Assembly: GCA_013151965.1 (NCBI GenBank)
Contig: JAADHF010000063.1
Location: 1 to 47,786, forward strand
Length of the DNA stretch: 47,786 bases
Origin: Spirochaetota bacterium
Lineage (GTDB): Bacteria > Spirochaetota > Spirochaetia > SZUA-6
Direction of reading: 5' to 3'
Part shown: piece after piece, positions 1-47,786 of the stretch
Layout: every line of letters starts with the position of its first letter
How positions within the stretch are numbered: position 1 is the first letter of the stretch
Position numbers and translations under genes: made by a program
The notes under the pieces: generated by a model
Databases searched by the model: none
Seen by the model: the letters and a program-made list of their open reading frames with translations, nothing else
What the model was told of the DNA's origin: nothing

Positions 1-2
1 AT

Positions 3-122
3 CTTTTATCAACTTCAGAGCGGAAGAAGCGCTTTAAACAAATAAAACTAAAGGAAATAGCAAAGGCCGGAGATTATGTTTTTACAGGATTACCCTGTGG
101 TTCCGGAAAAAACTCTATATGA
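3..122 (+). other. Possible 3' end of a gene cut by the window edge
   Basis: One frame is open from the left edge to a TGA at 120-122 and would encode about 39 residues, rich in Lys and Arg at first and ending GSGKNSI. I do not recognise it. It may be the tail of a gene that starts outside the window, or chance. The following 78 bases up to the first clear gene are AT-rich, and I see no convincing promoter in them. Confidence 0.2.
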
Positions 123-200
123 ATTCCCGCTATCACCTGCTGCAGAATTTATTGATTTAAGCTGTTTAATTATTATTGAAGTTATTGCATACTAAGAAAG

Positions 201-1406
201 ATGGTCAATATTACCCGGAAAGAGGCAGGAAATTATCTTTTAAAATATCAAAATCTCTATAATCCCAGGCAATTAAAATCAGATAAAGGAATTGTGGATT
301 TTATTCAAAAGATCGGATGTATTCAATATGATCCGCTTAATAAGGTTGCGAGAAATGCAGATCTGGTTCTTCAAAGCAGATGCAAAAATTACTCGGAGGC
401 GGCTCTTTATCGATTATTATATGAAAAAAGAGAGCTGTTAGATGGCTGGGATAAAAATATGTCAATCTGGTCTGTAAGAGATTGGCCGTATTTTACCAGG
501 AAAAGAAATGATCATATAAACAGGTATAAAAAGAGGGCTGATGAGTTTATTTCTGTTAGAAATGAAATCATAAAGAAGATAAAAGAGAATAGATATATAA
601 GTTCGAAAGATGTCAATGGTAATCGGAAAGTTAATTGGTCATGGGCTCCTACAGATATTGGAAGGGCAGCATTAGAGAGCATGTATCACTGCGGAGAATT
701 GTTGATTCATCATAAAGAAGGAACCCGTAAATATTACGGTTTAACGGAAAAGCTTCTCCCTGTTTCAATACTTAACGAACCAGATCCGAATAAGGCATTA
801 GATGATTTTTATGAATGGTATGCGAAAAGAAGAATTGGTGCAATCGGATTATTATGGAATAAATCCGGTGATGCCTGGCTCGGCAGTCATTTAAAAAAAG
901 AAGAGCGCTCACAATCAATAAAAAAGCTTTTAGAAAAAGATGAAATTGTAGAGGTTAAGATAGCTGGTATAGATGAAATATTCTATTTACCAAAAAAAGA
1001 ATTAAAAATATTAGAGAACAAAGAAAAACACAAGGAAGCATCAGTGATTGCTCCGTTGGATAATCTTATTTGGGATAGAAAATTAGTATCTAAGATTTTT
1101 AATTTCGATTACAAATGGGAAGTCTATACTCCTGTAAAAGAAAGAAAATACGGATATTATGTACTTCCTGTAATATACAATGAAAGCTTTATCGGCCGCT
1201 GCGAACCGATTATAGATCGAAAAAATAAAGGATTAATAATACAAAATTGGTGGTGGGAAAAAGATATAAATATTAATCAGGATATGAGAGATGCTTTAAT
1301 AAGATGTTTTACAGATTTTGCTCGATTCCTTAATGTGGAGAAAATATCAATTTCTAATACCCTGTCGAAGGATGGATTAAAATGGGTGGAAAAGTGTGTT
1401 TCATAG
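201..1406 (+). CDS. YcaQ/AlkX-like winged-helix DNA glycosylase
   Basis: The 401-residue product matches the HTH_42/YcaQ family (AlkZ/AlkX type), cytoplasmic glycosylases that remove bulky N-alkyl bases and unhook interstrand cross-links. The catalytic Q-hydrophobic-D motif typical of the AlkX branch is visible as Q42-Y43-D44 in 'IQYDPLNKVAR'. The C-terminal half has the family block 'APLDNLIWDR' followed by 'YTPVKERKYGYYVLP'. Length is normal for the family, near 400 residues. The ribosome site before the ATG at 201 is weak (AAGAAAG), but the protein begins at the usual point just before the winged-helix N-terminus. It stands alone, with 90 bases to the next gene on the same strand. The family call is firm; the substrate range is inferred from the QYD motif only. 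Confidence 0.88.
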   Translation: MVNITRKEAGNYLLKYQNLYNPRQLKSDKGIVDFIQKIGCIQYDPLNKVARNADLVLQSRCKNYSEAALYRLLYEKRELLDGWDKNMSIWSVRDWPYFTRKRNDHINRYKKRADEFISVRNEIIKKIKENRYISSKDVNGNRKVNWSWAPTDIGRAALESMYHCGELLIHHKEGTRKYYGLTEKLLPVSILNEPDPNKALDDFYEWYAKRRIGAIGLLWNKSGDAWLGSHLKKEERSQSIKKLLEKDEIVEVKIAGIDEIFYLPKKELKILENKEKHKEASVIAPLDNLIWDRKLVSKIFNFDYKWEVYTPVKERKYGYYVLPVIYNESFIGRCEPIIDRKNKGLIIQNWWWEKDININQDMRDALIRCFTDFARFLNVEKISISNTLSKDGLKWVEKCVS

Positions 1407-1496
1407 CAGTAGAATAAAAGAAACCATACAAGGCCGCTTCATAGATTTTTTTGTGATAAAAATCCGCAGAGAAAGTTTCATAAAAGGAGATATTTA

Positions 1497-2051
1497 ATGC
1501 CGGATGCGTTAGTTATCATTGATGTCCAAAAAGATTATTTTCCCGGCGGGCGCATGGAGGTTGTTAACTCGGAAGAAGCGGCTGAAATGGCAAAATCTTT
1601 ATTATACGCATTTAGAAGGAAGAACAAAATCATAGTTCATATCCGGCATATATCGACGAAAGAAGATGCAGCTTTTTTCCTGCCGGGAACAACAGGTGTT
1701 GAAATACATGAAAGTGTATTTCCTTTAAACGGAGAGAAAATCATTACCAAGCACTTCCCGAATAGTTTCCGGGACACAGGGCTTGAAGATTTCTTACATG
1801 AGAAAGGCATAAAAAAAATCGTATTTTGCGGCATGATGTCGCATATGTGTATAGATGCTACTGTCAGAGCAGCATTCGACAAAGGATTTGCCTGCATTGT
1901 TGCTGATGATGCCTGTGCGACAAGGAATCTTTCGTATGGCGGAATTGATGTTCCAGGCCGTTATGTTCATGCAGCATATATGGCAGCGCTTGGGGCGGCT
2001 TATGCCAATGTAATATCTTCATCGGAAATTATTCAACAAATCGGCACATGA
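1497..2051 (+). CDS. Isochorismatase-fold cysteine hydrolase
   Basis: A 184-residue cysteine hydrolase of the isochorismatase/nicotinamidase superfamily. The catalytic triad is readable: D9 in 'VIIDVQKDYF', K85 in 'IITKHFPNS' and C118 in 'GMMSHMCIDATVRAA'. The cis-peptide motif before the Cys is also typical. Members hydrolyse small amides such as nicotinamide, ureidoacrylate or N-carbamoyl compounds, and the sequence alone does not fix the substrate. An AAGGAGA ribosome site lies about 8 bases before the ATG, which supports this start. It follows the glycosylase gene by 90 bases and may be co-transcribed. No neighbouring pathway genes point to a substrate. Confidence 0.85.
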   Translation: MPDALVIIDVQKDYFPGGRMEVVNSEEAAEMAKSLLYAFRRKNKIIVHIRHISTKEDAAFFLPGTTGVEIHESVFPLNGEKIITKHFPNSFRDTGLEDFLHEKGIKKIVFCGMMSHMCIDATVRAAFDKGFACIVADDACATRNLSYGGIDVPGRYVHAAYMAALGAAYANVISSSEIIQQIGT

Positions 2052-2711
2052 CGAACGGCACCGGATTAAAAAGATAGGGGGGGAACAGCTTTATATTATC
2101 CTGAACACCGGCAGAGATACCCTGGTCTGACACGTTTATTGCTCAGTATTGGTTTTTTGCTGATTATCCCGGTGGCCGTATATGACCGCACTCACGGCTG
2201 CACCGCAGCCCAGCCATTATTCCGGACTATAACGGGGCTTGTTTTCTGTTTGGCTTGTGAAACCACTTAAAATGGATGTTAAATACCATTCGGATATATT
2301 TAAATGGAAAGAGGTATATAGGCAGTGAGTAACTTTTTATAAATATTATTGATTTCCATACATGGGATATATATCGTCATATGTTTCCGGGTGTTAATGA
2401 TACCAGGGGGGCACGGCTTAAAGAAACAGGGGATATATATTCCTATTATATGGAAAGGCAAAAAATACCGTTGATGAAGTGGACAAATTTAACTTCGGAT
2501 TTGTCCCTTGAAGGTGGTTCAGCTCATGGTACATACTAAACGCGAATACTCTATTGAGCGGGAAAATTAATAGAGCAAGCGGCAGTAATAGTATGTTCCC
2601 GTCTATCATGCTATATAAATAAATCGTAACGCCGGGGATGAGGTATTTAAATAATTGTGTAAAAAGCAGTCACATGAAATTACCTGAATGAACGGCAGGA
2701 GTAAAAGGCAA
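2052..2711. other. 660-bp gap with a possible gene remnant
   Basis: No convincing gene is seen. On the plus strand one frame stays open for about 70 codons from about 2337 to a TAA at about 2539. It contains 'FHTWDIYRHMFPG' and 'ETGDIYSYYMERQ', which look protein-like but lack a proper start or a family I recognise. This could be a decayed gene. A short stem-loop lies at 2481-2506 and is listed separately. Runs of G around 2079 and 2406 and the uneven composition fit eroding DNA. I see nothing else. Confidence 0.35.
2481..2506. repeat. Perfect 8-bp inverted repeat, GGACAAAT/ATTTGTCC
   Basis: GGACAAAT at 2481-2488 pairs with ATTTGTCC at 2499-2506 across a 10-base loop. It lies inside the possible gene remnant of the 660-bp gap. 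No T-run follows, so it is not a standard terminator. It could be an old insertion-sequence end or an operator; neither is shown. Confidence 0.4.
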
Positions 2712-3413
2712 ATGGAAACAAATAGGTGGCAATATAACGAACTTCAGCAAATCGGGGTAGACTATGCGAATTGTGAGGAAGTGGAGAAGTATGATGTGCG
2801 AATGCGAAAATTGAGGGACATCAAAAAAGAGATAAACAATTTAGTCGAAGCTACAGCCCCGACAACAAAATCCAAAGTCCTGGAATTTGGTACCGGCACC
2901 GGAGAATTTGCAGTTGCCCTATCACGGTTTTCTCAGAAAGTCTTTGCACTTGATGTTTCTCCTGTCATGCTTGATTATGCAGCGAAAAAGGCAAAATCAA
3001 GAGAAATAAAAAACATTGAATTTAAACATGCCGGCTTTCTGACTTTTAACGAATCACCGGAACAATTTGATATAATTTTCACCCAGCTCGCTCTCCATCA
3101 TTTGCCTGATTTTTGGAAATCTATTGCATTAAAAAACATTTATAACTTGTTGAAAAAAGGAGGTAGATTTTTTCTCAAAGATGTGGTTTACCCTTCGGAT
3201 ATAGAAAATTATGAATGTTTCTTTAACACCATAATTGAAGGTATCGAAAAGCCTGCAGGCTCTGAGTTCACAAAAGAAATCATCGGGCACATAAGAAAAG
3301 AGTATTCCACCTTAGACTGGATTTTGGAGGATTTGTTGACAAAATCAGGATTTTCTATTCTGGATACCAATGTGGAAAATGGATTTATTTACACGTACTT
3401 ATGTACAAAATAA
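2712..3413 (+). CDS. Class I SAM-dependent methyltransferase
   Basis: A 233-residue Rossmann-fold methyltransferase. Motif I is 'VLEFGTGTGEFA', followed by the acidic end of strand 2 ('VFALDVSP') and the motif IV-like block 'FDIIFTQLALHHL'. These bind S-adenosylmethionine; the acceptor molecule cannot be read from the sequence. The frame is also open from an ATG at 2688, but that start has no ribosome site. The ATG at 2712 follows AGGAG by 10 bases and begins 'METNRWQYNELQQIG', which in my memory is how relatives begin, so I chose it. It lies alone between gene-poor stretches, which hints at later acquisition, although codon use does not look unusual. Confidence 0.82.
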   Translation: METNRWQYNELQQIGVDYANCEEVEKYDVRMRKLRDIKKEINNLVEATAPTTKSKVLEFGTGTGEFAVALSRFSQKVFALDVSPVMLDYAAKKAKSREIKNIEFKHAGFLTFNESPEQFDIIFTQLALHHLPDFWKSIALKNIYNLLKKGGRFFLKDVVYPSDIENYECFFNTIIEGIEKPAGSEFTKEIIGHIRKEYSTLDWILEDLLTKSGFSILDTNVENGFIYTYLCTK

Positions 3414-3566
3414 ATCGCCTTCATAAGTATCAATGATCTCAAAATGACAGGCAGGCTTGTTGTATAGTTCCCTTGCTTTCGATAGACTGCAGATTATGCG
3501 GGAGATTGAATAGGAGAATAATACCGGTCCGCCGTATAGGTTCTGCAAAGAGGTAATGTAATTAAA

Positions 3567-3618
3567 TATTCCGGATTAGCCGGAATAAGATATAAAAACC
3601 GGGTTTATAATTCCGGTT
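3567..3618 (+). promoter_or_regulatory. Two tandem CCGG-core hairpins in the leader of the AKR-flavodiiron operon
   Basis: The first hairpin is TATTCCGG at 3567-3574 pairing with CCGGAATA at 3580-3587, loop ATTAG, 8 bp perfect. The second is AACCGG at 3597-3602 pairing with CCGGTT at 3613-3618, loop of 10, 6 bp perfect. They end 27 bases before the ATG at 3645. TATAAT at 3606-3611 lies inside the second loop, but no good -35 box stands 17 bases upstream of it. They could be RNA leader structures or paired repressor sites. No T-run follows either of them. Confidence 0.45.
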
Positions 3619-3644
3619 GATATTTATAGGAGGAGGCATAAATA

Positions 3645-4649
3645 ATGCTGTATAGACCACTAGGAAAATCAGGTATAAAGGCGTCCGTTGTCGGACTTGG
3701 TACCTGGGCTATAGGCGGCTGGATGTGGGGAGGCACTGATGAAAAAGCAGCAATTTCTGCAATTCATGCAGCCATTGATTCGGGAATTAATCTTATTGAC
3801 ACAGCACCGGCTTATGGCTTCGGGGTTTCCGAGAAAATCGTTGGGAAAGCTATTTGCGACCGCCGTAATAAAGTTGTGCTTGCAACAAAATGCGGGCTTA
3901 TATGGCACAAGGAAGAAGGCGAGTTCTTTTTCTATTCCGATGAAAAACGACCGCATAAAGAAGCTATCGGGAAAAAGATATACCGTTCCCTTACACCTGA
4001 AAATATCAGATATGAAATCGAACAAAGTTTAAAACGTATAGGTACCGATGTGATAGACCTTTATCAAACACATTGGCAGGATTCAACTACACCGATCGAA
4101 GAGACTATGAATGAACTTTTAAAACTCAAAAAAGAAGGCAAGATAAAAGCTATAGGGGCCTGTAATGCGACTGTTGCACAACTGGATGATTACCGTAAAG
4201 CAGGTCCTCTGGACATCGACCAGGAAGGGTACAGTATGCTCGACCGGAAACCTGAAAAAGACCTTTTGCCCTACTGTAGTAAGAATAACCTGGCTTTTTT
4301 AGCCTATTCACCATTGGCCCAGGGTCTGCTTACAGGTAAAATAAGCCCTGAGCGGAAATTCGAAGATGGTGACCAGCGTAATATGAATCCCCGTTTCAGT
4401 CTGGAAAACAGACAAAAAATTGCAAAGATGCTCGAGGAATTTAAACTTGTAGCTCAAAAATATAACCTGACGTTTGCACAATTAGCTATTGCCTGGACAG
4501 TTCAGCAGCCCGGCTGTACACATGCGCTGGTAGGAGCAAGAAGGCCCGAACAGGCAATAGAAAATGCAAATGCAGGTAATACAGTGCTTGCAGATGAGGA
4601 TATAAAAGCAATTACAGCTGTAATTGAGAAATATTTCGGTGAGGAATAA
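3645..4649 (+). CDS. Aldo/keto reductase
   Basis: A 334-residue NADPH-type oxidoreductase of the aldo/keto reductase superfamily (TIM barrel). The catalytic tetrad is visible: D52 and Y57 in 'NLIDTAPAYGFG', K82 in 'VVLATKCG' and H143 in 'DLYQTHWQD'. The C-terminal cofactor region reads 'HALVGARRPEQ'. Length is normal. AGGAGG lies 8 bases before the ATG, a strong site. The gene is followed after only 26 bases by the flavodiiron protein, so the two are probably one transcript; this hints at a redox or detoxification role, which is inference. The natural substrate is unknown. The upstream leader holds two tandem hairpins. Confidence 0.9.
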   Translation: MLYRPLGKSGIKASVVGLGTWAIGGWMWGGTDEKAAISAIHAAIDSGINLIDTAPAYGFGVSEKIVGKAICDRRNKVVLATKCGLIWHKEEGEFFFYSDEKRPHKEAIGKKIYRSLTPENIRYEIEQSLKRIGTDVIDLYQTHWQDSTTPIEETMNELLKLKKEGKIKAIGACNATVAQLDDYRKAGPLDIDQEGYSMLDRKPEKDLLPYCSKNNLAFLAYSPLAQGLLTGKISPERKFEDGDQRNMNPRFSLENRQKIAKMLEEFKLVAQKYNLTFAQLAIAWTVQQPGCTHALVGARRPEQAIENANAGNTVLADEDIKAITAVIEKYFGEE

Positions 4650-4675
4650 AATGTGGATACAATAGGAGGTTTATC

Positions 4676-5866
4676 ATGAGTTTTAACATTAAGAATAACG
4701 TATACTGGGTCGGCAAGATCGACTGGGAACTCGAAAGATTCCATGGTTTTGAATATTCGACACACCGCGGTTCGACTTATAATTCATATTTGATCAAAGA
4801 AGATAAAAATGTTTTGATCGATACTGTATGGGGGCCTTATTCTAAAGAGTTTGTAGAAAACCTCGCCAATGAAATTGATCTGAATAAAATCGACTATGTA
4901 ATCGCAAATCATGCCGAACCCGACCATAGCGGTGCGCTGCCGGAACTCATGCGCAATATCCCTGATACACCGGTATATTGTACTAAAAACGGGCTTAAAT
5001 CATTAAAAGGGCAATATCATCAGGACTGGAATTTTAATGTTGTTAAGACCGGTGACACACTGAGCCTGGGAGGTAAGGATTTGGTTTTTGTCGAGATGCC
5101 CATGCTCCATTGGCCTGACAGTATGCTCTGCTATTTAACGGGAGACAGCTTGCTGTTCAGCAATGATGCTTTCGGGCATCACTATGCTTCCGAATTAATG
5201 TACAACGACCTGGTTGATCAGGCAGAACTGTATGAGGAATGTATTAAATACTATGCAAACATTTTAACCCCATTTAGTCCTGTAGTTATCAGGAAAATAA
5301 AAGAAGTGCTGTCATTAAAACTTCCGCTTGATATGATTTGTCCGTCCCATGGCATGATCTGGAGAGACCATCCTGAGCAGATTATCGAGCAATATTTAAA
5401 GTGGGCTGATGATTATCAGGAGAATCAGATCACAATTATTTATGATACCATGTGGAGCGGCACGCGAAGAACGGCCGAATACATTGCAAAAGGGATCAGA
5501 GAAGCGGACAAAGAAGTTAAGGTTAAACTTTATCATCTTGAAAAAAGAGACAAAAATGATGTGATTACAGAAATATTCAAGTCCAAAGCTGTTATTATGG
5601 GTTCCCCTACAGTTAACAAAGGTATCCTAACATCTGTAGCTGCTATCCTTGAATTAATAAAAGGTCTTAATTTTAAGAAAAAGAAAGCTGCTGCATTCGG
5701 ATGCTATGGATGGAGCGGTGAATCGGCTAAAATCATTTCTGACAGATTGGAAGCGTCCGGATTTGAGATGGCGGATGAGATCCTTAAAGTCAATTGGAAT
5801 CCGGATAATGAAAGTGCGGAAAAATGTATTGAATTCGGAAAAAGATTTTCTGAAAATTTCGCATAA
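4676..5866 (+). CDS. A-type flavodiiron protein (O2/NO reductase)
   Basis: A 396-residue cytoplasmic protein with an N-terminal metallo-beta-lactamase-like diiron domain (about 1-245) and a C-terminal flavodoxin domain (about 250-396). Diiron ligands are all present: H79-x-E81-x-D83-H84 in 'NHAEPDHSG', H145 in 'PMLHWPD', D164 in 'FSNDAFGHH' and H225 in 'CPSHGMIW'. The FMN phosphate loop is 'YDTMWSGTRRTAE'. Such proteins reduce O2 to water or NO to N2O and usually take electrons from rubredoxin. A rubredoxin gene is present at 26770-26931. There is no fused rubredoxin domain, so this is the two-domain class. AGGAGG precedes the ATG by 7 bases. It lies 26 bases behind the aldo/keto reductase gene. 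Confidence 0.94.
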   Translation: MSFNIKNNVYWVGKIDWELERFHGFEYSTHRGSTYNSYLIKEDKNVLIDTVWGPYSKEFVENLANEIDLNKIDYVIANHAEPDHSGALPELMRNIPDTPVYCTKNGLKSLKGQYHQDWNFNVVKTGDTLSLGGKDLVFVEMPMLHWPDSMLCYLTGDSLLFSNDAFGHHYASELMYNDLVDQAELYEECIKYYANILTPFSPVVIRKIKEVLSLKLPLDMICPSHGMIWRDHPEQIIEQYLKWADDYQENQITIIYDTMWSGTRRTAEYIAKGIREADKEVKVKLYHLEKRDKNDVITEIFKSKAVIMGSPTVNKGILTSVAAILELIKGLNFKKKKAAAFGCYGWSGESAKIISDRLEASGFEMADEILKVNWNPDNESAEKCIEFGKRFSENFA

Positions 5867-5941
5867 ACAGCATTTTTTTGCAGTCGACGAGCCCGGTTTG
5901 TTATATTCTGAGAAGAAAAAATCAAAGGAAAGAAAAGCAGG

Positions 5942-6790
5942 ATGCAGTATCAGGTAAAAAAGCCGAAAAAATTGACTGGTACGGAAATTGCAGATATTCA
6001 TAATATTATTTCCGCCTGCAACAAACATGATAGTCTGAGCCACACATTTGATCAAACTGATGATTTTAAAAAAGATTCGGATATTAATACTTTTTTACTT
6101 TACGACAAAGATACACTTCTAAGTGTTATCACTCTATTTGTGCCACGGAAGATCGAAGCAGAAGCAGCAGCTTTTACGCTTCCGGAATTCAGAAGAAAAG
6201 GATTATTCTCGAAGCTTTTAAATGAAGTAACAATTGAACTTGCCGGAAGAGGCATTCCTGATTTACTTTTTGTTTGCGATAAAAATTCAAAAGACGGCAG
6301 GAATGTCTTAAATCATATTAATGCAGATTATGAGTATTCGGAATATTCCATGAAATTGAATCCTCAACAGCTGCCCGATTTAGAAATGGATAATGGCCTG
6401 CAAATCAGGGAGGCAATAATCAGTGATAAACCCGACCTTGGTAAAATCAATATGACTTCTTTTAATGATTCAAAAAATGAAGTATTCTCATCAGACAAAA
6501 GAATCTTTTATACTTTATTATACCATAAGAAAATAATCGGTATGATCGGAATCTATATCGAAGAAAAGAAATATTATATTCACGGATTTTGTATTAATCC
6601 GGAATACAGAAATAGAGGATTCGGCAGACAGACACTTAATTATATGGTAAAAAAGTATTATAATATGAAACCCGGAAAAGAGATCGTACTTGAAGTTCAG
6701 ATAGACAACATTAATGCGCTTTCATTGTATAAAAAGGCAGGGTTTCGAATAATCACCGCATATGATTATTTAAGGCTGCCGATAACATAG
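5942..6790 (+). CDS. Protein with two GNAT acetyltransferase domains
   Basis: A 282-residue protein with two GNAT folds in tandem. The N-terminal half holds a motif-A-like block 'PEFRRKGLFSKLL' at 81-93. The C-terminal half holds 'NPEYRNRGFGRQTLNY' at 219-234, followed by 'DNINALSLYKKAGF', the usual end of the fold. The acetyl-CoA pyrophosphate loop is better conserved in the second copy (R-N-R-G-F-G), so the C-terminal domain is the likely active one. The acceptor is unknown. The start follows AGCAGG closely, and the site is only fair. It lies 75 bases downstream of the flavodiiron gene and may be read from the same promoter. Confidence 0.8.
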   Translation: MQYQVKKPKKLTGTEIADIHNIISACNKHDSLSHTFDQTDDFKKDSDINTFLLYDKDTLLSVITLFVPRKIEAEAAAFTLPEFRRKGLFSKLLNEVTIELAGRGIPDLLFVCDKNSKDGRNVLNHINADYEYSEYSMKLNPQQLPDLEMDNGLQIREAIISDKPDLGKINMTSFNDSKNEVFSSDKRIFYTLLYHKKIIGMIGIYIEEKKYYIHGFCINPEYRNRGFGRQTLNYMVKKYYNMKPGKEIVLEVQIDNINALSLYKKAGFRIITAYDYLRLPIT

Positions 6791-6858
6791 ATAATAATGA
6801 ATATAACCCGTCTTTTGGAGCTAAGCGTCTTCCCGCCGCTGTACTTAAGCGCCGGCAC

Positions 6859-7404
6859 TTAACGGAAGCTGAAGCTGTTTAATGCCGTTTTATGAATTTC
6901 CTCGTTATACACGGTTTTATCCGCAGTGTAAACCAGCACGTAAACTGCATTTTTGTTATAGATAAAAGTCTGTGCCTGCATAAGGGTTGCTTTACCGTAT
7001 TTAAGAGAGAAAATCGTCTCCCTGATTTCCCTGTCCTTTACGGAAAGGTACCTGTCTTTGATCAGCTTAAAGTCTTCCGCTCCTGAAAGTTGATCGTAAA
7101 ATTGCTGTGCAACAAGATCTATCGCAGCCAATGGAGATTCTTCCCCGGAGAAGTTTACCGGGATTTTCTGAATGTTAAAAGAATGAATCGGAACATTTTT
7201 CGAAGTCTCCACGATGATATAAATAACCACTTTACTCTTCTGATTGGCAGGGAGCCAACCCGCCGGAACTTTCAGGGAAAACATCTCTGCAGCATTCGAA
7301 TATACCGTATAGGTGACTTTCTTTTCCTGACCGGATATATTTCCGATAACCACAAAAACAAACAGGAAATAAAGAATAACGGATGGAAGTATATGTTTTC
7401 TCAT
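6859..7404 (-). CDS. Exported PsbP-like protein of unknown function
   Basis: A 181-residue protein with a cleavable signal peptide: basic start 'MRKH', hydrophobic core to about residue 23, and probable cleavage after 'NISG'. The mature part opens with 'YSNAAEMFSLKVPAGW', the typical entry of the PsbP/DUF1795-like fold, and continues with alternating beta-strand sequence. No catalytic motif is visible. It probably resides in the periplasm. The gene upstream on the same strand (7432-8253) has the same layout (signal peptide, then a 'VPSGW' block), only 27 bases away, so the two look like an operon and possibly paralogues. Function unknown. Confidence 0.6.
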   Translation of the reverse strand: MRKHILPSVILYFLFVFVVIGNISGQEKKVTYTVYSNAAEMFSLKVPAGWLPANQKSKVVIYIIVETSKNVPIHSFNIQKIPVNFSGEESPLAAIDLVAQQFYDQLSGAEDFKLIKDRYLSVKDREIRETIFSLKYGKATLMQAQTFIYNKNAVYVLVYTADKTVYNEEIHKTALNSFSFR

Positions 7405-7431
7405 TTTATTTACTCTCTGTTTTTATTCGAT

Positions 7432-8253
7432 TTACTTAGTGTATAATTTACCGTCAAAGTAATATTCATTCCAGTATATTTCTCCGTTTTTTTCATGCAC
7501 CCGGTACTCAATAAAGTCCTGACTTCCGTCCTGATAGGTGATCACCAGTGTTCCCCTCTGCCTTGTCCCCCTGACAGTCCATACTCCCTTCTCTTCGTTC
7601 TGACCTGCCAGACCCCAGGCTCCGGTCTGCTCCCCTCCTTCGGTAAAGTTGCCCGAGTAACTCGATTCATCGTAATAATTGTAATTCCCGTCAGGAGCCA
7701 GAGTGACCCTGATTTCTCCGTATTTTGACCAATGTTTCCATGTGCCTGAAAAATAACCTGCAAGGCCGGAAACATCTGACTTTAAATATCTCATGCTTAT
7801 AGCTATAGAATCCGCCGGATTTGATAACCTGCGTCCGTATTGCTCCGGTACGGTAAGGGCAATAATAAATGCACCCCCTCCATAGGGAGAGGCCGTACCT
7901 ATGCACCTGGCTTTAACCTGCTGGTTGTTTGTATATCCCTGATAATCTCCGGCAAATGCGTTACTGCTTAAGGGCATAAGCCTTCCTGACAGAAAAAGCT
8001 GCATACCTTCTTCCTTGATCCCTCGCTGCATCTCCTGCTGCACCTGCTGCAAGTTTTTTAACATATGCGGGAATACAATTATCATGCCTGCTATGGAATT
8101 GTGGCCAAGGACCATCCCCCCCTCTGTCTTTTTATAGACCCATCCGGAGGGTACCTTGAACTTAAAACCCCATGAAGACTCTCCGACTTCTTCCTGCGCA
8201 GAGAGAAGCGCCGGTATAAGTAAGATCATAAAAGAAAAAAACAAACGTTTCAT
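7432..8253 (-). CDS. Exported PsbP-like protein with a C-terminal lipocalin-like region
   Basis: The frame is open from 8298, but the ATG at 8253 has GAGGAG just upstream and starts directly at a signal peptide ('MKRLFFSFMILLIPALLSAQ', cleavage after A19 or Q20), so I take 273 residues. Residues about 25-150 start 'WGFKFKVPSGW' and resemble PsbP-like domains. The C-terminal part ('GYFSGTWKHWSKYGEIRVTLAPDG' region onward) has the look of a small beta-barrel of the kind seen in 'GTW'-motif lipocalin-like proteins. No catalytic residues are evident. It is probably periplasmic or surface-exposed. It forms a tight pair with the downstream gene at 6859-7404. Confidence 0.6.
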   Translation of the reverse strand: MKRLFFSFMILLIPALLSAQEEVGESSWGFKFKVPSGWVYKKTEGGMVLGHNSIAGMIIVFPHMLKNLQQVQQEMQRGIKEEGMQLFLSGRLMPLSSNAFAGDYQGYTNNQQVKARCIGTASPYGGGAFIIALTVPEQYGRRLSNPADSIAISMRYLKSDVSGLAGYFSGTWKHWSKYGEIRVTLAPDGNYNYYDESSYSGNFTEGGEQTGAWGLAGQNEEKGVWTVRGTRQRGTLVITYQDGSQDFIEYRVHEKNGEIYWNEYYFDGKLYTK

Positions 8254-8368
8254 TTTTCTCCTCATTAGAATGCTAATCGAAGCCATAATCTTTTGCAAGG
8301 GCGTGCGGAAAATATTCAGAATAGGATACGCTGGAACCCGGAAAGATAGAAATATATTATTTCCCCGA

Positions 8369-8397
8369 TGGAAACAGGTCTGTCTGTATGGTATGAT
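8369..8397 (+). promoter_or_regulatory. Probable sigma-70-type promoter for the ThiS-like gene
   Basis: TGGAAA at 8369-8374 and TATGAT at 8392-8397 are separated by 17 bases. Transcription would begin near 8404, about 8 bases before the ATG at 8412, so the message would be nearly leaderless. This fits the weak ribosome site (AAAGG) of that gene. Confidence 0.4.
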
Positions 8398-8411
8398 GTT
8401 TTAAGCAAAGG

Positions 8412-8624
8412 ATGAGCGTTTTGATAACCGTCAATAATAAGAAAATGGAGTGGCGCCCGGATTTATCTTTCGATGATATTTTTGCCTTTTTAGGGTATCG
8501 AATAAAAAATCCGCATGTTGTTATCAGGGTAAACGGCCGGATTGTAAAGAGGGCTGCAAGAAATAGTTTTAAGATTCCTGATAATGCAAAAATCGATGTT
8601 ATAAAGGCGCTGTACGGAGGTTAG
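8412..8624 (+). CDS. ThiS/MoaD-like sulfur-carrier protein
   Basis: A 70-residue beta-grasp protein that ends in Gly-Gly, the hallmark of ThiS/MoaD-type sulfur carriers, whose C-terminus is adenylated by a ThiF/MoeB-type enzyme and then carries sulfur as a thiocarboxylate. 'VVIRVNGRIVKR' and the final 'IDVIKALYGG' match the family pattern. No ThiF, MoeB or thiazole-synthase gene lies nearby in this window, so its partner is unknown: thiamine, molybdopterin, tungsten-cofactor or another sulfur pathway. An internal ATG at residue 12 would cut the first strand, so the first ATG is preferred. The ribosome site is weak. The gene is 60 bases upstream of the MscS gene. Confidence 0.7.
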   Translation: MSVLITVNNKKMEWRPDLSFDDIFAFLGYRIKNPHVVIRVNGRIVKRAARNSFKIPDNAKIDVIKALYGG

Positions 8625-8684
8625 CAGTATTTTCCGCAGATGTTATTACTGATCAAGGGGCAAAATGCCGAAAAATGATATGTG

Positions 8685-9845
8685 ATGCGGAATATCTTAA
8701 GCTGGATTACTTCGAACATAAGGATAGGGGAGATAGAACTTTCTTTCTCTCCTCTGCAGGTTATTATTCGTTTTATACTGCCGCTTTCCGGTCTTTTTAT
8801 ACTTTACAAAATACTGTTGTATCTATCCAGGAAAGTCATATACAAGCCGAAAAAACTAAACATCAAATTAAAGAAAAATATATTCAAGTACACAAGACTC
8901 GGATTAAGGATAATCTTTTTAGCAATAACGGCAGTACTTATTGCAAATTTCTTCGAGACGGAAATACAGAAGTATATGTTAAGCTTCTGGAATATTCTTA
9001 AGCAGCCGTTTTTTTCATCCGGCGGAACTAATATTTCAATAATCACAGTTTTGCTTGCAATTCCCGTGTTTTATATAGCCTCATGGTCTGCAAAGGCAAC
9101 AAAGGGATTTATAGATACAACCGTTTTAAACAGAATTACAATAGATGAATCAACTAAATTCTCCATTTCGACACTTATAAGATATACCGTGCTTACAATA
9201 GTTATCGTAATCGGGTTATCGATTATCGGGCTTAACCTGTCCTCCCTGGCGGTTATTTTCGGTGTTCTCGGAATCGGACTCGGTTTCGGTCTGCAGGATA
9301 CCGTTGCAAATTTCTTCGCCGGTATTATCATTATCTTTGAACGCCCCATAAAAGAGGGGGATAGAATATTAATCGGTGATCTGGAAGGGGATATTGTGCA
9401 GATAAAACTGCGCTCTACAATTATTAATACCCTGACTAATGAGAGTATTATGATACCGAACAGAAAACTTGTAGGTGATAATATCCACAACTATTCCTAC
9501 AAGGACAGAAGAATTATAATAATCAACAAGGTGCAGGTATCATATCAGACAGACCTGGAGACTGCACGGAAAGTCCTGCTTCGGTTATCGGAAGGCTGTC
9601 CTTATGTAATACCAGGGAAGGATTCGGAGGTAAGAGTGGCGGAATTCCAGGATTCGGGAATTCTCATGGAACTATGGAGCTGGATTCCGGATTCGACTCA
9701 GAAGTTAAAAGCACTCTCATGGATTAATTTCGAAATCTGGAAGCAGTTTAAGGAAAACGGAATTGTAATACCATTTCCTCAGATTGATGTCCATATGGAT
9801 AAACAGACTGTTAATATACCTGTAGAATCTCCGGCGGAAGATTAA
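8685..9845 (+). CDS. MscS-family small-conductance mechanosensitive channel
   Basis: An inner-membrane channel of about 386 residues that opens under membrane tension to release solutes on osmotic downshock. Hydrophobic segments lie at about 27-48, 73-92, 118-136, 165-184 and 188-218. The last is the pore-lining TM3 with Gly/Ala packing 'LGIGLGFGLQDTVANFFAG', followed by the MscS signature 'FERPIKEGDRI' and the beta domain ('NTLTNESIMIPNRKLV'). The C-terminal alpha/beta domain ends near 'IDVHMDKQTVN'. Two extra N-terminal helices make it longer than E. coli MscS (286 residues). The frame can also start at GTG 8682; neither start has a good ribosome site, and I chose the ATG one codon later. 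Confidence 0.9.
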   Translation: MRNILSWITSNIRIGEIELSFSPLQVIIRFILPLSGLFILYKILLYLSRKVIYKPKKLNIKLKKNIFKYTRLGLRIIFLAITAVLIANFFETEIQKYMLSFWNILKQPFFSSGGTNISIITVLLAIPVFYIASWSAKATKGFIDTTVLNRITIDESTKFSISTLIRYTVLTIVIVIGLSIIGLNLSSLAVIFGVLGIGLGFGLQDTVANFFAGIIIIFERPIKEGDRILIGDLEGDIVQIKLRSTIINTLTNESIMIPNRKLVGDNIHNYSYKDRRIIIINKVQVSYQTDLETARKVLLRLSEGCPYVIPGKDSEVRVAEFQDSGILMELWSWIPDSTQKLKALSWINFEIWKQFKENGIVIPFPQIDVHMDKQTVNIPVESPAED

Positions 9846-9974
9846 ACCTATTGTACTTAGTTTTTCCGGCAGAAGCATAGATTACAGTATTCATCTGATT
9901 CTATCCGGATAGTTTATGATTTATTATGCTGATTCTTTGTTGCATATATTTATGCCTGACTGTAAAATCATGAT

Positions 9975-11045
9975 ATGAAGATACTGCATACTTCCGATCT
10001 GCATTTAACGGAAAAGGAGAATCCGCACCGGGAGGAACGCTGGACTGCACTGAGAACCATCATCAGCGAGGGCAACAGGAATAAGGTAAATCTCATGGTC
10101 ATTTCCGGCGACCTCTTCGACAGCGACCGTGCGGGAAATGCCATGCGTGCAACGGTTCGTGCGGAATTCGAAAGAGCTTCCTTTCCCATTGTAGTTATTG
10201 CCGGAAACCATGATTCGGAATCTTACCCGGAAGGTGTTTTTTTCGGTGAAAATGTTAAGGTTATAAGAGACCTGTTTAATCCGGTCGAATTGGAAGGGGT
10301 TAGCGTATGGGGATTTCCGTATAAGGATTTAAGAAGCGAAAAAATTCTTCTCATGCTCCGCAGGGCGGCTAAAGAGGTTAAAAATGATGTTCCCGCTGTC
10401 CTTCTCCTGCATGGGGAACTGCTCGATATATCGGGGATCTGGGAAAATTACGGCAATGAGGGAGCAAGCCGCTACTTCCCCGTAAGGCTCAGCTATTTTG
10501 CCGGTCTTCCGTGGAATTATGTCCTTGCAGGTCATTTCCACACCAATTTTGATATTAACCGTTTTGGAGACGCAGGTTACTTTGTATATCCCGGTTCGCC
10601 TGTTTCCGTTACGGAAAAGGAAACGGGAATACGTAAGGTAAATATCTTCGAACCGGGAAAAGTACCGTCGGAACATCCTGTTAGCAGTTTCTTCTACGAA
10701 TCGCTGGAGATCACTCTGAACCCTTTTAAAGAGGATGATCCTCTGGAATCAATAAAAAAAAGGCTTTCCGAAGTATCTCCTGCGGCTGCTTTGCTTGTGA
10801 GGATAAACGGATTTTATGACGGCAGAAAACTGAACATGAGCGAAGAGAAACTGTCCGAAGGTATAAATAAGCTTCTTAAAGAGAAAAACTGCAGCAGAAA
10901 AATATTTGAATTCAAAGACCTCGGAAGAATTCTCGAGGATGAAACATACAAAGAATTCTGCGATAAGCTTGCAGAGGAATCAAGGGACGAGCAGAGGAAT
11001 ATGGAAATTAAAAACCTGCTTCTTCGAGCAGTTATGGAGGCTTAA
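9975..11045 (+). CDS. SbcD/YhaO-type metallophosphoesterase (DNA repair nuclease)
   Basis: A 356-residue calcineurin-like phosphoesterase of the SbcD/Mre11/YhaO group. Metal-binding motifs are all present in order: D8-x-H10 in 'LHTSDLHL', GD at 45-46 ('ISGDLFDS'), GNHD at 77-80, H146 in 'LLLHGELL' and GHFH at 186-189. This is the Mn-dependent nuclease partner of Rad50/SbcC-type ATPases. The next gene, a Rad50-like ATPase, starts 3 bases after the stop, so the two are translationally coupled and very likely form one complex. The first ATG at 9975 opens directly into the phosphoesterase domain. The specific YhaO-like assignment comes from the neighbour's YhaN-like build. Confidence 0.9.
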   Translation: MKILHTSDLHLTEKENPHREERWTALRTIISEGNRNKVNLMVISGDLFDSDRAGNAMRATVRAEFERASFPIVVIAGNHDSESYPEGVFFGENVKVIRDLFNPVELEGVSVWGFPYKDLRSEKILLMLRRAAKEVKNDVPAVLLLHGELLDISGIWENYGNEGASRYFPVRLSYFAGLPWNYVLAGHFHTNFDINRFGDAGYFVYPGSPVSVTEKETGIRKVNIFEPGKVPSEHPVSSFFYESLEITLNPFKEDDPLESIKKRLSEVSPAAALLVRINGFYDGRKLNMSEEKLSEGINKLLKEKNCSRKIFEFKDLGRILEDETYKEFCDKLAEESRDEQRNMEIKNLLLRAVMEA

Positions 11046-11048
11046 GCA

Positions 11049-13397
11049 GTGCGGATTGTCGATTTTTTCTTAAGGCGGTACGGGCCTTTGACCGATTCGG
11101 AAACCTTTAAGCCCGGAATGTTTAATCTCTTCTGGGGAGAAAACGAAGACGGGAAAACGCTTACAATAGAAGCTTTAATAAAAATGCTTTTCCCGAAGGG
11201 TTTTCGAAGTATTAAAGGCATAGAGAGGGTAAATGAAAAACCGGCCGGCAGTGTAAATGTCCGGTTTTCCGGTAATAAAACGAAGCAATTCCCTGACAGT
11301 GGGAATCTCTCTGAAGATCTTAATATATCTCCCCGGTCTTTTTTTAACCTCTTTGTGATAAGAAACAGTGATTTATCGATTTCCGATGAGGATAATTTTT
11401 ATACGGATATAACCGAACGGCTTACAGGATTACGCAAGAACAGAATTACAAAGATAAAAGAAAAACTTAAGAAAATCGGGAAGCTTACGCCTACTCTCGA
11501 GGTGGAGAATAAGCAGGAGAGTAAACGGCTTAAGGACCGGCTTACCGCGGCGGAGGTTTTTCTTAAGAATGCTGCGGAATTTCTAAAAGTTTCGGAGGAT
11601 AAAGGATACGGCAAATTGGAGGAAGAGCTTGTAAAAGTACGGGAAGAGGCAGCCTATCTTACAGGAAAAATAAAGCAGCTTAATATCGCAAAAAAACGAC
11701 TGGATTTTAAAAAGTACAGTGAGCATCTTAAAGACCTTAAACGAATATCGAAAAAATACGATGATTTTAGACAGTTTAACAACGAAAATTATAATAAGCT
11801 TAAACAGCTGGAAAATCTTATTAAGAATGATAAAGAGAGAGTAAAAGAATTAAAAACCAAGTTAGAAGAAATAGAGAGTAAGATAGGACTTAATGAGAGT
11901 AAGTATGAAAGCCGTGATATAAAACTTAAACAGCTGGAAAATACGGCAGCCCGGGCGGATGAGACTTTAAAGCCGCTTGTAGGCAGATGTGATTTATTAT
12001 CCCAGAGGCTGGAATCTCAGAACGCGGGGAAACGGTTTGTATTTACCGCCCTTCTTGTTTCCGCTGTCTTATTGCTGCTTTCCATGGCCGGTACGATTGC
12101 ACAGCCGTCTCTCTTTTTCTACATTGCTGGTGCTGTAACAGGCACCGCTGTTATTATCCTGACTGTTGTCTATCTGTTTTATTTAAATACAAAGGGAGGG
12201 CTAAAGAAAGCAGAAAGGATGCTCGTAAACAAAGCGGCAGCCCTCGGGATAAGGGGATCGGGCAGCAATGATATCCGTATTTTTTTAGCGGAACTTAAAT
12301 CAAAGATAGATACTGCAAAGGAAGAATTGTCCGGGCTGAGGGGAACAGGTTCTTCGTTAAAAGAACGGGTGGAAGAGATTCGCAGGGATATGGATACGAT
12401 CAGATCAAGAATCAGAAAGTACGAAGATGATATACGGAATATCCTTAATTCTTCCAATACGGCGGACAGTGATGAGTACGGTGCTAAACTCGACGGGAAG
12501 TCCCGGATGGAAAGCCGGCTGGATTACTTAAAGTCTGCTTTAAAGGATAAATTCGGAAGTGTGGGAAATGATATTCATGCTTCTGCAGAGATGTGGCAGA
12601 GAAAGATTGACGAACTTGAAAGCGGCAGTGAAGGTGCCGGGGAAGTTATTTTTTCCGGGAGCGAAGCGGAACAGGCGGAGAGGATGCTCGAAGAATCAAT
12701 CAGAAAAATAGAAGAGCTGAATGAATCACTTTCCGCTGTGCACAAGCGTATCGAAGGCTTTAAAACGGAGATCGAATTTATACTGCAGGATGATACTGTG
12801 GATTTTACATTAATGTCCGTGGAAGATTTAAAGTACGGAAAGAGGAAAGTAGAGGATTTTCTGCGGAATTTCAACAGGCAGAGGGAGAATATCATAACCG
12901 CCGTCGATATTCTCGATAAAATTATCCTCGAGGAAGAGAAAAAGATAGGCAGTTTATTCGGCGATGAAAGCCCGGTATCCCGTTACTATGGTAAAATAAC
13001 AGGCGGCATATATACGGGAGTTTACTATACTCCTGATGAGCATCGTATTATGGTAAAACGGATCGACGGCACGGAATTGTACCCGGAACAGCTCTCGGGG
13101 GGTGCATACGACCAGCTTTACTTTGCAATAAGGGCAGCACTCGGGGAAAGACTGCTTTCTGAAGAGAAGGGTTTTTTTATCCTGGACGATCCGTTTCTAA
13201 AATCGGATAGAAAAAGAATAGCCATGCAGATGGAGATGCTTATCGGTCTGGCACAGTCCGGTTGGCAGATATTTTACTTTTCCGCCAAAGACGAGGTAAA
13301 ACAGCACCTTAAAAAGAACATAGACAGGGGAACGGTAACGGTTCTACCCATTCCTCATGCGGATTTTAAAGATACCCATCCTGTTACGGGGAATTAA
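11049..13397 (+). CDS. Membrane-anchored Rad50/SbcC-like ATPase (YhaN-like)
   Basis: A 782-residue ABC-type ATPase of the Rad50/SbcC class starting with GTG. The N-terminal half-site has Walker A 'GENEDGKT' at 30-37. The C-terminal half-site has signature 'LSGG' at 682-685 and Walker B 'FFILDDP' at 709-715. Two charged coiled coils (about 155-325 and 385-660) link them. Unlike SbcC, the centre has no zinc hook (no C-x-x-C). Instead two hydrophobic helices at about 330-350 and 355-378 should cross the membrane, as in Bacillus YhaN. This would anchor a DNA-processing complex with the upstream nuclease at the inner membrane. The nuclease stop codon and this GTG are 3 bases apart. Confidence 0.88.
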   Translation: MRIVDFFLRRYGPLTDSETFKPGMFNLFWGENEDGKTLTIEALIKMLFPKGFRSIKGIERVNEKPAGSVNVRFSGNKTKQFPDSGNLSEDLNISPRSFFNLFVIRNSDLSISDEDNFYTDITERLTGLRKNRITKIKEKLKKIGKLTPTLEVENKQESKRLKDRLTAAEVFLKNAAEFLKVSEDKGYGKLEEELVKVREEAAYLTGKIKQLNIAKKRLDFKKYSEHLKDLKRISKKYDDFRQFNNENYNKLKQLENLIKNDKERVKELKTKLEEIESKIGLNESKYESRDIKLKQLENTAARADETLKPLVGRCDLLSQRLESQNAGKRFVFTALLVSAVLLLLSMAGTIAQPSLFFYIAGAVTGTAVIILTVVYLFYLNTKGGLKKAERMLVNKAAALGIRGSGSNDIRIFLAELKSKIDTAKEELSGLRGTGSSLKERVEEIRRDMDTIRSRIRKYEDDIRNILNSSNTADSDEYGAKLDGKSRMESRLDYLKSALKDKFGSVGNDIHASAEMWQRKIDELESGSEGAGEVIFSGSEAEQAERMLEESIRKIEELNESLSAVHKRIEGFKTEIEFILQDDTVDFTLMSVEDLKYGKRKVEDFLRNFNRQRENIITAVDILDKIILEEEKKIGSLFGDESPVSRYYGKITGGIYTGVYYTPDEHRIMVKRIDGTELYPEQLSGGAYDQLYFAIRAALGERLLSEEKGFFILDDPFLKSDRKRIAMQMEMLIGLAQSGWQIFYFSAKDEVKQHLKKNIDRGTVTVLPIPHADFKDTHPVTGN

Positions 13398-13443
13398 TAC
13401 CCGTACGGTATCTTCCATAGTTCCATAGGAAATTGTCGTGTGC

Positions 13444-13472
13444 TTGACACCGCTTTTTATATATATCATTCT
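13444..13472 (+). promoter_or_regulatory. Possible promoter for the YihY/BrkB gene
   Basis: A perfect TTGACA at 13444-13449 is followed at 17 bases by CATTCT (13467-13472), a poor -10 box with 3 of 6 matches. It sits between the preceding stop and the ATG at 13488, which supports that ATG over the GTG at 13440. The weak -10 keeps confidence low. Confidence 0.3.
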
Positions 13473-13487
13473 TACTTAAGCGGGAAT

Positions 13488-14852
13488 ATGGCAGTTCTAA
13501 ATATCATCAAATTATTTTTACAGAGGCTCCGGAAAGAATTTCAGCGCAACAGGTGTTTCGAAAGAGCTTCGGGCCTGTCATTTACCAGTCTGCTTGCATT
13601 GGTACCGCTGTCTGCTCTTATCTTTTCGCTTCTCTCCTCGTTCGGATCTTTCGAAGGTATACTAAAAAATTTTCAGAGTGTGCTCGTTAAACAGTTTCTT
13701 CCTGCAAGCCAGGAAGTAATAATGGAGTACGTTACAAGATTTATCGGCAACACACAGGCTCTGGGTGTTGTCGGTTTGTTTGTATTTTTAATTACATCCG
13801 TCTTTCTGTTTAATACGATACAGAATAATTTTAATGATATCTGGGGCAGTAAACCCAGAGTGCTTTCGTTAAGACGTCTGGCTACCTACGTCTCCGTCCT
13901 TATAGTCGGAAGCTTCCTTGTGAGTATCGGTTTAAGCCTGACGGAGATGTTTCGGTCTCTTATTATGTTTTCCAGGCTAAAAGGAATCGGGGAATCCTTC
14001 TCCTTTCTTCTGGAAATCGTCCCTCTTATTATTCTTTTTTTTGCATTTCTCCTTATGATCGTCCTTCTGCCGCGTGACAGAGTTTCATTAAAAAGCGGCC
14101 TTATCGGTGCAGTTTCCGGAACGGTGATGTGGGAAATAGCAAGAAAAATATTTTTCTTCTGGACGAGATATGTCATTAAAATGTCGGTGATTTACGGTTC
14201 CCTGGCTGCGGTTCCCATACTGCTCCTCTGGCTCTATATTGCATGGGCGATTGTACTGCTGTCCCTGGAAATAGCCTATGTACATCAGCACTGGAATTCA
14301 TCCTGGTTGATAAAAACACCGGAGGAGATGAATCCTGCGGAGAAGCTGCTGCTTGGTCTGGAATTATACTTTCATATTGCACGGCGTTTCCTCGACGGGG
14401 GCAGGCCCGTTACACAGCCGGAACTGGCGGAGGTTATGAACCTTACTTCGGCAGATATTAATTTCTTTGTGGAGAGCTTTTACAGGGAACAATTGGTTCT
14501 GTTTACAGGTAAAAATGATACCGGTCTGGTCCCTGCAAGGTCGCTGGATAAGATTACCGTGCAGAGTGTTCTGGAATGTCTGCTGGGGAAAAGATCGGAA
14601 ACACTTAAAATCGGAAATGAGGCAGGGGGAATTTATAATAAAGTCGCCGATTCCATAAGAAATTCGGTTGGCAATGTTTCCGTCATGGAGTATCTGAATT
14701 CAGGGGATAATGCCTTTAATGGGCGTTCGGCACGGATTCTGCGGAATGTATCGATGCGGACTAAACAGAATGCCGGAAAACCGGGTGCAGCAGTTTCCCG
14801 GGGCTGGCAATCCTTTAAATCTTTGATCAGGAGAATATGGGATAAAGAGTAG
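13488..14852 (+). CDS. YihY/BrkB family membrane protein
   Basis: The frame is open from a GTG at 13440, but the ATG at 13488 ('MAVLNIIKLFLQRL') fits the family start and lies downstream of a TTGACA box, giving 454 residues. Residues about 1-270 form the six-helix YihY/BrkB inner-membrane domain: 'SFTSLLALVPLSALIF', 'FNTIQNNFNDIW' and 'LLLWLYIAWAIVLLSLEIAY' regions. The rest is a cytoplasmic winged-helix-like extension ('PVTQPELAEVMNLTSADI' region) common in longer members. The old name ribonuclease BN is known to be wrong for this family. The role is still unclear and may involve envelope transport. It follows the nuclease-ATPase pair by 90 bases on the same strand. Confidence 0.85.
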   Translation: MAVLNIIKLFLQRLRKEFQRNRCFERASGLSFTSLLALVPLSALIFSLLSSFGSFEGILKNFQSVLVKQFLPASQEVIMEYVTRFIGNTQALGVVGLFVFLITSVFLFNTIQNNFNDIWGSKPRVLSLRRLATYVSVLIVGSFLVSIGLSLTEMFRSLIMFSRLKGIGESFSFLLEIVPLIILFFAFLLMIVLLPRDRVSLKSGLIGAVSGTVMWEIARKIFFFWTRYVIKMSVIYGSLAAVPILLLWLYIAWAIVLLSLEIAYVHQHWNSSWLIKTPEEMNPAEKLLLGLELYFHIARRFLDGGRPVTQPELAEVMNLTSADINFFVESFYREQLVLFTGKNDTGLVPARSLDKITVQSVLECLLGKRSETLKIGNEAGGIYNKVADSIRNSVGNVSVMEYLNSGDNAFNGRSARILRNVSMRTKQNAGKPGAAVSRGWQSFKSLIRRIWDKE

Positions 14853-14859
14853 GGATTTA

Positions 14860-17685
14860 TTAAAAATCGATTCCCAGAGAAAATACCGTATCCTCTATCC
14901 TAAAGTTATTGTCGGTTATTCTGTATATAAAACGCACTCCGATATTTAAAGGTAACGGCAGAGTAAGGGGCATAAACTCCATTATCAGTTCCATACCTGC
15001 CGATTGGAGCAGGTTAAAATCGTAATCATTCAGATTGATGCCCGCATCATAGAAAAGTTTCCCCTTTAACCGCGAAATATAGAGAAACGGGCCCAGTGCA
15101 AGATCCGGATAGAAGACCGGAAATGTGTATTCCGAAGAGGCTTTAACAAAATTACTGTAATCTGCAGCAGGATAGCCGTGAATAATTATAGTGTTGTAAT
15201 CTATAAAGGGATTTATAAGAGTATAACTGCCGGAAGTATTATCTAAATATGCAATTGATAATTTAAGACTGTCATGCCTTAATAATCCGGGCAGATACAC
15301 TTTTGAGTTTAAGAATATCTGATAGGTTTGATTTCCTTCAAAAGGTGTCCCTGTAATCGAAATGCTGTTTTCTGTTCCAAGGCGCGGGAGAATATCTCTG
15401 TGAGCCTGTTTAATAAAGCTGTAATACTTTAAATCTGCGGTTAAGGGGAATATGGGCGGCGGTGGAATTTCCTGAGGATAGGTGGAATTCCAACCGGAAA
15501 CAGCCGAATAGCTGATTCCGATAGAAGTAAAAAGTCCGGACGTTACAGGCGGTTCGGAAAAATCGAGCGGAAAGAGTAATGCCAGGCTGCCGGATTCCTG
15601 GAGATATGTACGTTCGGGTTCTCCTTCGCCTCTTGTATGCCGTCCCCGGATGTACGAAGATAATGATATGCCCGGAAATGTCCCTGAGTATATAGCCGTT
15701 AAATCCGCACCGAAAGTATTTTCTATGAAATTATAAGAAATAGAGGGGGTTAACTTAAGTGTATTCAGGATATCGTTACTCATAATAAAGAAACCGATAC
15801 TTTCTGTTGATTCCGGAATAATACCCCAGGAATGAATATTAATACTGTGCAGCAGGGGAGAGTAATCCTTAACCGGATAGACTTTATCAGGGATATCGTT
15901 ACTGCCCACAATGCTTCCGCCCTGTTCCTGCCCGGTAATCTTGTTTACAAAAAGCGGTTTAAACTGTTTTAGTTGTTTTATGTTAATCCACTGTTCTGGT
16001 GTTACCTGTGCCTTTACGATATTTGACCCGTCAGGTGAATAGTCCGAGTAGATTAATACCGGTTTCCCCCCTGATATAAAGATCTGCGGCTGATATGCCC
16101 CGAATTTTCTCGAGGAAACCCTGTATATGTTATTTGTTTTGATATTCAGTGCATAAATATTATCGATGCCGGAATATGAGGAGCTAAAGAAAACAAGGTT
16201 TTTAAAAACCCGGGGATTCTCTATGTCATTCCATGAACGCGGAATAATATCGCGTATGGAGGAAGCTGAAATATCAATTAGAGAGAGTGATTTGCCGTTT
16301 AAGCCCTGCCGGGTAAGAACAATCCGGGAACCATCCTCTGTCCATGCCGGCGATCCGAACAGTTCATCCGCTCCTGCGGGGAATCTGAATATTTCCTTTC
16401 TTTTTGCAATATCGAATATTACAAGAGAGCATTTTCTCTCCGGTGTAAACTCTACGGCAGCTATAAGTTTGCCGTCAGGCGACAGAGACGGTACAAAGAA
16501 ATGCCCTCTGTTTGTGATTCTGATCTTCCTCCGTGATTTTAAATTAAGGATAACAATATCCGCCCATGCCCTGCTCTGCCATACCGGGTCCGGATAGGAT
16601 TGCGACCAGATGACCATTCCTTTCCGTTCGGAAATATGACCGTCGATAGGCGAAATAGGCATAATCTGTTTTTCTGTTCCATCGGGCAGTATTTGTACAA
16701 GTTTTTCCGCATCATCCATGCCCCATTTTAATGCGATAATCGAGCCGTCTTTCAGGGGAAAGGGATAGTTATAATTTGTCCATCCGTACTTTCTGGTTTT
16801 ATTAATCTTTACAGCCTCTGTAATGTTGATACTTTTAAGCTGTTTTTCCCATTCGTTTTTAAGATAGCTCATTGTTTCATTGTAGAGTCCGCTTAAACTT
16901 TTTCCTGTTTCCTTTCTTACGGCTATATTGAACATTAGCGGTATAAACGACAGATTCGATGTTCTGTTTAAGATTCTGCTCCAGATCCGGGCATCGTCGG
17001 TATCGCGCAGGTATGCGACAAGCAGGTATCCTAAATTATACCTGCCCGGGTAGTAGTCTTTATAGGTATTCCTGCCCAGAGCCGCCTTGTAATATGAGAA
17101 CTTCTTTCCCGAGAGAAGAAGGGTTCTGATGTCCCGTGTAAATACCGGCATCCTGCCTCTTCCCGAGTTTGTCAATGCCGTTTCCGTTGTTACCGCATCT
17201 CCCTCTAAAAACCATCCGGGTATGGAAAATGCTTCCATGGCAAGTTCTCCGATTCCGCCGTATAATATATGAACAACCCTGTTAAATCCCCGGTCGATTT
17301 TTGTAAACTGAACCATGTGCCTGGTCTCGTGTGTCGCGAGGAGAGAGTACCATTCACCGCTTCCCAGAAGATAACCCTCGGGAGGACGGTGATACCACTC
17401 CGAAAGTTTGGGTGCAAGCTGTACGTAAGCATTTGGAGTTATGCCTGTATTTGTTAATAACAGGGGAAATTTCCCCGGGGAAGAGTCCAGGGTTTTCCCG
17501 ATGGGAATATAGATATGTTCCATCAGATTTGCAGCTCTTTCCGCTTCGGTATTTAATTCCGCCGGAAAAATGATGTTAAAGTGAGGAGTTGTAATTTCTC
17601 TCCATTTAATGCCGGGTACATACTGGGCGTAAAGTGCGGGAATATAGAATAAAAGTACGAGGATGATAATAATTAATCTTTTCAC
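14860..17685 (-). CDS. Exported fusion: gluzincin-like peptidase, TolB-like propeller, outer-membrane barrel
   Basis: A 941-residue exported protein. A signal peptide (1-20, ending 'ALYA') is followed by a metallopeptidase-like domain: zinc motif HETRH at 119-123 and a downstream glutamate E161 in 'GWFLEGDA', the arrangement of peptidase-MA-like gluzincins. About 300-560 contains repeated blades of the TolB/PD40 kind ('SPDGKLIAAVEF', 'WTEDGSRIVLTRQG'). From about 620 to the end the sequence alternates like outer-membrane beta strands and finishes with an aromatic final residue ('FSLGIDF'). It is probably anchored in the outer membrane with the peptidase in the periplasm. It lies 68 bases after the GIN-domain gene and may be the last gene of the GntR-ABC operon. 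Confidence 0.8.
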   Translation of the reverse strand: MKRLIIIILVLLFYIPALYAQYVPGIKWREITTPHFNIIFPAELNTEAERAANLMEHIYIPIGKTLDSSPGKFPLLLTNTGITPNAYVQLAPKLSEWYHRPPEGYLLGSGEWYSLLATHETRHMVQFTKIDRGFNRVVHILYGGIGELAMEAFSIPGWFLEGDAVTTETALTNSGRGRMPVFTRDIRTLLLSGKKFSYYKAALGRNTYKDYYPGRYNLGYLLVAYLRDTDDARIWSRILNRTSNLSFIPLMFNIAVRKETGKSLSGLYNETMSYLKNEWEKQLKSINITEAVKINKTRKYGWTNYNYPFPLKDGSIIALKWGMDDAEKLVQILPDGTEKQIMPISPIDGHISERKGMVIWSQSYPDPVWQSRAWADIVILNLKSRRKIRITNRGHFFVPSLSPDGKLIAAVEFTPERKCSLVIFDIAKRKEIFRFPAGADELFGSPAWTEDGSRIVLTRQGLNGKSLSLIDISASSIRDIIPRSWNDIENPRVFKNLVFFSSSYSGIDNIYALNIKTNNIYRVSSRKFGAYQPQIFISGGKPVLIYSDYSPDGSNIVKAQVTPEQWINIKQLKQFKPLFVNKITGQEQGGSIVGSNDIPDKVYPVKDYSPLLHSINIHSWGIIPESTESIGFFIMSNDILNTLKLTPSISYNFIENTFGADLTAIYSGTFPGISLSSYIRGRHTRGEGEPERTYLQESGSLALLFPLDFSEPPVTSGLFTSIGISYSAVSGWNSTYPQEIPPPPIFPLTADLKYYSFIKQAHRDILPRLGTENSISITGTPFEGNQTYQIFLNSKVYLPGLLRHDSLKLSIAYLDNTSGSYTLINPFIDYNTIIIHGYPAADYSNFVKASSEYTFPVFYPDLALGPFLYISRLKGKLFYDAGINLNDYDFNLLQSAGMELIMEFMPLTLPLPLNIGVRFIYRITDNNFRIEDTVFSLGIDF

Positions 17686-17753
17686 ATGCAGTTTCCGCAG
17701 TAATTTAAAGTTTTGTCTTGCCGTTACAGTATAACATGGATTTCTCCGGAATA

Positions 17754-18473
17754 CTATTTATGCTGAACTTTAGCAACACCGCTGATTTTAATACGTTCTT
17801 CCGATACGGATCCGTAATACTTTAAAAGTCCTGCTCCGCTTATGCTTCCCTTTAGAATACCGCCTGTCATGGTAAGCACAATACTACCCGCACCGCTCAT
17901 GTTGACATCCGCATCATGCACGGGCACATCCTTTAAATCCATATCCGCACCCCCGCTTATATTCAGGTTAAGGCTGTTAAAGCTGCTCTTGCTTCCCTTT
18001 ACGGATATTCCTCCTGCAAAAGTGATATTGATATTATTTCCTGTAAACCCGGTGAAGGAAGCGGAAAGGCCCCCGTTTCCATTAAGGCCGGCCAGGGAAG
18101 GCATGGTGATGTATGCTTTTGCTTTTATTTTCCTTAAAGTAGTACCGGGCACAAATCCGAGGTACAGGGTATTGCCGTTTTTTCTTATATCCAGATTCTT
18201 GCTCTGTCTCTTTGTAAAATCTATTTTAACCTGCCATGCAGTGCCCTGCCGGATACGGACTTTCCACCCTCCATTGGCTTCCACACGGTTAAAATCCGTT
18301 ATTTTAAATAAACTTGTTTCCATTCCGGGTTCCGGTATCGATAATATGCCTGATGATGTACCGGTTTTAGTTAGAACTTTACCTGTATAGTAGCGGAAAA
18401 TACCCGTAAGAATAATAAGTATGACAACAATAGAAACTCCTGCATAGATAAGTATTTTATTACTTTTTTTCAT
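17754..18473 (-). CDS. GIN/DUF2807-domain membrane-anchored protein
   Basis: A 239-residue protein with one N-terminal membrane anchor (about 7-27) and a DUF2807 (GIN, 'putative auto-transporter adhesin head') domain. 'FNRVEANGGWKVRIRQG' opens the domain, followed by short Gly/Ser-rich beta repeats such as 'LNGNGGLSASFTGF', 'LNISGGADMDL' and 'VNMSGAGSIVL', which should form a right-handed beta solenoid. It is probably displayed on the outer face of the inner membrane. The ATG overlaps the GntR gene stop (ATGA) and has its own GGAGA site, so the two are translationally coupled. This ties the protein to the ABC transporter operon. Function is unknown; an envelope-stress role is only a guess. 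Confidence 0.82.
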   Translation of the reverse strand: MKKSNKILIYAGVSIVVILIILTGIFRYYTGKVLTKTGTSSGILSIPEPGMETSLFKITDFNRVEANGGWKVRIRQGTAWQVKIDFTKRQSKNLDIRKNGNTLYLGFVPGTTLRKIKAKAYITMPSLAGLNGNGGLSASFTGFTGNNINITFAGGISVKGSKSSFNSLNLNISGGADMDLKDVPVHDADVNMSGAGSIVLTMTGGILKGSISGAGLLKYYGSVSEERIKISGVAKVQHK

Positions 18474-18841
18474 GCTGATCTCCTCTCTTTGTACTCTTTG
18501 TATAATTCCTGCAATGTCTCAAAATTTATATTTAGAATATCGATCATCTTAAAGATGTATGGTAGTTCATTCTGAATAAAATCATCTTTTTTTAGATGTA
18601 ATGCTGTCATATATGCTCCTTTCATTATAAAATATCCGATTCCCCTTTTGTTGTGTATAATTCTCCCCTCCTGGAGGTAGTTGTACGCTCTCATTACAGT
18701 ATTGGGATTTACCTCCATAGTTACTGCCATTTCCCGTATGGAGGGAATCCTCTGCTCTTCTTTCCATGTTTTAGTCAGTATGTTTTCGCAGATCGTATCT
18801 GCAATCTGAATATAGATAGCCTTGTTTCCTCTATACTCCAT
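18470..18841 (-). CDS. GntR-family regulator, YtrA type
   Basis: A 123-residue short GntR regulator. The N-terminal winged helix reads 'IYIQIADTICENIL', 'RIPSIREMAVTMEVNPNTV' and 'MRAYNYLQEGRIIHNKRGIGYF'. The C-terminal part is only about 45 residues and helical, the build of the YtrA subfamily, which usually represses its own ABC-transporter operon. It overlaps the permease gene stop by 11 bases upstream and the GIN gene start downstream. An 11-bp inverted repeat over the operon promoter (20515-20550) carries AGTGT/ACACT half-sites like those reported for YtrA, and is its likely operator. The effector is unknown; YtrA relatives respond to cell-wall stress. Confidence 0.9.
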   Translation of the reverse strand: MEYRGNKAIYIQIADTICENILTKTWKEEQRIPSIREMAVTMEVNPNTVMRAYNYLQEGRIIHNKRGIGYFIMKGAYMTALHLKKDDFIQNELPYIFKMIDILNINFETLQELYKEYKERRSA

Positions 18842-19634
18842 TTTTTACCTCTTTTTCTGTTATTCTAAAGTAGGTCAGCAGCCAGAAGAAGGGAGCAAAG
18901 AGAGCATAATAGACAATCTTTCCGGATACGGCCAGTATTCTCATTAGATTTGTTATGTGCAGTGCAAAAGCATCCCAGCTAAAATTAAATGCGGAATTAA
19001 AACGTCCGTCCGGTTTTATGATTTCGTTGAAATACTGAAAAAAGAATATGCGGCCGAGCAGTCCGGCAATAATTGCAATGGAAATAACAAAGGTAAGCAG
19101 GGAAAGTATCGTTTTTATGAAGTGGTTCTTTTTAAAGTATGCCGCACCGAAGAGGAAAACGGACTGTGTTATAAGGTACTGTAATATAACAAACCATGTA
19201 TCCGCATCGAAGGGATTAAAGAACGTATGCCTGTAGTTAAAAATAAGGCTGTTTATGCCTTCTCCCGCAAGCGCGGACAGGGTGTAAACGATAAGAAAAA
19301 GAAATGCCCAGCCTATCGATGAAATAAGCAGTTTTGCCGTAAATTTTTCCAGCATCGATGCCGGAAGCATAAACCATTCGTATGCACGCTCTTTACTGTG
19401 CATATCGGTGAAACTCTTTGCAGTAATTACATATCCGAAAATAAAGAGGATTAATGAGAAATTAACAAGATGTGAAAATTCCGAATCTCCTGTAATAACA
19501 GCAAGAATAGGCAGTACAATGGTTACGGCGCTTAAAGTAATAAAGGAAATAAGTATGGATTTGCTGCTTAAAAAGGTATCATGCTTTAAAAGCATCAGAA
19601 TTCGTTCTGTTTTTAAAGTATTATTCAGTTTCAT
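18831..19634 (-). CDS. ABC transporter permease-like membrane protein
   Basis: The frame is open from 19712, but an AAAGGAG site stands just before the ATG at 19634 ('MKLNNTLKTERILM'), so I take 267 residues. About six hydrophobic helices are visible, for example 'SILISFITLSAVTIVLPIL' and 'LISSIGWAFLFLIVYTLS'. The conserved 'DMHSKERAYEWFMLPAS' stretch is typical of this ABC-2-like permease group. It overlaps the ATPase gene by 14 bases and the GntR gene by 11 bases, so all three are coupled. Together with the ATPase it should form an ABC exporter or a sensor-like transporter; the substrate is unknown. Confidence 0.75.
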   Translation of the reverse strand: MKLNNTLKTERILMLLKHDTFLSSKSILISFITLSAVTIVLPILAVITGDSEFSHLVNFSLILFIFGYVITAKSFTDMHSKERAYEWFMLPASMLEKFTAKLLISSIGWAFLFLIVYTLSALAGEGINSLIFNYRHTFFNPFDADTWFVILQYLITQSVFLFGAAYFKKNHFIKTILSLLTFVISIAIIAGLLGRIFFFQYFNEIIKPDGRFNSAFNFSWDAFALHITNLMRILAVSGKIVYYALFAPFFWLLTYFRITEKEVKNGV

Positions 19635-20496
19635 TATCAGTCTCCTTTTTGCTGCCGAAAATACTCGAGATTCTGTCCTTTCCTGATATAACAGCATTGA
19701 ATAAAACTTCAATATCTATTGTTGTTCCTTCTGACGGATGGGATCGGATAAAAGCATAACCGCCTAATGTTTTTTCCCGATAGATAACGTCGGCTCCTTC
19801 CGGTTTTTCCTTTTGCACATCCATGCTTAATCTGGATGATATGGATTCCAGTGTTTCGTTCAGTATTATTTTTCCATTATCCAGAATAATAAGCGGGTCT
19901 ATTATATGCTCCAGATCCCGGACCTGGTGAGTCGATATTATGAATGTCTGATTATCCCTGACCGACCCGGATACGAGCCTTCTGAACTGACTCTTTGATG
20001 GTATATCGAGACCGTTTGTCGGTTCGTCCAGTACAATCAGCCGGCATCCGGTCGACAGGCCGAATGCAATCAGGAACTTCTTCTTCTGGCCGTAGGATAA
20101 TGAGTTGAGTTTTTTATCGGAATCGATTTCGAACTCCTCTGTGTATTTTGTAAACAATTCAATATTAAAATCCGGGTAAAAGGAGCTGTAAATCTTTACA
20201 TAGTTTTTTCCTGTCAGGGCCGGGAGGTAAAATTCTTCCGGAAGAAAGTATATTTTCGAAAGCATGCCGGGTAAGCGTCTGCCGGGATCGGTGCCGAGAA
20301 CCGTTATTTCTCCGGCCTGTTTAAAGAGCTGGCCTGTAATAATTTTAAGAAACGTTGTTTTCCCCGCTCCGTTTCGGCCTAAAAGGCCGTAGATATTCGA
20401 TTCTTTAAGGGAAAGGGAGAGATTGTTAAACAGAGCATGTTCATTACTCTTTCGGCTGCTCCCATAGGAAAAGGTCAGATTTCTTATGGCTACCAT
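19621..20496 (-). CDS. ABC transporter ATP-binding protein
   Basis: A 291-residue nucleotide-binding subunit. Walker A is 'GRNGAGKT' at 40-47, signature 'LSYGQ' at 133-137, Walker B 'LIVLDEPTNGLD' at 153-164, and the H-loop is in 'FIISTHQV'. The usual Q-loop glutamine is replaced in 'YFLPEE' (E87), which also occurs in some YtrB-like ATPases. The C-terminal 70 residues are an extra domain. It is the first gene of a coupled operon: ATPase, permease, GntR, GIN protein. The ATG has a strong AGGAGG site at 20503-20508 (minus strand), and promoter and operator lie just upstream. Confidence 0.93.
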   Translation of the reverse strand: MVAIRNLTFSYGSSRKSNEHALFNNLSLSLKESNIYGLLGRNGAGKTTFLKIITGQLFKQAGEITVLGTDPGRRLPGMLSKIYFLPEEFYLPALTGKNYVKIYSSFYPDFNIELFTKYTEEFEIDSDKKLNSLSYGQKKKFLIAFGLSTGCRLIVLDEPTNGLDIPSKSQFRRLVSGSVRDNQTFIISTHQVRDLEHIIDPLIILDNGKIILNETLESISSRLSMDVQKEKPEGADVIYREKTLGGYAFIRSHPSEGTTIDIEVLFNAVISGKDRISSIFGSKKETDNETE

Positions 20497-20514
20497 TATA
20501 ACCTCCTGTGTTAT

Positions 20515-20550
20515 ATTAATAGTGTCTTAATGAACTACTACACTATTAAT
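20515..20550. promoter_or_regulatory. Operator: 11-bp perfect inverted repeat ATTAATAGTGT/ACACTATTAAT
   Basis: ATTAATAGTGT at 20515-20525 is repeated inverted as ACACTATTAAT at 20540-20550, with 14 bases between. It begins inside the -10 box of the operon promoter and runs over the expected start site, so a bound protein would block transcription. The AGTGT/ACACT core resembles the reported YtrA site (AGTGTA/TACACT). The operon encodes a YtrA-type GntR protein, so autoregulation is the simplest reading. Confidence 0.8.
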
Positions 20551-20576
20551 GTAATAAGAGGAAACGGAAATGTCAA
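20548..20576 (-). promoter_or_regulatory. Sigma-70-type promoter of the GntR-ABC operon
   Basis: On the minus strand, TTGACA (20571-20576) and TACATT (20548-20553) are separated by exactly 17 bases. The start would be near 20541, giving a leader of about 45 bases before the ATG at 20496. The operator overlaps the -10 box. Confidence 0.75.
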
Positions 20577-20587
20577 CCAGTAAGTTT

Positions 20588-21808
20588 CTATATATCCAGT
20601 TTTTTCTTTATATAATCCTTTAACTCTGTTATTTCAGCTGCACGTTCCACTGTTTCCCGCCATTTTTTTGCAAAGTTAAAATATTTCGAGGCGTTTCCTG
20701 CCCTTTCCAGAGCTTCATTTAAAAGAACTTCGGGCCGGGGAAAGAACCTTTCATCCGCATCTTCCGGGCGCTCCCTGTTAAGGATATCGAGTGCCTGGTC
20801 TTCCAGACCCTCTTTAAGAAATTCTCCCGGATAAAACCCCAGTTCCTCCGCACGGACGGATGTAAATCCGGGTATTTTCTGTGACAGTTTTATCTTTTCC
20901 TTTTCATAGACAAACCGCAGTATGTCACGCTGCAGTTTTGCATAGGGAGTGGTGTTTATATGAAATTTCCCGGAAGATGCGGGAGGAAGATGGGTTATAA
21001 AGAGTTCTTTATCGAAGAACCAGTTATACCCCGACATCCTTGAATTTATAAGATAGTCTATATCTTCCCCTCTTGTAATACCGGGGTCAAAGGGAACACG
21101 GATGTAGAGATCTCTTGTAAAGACCATGTTTCCGCCCAGGGCAACGGCAGATTCTACAGGGCGCTCCTTAACGAGCATGTATTTTGAAAACTCATCGTTC
21201 ATCAGCGCTGCCTTTTTTATAAATATATTTTCCGACCTGCGGGAACCGGCCGGTTCTTTAAGCCTGTAGTCACCTTCAGTATTGAGATATATACCAGCAA
21301 TGCCGTCTGCCGTCTTTCCTCTTACTTCTTTTCCCGCATAATCCTGAGCTCTTATTAGGTAGTCAGGCGGAACAATCTCATCATCGTCGACTGCAGCTAT
21401 AAGCTCCGCATCGAGCAGGGCAGATGTAAAAAGCTGGCAGTTTCTTATCTGTGCATATGCCTCGAGGCTTATGATGTCCGGGCTGCAGTTATGGCGGATA
21501 AGTATTTCCTGAACATATTTAAGGTCCTCCGGCCCGAACTGCATTACAGGGTATATTGATTTATAAGGTTCAATAATTCTTTCTATTTTTTCTTCGGCCT
21601 GTCCTGAAATACGGGGGTTTACAGGAGCGGTAATAAGAATAACATAAAAACTGCCTCCTGCAAGGCCTTTTAGACTATTCAGTGTTGTGTCAAGGGTTCC
21701 TTCAAGATTAAGCGGGGTAGGGTGGTCAAAAACTGCATCCTCAGGCAGGTTCTCTTTGGTTGTTTCCCATGACCAGTAGGTAGGTATTGTTACCGCTATT
21801 TTTTTCAC
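20588..21808 (-). CDS. GT-A-fold glycosyltransferase-like protein
   Basis: A 406-residue protein with the look of a GT-A glycosyltransferase. It opens 'KKIAVTIPTYWSW', has an acidic cluster D141-D142-D143-E144 in 'LIAAVDDDEIVPPDY' as the metal/nucleotide-sugar site, and later 'RGEDIDYLINSRMSGY' near 245-262 as the acceptor and catalytic region. The C-terminal 100 residues are a helical extension. It is the third gene in a run of three minus-strand glycosyltransferases, 24 bases after the preceding one, and lies next to a sugar phosphorylase. I cannot name donor or acceptor. A role in making a glycosylated solute or glycan is inference. Confidence 0.78.
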   Translation of the reverse strand: MKKIAVTIPTYWSWETTKENLPEDAVFDHPTPLNLEGTLDTTLNSLKGLAGGSFYVILITAPVNPRISGQAEEKIERIIEPYKSIYPVMQFGPEDLKYVQEILIRHNCSPDIISLEAYAQIRNCQLFTSALLDAELIAAVDDDEIVPPDYLIRAQDYAGKEVRGKTADGIAGIYLNTEGDYRLKEPAGSRRSENIFIKKAALMNDEFSKYMLVKERPVESAVALGGNMVFTRDLYIRVPFDPGITRGEDIDYLINSRMSGYNWFFDKELFITHLPPASSGKFHINTTPYAKLQRDILRFVYEKEKIKLSQKIPGFTSVRAEELGFYPGEFLKEGLEDQALDILNRERPEDADERFFPRPEVLLNEALERAGNASKYFNFAKKWRETVERAAEITELKDYIKKKLDI

Positions 21809-21832
21809 GGGGTCTCCTTTTAAGAATGAGAT

Positions 21833-23272
21833 TTAAGCTATATCGGATTTGTTTATTTCACCGGTTTTATTATTGCCGCTGTTGCTGCTGTCCTTGTGGC
21901 CGTGACCATTACCGTTGTGGCTGTTACCGTTACTATTATAACCGTGACCATCGTAGTTATTACCGCTGCCGTTACCGTTTAAGTATCCGTAGAAGCTCGT
22001 AAAAATAGAACGGAGCTTTCGTTTAAGTACCTGGTAGGAGAAGTGTTTTTTACCTATTTGATAGTTGCGCTCCACCATCTCTTCTCTCCGGTCCCTGCTT
22101 AAAAGGACATCCTTTACCTGATCGACAGCACGCTGGGTTAAAAAACCGTCTATGTCTATTACATCAAAACCCTTCGGTTCCAGATCTACGATATAAACCG
22201 AATAACGGTTTACGAGAAGGGGTTTTTTAAAATATACGGCCTCTAAAAAGGCATTTCCGAACCCTTCATAAAGACTCGGGTATGTAATTAAATCTGCATG
22301 AGGATATACATCCCAGAGTGAATAAAGTTTTTTCCCGGATTTTGAATACTTTCTCATATCATGCAGTCTGTTTGCAAGAAATTTTATGTTTACATGACGT
22401 TCCTGTGCGGTTTCTTTAATCCATTTGTAATATTCATCACCCTCGTCTCCGGTGGAATGAGATATCAGAAAGTTCAGATTGGGCATTTTAAGACGTTCGG
22501 TCAGGTAGAGAGCCTGTTCTATGCCTTTTCGTGAAATAACTCTTGTAGGCTGCAGTATCAGTATATCATCTTCCCTGAATTTAAAACGGGTTCTTAAATC
22601 GCGGTTAAAATCATCAAAATAAGTGGGCATCTTTTCAAAATCGAGGACATTGTAAATGACCGTAGAAGAAATGCCGCGTTTGGCTGCAAGTTCTGTCTGT
22701 GCGACCGAATTAATAACTACGTGCCGCAATGAGGGCAGATCGGGAGGAAATGCAGTCTGGAGTATATCCTGAATCGCGTTTAATAAAAATCTCGGCCTTT
22801 CCCATGCAAAGTCATGATGATGTCCTATTGATGGGATACCTGTTTCCACGATAACCTCTGTTAAGGCAAGCCCTAAAGGAATGTGCATAGGAATTGCAAG
22901 TACATTTTCTGCGATAATCATATCAATTTTAAACTTTTCAATGAATTTGTAGATCTTATTCTTTAAATATTCTTTATTCTTAAGAATAAGATCTGTTGTA
23001 TTTCTGTCCCGTATTTGTGTGCCGAATATGAGCCGGTTAATCTCGAGGTTTTCCGGATGCTGAAAAAAAGCTCTGGGAACATGCATACTCTTTTCCGGAT
23101 CTTTGTCGAGTTTGCCGGCAAACCAGAAGCAGTTATGATGAAAACTCTCCAGAACTTCCGCCCATTTTGTTGCTTCCAGAGAAACTCCGTCCAGTCCTGC
23201 AAACCTTGTGGATATAAAACCGATATTAAGCTGTTTGTGATTTTTCTCGTTTTTTGCGATGCGGTTATTCAT
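21833..23272 (-). CDS. GT4-like glycosyltransferase with an Asn/Gly/His-rich tail
   Basis: A 479-residue GT-B glycosyltransferase. The N-domain starts 'LNIGFISTRFAGLDGVSLE' and has 'HHHDFAWERPRF' at 151-162. The C-domain has 'LQPTRVISRKGIEQAL' (donor phosphate contacts R244 and K249) and an intact E-x7-E motif, E336 to E344 in 'YEGFGNAFLEA'. Similar sequences occur in thermophile and spirochaete solute-synthesis clusters as I recall; mannosylglucosylglycerate-type synthesis is possible but unproven. Residues 431-479 are a low-complexity Asn/Gly/His/Ser tail unlike the rest. The ATG overlaps the upstream glycosyltransferase stop by 8 bases, so the two are coupled. Confidence 0.82.
   Translation of the reverse strand: MNNRIAKNEKNHKQLNIGFISTRFAGLDGVSLEATKWAEVLESFHHNCFWFAGKLDKDPEKSMHVPRAFFQHPENLEINRLIFGTQIRDRNTTDLILKNKEYLKNKIYKFIEKFKIDMIIAENVLAIPMHIPLGLALTEVIVETGIPSIGHHHDFAWERPRFLLNAIQDILQTAFPPDLPSLRHVVINSVAQTELAAKRGISSTVIYNVLDFEKMPTYFDDFNRDLRTRFKFREDDILILQPTRVISRKGIEQALYLTERLKMPNLNFLISHSTGDEGDEYYKWIKETAQERHVNIKFLANRLHDMRKYSKSGKKLYSLWDVYPHADLITYPSLYEGFGNAFLEAVYFKKPLLVNRYSVYIVDLEPKGFDVIDIDGFLTQRAVDQVKDVLLSRDRREEMVERNYQIGKKHFSYQVLKRKLRSIFTSFYGYLNGNGSGNNYDGHGYNSNGNSHNGNGHGHKDSSNSGNNKTGEINKSDIA
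21836..21982 (-). repeat. Low-complexity coding stretch for the Asn/Gly/His-rich tail
   Basis: Short irregular repeats of AAC/AAT, GGT/GGC and CAC/CAT codons encode the last 49 residues of the glycosyltransferase ('GNGSGNNYDGHGYN', 'GNSHNGNGHGHKD' and similar). It looks like replication-slippage expansion. The reading frame is kept. Confidence 0.7.
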
Positions 23273-24887
23273 AAATTAGCCTTAAGTAGTCTTTTTTTAA
23301 GAAATTGTCAATAACGGATGTCTCTATTTGTTCAGATTTTATCTTATTTCTTTCCCTTTCGAGTATTCCGGCATCTTTAAAGGAATCGACTATTCTTTCT
23401 GCATGGAAAGCAAATGCTCTGTATCCGAACCTCTTCTCTATAATCTCGATGTTTTTTTTATAGCTGTTTATATCGATACTTTTATGGAGGAAGCTCTGCA
23501 GTTTATCCATGAGAAAATTATTAGCTCTGTAAAGTTCGGTTTTATACTCCTCCGACTGCAGTTTCTTTATCGTTTTTATCTGAAGGGGGATATTTAAAAA
23601 GGAGAAATCAACCATTTCATTATCCAGTTCCATATTCAATTCAGCCTCTGCTTTTTCAATCGATATTTCAGGAAGAAGGTTTTTAATCCCGGATAGTTTT
23701 TGTTTATACTCATCTATTAATAATTTTCGGTCTTTTTTTTGTACCGGACAAAGGAATTCGCTGTAAAAAAAGTGGGGATGATTGATAAAGATGTCCTCGA
23801 TTCCGGCAAGTACATCTATTTTCCTGGCTATAAGCGGAATACCCCGGAGCATGGACTGTATAAAGAGAAATCCGAACCCTTCCTGTACCGATGAGGAAAG
23901 TACGGTATCGCCTGCGGCCATCATATCTGCAAATGAGATGCCTATAAGATCAAGCCGGCTTCCTATTCCGAAGAGACCCGGAATAAACCCCTCTGCGTAC
24001 AGCTTTTTAACGCTGTCGGAGTAGGGTTTTTCATGTTTGGAAACACCGGGAAGAGTAACAAACAGGTTTGTTTTCCCTGGAACAAGGAGCGTTAATGCTG
24101 CAGCCTCTAATACATTCTTCCTCCTTATGGAACGTACCGGATACAGAGCTATTTTCCCTTCCTTAAATAGAATAGAAACCGGAGATCTGTCCGGCAGACC
24201 TTTTTTCCGAAAATAATCGAATATCTTATTCCTGACTGATTCTTTTTCCGCTTCGGTAATTCCGGTACTGAAGATTTCTACCGGATTTTCCAGAAGATAA
24301 ACAAAACCATCCGGTATACCGGACTTGATAAGAATATCTCTGTCCCTTGTGTTTATTACCGCATATCTTACGGATTTCGTAACCGGGTAGAGCGGGGAGG
24401 TAATATTCGACTTGAGGAATTTAAGGTTTTCAAATCTGCCGCTTTCCGGAAAATCGTGTATCTGAAAAATAATACGCTGATCTTTATATTTTTCCGTTAT
24501 ATTCAGCATAGCCTGTGTAAAGACAGGATTCTTTCCCAGGTGATGGTTATGAACCCACCAGATGCCGGAAGATGAACCGAACTGATTAATGAGCTCTTCT
24601 GCTAAAGTAACGGCCTTTTTATTAAAATCATCGATAAGGAATTTACCGGGATAGACATAATCCATCCCGGGAAGGTATTTAAACCGGAGAGTAATATTTT
24701 TTTTGATTTGATCGAAATACTTCTTAATACCGGTAATTACATCGCCGGTATTTTCCCGTTTTCCTGTGATAAGTGTTATGGAGTGTATATCTTCCATATA
24801 TTTGCCTGCTGCTTTTACCCCGTCACGTATTACACTTGTTACTCCGCCGGGAAGAAGATGATAGTGGAAAATATATAACTCGATCAT
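23265..24887 (-). CDS. GT-B-fold glycosyltransferase, EX7E variant
   Basis: A 540-residue GT-B glycosyltransferase. 'HYHLLPGGVTSVIRDG' at 8-23 is the Gly-rich acceptor-side loop. 'YPVRSIRRKN' at 249-258 is the usual donor-phosphate site. The motif that is normally E-x7-E reads E336 to Q344 ('QEGFGFLFIQSM'), so the second glutamate is glutamine. The C-terminal 130 residues are an extra helical region. It is the first of three minus-strand glycosyltransferase genes and is divergent from a sugar phosphorylase, separated by 83 bases. The substrate is unknown. The Q344 change could alter donor binding. Confidence 0.78.
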   Translation of the reverse strand: MIELYIFHYHLLPGGVTSVIRDGVKAAGKYMEDIHSITLITGKRENTGDVITGIKKYFDQIKKNITLRFKYLPGMDYVYPGKFLIDDFNKKAVTLAEELINQFGSSSGIWWVHNHHLGKNPVFTQAMLNITEKYKDQRIIFQIHDFPESGRFENLKFLKSNITSPLYPVTKSVRYAVINTRDRDILIKSGIPDGFVYLLENPVEIFSTGITEAEKESVRNKIFDYFRKKGLPDRSPVSILFKEGKIALYPVRSIRRKNVLEAAALTLLVPGKTNLFVTLPGVSKHEKPYSDSVKKLYAEGFIPGLFGIGSRLDLIGISFADMMAAGDTVLSSSVQEGFGFLFIQSMLRGIPLIARKIDVLAGIEDIFINHPHFFYSEFLCPVQKKDRKLLIDEYKQKLSGIKNLLPEISIEKAEAELNMELDNEMVDFSFLNIPLQIKTIKKLQSEEYKTELYRANNFLMDKLQSFLHKSIDINSYKKNIEIIEKRFGYRAFAFHAERIVDSFKDAGILERERNKIKSEQIETSVIDNFLKKDYLRLIYE

Positions 24888-24970
24888 TATGCAGGATAAT
24901 ATGAGTTCTTTTAAATCTTTTCCATACTTTTTATCTTGCTTTTTAACTATTTTTCTGTAAACTTCAAATA

Positions 24971-26710
24971 ATGAAAAATATAGTAGAAGAGCACCTGATA
25001 TTCTTATACGGTGCGGAAACAGGCCATGAAACGTATATTGCCATGTGCCGTTTAATAGAAAAATACAAGAATAAACTTATAAAACCTTCCGGTATACCTG
25101 AGAATGGCCTGCCGCTCGATGAGCGTGATGCGATTGTTATTACATATGGAGATCAATTTAGAAACGGAGATAAAGTACCGCTGGAAAACCTGGAGCACTT
25201 TTTTACCGAGTATGTGGGCGATGCTGTTTCCGGCATACATATACTTCCCTTTTCGCCGTACTCTTCCGATGATGGTTTTTCCATTATAGATTACAGGCAG
25301 GTAAATCCGGAATACGGTACCTGGGAAAATATAAAAAAGATTGCCGGCAGGTACAGGTTAATGGTAGACCTGGTCTGCAATCATGTCTCTGCAGAAAGTA
25401 TGTGGTTCCGGGAGTTTCTAAAGGGAAATCCGAAATACAAAGACTATTTTATCGTAGTGCCGGAAGGTACCGACCTCTCATCGGTTGTCCGGCCCAGAGC
25501 TCTGCCGCTTTTAAATGAATTTGATACGGCAGAGGGTAAAAAACTTTTGTGGACAACCTTCAGCAGGGATCAGATAGATTTAAATTATAAGAATCCGAAA
25601 CTTCTCTTAGAGATGATGGATATTATGCTGTTGTATATAGAAATGGGAGCTCAGATTATCCGGCTCGATGCAATTGCATACCTGTGGAAGGAAATAGGTA
25701 CTTCCTGTATCCATCTGGAACAGGTGCACAGGGTAGTTCAGCTTTTCAGGGCGGTATTCCGTGAGGCTGCACCATGGGTCGTTATTATAACGGAGACAAA
25801 TGTTCCTCATGAAGAAAACATATCGTACTTCGGAGACGGTTTCAACGAAGCTCAGATGGTGTATCAGTTCCCGCTCCCGCCGCTCGTTCTGGATGCTTTT
25901 TTAAGAGGAGAGGCAAATCATCTCCGTGAATGGGCATCCGGACTTAAATCGATAGAGGGGGATGTAACCTTTTTTAACTTTCTTGCTTCCCACGACGGAG
26001 TGGGGCTGCTTCCTGCTCATGGTATTTTAACCGATGATGAAATTAAAGATCTCGTTGAACTTTCACTGTCGCACGGAGGTTATGTATCGTATAAGGCTAC
26101 TCCCGGCGGTGATATACCCTATGAACTTAATATTACCTATTACAATGCAATTGTGGATCAGAATGAAAGCGATGAGCTAAAGATTAAAAAATTCTTAAGT
26201 TCTCAGTCTATCATGCTTTCCTTAAAAGGCGTGCCCGGCATTTATATACACAGCCTTCTCGGTACGGAAAATTACAGGGAAGGTGTTTCATCCACCGGGG
26301 CTAACAGGACAGTAAACAGAAGGAAATTTAAATACACGGAGATAGAAAAAATAATAAATGACGACAGCTCGAACGCTTCGAGGGTATTTAACGGGTTTAT
26401 AGAATTATTAAATGCACGAAAGTCCTTAAAAGCATTTCATCCCGGCGGCAGACAGGAAATTCTTAATGCCGAAGGTCCCGTGTTTGCGCTTGTCAGGACT
26501 TCGGTTGACGGAAGCGAAAAAGTATTCTGTATTCATAATGTCGGCAGCAGCAGGGTAAGCTACAGGTTGAATCTGCATGACAGTGCACAGGGAAGTTATT
26601 CTTCTTTTAAAGACATATTATCGGGACGAATAATTAAAATTAAGAAGGGCGAGCAATTTAAAGACATAGAACTTGCACCTTACGAAACCGTATGGTTTAG
26701 AGTTGTGTAA
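24971..26710 (+). CDS. GH13_18 sugar phosphorylase (sucrose/glucosylglycerate-phosphorylase type)
   Basis: A 579-residue alpha-amylase-superfamily enzyme of the sucrose-phosphorylase subfamily GH13_18. Catalytic residues are D233 (nucleophile, 'IIRLDAIAYLWK'), E275 (acid/base, 'VIITETNVPH') and D342 (stabiliser, 'LASHDGVGL'). These enzymes use phosphate to split alpha-glucosides into glucose 1-phosphate and the aglycone. Length is nearer to glucosylglycerate-type phosphorylases than to classical sucrose phosphorylase (about 490). The aglycone cannot be fixed by eye. Its place back to back with three glycosyltransferase genes suggests recycling of the compound they make, which is inference. 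Confidence 0.88.
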   Translation: MKNIVEEHLIFLYGAETGHETYIAMCRLIEKYKNKLIKPSGIPENGLPLDERDAIVITYGDQFRNGDKVPLENLEHFFTEYVGDAVSGIHILPFSPYSSDDGFSIIDYRQVNPEYGTWENIKKIAGRYRLMVDLVCNHVSAESMWFREFLKGNPKYKDYFIVVPEGTDLSSVVRPRALPLLNEFDTAEGKKLLWTTFSRDQIDLNYKNPKLLLEMMDIMLLYIEMGAQIIRLDAIAYLWKEIGTSCIHLEQVHRVVQLFRAVFREAAPWVVIITETNVPHEENISYFGDGFNEAQMVYQFPLPPLVLDAFLRGEANHLREWASGLKSIEGDVTFFNFLASHDGVGLLPAHGILTDDEIKDLVELSLSHGGYVSYKATPGGDIPYELNITYYNAIVDQNESDELKIKKFLSSQSIMLSLKGVPGIYIHSLLGTENYREGVSSTGANRTVNRRKFKYTEIEKIINDDSSNASRVFNGFIELLNARKSLKAFHPGGRQEILNAEGPVFALVRTSVDGSEKVFCIHNVGSSRVSYRLNLHDSAQGSYSSFKDILSGRIIKIKKGEQFKDIELAPYETVWFRVV

Positions 26711-26769
26711 AACGAGTATATTTATTTTATTCCCGGCGGCAGTATTAAAGTTTTTTTAAAATACGGCCT

Positions 26770-26931
26770 CTATTCCTCCGGGGAGAAATCGCTTTTGTCT
26801 GCTCCGCAGACAGGACAGACCCATTCTTCGGGAAGATCTTCGAAAGCTGTTCCTGCATTTACGTCGTTATCCGGGTCACCCGCTTCCGGGTCATAGATAT
26901 ACCCGCAAATATTACATACATATTTCTTCAT
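26770..26931 (-). CDS. Rubredoxin
   Basis: A 53-residue protein, too short for many gene finders. Start ATG is at 26931 with an AGGAGG-like site upstream; stop is TAG at 26770-26772. Both iron-binding pairs are present: '[10 protein letters not shown]' (C6, C9) and '[13 protein letters not shown]' (C39, C42), with the usual 'DPDND' and 'FEDLPEEW' core between. Rubredoxin passes single electrons to superoxide reductase and to flavodiiron proteins. It lies 72 bases downstream of the superoxide reductase gene on the same strand, and a flavodiiron gene is at 4676-5866. Length and motifs are standard. Confidence 0.95.
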
Positions 26932-27003
26932 CTTTTTCCTCCTGTTATATCCTGTCTGTTGAGTGTCTGTTAATTGAGCACTGTACTTTTTTGCTTATCA
27001 TAC

Positions 27004-27378
27004 CTATGCTTCCCAGAGCCCGTGGATGTTGCAGTAAGCTCTCGCACGAACACTGCTTCCCGTTACATTAAAAAATACCTCCGGTTTATCTCCCGGTTTT
27101 AGAGATTTTCTATGTACTGTTCCGTCCGCTATAAGTTCTATCCATTCGATGTAATGTTTATCTTCCATCGGATGCAGGACACTTCCTATGGTTATTCTGT
27201 ATCCGTTTTCTTCTTTTGAGATTACCGGAACATGCTTCTCCCGGGCTGCATCTGTTTTATTCTCCTTATACAGTTTCATCGGCTGCCCGCAGCAGACAAG
27301 TTCCCCCCTGCCCGCATGGAGAACTTCCACGATATTCCCGCAGATCTCACATTTATAAATCTGCAATGTTTCTGTCAT
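27004..27378 (-). CDS. dfx: Desulfoferrodoxin (2Fe-superoxide reductase)
   Basis: A 124-residue superoxide reductase of the two-iron class. The N-terminal desulforedoxin centre has C10, C13, C29 and C30 ('CEIC', 'VCC'). The catalytic Fe site ligands are H49, H69, H75, C116 and H119, with the conserved E47-K48-H49-V-P loop ('EKHVPVI'). It reduces superoxide to peroxide without making O2, using electrons from rubredoxin. A good GGAGG site precedes the ATG. It lies between the PerR-like regulator gene (66 bases upstream) and the rubredoxin gene (72 bases downstream), all on the minus strand, probably one oxidative-stress operon. Confidence 0.95.
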
Positions 27379-27444
27379 CTTTTTACCTCCTGGAAAATTA
27401 TAGCTTAAAAAAATATAAATCTATCGATGTTGTTAAGCATCTTT

Positions 27445-27879
27445 TTATACTTTTTTCCCCTTACCTGACACATCTTCTTCTGCACATCCGGTACATAAAC
27501 CGTAAAAACTTATTGTATGATAGAGTATCCTGTAACTTGTTTTATCCCGGACAGCTGTATCTATATCTTTAAGCATTTCAAGCGGGATATCCTCTGTTTT
27601 ACCGCATTTTACACATTGAATATGATAATGCTCATCTGTTCTGCCGTCATAATGCATCTGCGCATCGTTCATTTTGAGTTTTAATACGAGTCCGTGTTCG
27701 GAAAGAATGTCCAGATTACGGTAAACGGTTCCCAGACTAACTCTGGGAAGCCTTTGTTTTACGATTTCGAACATCTCATAGGCGGTGGGATGTGATTTGA
27801 TTTTATTAATTTCTTCAAGAATTATAGTACGTGCTTTGGTTTTTTTTATCTTTTTACCGGTGTATAATAAATTTTTCAT
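27445..27879 (-). CDS. PerR-like Fur-family regulator
   Basis: The frame extends back to a TTG at 27930, but that region looks like the promoter; the ATG at 27879 gives 144 residues. The DNA-binding helix is 'VSLGTVYRNLDIL'. Metal ligands typical of PerR are present: H30 ('SHPTAYEMF'), D78 ('MHYDGRTDE'), H84 and H86 ('DEHYHIQC'), and the Zn site C89-x2-C92 plus the later 'CTGC'. The Asp equivalent to B. subtilis D85 favours peroxide-sensing PerR over iron-sensing Fur. It is upstream of superoxide reductase and rubredoxin genes and probably represses them. A near-palindrome at 27875-27888 over the start codon could be an autoregulatory site. Confidence 0.85.
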   Translation of the reverse strand: MKNLLYTGKKIKKTKARTIILEEINKIKSHPTAYEMFEIVKQRLPRVSLGTVYRNLDILSEHGLVLKLKMNDAQMHYDGRTDEHYHIQCVKCGKTEDIPLEMLKDIDTAVRDKTSYRILYHTISFYGLCTGCAEEDVSGKGKKV

Positions 27880-27901
27880 AATTAAGAATGATTCCTGTTT
27901 A

Positions 27902-27930
27902 AAGTTACAAAACTTAAAGGAATAAGTCAA
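27902..27930 (-). promoter_or_regulatory. Possible promoter of the PerR-like regulator gene
   Basis: On the minus strand, TTGACT (27925-27930) and TAACTT (27902-27907) are 17 bases apart. The -10 matches consensus at only 3 of 6 positions. The start would fall about 15 bases before the ATG at 27879. This also argues against the upstream TTG as a start codon. Confidence 0.4.
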
Positions 27931-28001
27931 GGGAAGATTTCTTTTTAATACTTCTCTGCCGCCTTTTCACCGGAGATATTTTCTGTTAGGATTCTTGTAA
28001 C

Positions 28002-28811
28002 ATGTATTTAATAATCAGGCGCAAAAGTGATTTCCTGCGGGTATTTATTCTGTTTATGACCGTATCATATGCTTCTGCCGGACTGTATGCCGGCGGATCT
28101 TCGAATGGTTACGGGGACGTGTCTTCGTTCGATCCCGTATTGGATACCGTTACTTTAAGTACCTCTGCCGGTTTGTTCCTGTTAGGGAAGATAGTGCAGA
28201 ACAATAAGCCGGCAGTTACTAAAGGAGAAATCACCGGCTTAAACAGGGATGATATTTTTTATATCGACAGGCAGTTTATGGCCGATTTTTCTCCCGCTCC
28301 CGATCTGGCAAGTGATATCACGGAGTACACTTCACTTGCCATGCCTCTTTTGCCCGCTCTGGGTGCTTTCGTAAATTTAAACTATAAAGAAGTATTTTCC
28401 ATAACCGTCGAGTATGCAGAATCTTTAATGTATTCGCTTGGCGTTAAAAACCTGTTAAAGGGTATGATTAAAAGATTCAGACCCTATGCATATTATGCAG
28501 GCGGGAATAATGGTTATTTCAGCCCTGAATATCTGGCAGCTGAAAATTCGGAAACGGCAATGTCATTCCCCTCCGGGCATACTACTGCGGCATTTACCGG
28601 AGCTGTTTTTGCCGGAATGATATTCGACCGCTATTTTCCTGATTCACCGCTGCGTATACCTGTATGGATTACAGCAATAACCGCGGCTTCAGCCACAGGA
28701 ATATTGCGTGTCCTGTCCGGGAATCATTATGTTACCGATGTAGTTTCCGGGGCGGTTATAGGATCGTTCTTCGGGTTTATCGTGCCCTATATGCATGATC
28801 CGGGTTTTTAA
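28002..28811 (+). CDS. PAP2-family membrane phosphatase
   Basis: A 269-residue integral membrane lipid phosphatase. The three PAP2 motifs are present: K153-x6-R160-P161 ('KGMIKRFRP'), P190-S-G-H193 ('SFPSGHT'), and R236-x5-H242-x3-D246 ('RVLSGNHYVTD', with Leu in place of the usual Ser before Arg). H193 and H242 are the catalytic histidines, expected on the outer face of the inner membrane. Typical substrates are undecaprenyl diphosphate, phosphatidate or phosphatidylglycerol phosphate. An N-terminal hydrophobic segment ('FILFMTVSYASAGLYA') may be a signal or first helix. The next gene, a patatin-like lipase, starts 25 bases after its stop. Confidence 0.88.
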   Translation: MYLIIRRKSDFLRVFILFMTVSYASAGLYAGGSSNGYGDVSSFDPVLDTVTLSTSAGLFLLGKIVQNNKPAVTKGEITGLNRDDIFYIDRQFMADFSPAPDLASDITEYTSLAMPLLPALGAFVNLNYKEVFSITVEYAESLMYSLGVKNLLKGMIKRFRPYAYYAGGNNGYFSPEYLAAENSETAMSFPSGHTTAAFTGAVFAGMIFDRYFPDSPLRIPVWITAITAASATGILRVLSGNHYVTDVVSGAVIGSFFGFIVPYMHDPGF

Positions 28812-28836
28812 CGATACTATAAAAACAGGAGAGAAA

Positions 28837-29757
28837 ATGAAAAAAATAGGTGTTGCTTTCGGAGGCGGAGGAGCAAGGGGCCTTGCTCATCTTGGAGTGA
28901 TACGTGCACTTAAGAATAGAAAACATTTTTTACCTGAGATTGTCGCCGGTACATCTGCAGGGTCGATAGCTGCGGTTCTTTATGCAAGCGGATTGTCTCA
29001 GGTAGAGATCGAGGAAACAGCACGGGAATTTGACTGGTTTAGAAATGTAATCAGTTTTTCCGACACTGTTAGAAACCATTTAAGCAGAAAGAGAGGCGGA
29101 CTTGTATCCAATGCGAAATTAGGTGATTCAATTAACCGTCTGCTCAGCGGATGCAGTTTTAATGAGCTTAATACGGACCTGGCTATTGTGGCAACCAATA
29201 TAGAGGAAAAGAGCCGTGTTATTTTTACCTCTCGAAGAGTGGCGGAAAAAATAAAGACCGAAGAGCTAGAAAATTTTCTTCCGAAACCGGAAGGGGATCT
29301 GCCCGGCTGTGATACGGTTGTCGTATCGGACTATGATGATGTCGGAATGGCTGTAAGGGCAAGTTGTGCGGTGCCCGGGGTTTTCCTTCCCGTGGAAATT
29401 AAAGGCATGAGGCTTTTGGACGGAGGCGTGGTGGACCAGGTACCTGTGGATGTGGTAAAAGCAATGGGTGCTGATATTACTGTCGGCGTAAGCCTTGCGC
29501 TGTCATTTATTCCTCATAAATATACGACAGCAGTGCACTCTCTCTCCGGCATGGTAGGACTGCTCGGTGTTCAGCAGCTGCGTAAAAATTTAGAAGCTGC
29601 AGATATTGGTTTTCAGATTAAGGGAATAGAAAGACGCAGTCCCTTTAATTCGAAGCAGTATGATCTTATCGATATAGGTGAAGAGCAGATGAATCTGCTG
29701 CTCGATGAGTATGAGAGAAAGATGAACACCCTGTCAAAAAGATTATTTGCAAGGTAA
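28837..29757 (+). CDS. Patatin-like phospholipase (RssA-type)
   Basis: The frame is open from 28795, but the ATG at 28837 has AGGAGAG 4-9 bases upstream and starts at the conserved fold, giving 306 residues. The oxyanion loop is 'GGGGARGLAHLG' (9-20), the nucleophile S40 is in 'GTSAGS', and the catalytic D195 is in 'LLDGGVVDQ', the Ser-Asp dyad of patatins. The spacing fits RssA-like enzymes, with an insert at about 135-168 ('KTEELENFLPKPEGD' region). It follows a PAP2 phosphatase by 25 bases, so a joint role in membrane lipid turnover is likely but inferred. It ends 29 bases before the convergent mfd gene. Confidence 0.9.
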   Translation: MKKIGVAFGGGGARGLAHLGVIRALKNRKHFLPEIVAGTSAGSIAAVLYASGLSQVEIEETAREFDWFRNVISFSDTVRNHLSRKRGGLVSNAKLGDSINRLLSGCSFNELNTDLAIVATNIEEKSRVIFTSRRVAEKIKTEELENFLPKPEGDLPGCDTVVVSDYDDVGMAVRASCAVPGVFLPVEIKGMRLLDGGVVDQVPVDVVKAMGADITVGVSLALSFIPHKYTTAVHSLSGMVGLLGVQQLRKNLEAADIGFQIKGIERRSPFNSKQYDLIDIGEEQMNLLLDEYERKMNTLSKRLFAR

Positions 29758-29786
29758 GTGCAAAAACGAATGCACATATACATTAT

Positions 29787-32700
29787 CTAGAGCTCTGCCA
29801 GCATAGAAAGCTTGTCCTTGATAAATGCCGATTTATCCTTTACATCGATAGAACCTGTTTTTAAAAAAAGGCAGTTGGGTGCTTTTTCATCGAAGAATAC
29901 GGAACCCCCGCTTTCCCTGATGACACGCATCACCTTATCCACCGAAATTATGGAAAGTTTGGAAAATTCTATCCGCACAATACCTCTTTTTTCCACCAGA
30001 CTCGAAATATAGAGCTTCCCGCAGACAATTCTTATCTCCGATATGGAAAAAAGGCTCTCCACCTCATCAGGGACAGTGCCGAATCTATCCCGTATTTCCC
30101 TGTAGATCGTATCAAATTCTTCATACGATGAAATGGAAGCGATCTTTTTATAGACTTCCATTTTCTCTACCGGTTCTTTGATGTACTTATCGGGAATAAA
30201 CCCCGTGTATTCAAGTTCAAGGTAAAGTTCCGGGGGTTTCTCTTCATGCCCGGTTTCCAGTTCGTTAACGGCTTCTTCCAGGAGTTTAATATACATATCC
30301 AGACCGACTGCCAGTATATCCCCATGCTGTTCTCTGCCTAAAAGATTCCCTGCTCCTCTTATTTCCAGGTCTTTTAGAGCTATTTTAAATCCTGAGCCGA
30401 GTTCTGTAAAATCGGAGATTATTCTTAGACGTTTCATGGCAAGTTCCGAGAGCACCTTGCCTTTGGGATAAAATAGATACGCATAGGAAGGTTGATCGGA
30501 CCTTCCGACTCTTCCGCGCAGCTGATAGAGCTGCGCTATCCCGAAAATATCAGCCCTGTCTATAATAATCGTATTAACATTGGGAATATCCAGGCCGTTT
30601 TCTATAATACTTGTTGCAAGCAGTATATGAGAGTCGCCTCTTATAAATCTGTGCATCACCTCTTCCAGTTCATCTTCTGCCATCTGTCCGTGAGATATAT
30701 CGATCGTAAGCTCGGGGCAGAGTCTGCTTAAGAAATGATAAACATTTGTAATTGTTTTTACACGGTTATGCAGATAAAATACCTGTCCGCCCCGCTGAAT
30801 TTCTCTCTTAATGGCATTTTTAACTATCGACTCATCAAATTCGGAAACGATTGTTTCTATCGGAAGCCTGTTCTGCGGAGGTGTATTAAGTATGGACATA
30901 TCCCTGATTTTCATAAGCGACATGTGGAGTGTCCGTGGTATCGGTGTGGCGGTTAAAGTAAGACAGTCGACATTTGTCTTTAACTCTTTTATTATTTCCT
31001 TATGTTTAACCCCGAATCTCTGTTCCTCATCGATTATTAAAAGGCCGATATTCTTGAATTTAACATCACCCTGAACCAGCCTGTGTGTTCCTATTACTAT
31101 ATCGATTTCACCCTTTTTGAGTTCTTCGATAGTTTTATTCTGCTCCTTCCTCGACCTGAATCTGGACAGCATTCCTATTCTTACGGGAAACCGGCGGAAT
31201 CTATCGGCGAAAGTCTCATAATGCTGTTCCACCAGAATGGTTGTCGGTGCAAGCAGTGCCGCCTGTTTGCCTCCCATAACAGCTTTAAATGCGGCGCGAA
31301 GGGCAATTTCGGTTTTTCCGTATCCCACATCACCGCATATAAGCCTGTCCATGGGTATGGGTTTTTCCATATCTCTTTTTACGTCCTCTATGCATTTCAG
31401 CTGATCTCCTGTTTCCTGGTACGGGAAACCCGCTTCGAATTCGTTCTGCCAGTCCGAATCCTCCGGGAAGGCAAAACCGGAAGTTCTTTTACGTTCCGAA
31501 TATAGCTTTACAAGCATTCGTGCAAGTTCTTCGACGGATTTTTTAACTCGCTCTTTCCTGCTTACCCAGCTCTTTCCTCCGATCCTGTCGAGCTTTGGCT
31601 TATTCTCATTCTGAATAATATAACGCTGTATCAGGTTTACCTGTTCCACAGGTATAAAGACTATTTCCTCTCTGTCGTACTCGAGTTCTATGTAATCACG
31701 TTCGTTTCCCAGAACTGTCATCCTTTTAATACCTTTAAAGATTCCAATCCCATAGTTGATGTGAACGATATAATCACCGGGATTAAGTTCCGTAAAAGAG
31801 TCGATAAACTCACTTCTTGCCTTTCCGATAGAGCGGGGAATTCTTTTTTTTCTTCCGAAGATTTCATTCTCCTGAATTACCATGATTTTTAAATCGGGGA
31901 GGATAAATCCCGTTGTAATTGAAAAAGGCATAACTGTAATGTTAAAATCTTTTAAAAGAAAGGAAATTCTTTGTGCCTGCTGTTCATAGACGGCAAAGAT
32001 AAAGATTTCATATCCATTGTTAAGGAGATTTCCGATTTCTTCTTTCAAATATGTAATATTGCCGAAGAATGAATGTGAATAATCACATGCTAATCTTATA
32101 CTTTGCCGGGTATCCTTGCTGTTCCCTGCCGGTTCCTTTAATCCGGGAAACAGTATGGCGTTTTTTATACTTATCCTGATATTCGGATAGGTGTTAAAAA
32201 GATAACCTGGTGCAGGGTATTCCTTCTCTCCTTTCAGTGCACTTTTGTACAATTTATTATATTCTTTAAGAATCGTCCTGTAATTTGCGGTAATCCTCAT
32301 ATCATCGATTATAAAATGTGTGGATTCCGCAGAGAAATACTCGATTATCGAATGTTTTTTCGAATGTATGTCTTTAAGCAGCATTGGCAGATAGTTCTGT
32401 ATATTAAATGATGTATTTCTTAAAAAACCCTCATGTACGGCATCTATCGTCTCCGGAGATATACTGCAGGATTCAAGGTTCTTTTTAAGATTATCAAGGG
32501 AATTCTCATTGATAATAATTTCATAAAGCGGCGGAATGGATAATTCGGATTTCGAATACTTTGTTGCCTGTGTCAGAGGATCGAACACTCTTATATCTGT
32601 GATTTTATCATAATCGAGAAGTATTCTGTATGCATTCGATGAATTTTCCGGACTTATATCGATCACCTCACCTCTTACCGAGAATTCACCTGTTACACTG

Positions 32701-33215
32701 ACTTTAGGCACCCTTAAATATCCCATTTCCTGAAGCTTCTTTTCCAGAACTGAAAGGTTCGGAGTGTCGCCTTTTTTTAGTTCCACCGTATTTCTTTTAA
32801 ATTCTTCTGCGGACGGCAGAGGAGTTAAAAGTGCCCGCAGGGAGGAAAAAATGAGTATTTTTTCTCCGGTAAGTATCCTTAAAAGGGTACTGCTCCGCTC
32901 ACGGTAGCGGGAAGTAAGCGGCGGATTATCACCGTACGGCAGAGTTCCCCACCATGGGAAAAGAGCGGTTTTTCCCGGAATCCAGGACGATACATCCTGA
33001 TACAGATTTTCCGCTTCCTGTTCTGTCGGAGTGATAACAAGAGAAGGTGTTTTAAGCCCCTTAAAAATGGCCGAAATGACAATAGAAATAAAACTCCCCT
33101 TAGGCCCTTCGATTAAAATAGGATAATTGCCTTCTTTAAGGTTTAACTTGATTTTTGCCCATGATGAGGTATGGTGTAATTGTGATAAGATTTTATTTAA
33201 GAATAATGTTATCAT
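29787..33215 (-). CDS. mfd: Transcription-repair coupling factor Mfd
   Basis: A 1142-residue Mfd, normal length. It removes RNA polymerase stalled at DNA lesions and recruits UvrA. Domains in order: a UvrB-homology N-terminus with a degenerate P-loop ('EGPKGS', about 36-41); the RNA-polymerase interaction domain ('LNPGDYIVHINYGIGIFKG', about 477-495); a RecG-like translocase with Walker A 'GDVGYGKT' at 628-635 and motif II 'DEEQ' at 729-732; motif VI in 'QLYQLRGRVGRS'; and the C-terminal TRCF domain. The start has no strong ribosome site. It is divergent from an exported-protein gene, 36 bases away. The identification is secure. Confidence 0.97.
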   Translation of the reverse strand: MITLFLNKILSQLHHTSSWAKIKLNLKEGNYPILIEGPKGSFISIVISAIFKGLKTPSLVITPTEQEAENLYQDVSSWIPGKTALFPWWGTLPYGDNPPLTSRYRERSSTLLRILTGEKILIFSSLRALLTPLPSAEEFKRNTVELKKGDTPNLSVLEKKLQEMGYLRVPKVSVTGEFSVRGEVIDISPENSSNAYRILLDYDKITDIRVFDPLTQATKYSKSELSIPPLYEIIINENSLDNLKKNLESCSISPETIDAVHEGFLRNTSFNIQNYLPMLLKDIHSKKHSIIEYFSAESTHFIIDDMRITANYRTILKEYNKLYKSALKGEKEYPAPGYLFNTYPNIRISIKNAILFPGLKEPAGNSKDTRQSIRLACDYSHSFFGNITYLKEEIGNLLNNGYEIFIFAVYEQQAQRISFLLKDFNITVMPFSITTGFILPDLKIMVIQENEIFGRKKRIPRSIGKARSEFIDSFTELNPGDYIVHINYGIGIFKGIKRMTVLGNERDYIELEYDREEIVFIPVEQVNLIQRYIIQNENKPKLDRIGGKSWVSRKERVKKSVEELARMLVKLYSERKRTSGFAFPEDSDWQNEFEAGFPYQETGDQLKCIEDVKRDMEKPIPMDRLICGDVGYGKTEIALRAAFKAVMGGKQAALLAPTTILVEQHYETFADRFRRFPVRIGMLSRFRSRKEQNKTIEELKKGEIDIVIGTHRLVQGDVKFKNIGLLIIDEEQRFGVKHKEIIKELKTNVDCLTLTATPIPRTLHMSLMKIRDMSILNTPPQNRLPIETIVSEFDESIVKNAIKREIQRGGQVFYLHNRVKTITNVYHFLSRLCPELTIDISHGQMAEDELEEVMHRFIRGDSHILLATSIIENGLDIPNVNTIIIDRADIFGIAQLYQLRGRVGRSDQPSYAYLFYPKGKVLSELAMKRLRIISDFTELGSGFKIALKDLEIRGAGNLLGREQHGDILAVGLDMYIKLLEEAVNELETGHEEKPPELYLELEYTGFIPDKYIKEPVEKMEVYKKIASISSYEEFDTIYREIRDRFGTVPDEVESLFSISEIRIVCGKLYISSLVEKRGIVRIEFSKLSIISVDKVMRVIRESGGSVFFDEKAPNCLFLKTGSIDVKDKSAFIKDKLSMLAEL

Positions 33216-33251
33216 TAATTTTACCGAAGATAATAATGGATAAATAAGAAA

Positions 33252-34199
33252 ATGAATACAAAAAAATATCTGTTAATTATACCTTTTTTGGCATTAAGTG
33301 TACTATCATTCGCCGGTAATGTTAATAATGTAGATTTTTCCATTCAATTTTACAATAAAAAAATCTATTTTTTAGGCGATCCCATATGGGTCGAGGCAGT
33401 CGTAAGTAATAATTCAACGTCAGCGGTTCATTTTAAAATTGCAGATAACAGATTTTATTCCATAGATTTTACTGCCAGGACAGAGACCAATATAAGCTTG
33501 AATCATTCTAAAAAATATACAATAGAGCGGAGTTCGGATCAGCCTGTTTTTTTCCGGGAGATTAATCTCGAACCCGGCGAGAAGTATGGTGTGCTGATCG
33601 AGCTGTCGGATTTTATAGCCTTTAAGGAGCCGGGAATTTATATTGTGGAGGCATTCTTTTACCCCGGCCTGTACTCCGGCAGCTCCCCTCAGTCTGTAAA
33701 ATCAAATAGATTAATTCTCGATATAAGACCTCCTCTATCTACACCGGCTATGAAAGAAATGATAAACCCTGCAACCGGAGAGAAAATAGAGAAAAAACCT
33801 ATACCTCCCGATGAAGTGGTGGCCTTTACTTTAAGCGCAAGACAGAAGGGCCAATGGAAACGATTTTTTCTTTATTTTAATCTGGAAAAGTTAATACTAC
33901 GTAATCCGGAGAGAAGCAGAGTTTACAGAAGACTCTCCGAAGAAAATAAAAGAAAGATGATCCTGCGGTTTAAAGATGAACTGCGCGAGGAAAAGGTCGA
34001 CAGGGATATTCTGACCATTCCGTCGAGCTTTAAAATAATAAAAACGACTTATACACCTTTCGAAGGAACCGTAGAGGTAATCGAAAAATTCAAATACAGT
34101 GACTACACGGAGATAAAAAAATATACATACTATCTTGAAAGAAAAGATCAATACTGGCAGATTATAAACTATGAGATTCAGAATCTGGGAACCGAATAG
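33252..34199 (+). CDS. Exported protein of unknown function
   Basis: A 315-residue protein with a clear signal peptide (1-21, 'LALSVLSFAG'). The mature N-terminal half (about 25-155) reads like an immunoglobulin-type beta domain ('FLGDPIWVEAVVSNNSTSAVHF', ending 'ILDIRPP'), of the kind used for protein contacts. The C-terminal half is charged and mixed helix/strand, with no motif I recognise. It ends at the base before the next ATG (34200), so it is translationally coupled to the receiver-PilZ gene. That link hints at an envelope function under second-messenger control, which is only inference. Confidence 0.6.
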   Translation: MNTKKYLLIIPFLALSVLSFAGNVNNVDFSIQFYNKKIYFLGDPIWVEAVVSNNSTSAVHFKIADNRFYSIDFTARTETNISLNHSKKYTIERSSDQPVFFREINLEPGEKYGVLIELSDFIAFKEPGIYIVEAFFYPGLYSGSSPQSVKSNRLILDIRPPLSTPAMKEMINPATGEKIEKKPIPPDEVVAFTLSARQKGQWKRFFLYFNLEKLILRNPERSRVYRRLSEENKRKMILRFKDELREEKVDRDILTIPSSFKIIKTTYTPFEGTVEVIEKFKYSDYTEIKKYTYYLERKDQYWQIINYEIQNLGTE

Positions 34200-34955
34200 A
34201 TGAAGGTACTGCTTATTGCCCTTAAGGATGATTTTAAGAATCTGCTTAATTATCATCTTAAACCCGTAGGTTTCGAAATTGTGCACTACCGTGATCCGGT
34301 AAAAGCTCTTGATAACCTTGAAGAGCTCAATCCTGATCTTATACTGTTTAACTCAGGTGATTTCCCGAGGCACTGGAAGCCGCTTCTGGAATTTTTAAGG
34401 AACATCAGGAGTAAGGAAGAGACTGTATTTATTCTAATAAAGAAGGATGGTACCGATCTCGATGAAATTGCCAAAGCGACACATCTGGGGGCAAACGGTT
34501 TTGTAAGTGAAAATCTCTCTGAGAAACAGGAAATATACAGGCTGGAAGAACTCTTTAGAAGATATAAAACTATTAAAGACAAAAGAAAATTTCACAGGCT
34601 GATTCCGGGTGAATGCGACAGAATAGCACTGCTCTTTACTCATCCGGGAAAGACGGTATTAATAAATGGTACAATTCGGGAAATATCCATATCGGGTGCA
34701 TCATTTAAACCTGAAAATGCCTCGCTTACAGAGGATATTTCTGTCGGCAGTATTGTTAAGCACTGTTCTCTGCGTATTGCCGGCGATATTATTAATATAG
34801 ACTGCAGAGTTACCAGAAACAGTGAAGAGTTAGGCTTTCAGTTTAATTCATTTTCCGCAGACGGGCACAAGAAACTGTTCCGGTATATTCAGGACAAACC
34901 CAAGCGTGAATTGGAATATGCCATGCAGCAGAATAAAACTACTCCGATAACTTAA
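34200..34955 (+). CDS. Pseudo-receiver plus PilZ domain protein (c-di-GMP effector candidate)
   Basis: A 251-residue cytoplasmic protein. Residues 1-120 have the response-regulator fold ('MKVLLIALKDDFKNLLNYHL'), but the expected phosphate-accepting Asp is N51 ('LILFNSGD'), so it is probably not phosphorylated. Residues about 125-240 are a PilZ domain: R129-x3-R133 ('RKFHR') and E161-x-S163-x2-G166 ('EISISG'), where the first residue of the normal D/N-x-S-x-x-G motif is Glu. It may bind c-di-GMP; a GGDEF protein is encoded at 37197-38216. It is coupled to the exported-protein gene and overlaps the convergent ftsH stop by 4 bases. Confidence 0.82.
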   Translation: MKVLLIALKDDFKNLLNYHLKPVGFEIVHYRDPVKALDNLEELNPDLILFNSGDFPRHWKPLLEFLRNIRSKEETVFILIKKDGTDLDEIAKATHLGANGFVSENLSEKQEIYRLEELFRRYKTIKDKRKFHRLIPGECDRIALLFTHPGKTVLINGTIREISISGASFKPENASLTEDISVGSIVKHCSLRIAGDIINIDCRVTRNSEELGFQFNSFSADGHKKLFRYIQDKPKRELEYAMQQNKTTPIT

Positions 34956-36772
34956 CTTTCGGTGACAATTTTCTGAAACTCTTTCTTTTCCACCACTTCT
35001 TTTTCCAGAAGAACTTTAGCGAGTTTTTCTACGGTTTTCTTCTTTTCCTCAATGATCTTGTAAGTTCTGGAGTGCGCTTCATCCATGATCCGCTTTGTCT
35101 CACTGTCTATAATAGCTGCTACTTCATCTGAATACTCTTTTTCAGTAGGGCGCCAGTTATCACCTTTAAGAAATACATTGTGAGGCCTTTCATAGGTTAA
35201 AAGCCCTAATTTTTCACTCATCCCGTATTCTTTTACCATAGCTCTTGCAATATCCGTAGCTCGCTGAAGGTCGTTTTGTGCTCCCGTAGAAATATCTCCG
35301 AAGAAAATTTCTTCTGCAACCCTTCCGCCTAAAAGTACGGCAAGTTTATCTTCTAATTCATGTTTAGTCATGAGGAATCTGTCTTCTGTCGGCAGCTGCA
35401 GTGTATAGCCGAGTGCAGCAATACCCCTGGGTACTATGGAGATTTTTTCCACAACATCCGTATTCGGTAAGGCATCTGCTACAATGGCATGTCCTGATTC
35501 ATGATATGCAACAATTTTCTTCTCCTTTGGATTGATGAGCCTCTTTTTCTTTTCCAGACCTGCAATAACACGTTCTATTGCCTCTGCAAATTCAGCCATT
35601 GTAACGCTTTTCTTTTTTCTTCTTACAGCTAACAGAGCCGCTTCGTTGACTATGTTTGCAAGATCAGCTCCGACGAATCCCGGAGTTCGTGCGGCAATCG
35701 CATGGAAATCGATATCATCAGCGAGTTTTACATCCTTTGAATGTATCTTAAGTATTGCTTCCCTGCCTGCAAGGTCGGGTTTGTCAACTACAACCTGCCT
35801 GTCGAATCTTCCCGGACGAAGCAGGGCGGGGTCCAGGATTTCCGGCCGGTTGGTTGCAGCCATAATAATAACGCCTTTCTGCGTATCAAAACCATCCATT
35901 TCAACGAGTAGCTGATTAAGTGTCTGCTCCCTTTCATCATTCCCTCCGAGCGGGTTAAACCCTCTGGCTTTCCCGAGTGCATCCAGTTCATCTATAAAGA
36001 TAATACAGGGGGCTTTTGCCGTAGCCTGTGTAAAGAGGTCTCTTACTCTTGCGGCACCGACACCGACAAACATCTCCACGAATTCGGAACCGGATATGCT
36101 GAAAAAAGGAACATGGGCCTCTCCGGCAACGGCTTTTGAAAGCAGTGTTTTGCCTGTTCCGGGCGCACCTAACAAAAGGATGCCGCGCGGGATTTTACCT
36201 CCCAGGCTCTCGAATTTTGCCGGTTCTTTTAAAAATTCAATTACCTCTTCCAGTTCCTCCTTGGCCTCATCTATTCCTGCAACATCTTTAAATGTTATTT
36301 TTGTTGCGTCGTCGCTGGCGACTAACTTTGACTTATTCTGGCCGATCTTCATAATTCCCGGTCCGCCCATTCCCATCTTATAGATCATATAGTTCCACAC
36401 AGCTATCATCAGAATAATAGGTATAATCCATGCAAATATGGTCTGCCAGATGGAATTGTTGGTTCTGCCTGCATATTTTACGCCCTTGCTGTCCAGATCC
36501 TTTATAAGATTCGGATCGGTCACTCTCGTTACGGAGAACAGAACCGGTTTATCCGATTTTCCTGTGGGATCACTCATCGTTCCCTTAATAGTAGTCGGCG
36601 AAATAACAACTGCCTTGATTAATCCCTTATTTAAATATGCTTTAAAATCACTGTATGCAACTTCCCTGGTGGAACCTGCAAGAAAAATCCATTGAAAGGC
36701 AAACAGGATTACCATGGCTGCAAGGAAATACACCAGCGATATTTGAGTCTTTTTATGTTGATCGGAATCCAT
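34952..36772 (-). CDS. ftsH: ATP-dependent membrane zinc protease FtsH
   Basis: A 606-residue FtsH. Two N-terminal membrane helices (about 12-31 and 109-131) flank a periplasmic domain. The AAA domain has Walker A 'GAPGTGKT' at 202-209, Walker B 'IIFIDE' at 257-262 and the second region of homology ending 'RPGRFDR'. The protease domain has the zinc motif H424-E-S-G-H428 and the later Asp ligand in '[13 protein letters not shown]'. It degrades misfolded membrane proteins and short-lived regulators. It is 13 bases downstream of a small Cys-protein gene, probably co-transcribed. Identification is secure. Confidence 0.98.
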
Positions 36773-36785
36773 ACATACCTCCGGA

Positions 36786-37088
36786 TTACTTTTTTTTGTA
36801 CTTATTCACGGCCCTGTCAAATCTTTTCCAGGGATTCGGTGATAACCTCCCGTACGGACATCCTGGTGCATGAACTTTTTCATACCGGTATACACCATTT
36901 AACCTGTCATCTTTAAATACGACTTCCAGATCCATTTTATCTAACCGCACAAGAAGAACTTCTCTTCTGGATTTGATATTCCAGCATCCCGGACATACGG
37001 CTATGGTTGTAAGCTCATGGCCGTCTTTGTACCGTACCCGTACCATAGCCCGTCCGTCTTTTACTGCAAGTTTCCTCTTTAACGACAT
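36786..37088 (-). CDS. Small conserved protein with C-x2-C motif, upstream of ftsH
   Basis: A 100-residue basic protein I do not recognise. It holds C32-x2-C35 ('VCPGCWN') and a later H73/C77 ('HAPGCPYG'), which together could bind zinc. No signal peptide or membrane helix is seen. It is encoded just 13 bases before ftsH on the same strand, so it is probably in the same operon, and 108 bases after the GGDEF gene. The function is unknown; a link to FtsH is only by position. Confidence 0.55.
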   Translation of the reverse strand: MSLKRKLAVKDGRAMVRVRYKDGHELTTIAVCPGCWNIKSRREVLLVRLDKMDLEVVFKDDRLNGVYRYEKVHAPGCPYGRLSPNPWKRFDRAVNKYKKK

Positions 37089-37196
37089 GAAGTCTCCCGC
37101 CTCTTATTGCTGCTGCCGCAGGCGCTAATTCTCTGCAGATGCAAATCACCTGTATTAAATGTACTTGAGCTTTTAATGATATTCAAGTTTAAATTA

Positions 37197-38216
37197 TTAA
37201 TTGTCGGAAAGTACCGCTCTCTTTTTTCCTGCTCTTTTTGCCTTTTTCAGGGTTTCTGCTGCGGCATCTTTAATATTCTCCGGAACACCGCAGTATAACC
37301 CTATGGATACTGTTCCCTCTGTCCTTTCACTGACAGCTTTTTTAATTCTGTCTGCAAGCGTAAGTGCCTTTTCACGATTTACGTCTTCTAAAATTATTGC
37401 AAATTCATCGGCACCGAGATGCGAAATAAAATCCGAACCTCTGATAACATCCTTTAATATACGTGCTATATCGATAATAAAACGGTCGCCTGCAGCCTGT
37501 CCCTTAAGTCTGCTGATATCTTTGAGAGAATCGGAGTTTAAAAAAAGAAGGGCAAAAGCATGGTTTGTTCTGCTTGATTGCCGGGTAACGCAGTTAAGAT
37601 GCTGAGTTAAAATGGAAGATTCAGGAAGACCGGTCAGCGGATTAAGTTTATTGGCAGAACTGAAGTTGATTCTTGCAATTTCACGGTAGAATCTTATCAT
37701 GGCGTTAAGAATACCTATCGACCGAACCGGTTCATCGGGAAGCCACAGGATTCTGTCCCTTCCCTGTTTTTTAGCTGTAATGAGAAGCTGATCAGCAGTA
37801 GAAAATATAATATTGGCCATCCGGGGGTCATTGCCGAAATCCTCTCCGGGATGATACAGGCCGCCTCCGGATACTGTAATCTGTATGCCCGTTTTTTCGT
37901 GTATAAAGAGCGGGATTCGGGTGCGGATACTTTCACCGTTAAAAGACCCGTTACTCTTATGGACGATTAAACCGAATTCCTCTCCGCCGATCCTGTACCA
38001 TTTTAAGAGTGTCCCGTTAAGAAACTCTGCCACAAGTGATAAAATATGATCCCCTGTTTTCCTGCTGTGTTTTTGATTAATCAGTTGAAACATGTCAAGG
38101 TCGATTAACAAAAGGGCATGAAAAGTACCCGACGAGAGCCCGTTTTTAAGATCTTTGTTTAAATCCTTTGCTCCGGGATAATCGCTATTCGTTTTCGAAG
38201 GCATAGTTACACTCAT
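37197..38216 (-). CDS. Tandem GGDEF protein (possible diguanylate cyclase)
   Basis: A 339-residue protein with two GGDEF domains. The first (about 30-160) has 'LLLIDLDMFQLINQ', with the metal/substrate Asp and Asn, and an intact signature G77-G-E-E-F81. The second (about 190-335) has the degenerate signature G268-A-D-E-F272 and lacks the usual Asp/Phe pattern ('FLNSDSLKDISRL'). The first copy may make c-di-GMP; the second is probably a non-catalytic partner or GTP-binding module. There is no sensor or membrane domain, so it appears cytosolic. It is divergent from trpS and has a consensus promoter (38239-38267). Confidence 0.85.
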   Translation of the reverse strand: MSVTMPSKTNSDYPGAKDLNKDLKNGLSSGTFHALLLIDLDMFQLINQKHSRKTGDHILSLVAEFLNGTLLKWYRIGGEEFGLIVHKSNGSFNGESIRTRIPLFIHEKTGIQITVSGGGLYHPGEDFGNDPRMANIIFSTADQLLITAKKQGRDRILWLPDEPVRSIGILNAMIRFYREIARINFSSANKLNPLTGLPESSILTQHLNCVTRQSSRTNHAFALLFLNSDSLKDISRLKGQAAGDRFIIDIARILKDVIRGSDFISHLGADEFAIILEDVNREKALTLADRIKKAVSERTEGTVSIGLYCGVPENIKDAAAETLKKAKRAGKKRAVLSDN

Positions 38217-38238
38217 TTAAATCCGGGATGTTACTTTT

Positions 38239-38267
38239 ATTATATAGTATGATATAATGTATGTCAA
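38239..38267 (-). promoter_or_regulatory. Perfect consensus sigma-70 promoter of the GGDEF gene
   Basis: On the minus strand TTGACA (38262-38267) and TATAAT (38239-38244) are exactly 17 bases apart, both with 6 of 6 matches. The start is expected near 38232, about 15 bases upstream of the ATG. Confidence 0.85.
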
Positions 38268-38287
38268 TTCTTTAGAATTCTTGAGAA
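38268..38287. repeat. 20-bp imperfect palindrome centred on GAATTC between divergent promoters
   Basis: TTCTTTAGAATTCTTGAGAA reads the same on both strands at 16 of 20 positions. It abuts the -35 box of the GGDEF gene promoter and lies 56 bases upstream of the trpS -35 box. It may be an operator, but could be chance in AT-rich DNA. Confidence 0.4.
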
Positions 38288-38342
38288 TTAAAAATTGATT
38301 CGTAAAATGTATTTGCAGCCGGTCATATATTATACATATACC

Positions 38343-38371
38343 TTGACAATTGTACCATGCTTGAATATACA
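38343..38371 (+). promoter_or_regulatory. Sigma-70-type promoter of the trpS operon
   Basis: TTGACA (38343-38348) and TATACA (38366-38371) are separated by 17 bases. The start is expected near 38378, about 35 bases before the GTG at 38413. I see no T-box or trp-attenuator structure in this short leader. Confidence 0.75.
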
Positions 38372-38412
38372 TAATGGTGCTGATAATTATGTATAACAGA
38401 CAGGAGTGAGTG

Positions 38413-39402
38413 GTGAAAACATTATTTACCGGAATTCAGCCTACCGGGAACCTGCATATCGGAAATTATTTCGGTGCTGTTAAAAATTGGATAACGATGC
38501 AGTATGACTATAAGACCTATGTATGTATTGTTGACCTTCATGCGATTACTATTGCATACGATCCCGGCGATATGCAGGAAAAAATATTTAATCTTGCATT
38601 AAATCTTTATGCATGCGGAATCGATAAAGAAAAGACGACCCTTTTCGTGCAGTCGGAAGTACCCGGACATGCAGATTTAACATGGATGTTCAATACAGTT
38701 ACACCGCTCGGTGAATTGGAAAGAATGACGCAGTTTAAGGATAAGTCCAGGCATAATAACAAAAATGTAAATGTCGGTTTACTCGATTACCCCGTACTGC
38801 AGGCAGCGGATATTCTGATCTACAAAGCGGAAGTTGTACCGGTAGGAGAGGATCAGGTGCAGCATATCGAGCTTACGCGCGAAATTGCACGTCACTTTAA
38901 TTCACGGTACGGTAAAATATTTCCCGAGTGCGAGGCATATTTGACGGAAACTCCGAGAGTTATGGGAATAGACGGCGAAACTAAGATGAGCAAGAGCCGG
39001 AACAATACAATAGGGTTATTGGAATCCAGGGAAGATGTATGGAAAAAACTTGCCGGAGCAAAAACCGATCCTGCACGCATAAGACGAAATGACCCGGGAA
39101 ATCCTGCAAAGTGTAATATTTTCTCTTATCATAAGCTTGTAACACTTAAAGAGGAAAAAAAGGAAATAGTTCATGGCTGTAAAACGGCTAAAATAGGCTG
39201 CGTGGACTGTAAAAAAAAGCTTCTTAAGAATCTGTTTCAGGTACTCGATCCGATTCAGGACAGATACGGTAAATTAATCCTGGAAAAAAAAGCAATTATT
39301 GAAATACTGGAAAGTAATGCGGCAAAGTGCAGACAGACAGCAGGGAATACTATTGTGGAAGCAAAAGAAAAAATGGGGTTAAAACCGATATGGAAGATTT
39401 AA
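38413..39402 (+). CDS. trpS: Tryptophanyl-tRNA synthetase with a possible 4Fe-4S site
   Basis: A class I synthetase of 329 residues that charges tRNA-Trp. Signatures are 'NLHIGNYFG' (HIGH-type) and 'TKMSKS' (KMSKS). Two GTG codons stand in line (38410, 38413); AGGAG at 38402-38406 is 6 bases from the second, so I chose it. In the C-terminal domain, counting from the first GTG, cysteines C235, C257, C264 and C267 form C-x21-C-x6-C-x2-C, close to the C-x22-C-x6-C-x2-C iron-sulfur site of Thermotoga maritima TrpRS. It is the first gene of an operon with pfk, a small protein and metK; its end overlaps pfk by 13 bases. Confidence 0.96.
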
Positions 39403-40748
39403 AAATAAAGCGGGAAGAATTAGGAATCGACAACTTAGGACCGGCCCGGGTTAAATGCCCGTTTCAACTGTCAACGATTTACGGGGACAGCATTGTGAAT
39501 TATGTAAACAACAGTGAATCGGTTCTGCTTTACAATGATCGTGATAAGATTGTAAAAACCCTCGAAGAAGGTAAACCTTTACTGGCCTTCGAGAAGGCGG
39601 GGCCGAGAGAAAAGATTTACTTTGACCCCTCTAAGGCAAAAGCCGGAATTGTTACATGCGGCGGTTTATGTCCGGGCATTAATAATGTAATACGTTCCAT
39701 AGTAATGGAACTTCACTACCGGTACTGGGTTAAATCTATTTTTGGTTTCAGGTACGGATACCGAGGTTTTATAGCAAAATATGGCTACAAGCCCATGGAA
39801 CTGACTCCCGGGGCTGTCCGGGATATACATGAAAAAGGCGGCAGTCTCCTTTCATCATCACGGGGTCCCCAGGATGTCGATGAGATAGTCGACTGTCTCG
39901 ACAGGATGAATATCTCTATAATTTTTATTATCGGAGGGGACGGGACACTCCGCGGTGCTCAGGAGATATACGAAGAAATAATAAAGAGAAAATTAAAAAT
40001 ATCCGTAATCGGGATACCTAAAACTATTGACAATGATATATCTTTTGTGGAAAAGACTTTCGGCCTGGAAACGGCGTTTTCCGCTGCAGCCGACGCAATA
40101 AGAAGCGCACATACGGAAGCTAAAGGAGCTCCCTATGGAATAGGTTTGGTTAAGGTTATGGGAAGGCTCTCCGGTTTTATTGCGGCAAATGCCGCTCTTG
40201 CCATGAATGAAGTTAATATTGTCCTTATTCCGGAAGTCCCCTTTGATCTCAACGGAGAAAAGGGGTTTTTAAAAACTCTGGAGAAAAGGCTTACAGAAAG
40301 GAGCCATGCTGTAATTATTGTTGCGGAAGGGGCGGGACAGCGGTATCTTATGAAGGAGTTCGGAAGAAAAGACGATTCGGGAAATCCCGTACTCGGTGAT
40401 ATAGGCATATTTTTAAAAACCGAGATAAAGAAGTACTTTAAAGAAAATACTGATTTCTATGTAAATATAAAGTATATTGATCCAAGTTATATGGTAAGAT
40501 CGGTTGCCGCAAATGCACACGATTCGATATATTGCATGCAGCTTGCACAGAATGCAGTTCATGCCGGCATGGCCGGTAAAACAGGGATGATAGTCGGAAG
40601 ATGGCATGGGAAGTTTACACATGTACCGATAAAACTTGCCGTATCGAGGCGGAAGTGTCTTTCGCCGGAAGACCCGCTCTGGCTTGCTGTACTGGAAGCA
40701 ACGGGTCAGCCGATTAAAATGATAAATAATCCTGATAAAGGAAAATAA
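39390..40748 (+). CDS. Phosphofructokinase of the long PPi-PFK-like group
   Basis: The frame is open from 39327 inside trpS; the ATG at 39390 gives 452 residues and overlaps the trpS end by 13 bases. Family motifs: '[17 protein letters not shown]' (86-102), 'FRYGYRGFI', 'GGDGT' (182-186) and 'PKTIDND' (210-216). It phosphorylates fructose 6-phosphate in glycolysis. The donor is ambiguous: Lys in PKTIDND is typical of PPi-using enzymes, but Gly in GGDG rather than GGDD is typical of ATP-using ones. This Gly/Lys mix occurs in trypanosome-type ATP-dependent enzymes of this group, so ATP is somewhat favoured. It is in the trpS-metK operon. Confidence 0.92.
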
Positions 40749-40759
40749 CAGGAGGGAAT

Positions 40760-41155
40760 ATGACAATACGGAGTTATCTGGAAGCAGCCAGTTATTTTCA
40801 AATAGAGAAGTATTCTTCTCATTCCGATTATTCCAAAGAGTGTGTGGCATTCAGCGGTGCACCGAGGAAACATCCCCATGATCCTGATAAGCTCATCCTG
40901 ATTTCCGATCCCTTCAGCTCCAATACGATCTTTTTTGAATTCAAGATAGAAGATATAAAGCATATGGAAGAGCTGCCCAATATCGTTTCGGAAACAGGCG
41001 AAAGCCTGAAAATGGTAAAGATATGGGTTGTAAAGGGCAGCCTTGGGCTGAAGTATGAGCCTTTTGTTGTGGAAGATACATTGCGTTATCTTAGAGACAC
41101 GGAAGTACTGCTTCAGGATGAACCGGCTGAGCGGAATGGGACTCAAAATAACTAA
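40760..41155 (+). CDS. Small conserved protein between pfk and metK
   Basis: A 131-residue cytoplasmic protein. The strongest features are 'VAFSGAPRKHPHDPDKLILI' (29-48) and 'FFEFKIEDIKHMEELPN', followed by 'MVKIWVVKGSLG'. I faintly recall similar proteins labelled 'inorganic pyrophosphatase Ppa' in databases, but I see none of the usual pyrophosphatase metal motifs, so I do not assign that. It has a good GGAGG site and lies 11 bases after pfk and 52 before metK, clearly one operon. Position next to a PFK of the PPi-linked group makes a phosphate/PPi role tempting but unproven. Confidence 0.6.
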   Translation: MTIRSYLEAASYFQIEKYSSHSDYSKECVAFSGAPRKHPHDPDKLILISDPFSSNTIFFEFKIEDIKHMEELPNIVSETGESLKMVKIWVVKGSLGLKYEPFVVEDTLRYLRDTEVLLQDEPAERNGTQNN

Positions 41156-41207
41156 AAAGCAAAGATAACAGGCTGTAATGACCGGTTGAATATTAGGAGG
41201 TTATACT

Positions 41208-42371
41208 TTGAATAGCAGAGAAGAATTTGTTTTTACATCGGAGAGTGTCGGAGAGGGACATCCTGATAAGGTCTGTGATCAGATTTCCGATGCTGTTCTC
41301 GATGCTGCTTTAAAGGAAGATGATGAATCACGGGTGGCATGTGAAACATTTACAACTACCGGTATGGTTTTTGTCGGAGGAGAAATAACGACTGAAGGTT
41401 ATATAGATCTGCAGAGAATTGTGCGCGGTGTGCTGAAGTATATAGGGTATACCGATCCGTCGTACGGAATCGACTATAAGTCATGCGCTGTTTTTTCTTC
41501 TATTCACGAGCAGTCGAGTGATATTGCCCAGGGCGTTTTAACCGGACAGGGATTACATAAAGAGATGGGAGCCGGTGATCAGGGTATGATGTTCGGATAT
41601 GCCTGTACCGAAACACCGGAGTTAATGCCTGCTCCTATTATGTTTGCTCATAGGGTTATGCAGCGGGCTGCCGAGGTAAGAAAACGCGGGGTTTTGCCGT
41701 TCTTAAGACCCGATGGGAAATGTCAGGTTACCGTGAAGTACAACAGGGGGAAACCTGTCGGCATTCCCACTATCGTACTTTCGCATCAGCATTCCCCGGA
41801 TATCGGGTTTAAAGAGCTTTCCGAAGCTTTAATAGAAGAGGTTGTTAAACCGTCGCTTCCCGGTGAGCTGTTAAAGGGAAATGTAAAGTATCACATTAAT
41901 CCGACGGGAAGATTTGTAATCGGGGGGCCCCATGGTGATACGGGGTTAACGGGCAGAAAAATAATTGTCGATACATACGGAGGGATGGCCAGGCACGGAG
42001 GAGGCGCATTCTCCGGCAAAGATCCCTCCAAAGTTGACAGGTCTGCTTCGTATATGGCCCGGTATATCGCTAAAAACCTTGTTTCGGCAGAAGTCTGCGA
42101 ACGATGTGAGATCGAGGTAGCATATGCCATTGGTGTCGCAGAGCCCGTATCACTCTTTGTATCTACCTTCGGTACGGGCAAAGAACCGGAAGACAGGATA
42201 GAAAAAGTTGTACGTGAAGTCTTTGATCTAACTCCCGCAGGTATTATTAAAGCATTGGATTTAAAACATCCGATATATCAGGAAACAGCCGCATACGGCC
42301 ATTTCGGCAGAAATAACTTTACATGGGAGAGAACGGACAGGGTAGAGGAGATCAGGGAAAAACTCGGCTGA
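41208..42371 (+). CDS. metK: S-adenosylmethionine synthetase
   Basis: A 387-residue MetK, normal length, making S-adenosylmethionine from methionine and ATP in the cytoplasm. Signatures: '[11 protein letters not shown]' (15-25), 'GAGDQG' (121-126, the ATP-binding hexapeptide) and the phosphate loop '[16 protein letters not shown]' (264-279). The start is TTG at 41208 with AGGAGG 7 bases upstream. It is the last gene of the trpS operon, followed by a strong terminator at 42391-42429. There is no room for a SAM riboswitch in the 52-base gap upstream. Identification is secure. Confidence 0.98.
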
Positions 42372-42390
42372 AAAAAATTATGAAGATAAA

Positions 42391-42429
42391 AAAAAGGGAG
42401 CCTTATATTTTAAAAGACTCCCTTTTTTT
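42391..42429. terminator. Bidirectional rho-independent terminator between metK and the lipoprotein gene
   Basis: AAAAAGGGAG at 42391-42400 pairs with CTCCCTTTTTTT at 42418-42429, giving a stem with a GGGAG/CTCCC core and A/T flanks. The T-run serves the plus strand (metK) and the A-run is a T-run for the minus strand (lipoprotein gene ending at 42442). The position between two convergent genes fits. Confidence 0.85.
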
Positions 42430-42441
42430 ATTAATAGTTTA

Positions 42442-43836
42442 CTACTTTAAGAGGCGGTTAGAACCCGATGAAAGTCTGAAGAACATACGTGATAGAATAA
42501 GTTCCGCCCTTTTGCTGTTTTTTGTGTATGAACCGATTAAGAATCTTCCGATAAATCTTCCCCTGAATTCACCGCGGCGGGAAAGTATAATGTCGATTAT
42601 CGGATTAGTCTGCATTGAATTCACCAGGAAAGTAACATCCGTTCCTTTGCCGTCTGTTATTGTTAAACCGGATGCCGGATCCAGTGTTACGGTATAGTTA
42701 TAATCTTTGCCTCCAAGGGTGATTTTTTCCGTTCCGGTAAAACTGTTGGAGTCTGCCGATGTTTCTTTTAATGAGATTACAGTAGTAGTCGTTACATCGG
42801 AAGACGTCTTTTTTACGGTAGAATCATAGCTTACAGTGTTGTCTGCATTTACCGTAATATCTGTTTTCTCTGTTGTTGTAGTCGTCCAGGACAGACTTCC
42901 GGAGCTGAATGTTCCTGCCGTTTTCGAACGGATTGTCTTGTTTCCGTCCGAATCTTCACTGTAAACCCTGACTGTCTTTAAGGTTGTATCAATTCCGGAT
43001 TTTGTCAGATCATCGAAGACATAACTCTTAGCGTATTTTTTCCCATCGGACAGTTCGGAATAGAACTCCTTTGCCTGTGTAGTGATATCACCCGAATCAG
43101 TAGAAGCAGCTATGCTGGATTCGGTAAAAGAGGAATACTGCCCGTCTCCGGATACAGCCGGTGTTTTTGCAGGTTCGGATACAGTATCAAATGTTAAACT
43201 GCCCGGGTCTTCCAGGTCTGCAGGATCAGCGGGAATGGTAAAATCCGATGCAGGATAGATTTTTTCGTCGACATAACGCGTCCATTTGACAGTTCTGTTT
43301 TCGGTTCTGCCGTCAAAGTACAGTGTCTGTATCGAATCAAATGCAACTGCATCCGGTGTTCCGTTTTTATCCACAAGGCTCCAGCTGTCCGAAGCAACCC
43401 TGTATTTCTCTACCGTGTACCTCACGGACGGGGAAAGCGTGGGGAAAATGTACAGTGTAACTTCGTAATCACCCCAGCCGTCTGTTGTTTTTCTAAGCTC
43501 CAAGTAGGCCTGATTTCCCTGTGTGCCGTAGAAATCGCTGAGATAGCCTGATTCCGGATAGCGTGCAAAATCTCCTGCAAGGTACGATGTGTAGTATTCC
43601 GCCGGGGTTTTATCCGGGTAACCGTTTGTCGAACTCGGAGCAAAAGTCTTTGTTCCGGCCGGTGTTTTATACACTGCGAGTGATGCTTCCAAACCCGGCA
43701 GCATAGCCTGAAGCATTTCCGTATCAGACTGTATATCCGCCAAATCCTTTGCAGACATTGTAGAAAACATGCTGCATGAGAACACAAAGAACAGGACCGG
43801 AATTAGTCCGATAAGTAAAAGATGTTTTATCTTCAT
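42442..43836 (-). CDS. Ser/Thr/Asp-rich lipoprotein of unknown function
   Basis: A 464-residue lipoprotein: a basic start and hydrophobic core, then a lipobox-like 'FVFSC' with C21 as the likely lipidated residue. Residues from about 230 to 410 are rich in Ser, Thr and Asp and look like beta-strand sequence ('TVRVYSEDSDGNKTIRSKT', 'TTTTTEKTDITVNADN'). The last 40 residues are unexpectedly basic ('LSRRGEFRGRFIGRFLIG'). No catalytic motif is seen. It is probably exposed on an outer membrane or in the periplasm. AGGAGG precedes the ATG. It shares a terminator with metK. Confidence 0.65.
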   Translation of the reverse strand: MKIKHLLLIGLIPVLFFVFSCSMFSTMSAKDLADIQSDTEMLQAMLPGLEASLAVYKTPAGTKTFAPSSTNGYPDKTPAEYYTSYLAGDFARYPESGYLSDFYGTQGNQAYLELRKTTDGWGDYEVTLYIFPTLSPSVRYTVEKYRVASDSWSLVDKNGTPDAVAFDSIQTLYFDGRTENRTVKWTRYVDEKIYPASDFTIPADPADLEDPGSLTFDTVSEPAKTPAVSGDGQYSSFTESSIAASTDSGDITTQAKEFYSELSDGKKYAKSYVFDDLTKSGIDTTLKTVRVYSEDSDGNKTIRSKTAGTFSSGSLSWTTTTTEKTDITVNADNTVSYDSTVKKTSSDVTTTTVISLKETSADSNSFTGTEKITLGGKDYNYTVTLDPASGLTITDGKGTDVTFLVNSMQTNPIIDIILSRRGEFRGRFIGRFLIGSYTKNSKRAELILSRMFFRLSSGSNRLLK

Positions 43837-43924
43837 AAAATCCTCCTATTATGATAGTCTAAACTTAAAACCATTATTTTTAAGAACTTTTTAAAATCGG
43901 AGGGTTTATTACCTAAACCATTAT

Positions 43925-43954
43925 ATTATAGTGCACCAATAATAAAAAATCCAA
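43925..43954 (-). promoter_or_regulatory. Possible promoter of the lipoprotein gene
   Basis: On the minus strand TATAAT (43925-43930) lies 18 bases downstream of TTGGAT (43949-43954), which matches the -35 consensus at only 3 of 6 positions. The start would be about 85 bases upstream of the ATG at 43836. The surrounding gap (43837-44024) is very AT-rich with long A and T runs; I see no gene in it. Confidence 0.4.
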
Positions 43955-44024
43955 TTTAGGCAAAAAAAAATAAAAAAATACCGAAAAATTTGGTTTTTTT
44001 AAAAAAAAATAATAGAATTCAACT

Positions 44025-44396
44025 ATGAAGATAAAATTTGCGGATATTTTAGTATTTATTGCGGCGCTTCTTGTTATTGGTTTTACTTCGCTGTATGCTT
44101 ATTCGGGGAATAACGGCAGGCTCTCCGTGCATATAAAATCTGCGCATGGCGAATGGATTATCCCCCTTACAGAACGGAAGATTATCCCGGTTAAAGGCCC
44201 TATCGGGGAGACTAAAGTGGCTGTAGAGGGAGGGTCTGTCCATGTTGTTTCTTCACCCTGCAGAGAAAAGATATGCGTGCGTTCCGGTTACATATCGAAA
44301 CCGGGGCAGTGGATTGCCTGTCTTCCGAACCGGGTGTTTGTTTCTATCGAAGGAAAGAGTTCAAAAGGGGAGAGGGTAGATGCGGTCAATTTCTGA
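44025..44396 (+). CDS. NusG-domain-II-like membrane-anchored protein
   Basis: A 123-residue protein with one N-terminal membrane helix (about 7-26, 'ILVFIAALLVIGFTSLYAY'). The rest matches the NusG_II/DUF1312 type, small beta-rich extracytoplasmic domains: 'VKGPIGETKVAVEGGSVHVV' and a conserved Cys pair in 'SPCREKICVRSGYI', then 'PGQWIACLPNRVFV'. It has no KOW or transcription role despite the name. Its stop overlaps the start of the next gene (Gx-type membrane protein) by 17 bases, and the third gene overlaps as well, so the three are one operon. Function is unknown; such proteins often sit next to Gx-type proteins. Confidence 0.78.
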   Translation: MKIKFADILVFIAALLVIGFTSLYAYSGNNGRLSVHIKSAHGEWIIPLTERKIIPVKGPIGETKVAVEGGSVHVVSSPCREKICVRSGYISKPGQWIACLPNRVFVSIEGKSSKGERVDAVNF

Positions 44397-44937
44397 TAAT
44401 TCATTGCCTGCACAAACAGATAACAATGATCTTAAGCTTATTGCTTTCCTTACCGCCATGTCGCTGTTTTTATCTGCGATCGAGTATGCAATTCCGAAAC
44501 CTGTTCCGTTTATGCGGCTCGGGCTTGCCAATCTTCCCATACTATTAGGTCTGGAGCTGCTGTCTCCTGCTAATGTAATTGTCCTTGTTCTTTTAAAAGC
44601 TGCAGGGCAGGGGCTTATTCAGGGAACACTTTTTTCGTATATCTTTCTTTTCTCACTTGCGGGGTCATTATCGAGCGGTGCGGTGATGATTGCAGCGAGG
44701 TTTTTACTCGGAAGAAGAATTACCCTTATAGGAATCAGCATACTCGGTGCACTGGCAAGTAATAGTATACAGATAGTGCTTGCACGTTATATAATATTCG
44801 GGGAGAGTGCCTGGCTTATTGCACCTCCTTTTTTCCTTATCGGTACAATCTCGGCAGCCGTTCTTGGTATTATCAGTGAAAAGTTTTACAGACAGTCAGA
44901 GTGGATTAAGCTGGTACTGGCGGAAAGGAAAAAATGA
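44380..44937 (+). CDS. Gx-type integral membrane protein (HepT/HPP synthase component I-like)
   Basis: A 185-residue protein with about five membrane helices, matching the 'Gx transporter' / heptaprenyl diphosphate synthase component I family. The conserved core is 'FMRLGLANLPILLGLELLSP' and 'LLKAAGQGLIQGTLFSY', a pattern shared with small-molecule ECF-type substrate-binding subunits. It could be a vitamin or cofactor transporter component; the older prenyl-synthase name is doubtful. It overlaps the NusG-II-like gene by 17 bases upstream and the AmrS gene by 4 bases downstream (ATGA). Confidence 0.82.
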   Translation: MRSISDNSLPAQTDNNDLKLIAFLTAMSLFLSAIEYAIPKPVPFMRLGLANLPILLGLELLSPANVIVLVLLKAAGQGLIQGTLFSYIFLFSLAGSLSSGAVMIAARFLLGRRITLIGISILGALASNSIQIVLARYIIFGESAWLIAPPFFLIGTISAAVLGIISEKFYRQSEWIKLVLAERKK

Positions 44938-45914
44938 AAGCAGGATTTTTTACAAAATTAAACGATAACAGGGTAAGATGCGAATTATGCCCCCACAGGT
45001 GTACCATAAATCCCGGCAGGTATGGTATCTGCAGGGTACGGAATAATGATGAGGGAGACTTAAAGATACCCTTTTACGGACGGATATCCTCCTATGCATC
45101 GGATCCTGTAGAGAAGAAACCCCTGTATCATTTTTATCCCGGGAGGAGTATAGTTTCCGTTGGATTTGTAGGCTGCTCTTTACGTTGTCCTTTCTGTCAG
45201 AATTATACGATTTCAACAAGGACAGATACTCCTACTGAATATTTATCTCCTGATGAGCTTGTAAATGCAGCGTTACGGGAGCATTCGCTCGGTATTGCAT
45301 ATACTTATTCCGAACCATTAGTTCACTTTGAGTATGTTGTCGATACTGCGAAAAAGGCTCATGAGAAGGGATTAAAAAATGTGCTTGTCTCCAATGGTTA
45401 TATTAACGAAGAACCCGCTGATGAACTTTTAAATTTTATTGATGCGGCAAATATAGACCTGAAGACTTTTAATCCCGATTTTTACAGAAAAGAGCTTGGC
45501 GGGAACCTGGAAGATATAAAGCGGTTTATTAAACAGGCAGCAGGCAGGATAGAACTCGAAGTGACGACACTTGTAATACCGGGCAGGAATGATTCTTCAG
45601 GAGAAATCGAATCTATTGTAAAGTTCCTTGCCGGAATAAATCCGGATATACCATACCATCTTTCATGCTACTATCCCACATATAAATATACGGTTCCTCC
45701 TACACCGCCTTCCCTGGTTAAAAAACTGGCAGAGGTTTCGAAAAAGTATCTTAACTATGTCTATTTAGGCAATGTCGGGCTGTTAGAGACCAATACTTAC
45801 TGTCCTGAATGCAGAAATCTGCTTGTAAGACGGAGAGGGTATAGTGTCTCTGTTCCCGGTCTGACAAACGGGGTGTGTAAAAAGTGCGGGATAAAAATCC
45901 CTATTGTTATGTGA
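44934..45914 (+). CDS. amrS: AmmeMemoRadiSam-type radical SAM enzyme (AmrS)
   Basis: A 326-residue radical SAM enzyme. The cluster motif C81-x3-C85-x2-C88 is in 'GCSLRCPFCQN'. The N-terminal extra Cys set 'CELCPHRC' (C16, C19, C23) and 'GICRVR' (C33), and a C-terminal zinc-ribbon-like pair ('CPEC', 'CKKC'), are typical of AmrS. It shares strong similarity in layout with pyruvate-formate-lyase-activating enzymes ('IDLKTFNPDFYRKELGG'). The reaction is still unknown. The Memo and AMMECR1 partners of the AmmeMemoRadiSam system are not in this window. It overlaps the upstream Gx gene (ATGA). Confidence 0.9.
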   Translation: MKAGFFTKLNDNRVRCELCPHRCTINPGRYGICRVRNNDEGDLKIPFYGRISSYASDPVEKKPLYHFYPGRSIVSVGFVGCSLRCPFCQNYTISTRTDTPTEYLSPDELVNAALREHSLGIAYTYSEPLVHFEYVVDTAKKAHEKGLKNVLVSNGYINEEPADELLNFIDAANIDLKTFNPDFYRKELGGNLEDIKRFIKQAAGRIELEVTTLVIPGRNDSSGEIESIVKFLAGINPDIPYHLSCYYPTYKYTVPPTPPSLVKKLAEVSKKYLNYVYLGNVGLLETNTYCPECRNLLVRRRGYSVSVPGLTNGVCKKCGIKIPIVM

Positions 45915-45929
45915 AATTGATTTTACCTA

Positions 45930-45956
45930 TTGACATTTTTAAGCTTTTTTTATTAT
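45930..45956 (+). promoter_or_regulatory. Probable promoter of tRNA-Asn
   Basis: TTGACA (45930-45935) and TATTAT (45951-45956) are separated by 15 bases, somewhat short. The start would fall near 45963, just before the tRNA at 45972. Confidence 0.55.
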
Positions 45957-45971
45957 CTTCTTATCTGTCAT

Positions 45972-46044
45972 TCCCCTGTAGCTCAGCTGGTAGAGCGGGT
46001 GGCTGTTAACCACTAGGTCGGCAGTTCGAGTCTGTCCGGGGGAG
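45972..46044 (+). tRNA. tRNA-Asn (anticodon GTT)
   Basis: A complete 73-base cloverleaf can be drawn. The acceptor stem is TCCCCTG/CGGGGGA (45972-45978 with 46037-46043, one T-G pair), with discriminator G46044 and no encoded CCA. The D arm starts GCTC, the anticodon stem is GGTGG/CCACT around the loop CTGTTAA (anticodon GTT), and the T arm contains TTCGAGT. A large serine-recombinase remnant runs into its 3' side on the other strand, which suggests the tRNA served as an integration site. Confidence 0.93.
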
Positions 46045-46821
46045 TTGAGCCGAACAATGTACTAGCAGGCTCTCTTAGGTTAGCACTTAAGAGAGCCACT
46101 TTTATTTCTGTATCCCTCAGTCGGATGAAAGATATGAGATTTCTTAACCCCTCTTTTAAATTAGCAGAATTATCATTCAGAATAGCCTTTATTTCCTTAC
46201 TGTACTCTTTAAATAAATTCCTTTCATCGTCGAGCAATTTCTGTAATTCTTCTATTTCATACTCAATATAGAGCCTCTTAGCCTCAAGTTCCTTTTATCA
46301 TCATTCAGTTTTACTATGCTTTTTTTAATAGTTTTCTTTATGACTGTAATCTTTGTCTTTACAAGCTCGGAAACCCGCTTCTCTATATCCCTATCCAGTT
46401 CAATTTCTTCTGTATCAAGTTTTTTCAGAGATTTGTTTAAAAATGAAATCCTCTTTTTTATCCTGAGCCTTCCTTCTTCCTGCAGCCTGTGAAACTTCTC
46501 TCCATTAGCTGAAATATCCTTAAGCCAGTTAAAAACAAGCCCATGCAGTCTTTCTCCGTATTTTTCGCACCTTATTAGGCCGGATAGTACATAGTTAAAC
46601 TGTGTAGATTTTTTACTATGAAATCTAAGCCGGTTTGACTTTAATAATTCTCCTGCTTCCATAAATATCTTTTTAGCTACAATCCCTTCCCAGACAGCCT
46701 TTACTGCTTCAGTCCTGTTTCTATCCTTTTTATAAATCTCCCGTATGCCGATATAGGATTTATTTGTCAAAATAGAATAAATTCTGCTCCTCGCAATTCT
46801 ATTTAATACTTTAACGTAATT
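46013..46821 (-). pseudogene. Serine recombinase remnant (frameshifted, catalytic N-terminus missing)
   Basis: Minus-strand remains of a large serine recombinase. From 46821 the frame reads 'LNRIARSRIYSILTNKSYIG', the recombinase-domain start, then 'FNYVLSGLIRCEKYGERLHG', a zinc-ribbon edge that has lost one Cys and the following part. A coiled coil follows. In the A-run at 46293-46296 one base is missing: translation shifts, and the true C-terminus continues in another frame from 'KELEAKRLYIEYEIEELQ' to near the tRNA. The resolvase catalytic domain is absent; the break lies at 46822, exactly at a hairpin. The last codons run into tRNA-Asn. It is non-functional. Confidence 0.85.
46068..46109 (+). 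terminator. Terminator-like hairpin behind tRNA-Asn
   Basis: GGCTCTCTTA (46068-46077) and TAAGAGAGCC (46088-46097) form a perfect 10-bp stem with a 10-base loop, followed by ACTTTTATTT. It lies 23 bases after the tRNA and fits a transcription terminator. On the other strand it overlaps the tail of the recombinase remnant. Confidence 0.6.
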
Positions 46822-46841
46822 CTACGGGCGTAAGCCCGTAG
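46822..46841. repeat. Perfect 8-bp hairpin CTACGGGC-GTAA-GCCCGTAG at the recombinase breakpoint
   Basis: CTACGGGC (46822-46829) and GCCCGTAG (46834-46841) pair perfectly over a GTAA tetraloop. Its first base follows the last in-frame codon of the recombinase remnant. The GC-rich stem contrasts with AT-rich surroundings and resembles REP-type or IS200/IS605-type end hairpins. No transposase is adjacent. It could also be the terminator of a lost gene. Confidence 0.6.
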
Positions 46842-46858
46842 ATGGTTACCAGTTTTTG

Positions 46859-46867
46859 TGATATAAT
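46859..46867 (+). promoter_or_regulatory. Extended -10 promoter of the unknown 194-residue gene
   Basis: TGATATAAT at 46859-46867 is an extended -10 element (TG-N-TATAAT), which can work without a -35 box; none is seen 17 bases upstream. The transcript would begin near 46874, the base of a 6-bp stem AGACGC (46874-46879) / GCGTCT (46906-46911) in the leader. Confidence 0.5.
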
Positions 46868-46942
46868 ATATTTAGACGCTGATTTATGGTACTTCCTACT
46901 TGCAGGCGTCTTAAAAAATATTCGCTAAAACGGAGGATCAAA

Positions 46943-47527
46943 TTGAAAGCAATACCATTTTTCTCTGCAACGAAGATAAATACAATAGAAGAATATAAAC
47001 GATTCTATCATGTGAAATCCTACATTCAATCGAAATCAAAGGATTTCCCGACCACGTTAGAGCTTATGAATAAAACAGGATATAGAGATTTAAATAAATT
47101 TAGGAGGCACAGAGAAGCATTTGATAAACTCGGAAGGAATATCCCGTTACTTTATTTAAAAGCGATTAAAGTACAAATAGAAACGCTCAAATTCTGTGCA
47201 GAACTGGATATGGAACAATTTAAAAGAGCATGCGAAATCAAGCCTTTATATCCTAAATATGGTGCTGTCAGGTATTCCGCTGCTTTTTATTCAAATATAG
47301 ATATTCTAGCCGGAATGGACGAAGAAAATGCTATAGGATTAATAAAAAGATTTTCTACGGAAAAACATATTAGGTGTTTTATCAATTACCCTGATTTTAA
47401 AACAGTTTTTATAGAACCTGATAGCAAAGTTCACACTGTCTATTTCCCCCCTCAAATGCATTTTACAAAACACTGGCTTATTATAGGAAAAGACGGCAAA
47501 AGAATAGGGAAAGCTTATATTAAATAA
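46943..47527 (+). CDS. Protein of unknown function
   Basis: The frame is open from an ATG at 46886, but GGAGG at 46932-46936 stands 6 bases before a TTG at 46943, so I take 194 residues. I do not recognise the protein. The N-terminal two thirds look helical ('TTLELMNKTGYRDLNKFRRH', 'LKAIKVQIETLKFCAELD'), and the last third is beta-rich, ending 'HWLIIGKDGKRIGKAYIK'. There is no signal peptide or membrane helix. It lies just beyond a recombinase remnant and a perfect hairpin, and has an extended -10 promoter and a leader stem, so it may be cargo of a lost mobile element. Confidence 0.6.
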   Translation: MKAIPFFSATKINTIEEYKRFYHVKSYIQSKSKDFPTTLELMNKTGYRDLNKFRRHREAFDKLGRNIPLLYLKAIKVQIETLKFCAELDMEQFKRACEIKPLYPKYGAVRYSAAFYSNIDILAGMDEENAIGLIKRFSTEKHIRCFINYPDFKTVFIEPDSKVHTVYFPPQMHFTKHWLIIGKDGKRIGKAYIK

Positions 47528-47786
47528 TTTTGAGATAATTTATTTTATTGTACTAAGATGCTATTTAAAAAATGGGACAAATATTCATTTTTTGGAGAAA
47601 ATCTATGGCGCCTTTTTAAAGAGTTAATGAAAACTATTAAAGTATGGAAATCAAGATTTTGGTTACAATTATGCAATGAAGTATTTATTTGTAGGTGGAG
47701 TAAACCTTAAAATGAAAGCAGGCCATACAATCGGAAAGATTCCGATTAAATAGCAGTCACTACTGTATATTTTAAAAATCATGATT
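47528..47786. other. Right-edge gap with a short possible gene fragment
   Basis: AT-rich and mostly featureless. On the plus strand one frame is open for 39 codons to a TAG at about 47752, containing 'DFGYNYAMKYLFVGG' and ending 'GHTIGKIPIK'. It lacks a good start and may be the 3' remnant of a gene. No terminator with a clear stem is seen after the 194-residue gene. Confidence 0.3.

Follow-up and report, generated by a model that had tools for sequence, protein, structure and literature searches.

The window analysed here, a 47,786-bp stretch of a Spirochaetota genome, carries a four-gene cluster. With reasonable though not high confidence, its role is best read as processing and recycling within a solute pathway based on glucosylglycerate (GG). 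The observations behind this reading are the gene content, the membership of the phosphorylase in the 2-O-alpha-glucosylglycerate phosphorylases (GGaP) by tree and motifs, the folds of the glycosyltransferases, the synteny, and the co-occurrence with the glucosyl-3-phosphoglycerate synthase GpgS.

Results

The four open reading frames are all intact. Three lie on the minus strand: GTA (20588-21808; 406 aa, GTG start), a GT2-like GT-A glycosyltransferase recognised by its fold model; an MggS-like GT4 glycosyltransferase (21833-23272; 479 aa), recognised by Pfam and NF041101; and GTB2 (23265-24887; 540 aa), a GT4-like GT-B glycosyltransferase also recognised by its fold model. GTA and the MggS-like gene are separated by 24 bp, and the latter overlaps GTB2 by 8 bp. 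On the plus strand, 83 bp from GTB2, lies the GH13_18 GGaP gene (24971-26710; 579 aa), identified by its motifs and by a tree. The preliminary description of this DNA had seen one GT-A-like and two GT-B enzymes in a tight minus-strand run divergent from a phosphorylase, and the reading frames, Pfam and AlphaFold/Foldseek bore this out. The 83-bp intergenic region (24888-24970) is presumably the location of the promoters of both GGaP and GTB2; promoter consensus matches within it were weak and not above those of shuffled sequence. As long reading frames are kept across a class, the genes of the cluster are no chance feature. Directly downstream of GTA lie genes for a GntR-like regulator, an ABC permease and an ATPase (18470-20496, minus strand), which probably form their own transcription unit apart from the GTA run, since a 10/12 promoter match was found upstream of them.

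On sequence grounds, the phosphorylase of the window is a GGaP and lies outside the clade formed by sucrose (SP), sucrose-phosphate (SPP) and glucosylglycerol (GGoP) phosphorylases. It matched the Pfam Alpha-amylase family (3e-23) and reached 204 bits against TIGR03852 (sucrose phosphorylase-like), for which the cut-off is 334. The three catalytic residues noticed in the preliminary description, D233, E275 and D342, were invariant in a 13-sequence alignment (A1), within the motifs RLDA, TETN and SHDG. Two features mark strict GGaPs (PMC7178133): beta-strand 5 bears (T/S)ETN, and loop A contains a Glu. Alignment A1 showed both signatures, TETN at 274-277 and PYE at 383-385. The (T/S)ETN motif was present in 121 of 124 GGaP-class proteins of the fetched loci, a count of records in which some loci overlap and which are thus not independent genes. 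Escherichia coli YcjM, annotated as a glucosylglycerate phosphorylase, was 46% identical to the window enzyme over residues 50-515.

In a maximum-likelihood tree, the GGaP group (95/94) held the window enzyme, as part of a spirochaete clade of 18 rows (100/99), along with YcjM and the Meiothermus enzyme, while the SP, SPP and GGoP of solved structure formed a separate group (100/100). The reference rows of this second group were the aligned parts of PDB chains, L236 was ignored (a wrong-frame reading frame with an extreme branch), and 12 of the 53 inner branches were open, so that the branching order within the GGaP group is not settled. Placement in a GH13_18 tree with characterised members had been proposed as a check, and a firm grouping with plain sucrose phosphorylases as part of the result that would speak against the suggested make-and-recycle module; the enzyme instead grouped with the GGaPs, and motifs and tree placement together rule out a sucrose phosphorylase. 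Like the known GGaPs (EC 2.4.1.352, GH13_18) of E. coli, Allomeiothermus silvanus and Spirochaeta thermophila, the window enzyme has the catalytic triad, the (T/S)ETN motif and the Glu of loop A, and it belongs to their clade; the S. thermophila enzyme is a proven GGaP (PMC7178133). Whereas YcjM has YcjNOPQRSTU as neighbours, the window GGaP has glycosyltransferase genes instead. The GGaPs of two other genomes (G032 and G057), about 54% identical to that of the window, have an adjacent, convergent MggS-like gene.

We also encountered a clade of GH13 proteins of 750-900 aa (L057:5902-8160, L058:6307-8574, L239 and L240), distant from GH13_18 and separate in the tree, with the motifs RLDA, LEVND, ESHDGKS and PYEL. 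Its members adjoin GTA in two genomes, and the one in L057 had no Pfam match.

The product of the middle transferase gene matched Pfam Glycos_transf_1 (3e-11) and, over nearly its full length (residues 16-422 on profile positions 2-429), the mannosylglucosylglycerate synthase family NF041101 (E=2.7e-74). With 250 bits against a cut-off of 640 it is a homolog of NF041101 and not an equivalog member; the highest score among the other homologs tested was 450 bits. The EX7E motif of GT4 enzymes is kept, with E336 and E344 invariant. We regard this protein as MggS-like, not as a proven MggS; a true MggS would use GDP-mannose as donor and GG as acceptor. Among 80 named loci, an uneven sample made up of the best matches listed, the MggS-like gene directly adjoined GGaP in 26 (Spirochaetota, Chloroflexota, Bacillota, Lentisphaerota and others) and was present anywhere in the locus in 35, many of the loci being ended by contig edges. 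As in the mannosylglucosylglycerate (MGG) pathway of Petrotoga (MggS; MggA/MggB), an MggS-like GT4 is linked to GG metabolism and GpgS is present in the genome; the window differs in that the score of its protein lies far below the MggS equivalog cut-off and in that two further transferase families and GGaP are linked.

The C-terminal 50 or so residues of the MggS-like protein (gene at 21833-23272) are of low complexity and rich in Gly, Asn and His, a tail that is shorter in G003 and missing from most homologs. A second cluster of the same genome (L162, G000:C126) contains a GH130 enzyme, a GH38 alpha-mannosidase, an MsmK-type ATPase and permeases, as well as an MggS-like gene that is truncated where the contig stops.

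GTB2 stayed below threshold for every Pfam and NCBIfam family, the best Pfam GT4-type domain being Glyco_trans_1_4 (13.6 bits, cut-off 27). Its fold is that of GT-B/GT4 enzymes (AlphaFold pLDDT 88; Foldseek matches HepE, GlgM, BshA and TreT, E 1e-9 to 1e-6), the second Glu of EX7E is replaced by Gln, and the protein ends in a helical extension of about 110 aa. We rejected an identity as TreT, to which the profile match was weak and covered only 37 residues (E 0.009).

Among 98 related genomes, GTB2 was found in 55 and GpgS above its cut-off in 57. Both were present in 54 and neither in 40 (Fisher p ~1e-22, a value that ignores shared ancestry); the 4 discordant genomes were G029, with GTB2 only, and G001, G023 and G052, with GpgS only. 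By our own count, GTB2 lay less than 2 kb from GGaP in 14 of the 98 genomes. Together with the position of the MggS-like gene beside GGaP, this answers the earlier call to look for conserved synteny: the transferases, whose lack of linkage to the phosphorylase in relatives had been named as evidence against a common module, are linked to it repeatedly, across families and phyla.

GpgS of the window's genome (NF010496; G000:C139:29100-30038; 397 bits, cut-off 262) is encoded on another contig than the cluster, where it is paired not with GGaP but with an M20-like hydrolase (L186). An M20/M28-like hydrolase of this kind was regularly paired with GpgS in these spirochaetes (L054, L056, L171, L182-L186 and L192-L197), and the pathway proposed below has no step for it, which counts against that reading. 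With GpgS in the genome, GGaP is unlikely to be the only source of glucosylglycerate. GpgS occurred in a run with GTB2 in L054 (G018), L056 (G008), L171 (G071), L172 (G004), L192 (G025), L193 (G024), L195 (G016) and L196 (G037), and the runs of L054, L056, L171 and L172 also held GGaP. A HAD phosphatase was found within the clusters of L171 and L172; the former, in the order GGaP, M20-like hydrolase, GpgS, GTB2, HAD phosphatase and MggS-like gene, would by its predicted products hold nearly every step of the pathway proposed below. GGaP was missing from 17 of the 54 genomes with GpgS and GTB2, which implies that the transferases work without it, and six of the 98 genomes had GGaP without GpgS. 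Within the paper collection searched, none treated GpgS together with spirochaetes.

The cluster had been proposed to be a module that makes and recycles a solute. The identity of GGaP, the presence of GpgS in the genome, its co-occurrence with GTB2 and its position inside the clusters of relatives support this in part; the run itself, however, lacks the committing synthase, which is on G000:C139.

GTA has a GT-A fold (AF2 pLDDT 90; Foldseek matches TarP and others, E about 1e-9) and belongs to no named family; its best Pfam GT2 family match (15.4 bits) did not reach the cut-off of 27, and single-sequence and profile searches against solved structures gave no convincing match. DDDE (141-144), which supplies the DxD motif, and GED (247-249) are invariant, the latter within a conserved GGNMxF...RGEDxDY stretch, and by analogy with GT2 enzymes GED may provide the catalytic base. 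Homologs were found in 15 of the 98 related genomes, 27 of 395 of the class and 7 of 301 of a phylum sample around a Chloroflexota genome. The order GTA, MggS-like gene, GTB2, GGaP was present in all three genomes of the window's family with enough contig (G000, G002 and G003). The suggestion that the three transferases form one module stood for the two GT-B genes, which are widespread, but GTA joins them in a full three-transferase run only in the window's family.

Elsewhere, GTA comes after GpgS in G018, belongs to a single run that also includes GGaP and MggS-like genes in two Chloroflexota loci (L087 and L125) or lies a few genes away from them (L220). It adjoins GH130 genes in L061, L125, L167, L169 and L212 (Spirochaetota and Chloroflexota), and in L061 it is also next to a glucosyl/mannosylglycerate-hydrolase-like domain. 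GT2-like GT-A enzymes are expected to be inverting, and with the GH130 neighbours this points, if weakly, to GTA forming a beta-linkage, perhaps of mannose. GH130 enzymes convert beta-mannosides to alpha-mannose-1-phosphate (PMC4264767), and the GH130 protein of L061 matched a 1,2-beta-oligomannan phosphorylase of solved structure with 470 bits. Close homologs of the Thermoanaerobacter enzymes of this type, Teth514_1788/1789, adjoin GTA homologs in L061, L125 and L212; the window, in contrast, is without GH130, the GH130 genes of its genome (G000) being on other contigs. Nor did any paper of the collection searched treat both GH130 and MGG. In six other loci of the Chloroflexota sample (L206-L211), GTA had no GGaP, MggS-like, GH130, hydrolase-like or 750-aa neighbours, so the GTA family is broader than the proposed pathway.

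Two further associations of GTA were observed. In a Thermoflexia metagenome-assembled genome (L168:3-2318), a glucosylglycerate-hydrolase-like (MGH1) domain is fused to a GTA domain in a single 771-aa frame. In many spirochaetes a protein of about 750 aa adjoins GTA, often after ABC permeases (L069, L070, L213-L216 and L223-L225), and one member (L069:1880-4135) has a C-terminal NAGPA domain.

Genes for MscS channels were found near GGaP, the MggS-like gene or GTB2 in eight loci, not all independent (L060, L062, L075, L081, L082, L084, L091 and L093), a circumstantial fit with an osmotic role for the predicted products. The window also contains an MscS mechanosensitive channel gene (8682-9845, plus strand), 11 kb from GTA. 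ABC importers and LacI regulators occur in loci with GGaP, MggS-like or GTA genes (L066, L087 and L173), which suggests that in some lineages the same enzymes serve uptake and breakdown.

Discussion

Petrotoga and Rhodopirellula are known to contain MGG as a solute (PMC3694870). In the pathway that we propose, GpgS, encoded elsewhere in the genome, would make glucosyl-3-phosphoglycerate, from which a phosphatase would release GG; the MggS-like GT4 and GTB2 would then add hexoses to give MGG or a longer relative, and in the window's family GTA would add one further residue, probably beta-linked. When the need for the solute has passed, phosphorolysis of GG by GGaP would yield glucose-1-phosphate and D-glycerate. 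What we infer, and did not observe, is which acceptors and donors are used, in what order the steps run, which phosphatase serves the window's genome, and that the product acts as an osmolyte. The metabolic function of GGaP is itself without experimental confirmation (PMC7178133). A more tentative reading, less likely than not, is that spirochaetes make an undescribed GG-based oligosaccharide that exceeds MGG in length. Two transferase families, both uncharacterised, would assemble it: GTB2 and, in some lineages, GTA, which would form a beta-linkage and may attach mannose. GGaP would take it apart, joined in some lineages by GH130 phosphorylases.

The transferases might instead build an oligo- or polysaccharide or a glycolipid primed by GG, with GGaP only clearing spare primer, as the methylglucose lipopolysaccharides of mycobacteria start on glucosylglycerate. 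We consider this rather unlikely. Two or three transferases are more than MGG requires, the 17 genomes in which GpgS and GTB2 persist without GGaP would be accounted for, an M20-like hydrolase accompanies GpgS, and in some loci (L060) a DrrA-type ABC ATPase and a membrane protein adjoin GTB2; but the NF041101 family is named after a soluble solute, phosphorolytic recycling and the MscS neighbours suit an osmolyte, and no recurring polymerase, flippase or lipid-linked enzyme was seen in the clusters.

Another reading, which we judge improbable, is that of a scavenging module in which mannosyl- or glucosylglycerate is imported and dismantled, the GT4, as has been proposed for TreT in archaea, or GTA running in the degradative direction. 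LacI, substrate-binding protein and permease genes do adjoin GGaP with the MggS-like gene, or GTA, in L066, L087, L173 and L220, L125 contains both GH38 and GH130, and the six genomes with GGaP but no GpgS would agree with such a role. The run of the window, however, includes no sugar importer, the nearest ABC genes being the ATPase/permease set with the GntR-type regulator, and GpgS is present in its genome and clustered in same-order relatives. That GGaP is placed here by chance or acts on sucrose, beside transferases of surface polysaccharide synthesis whose generic folds would allow it, is very hard to reconcile with a tree and motifs that exclude the sucrose phosphorylase group and with a linkage that recurs across families and phyla, 14 of the 98 genomes having GTB2 no more than 2 kb from GGaP.

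Because relatives keep most of the set together, these spirochaetes probably make and recycle a larger protective sugar derived from GG. Spirochaetes in which GpgS, two GT4 enzymes and GGaP occur together represent a directly testable case of a solute that is both made and recovered by phosphorolysis, and with GTB2 and GTA two new families of transferases would gain a place in a pathway.
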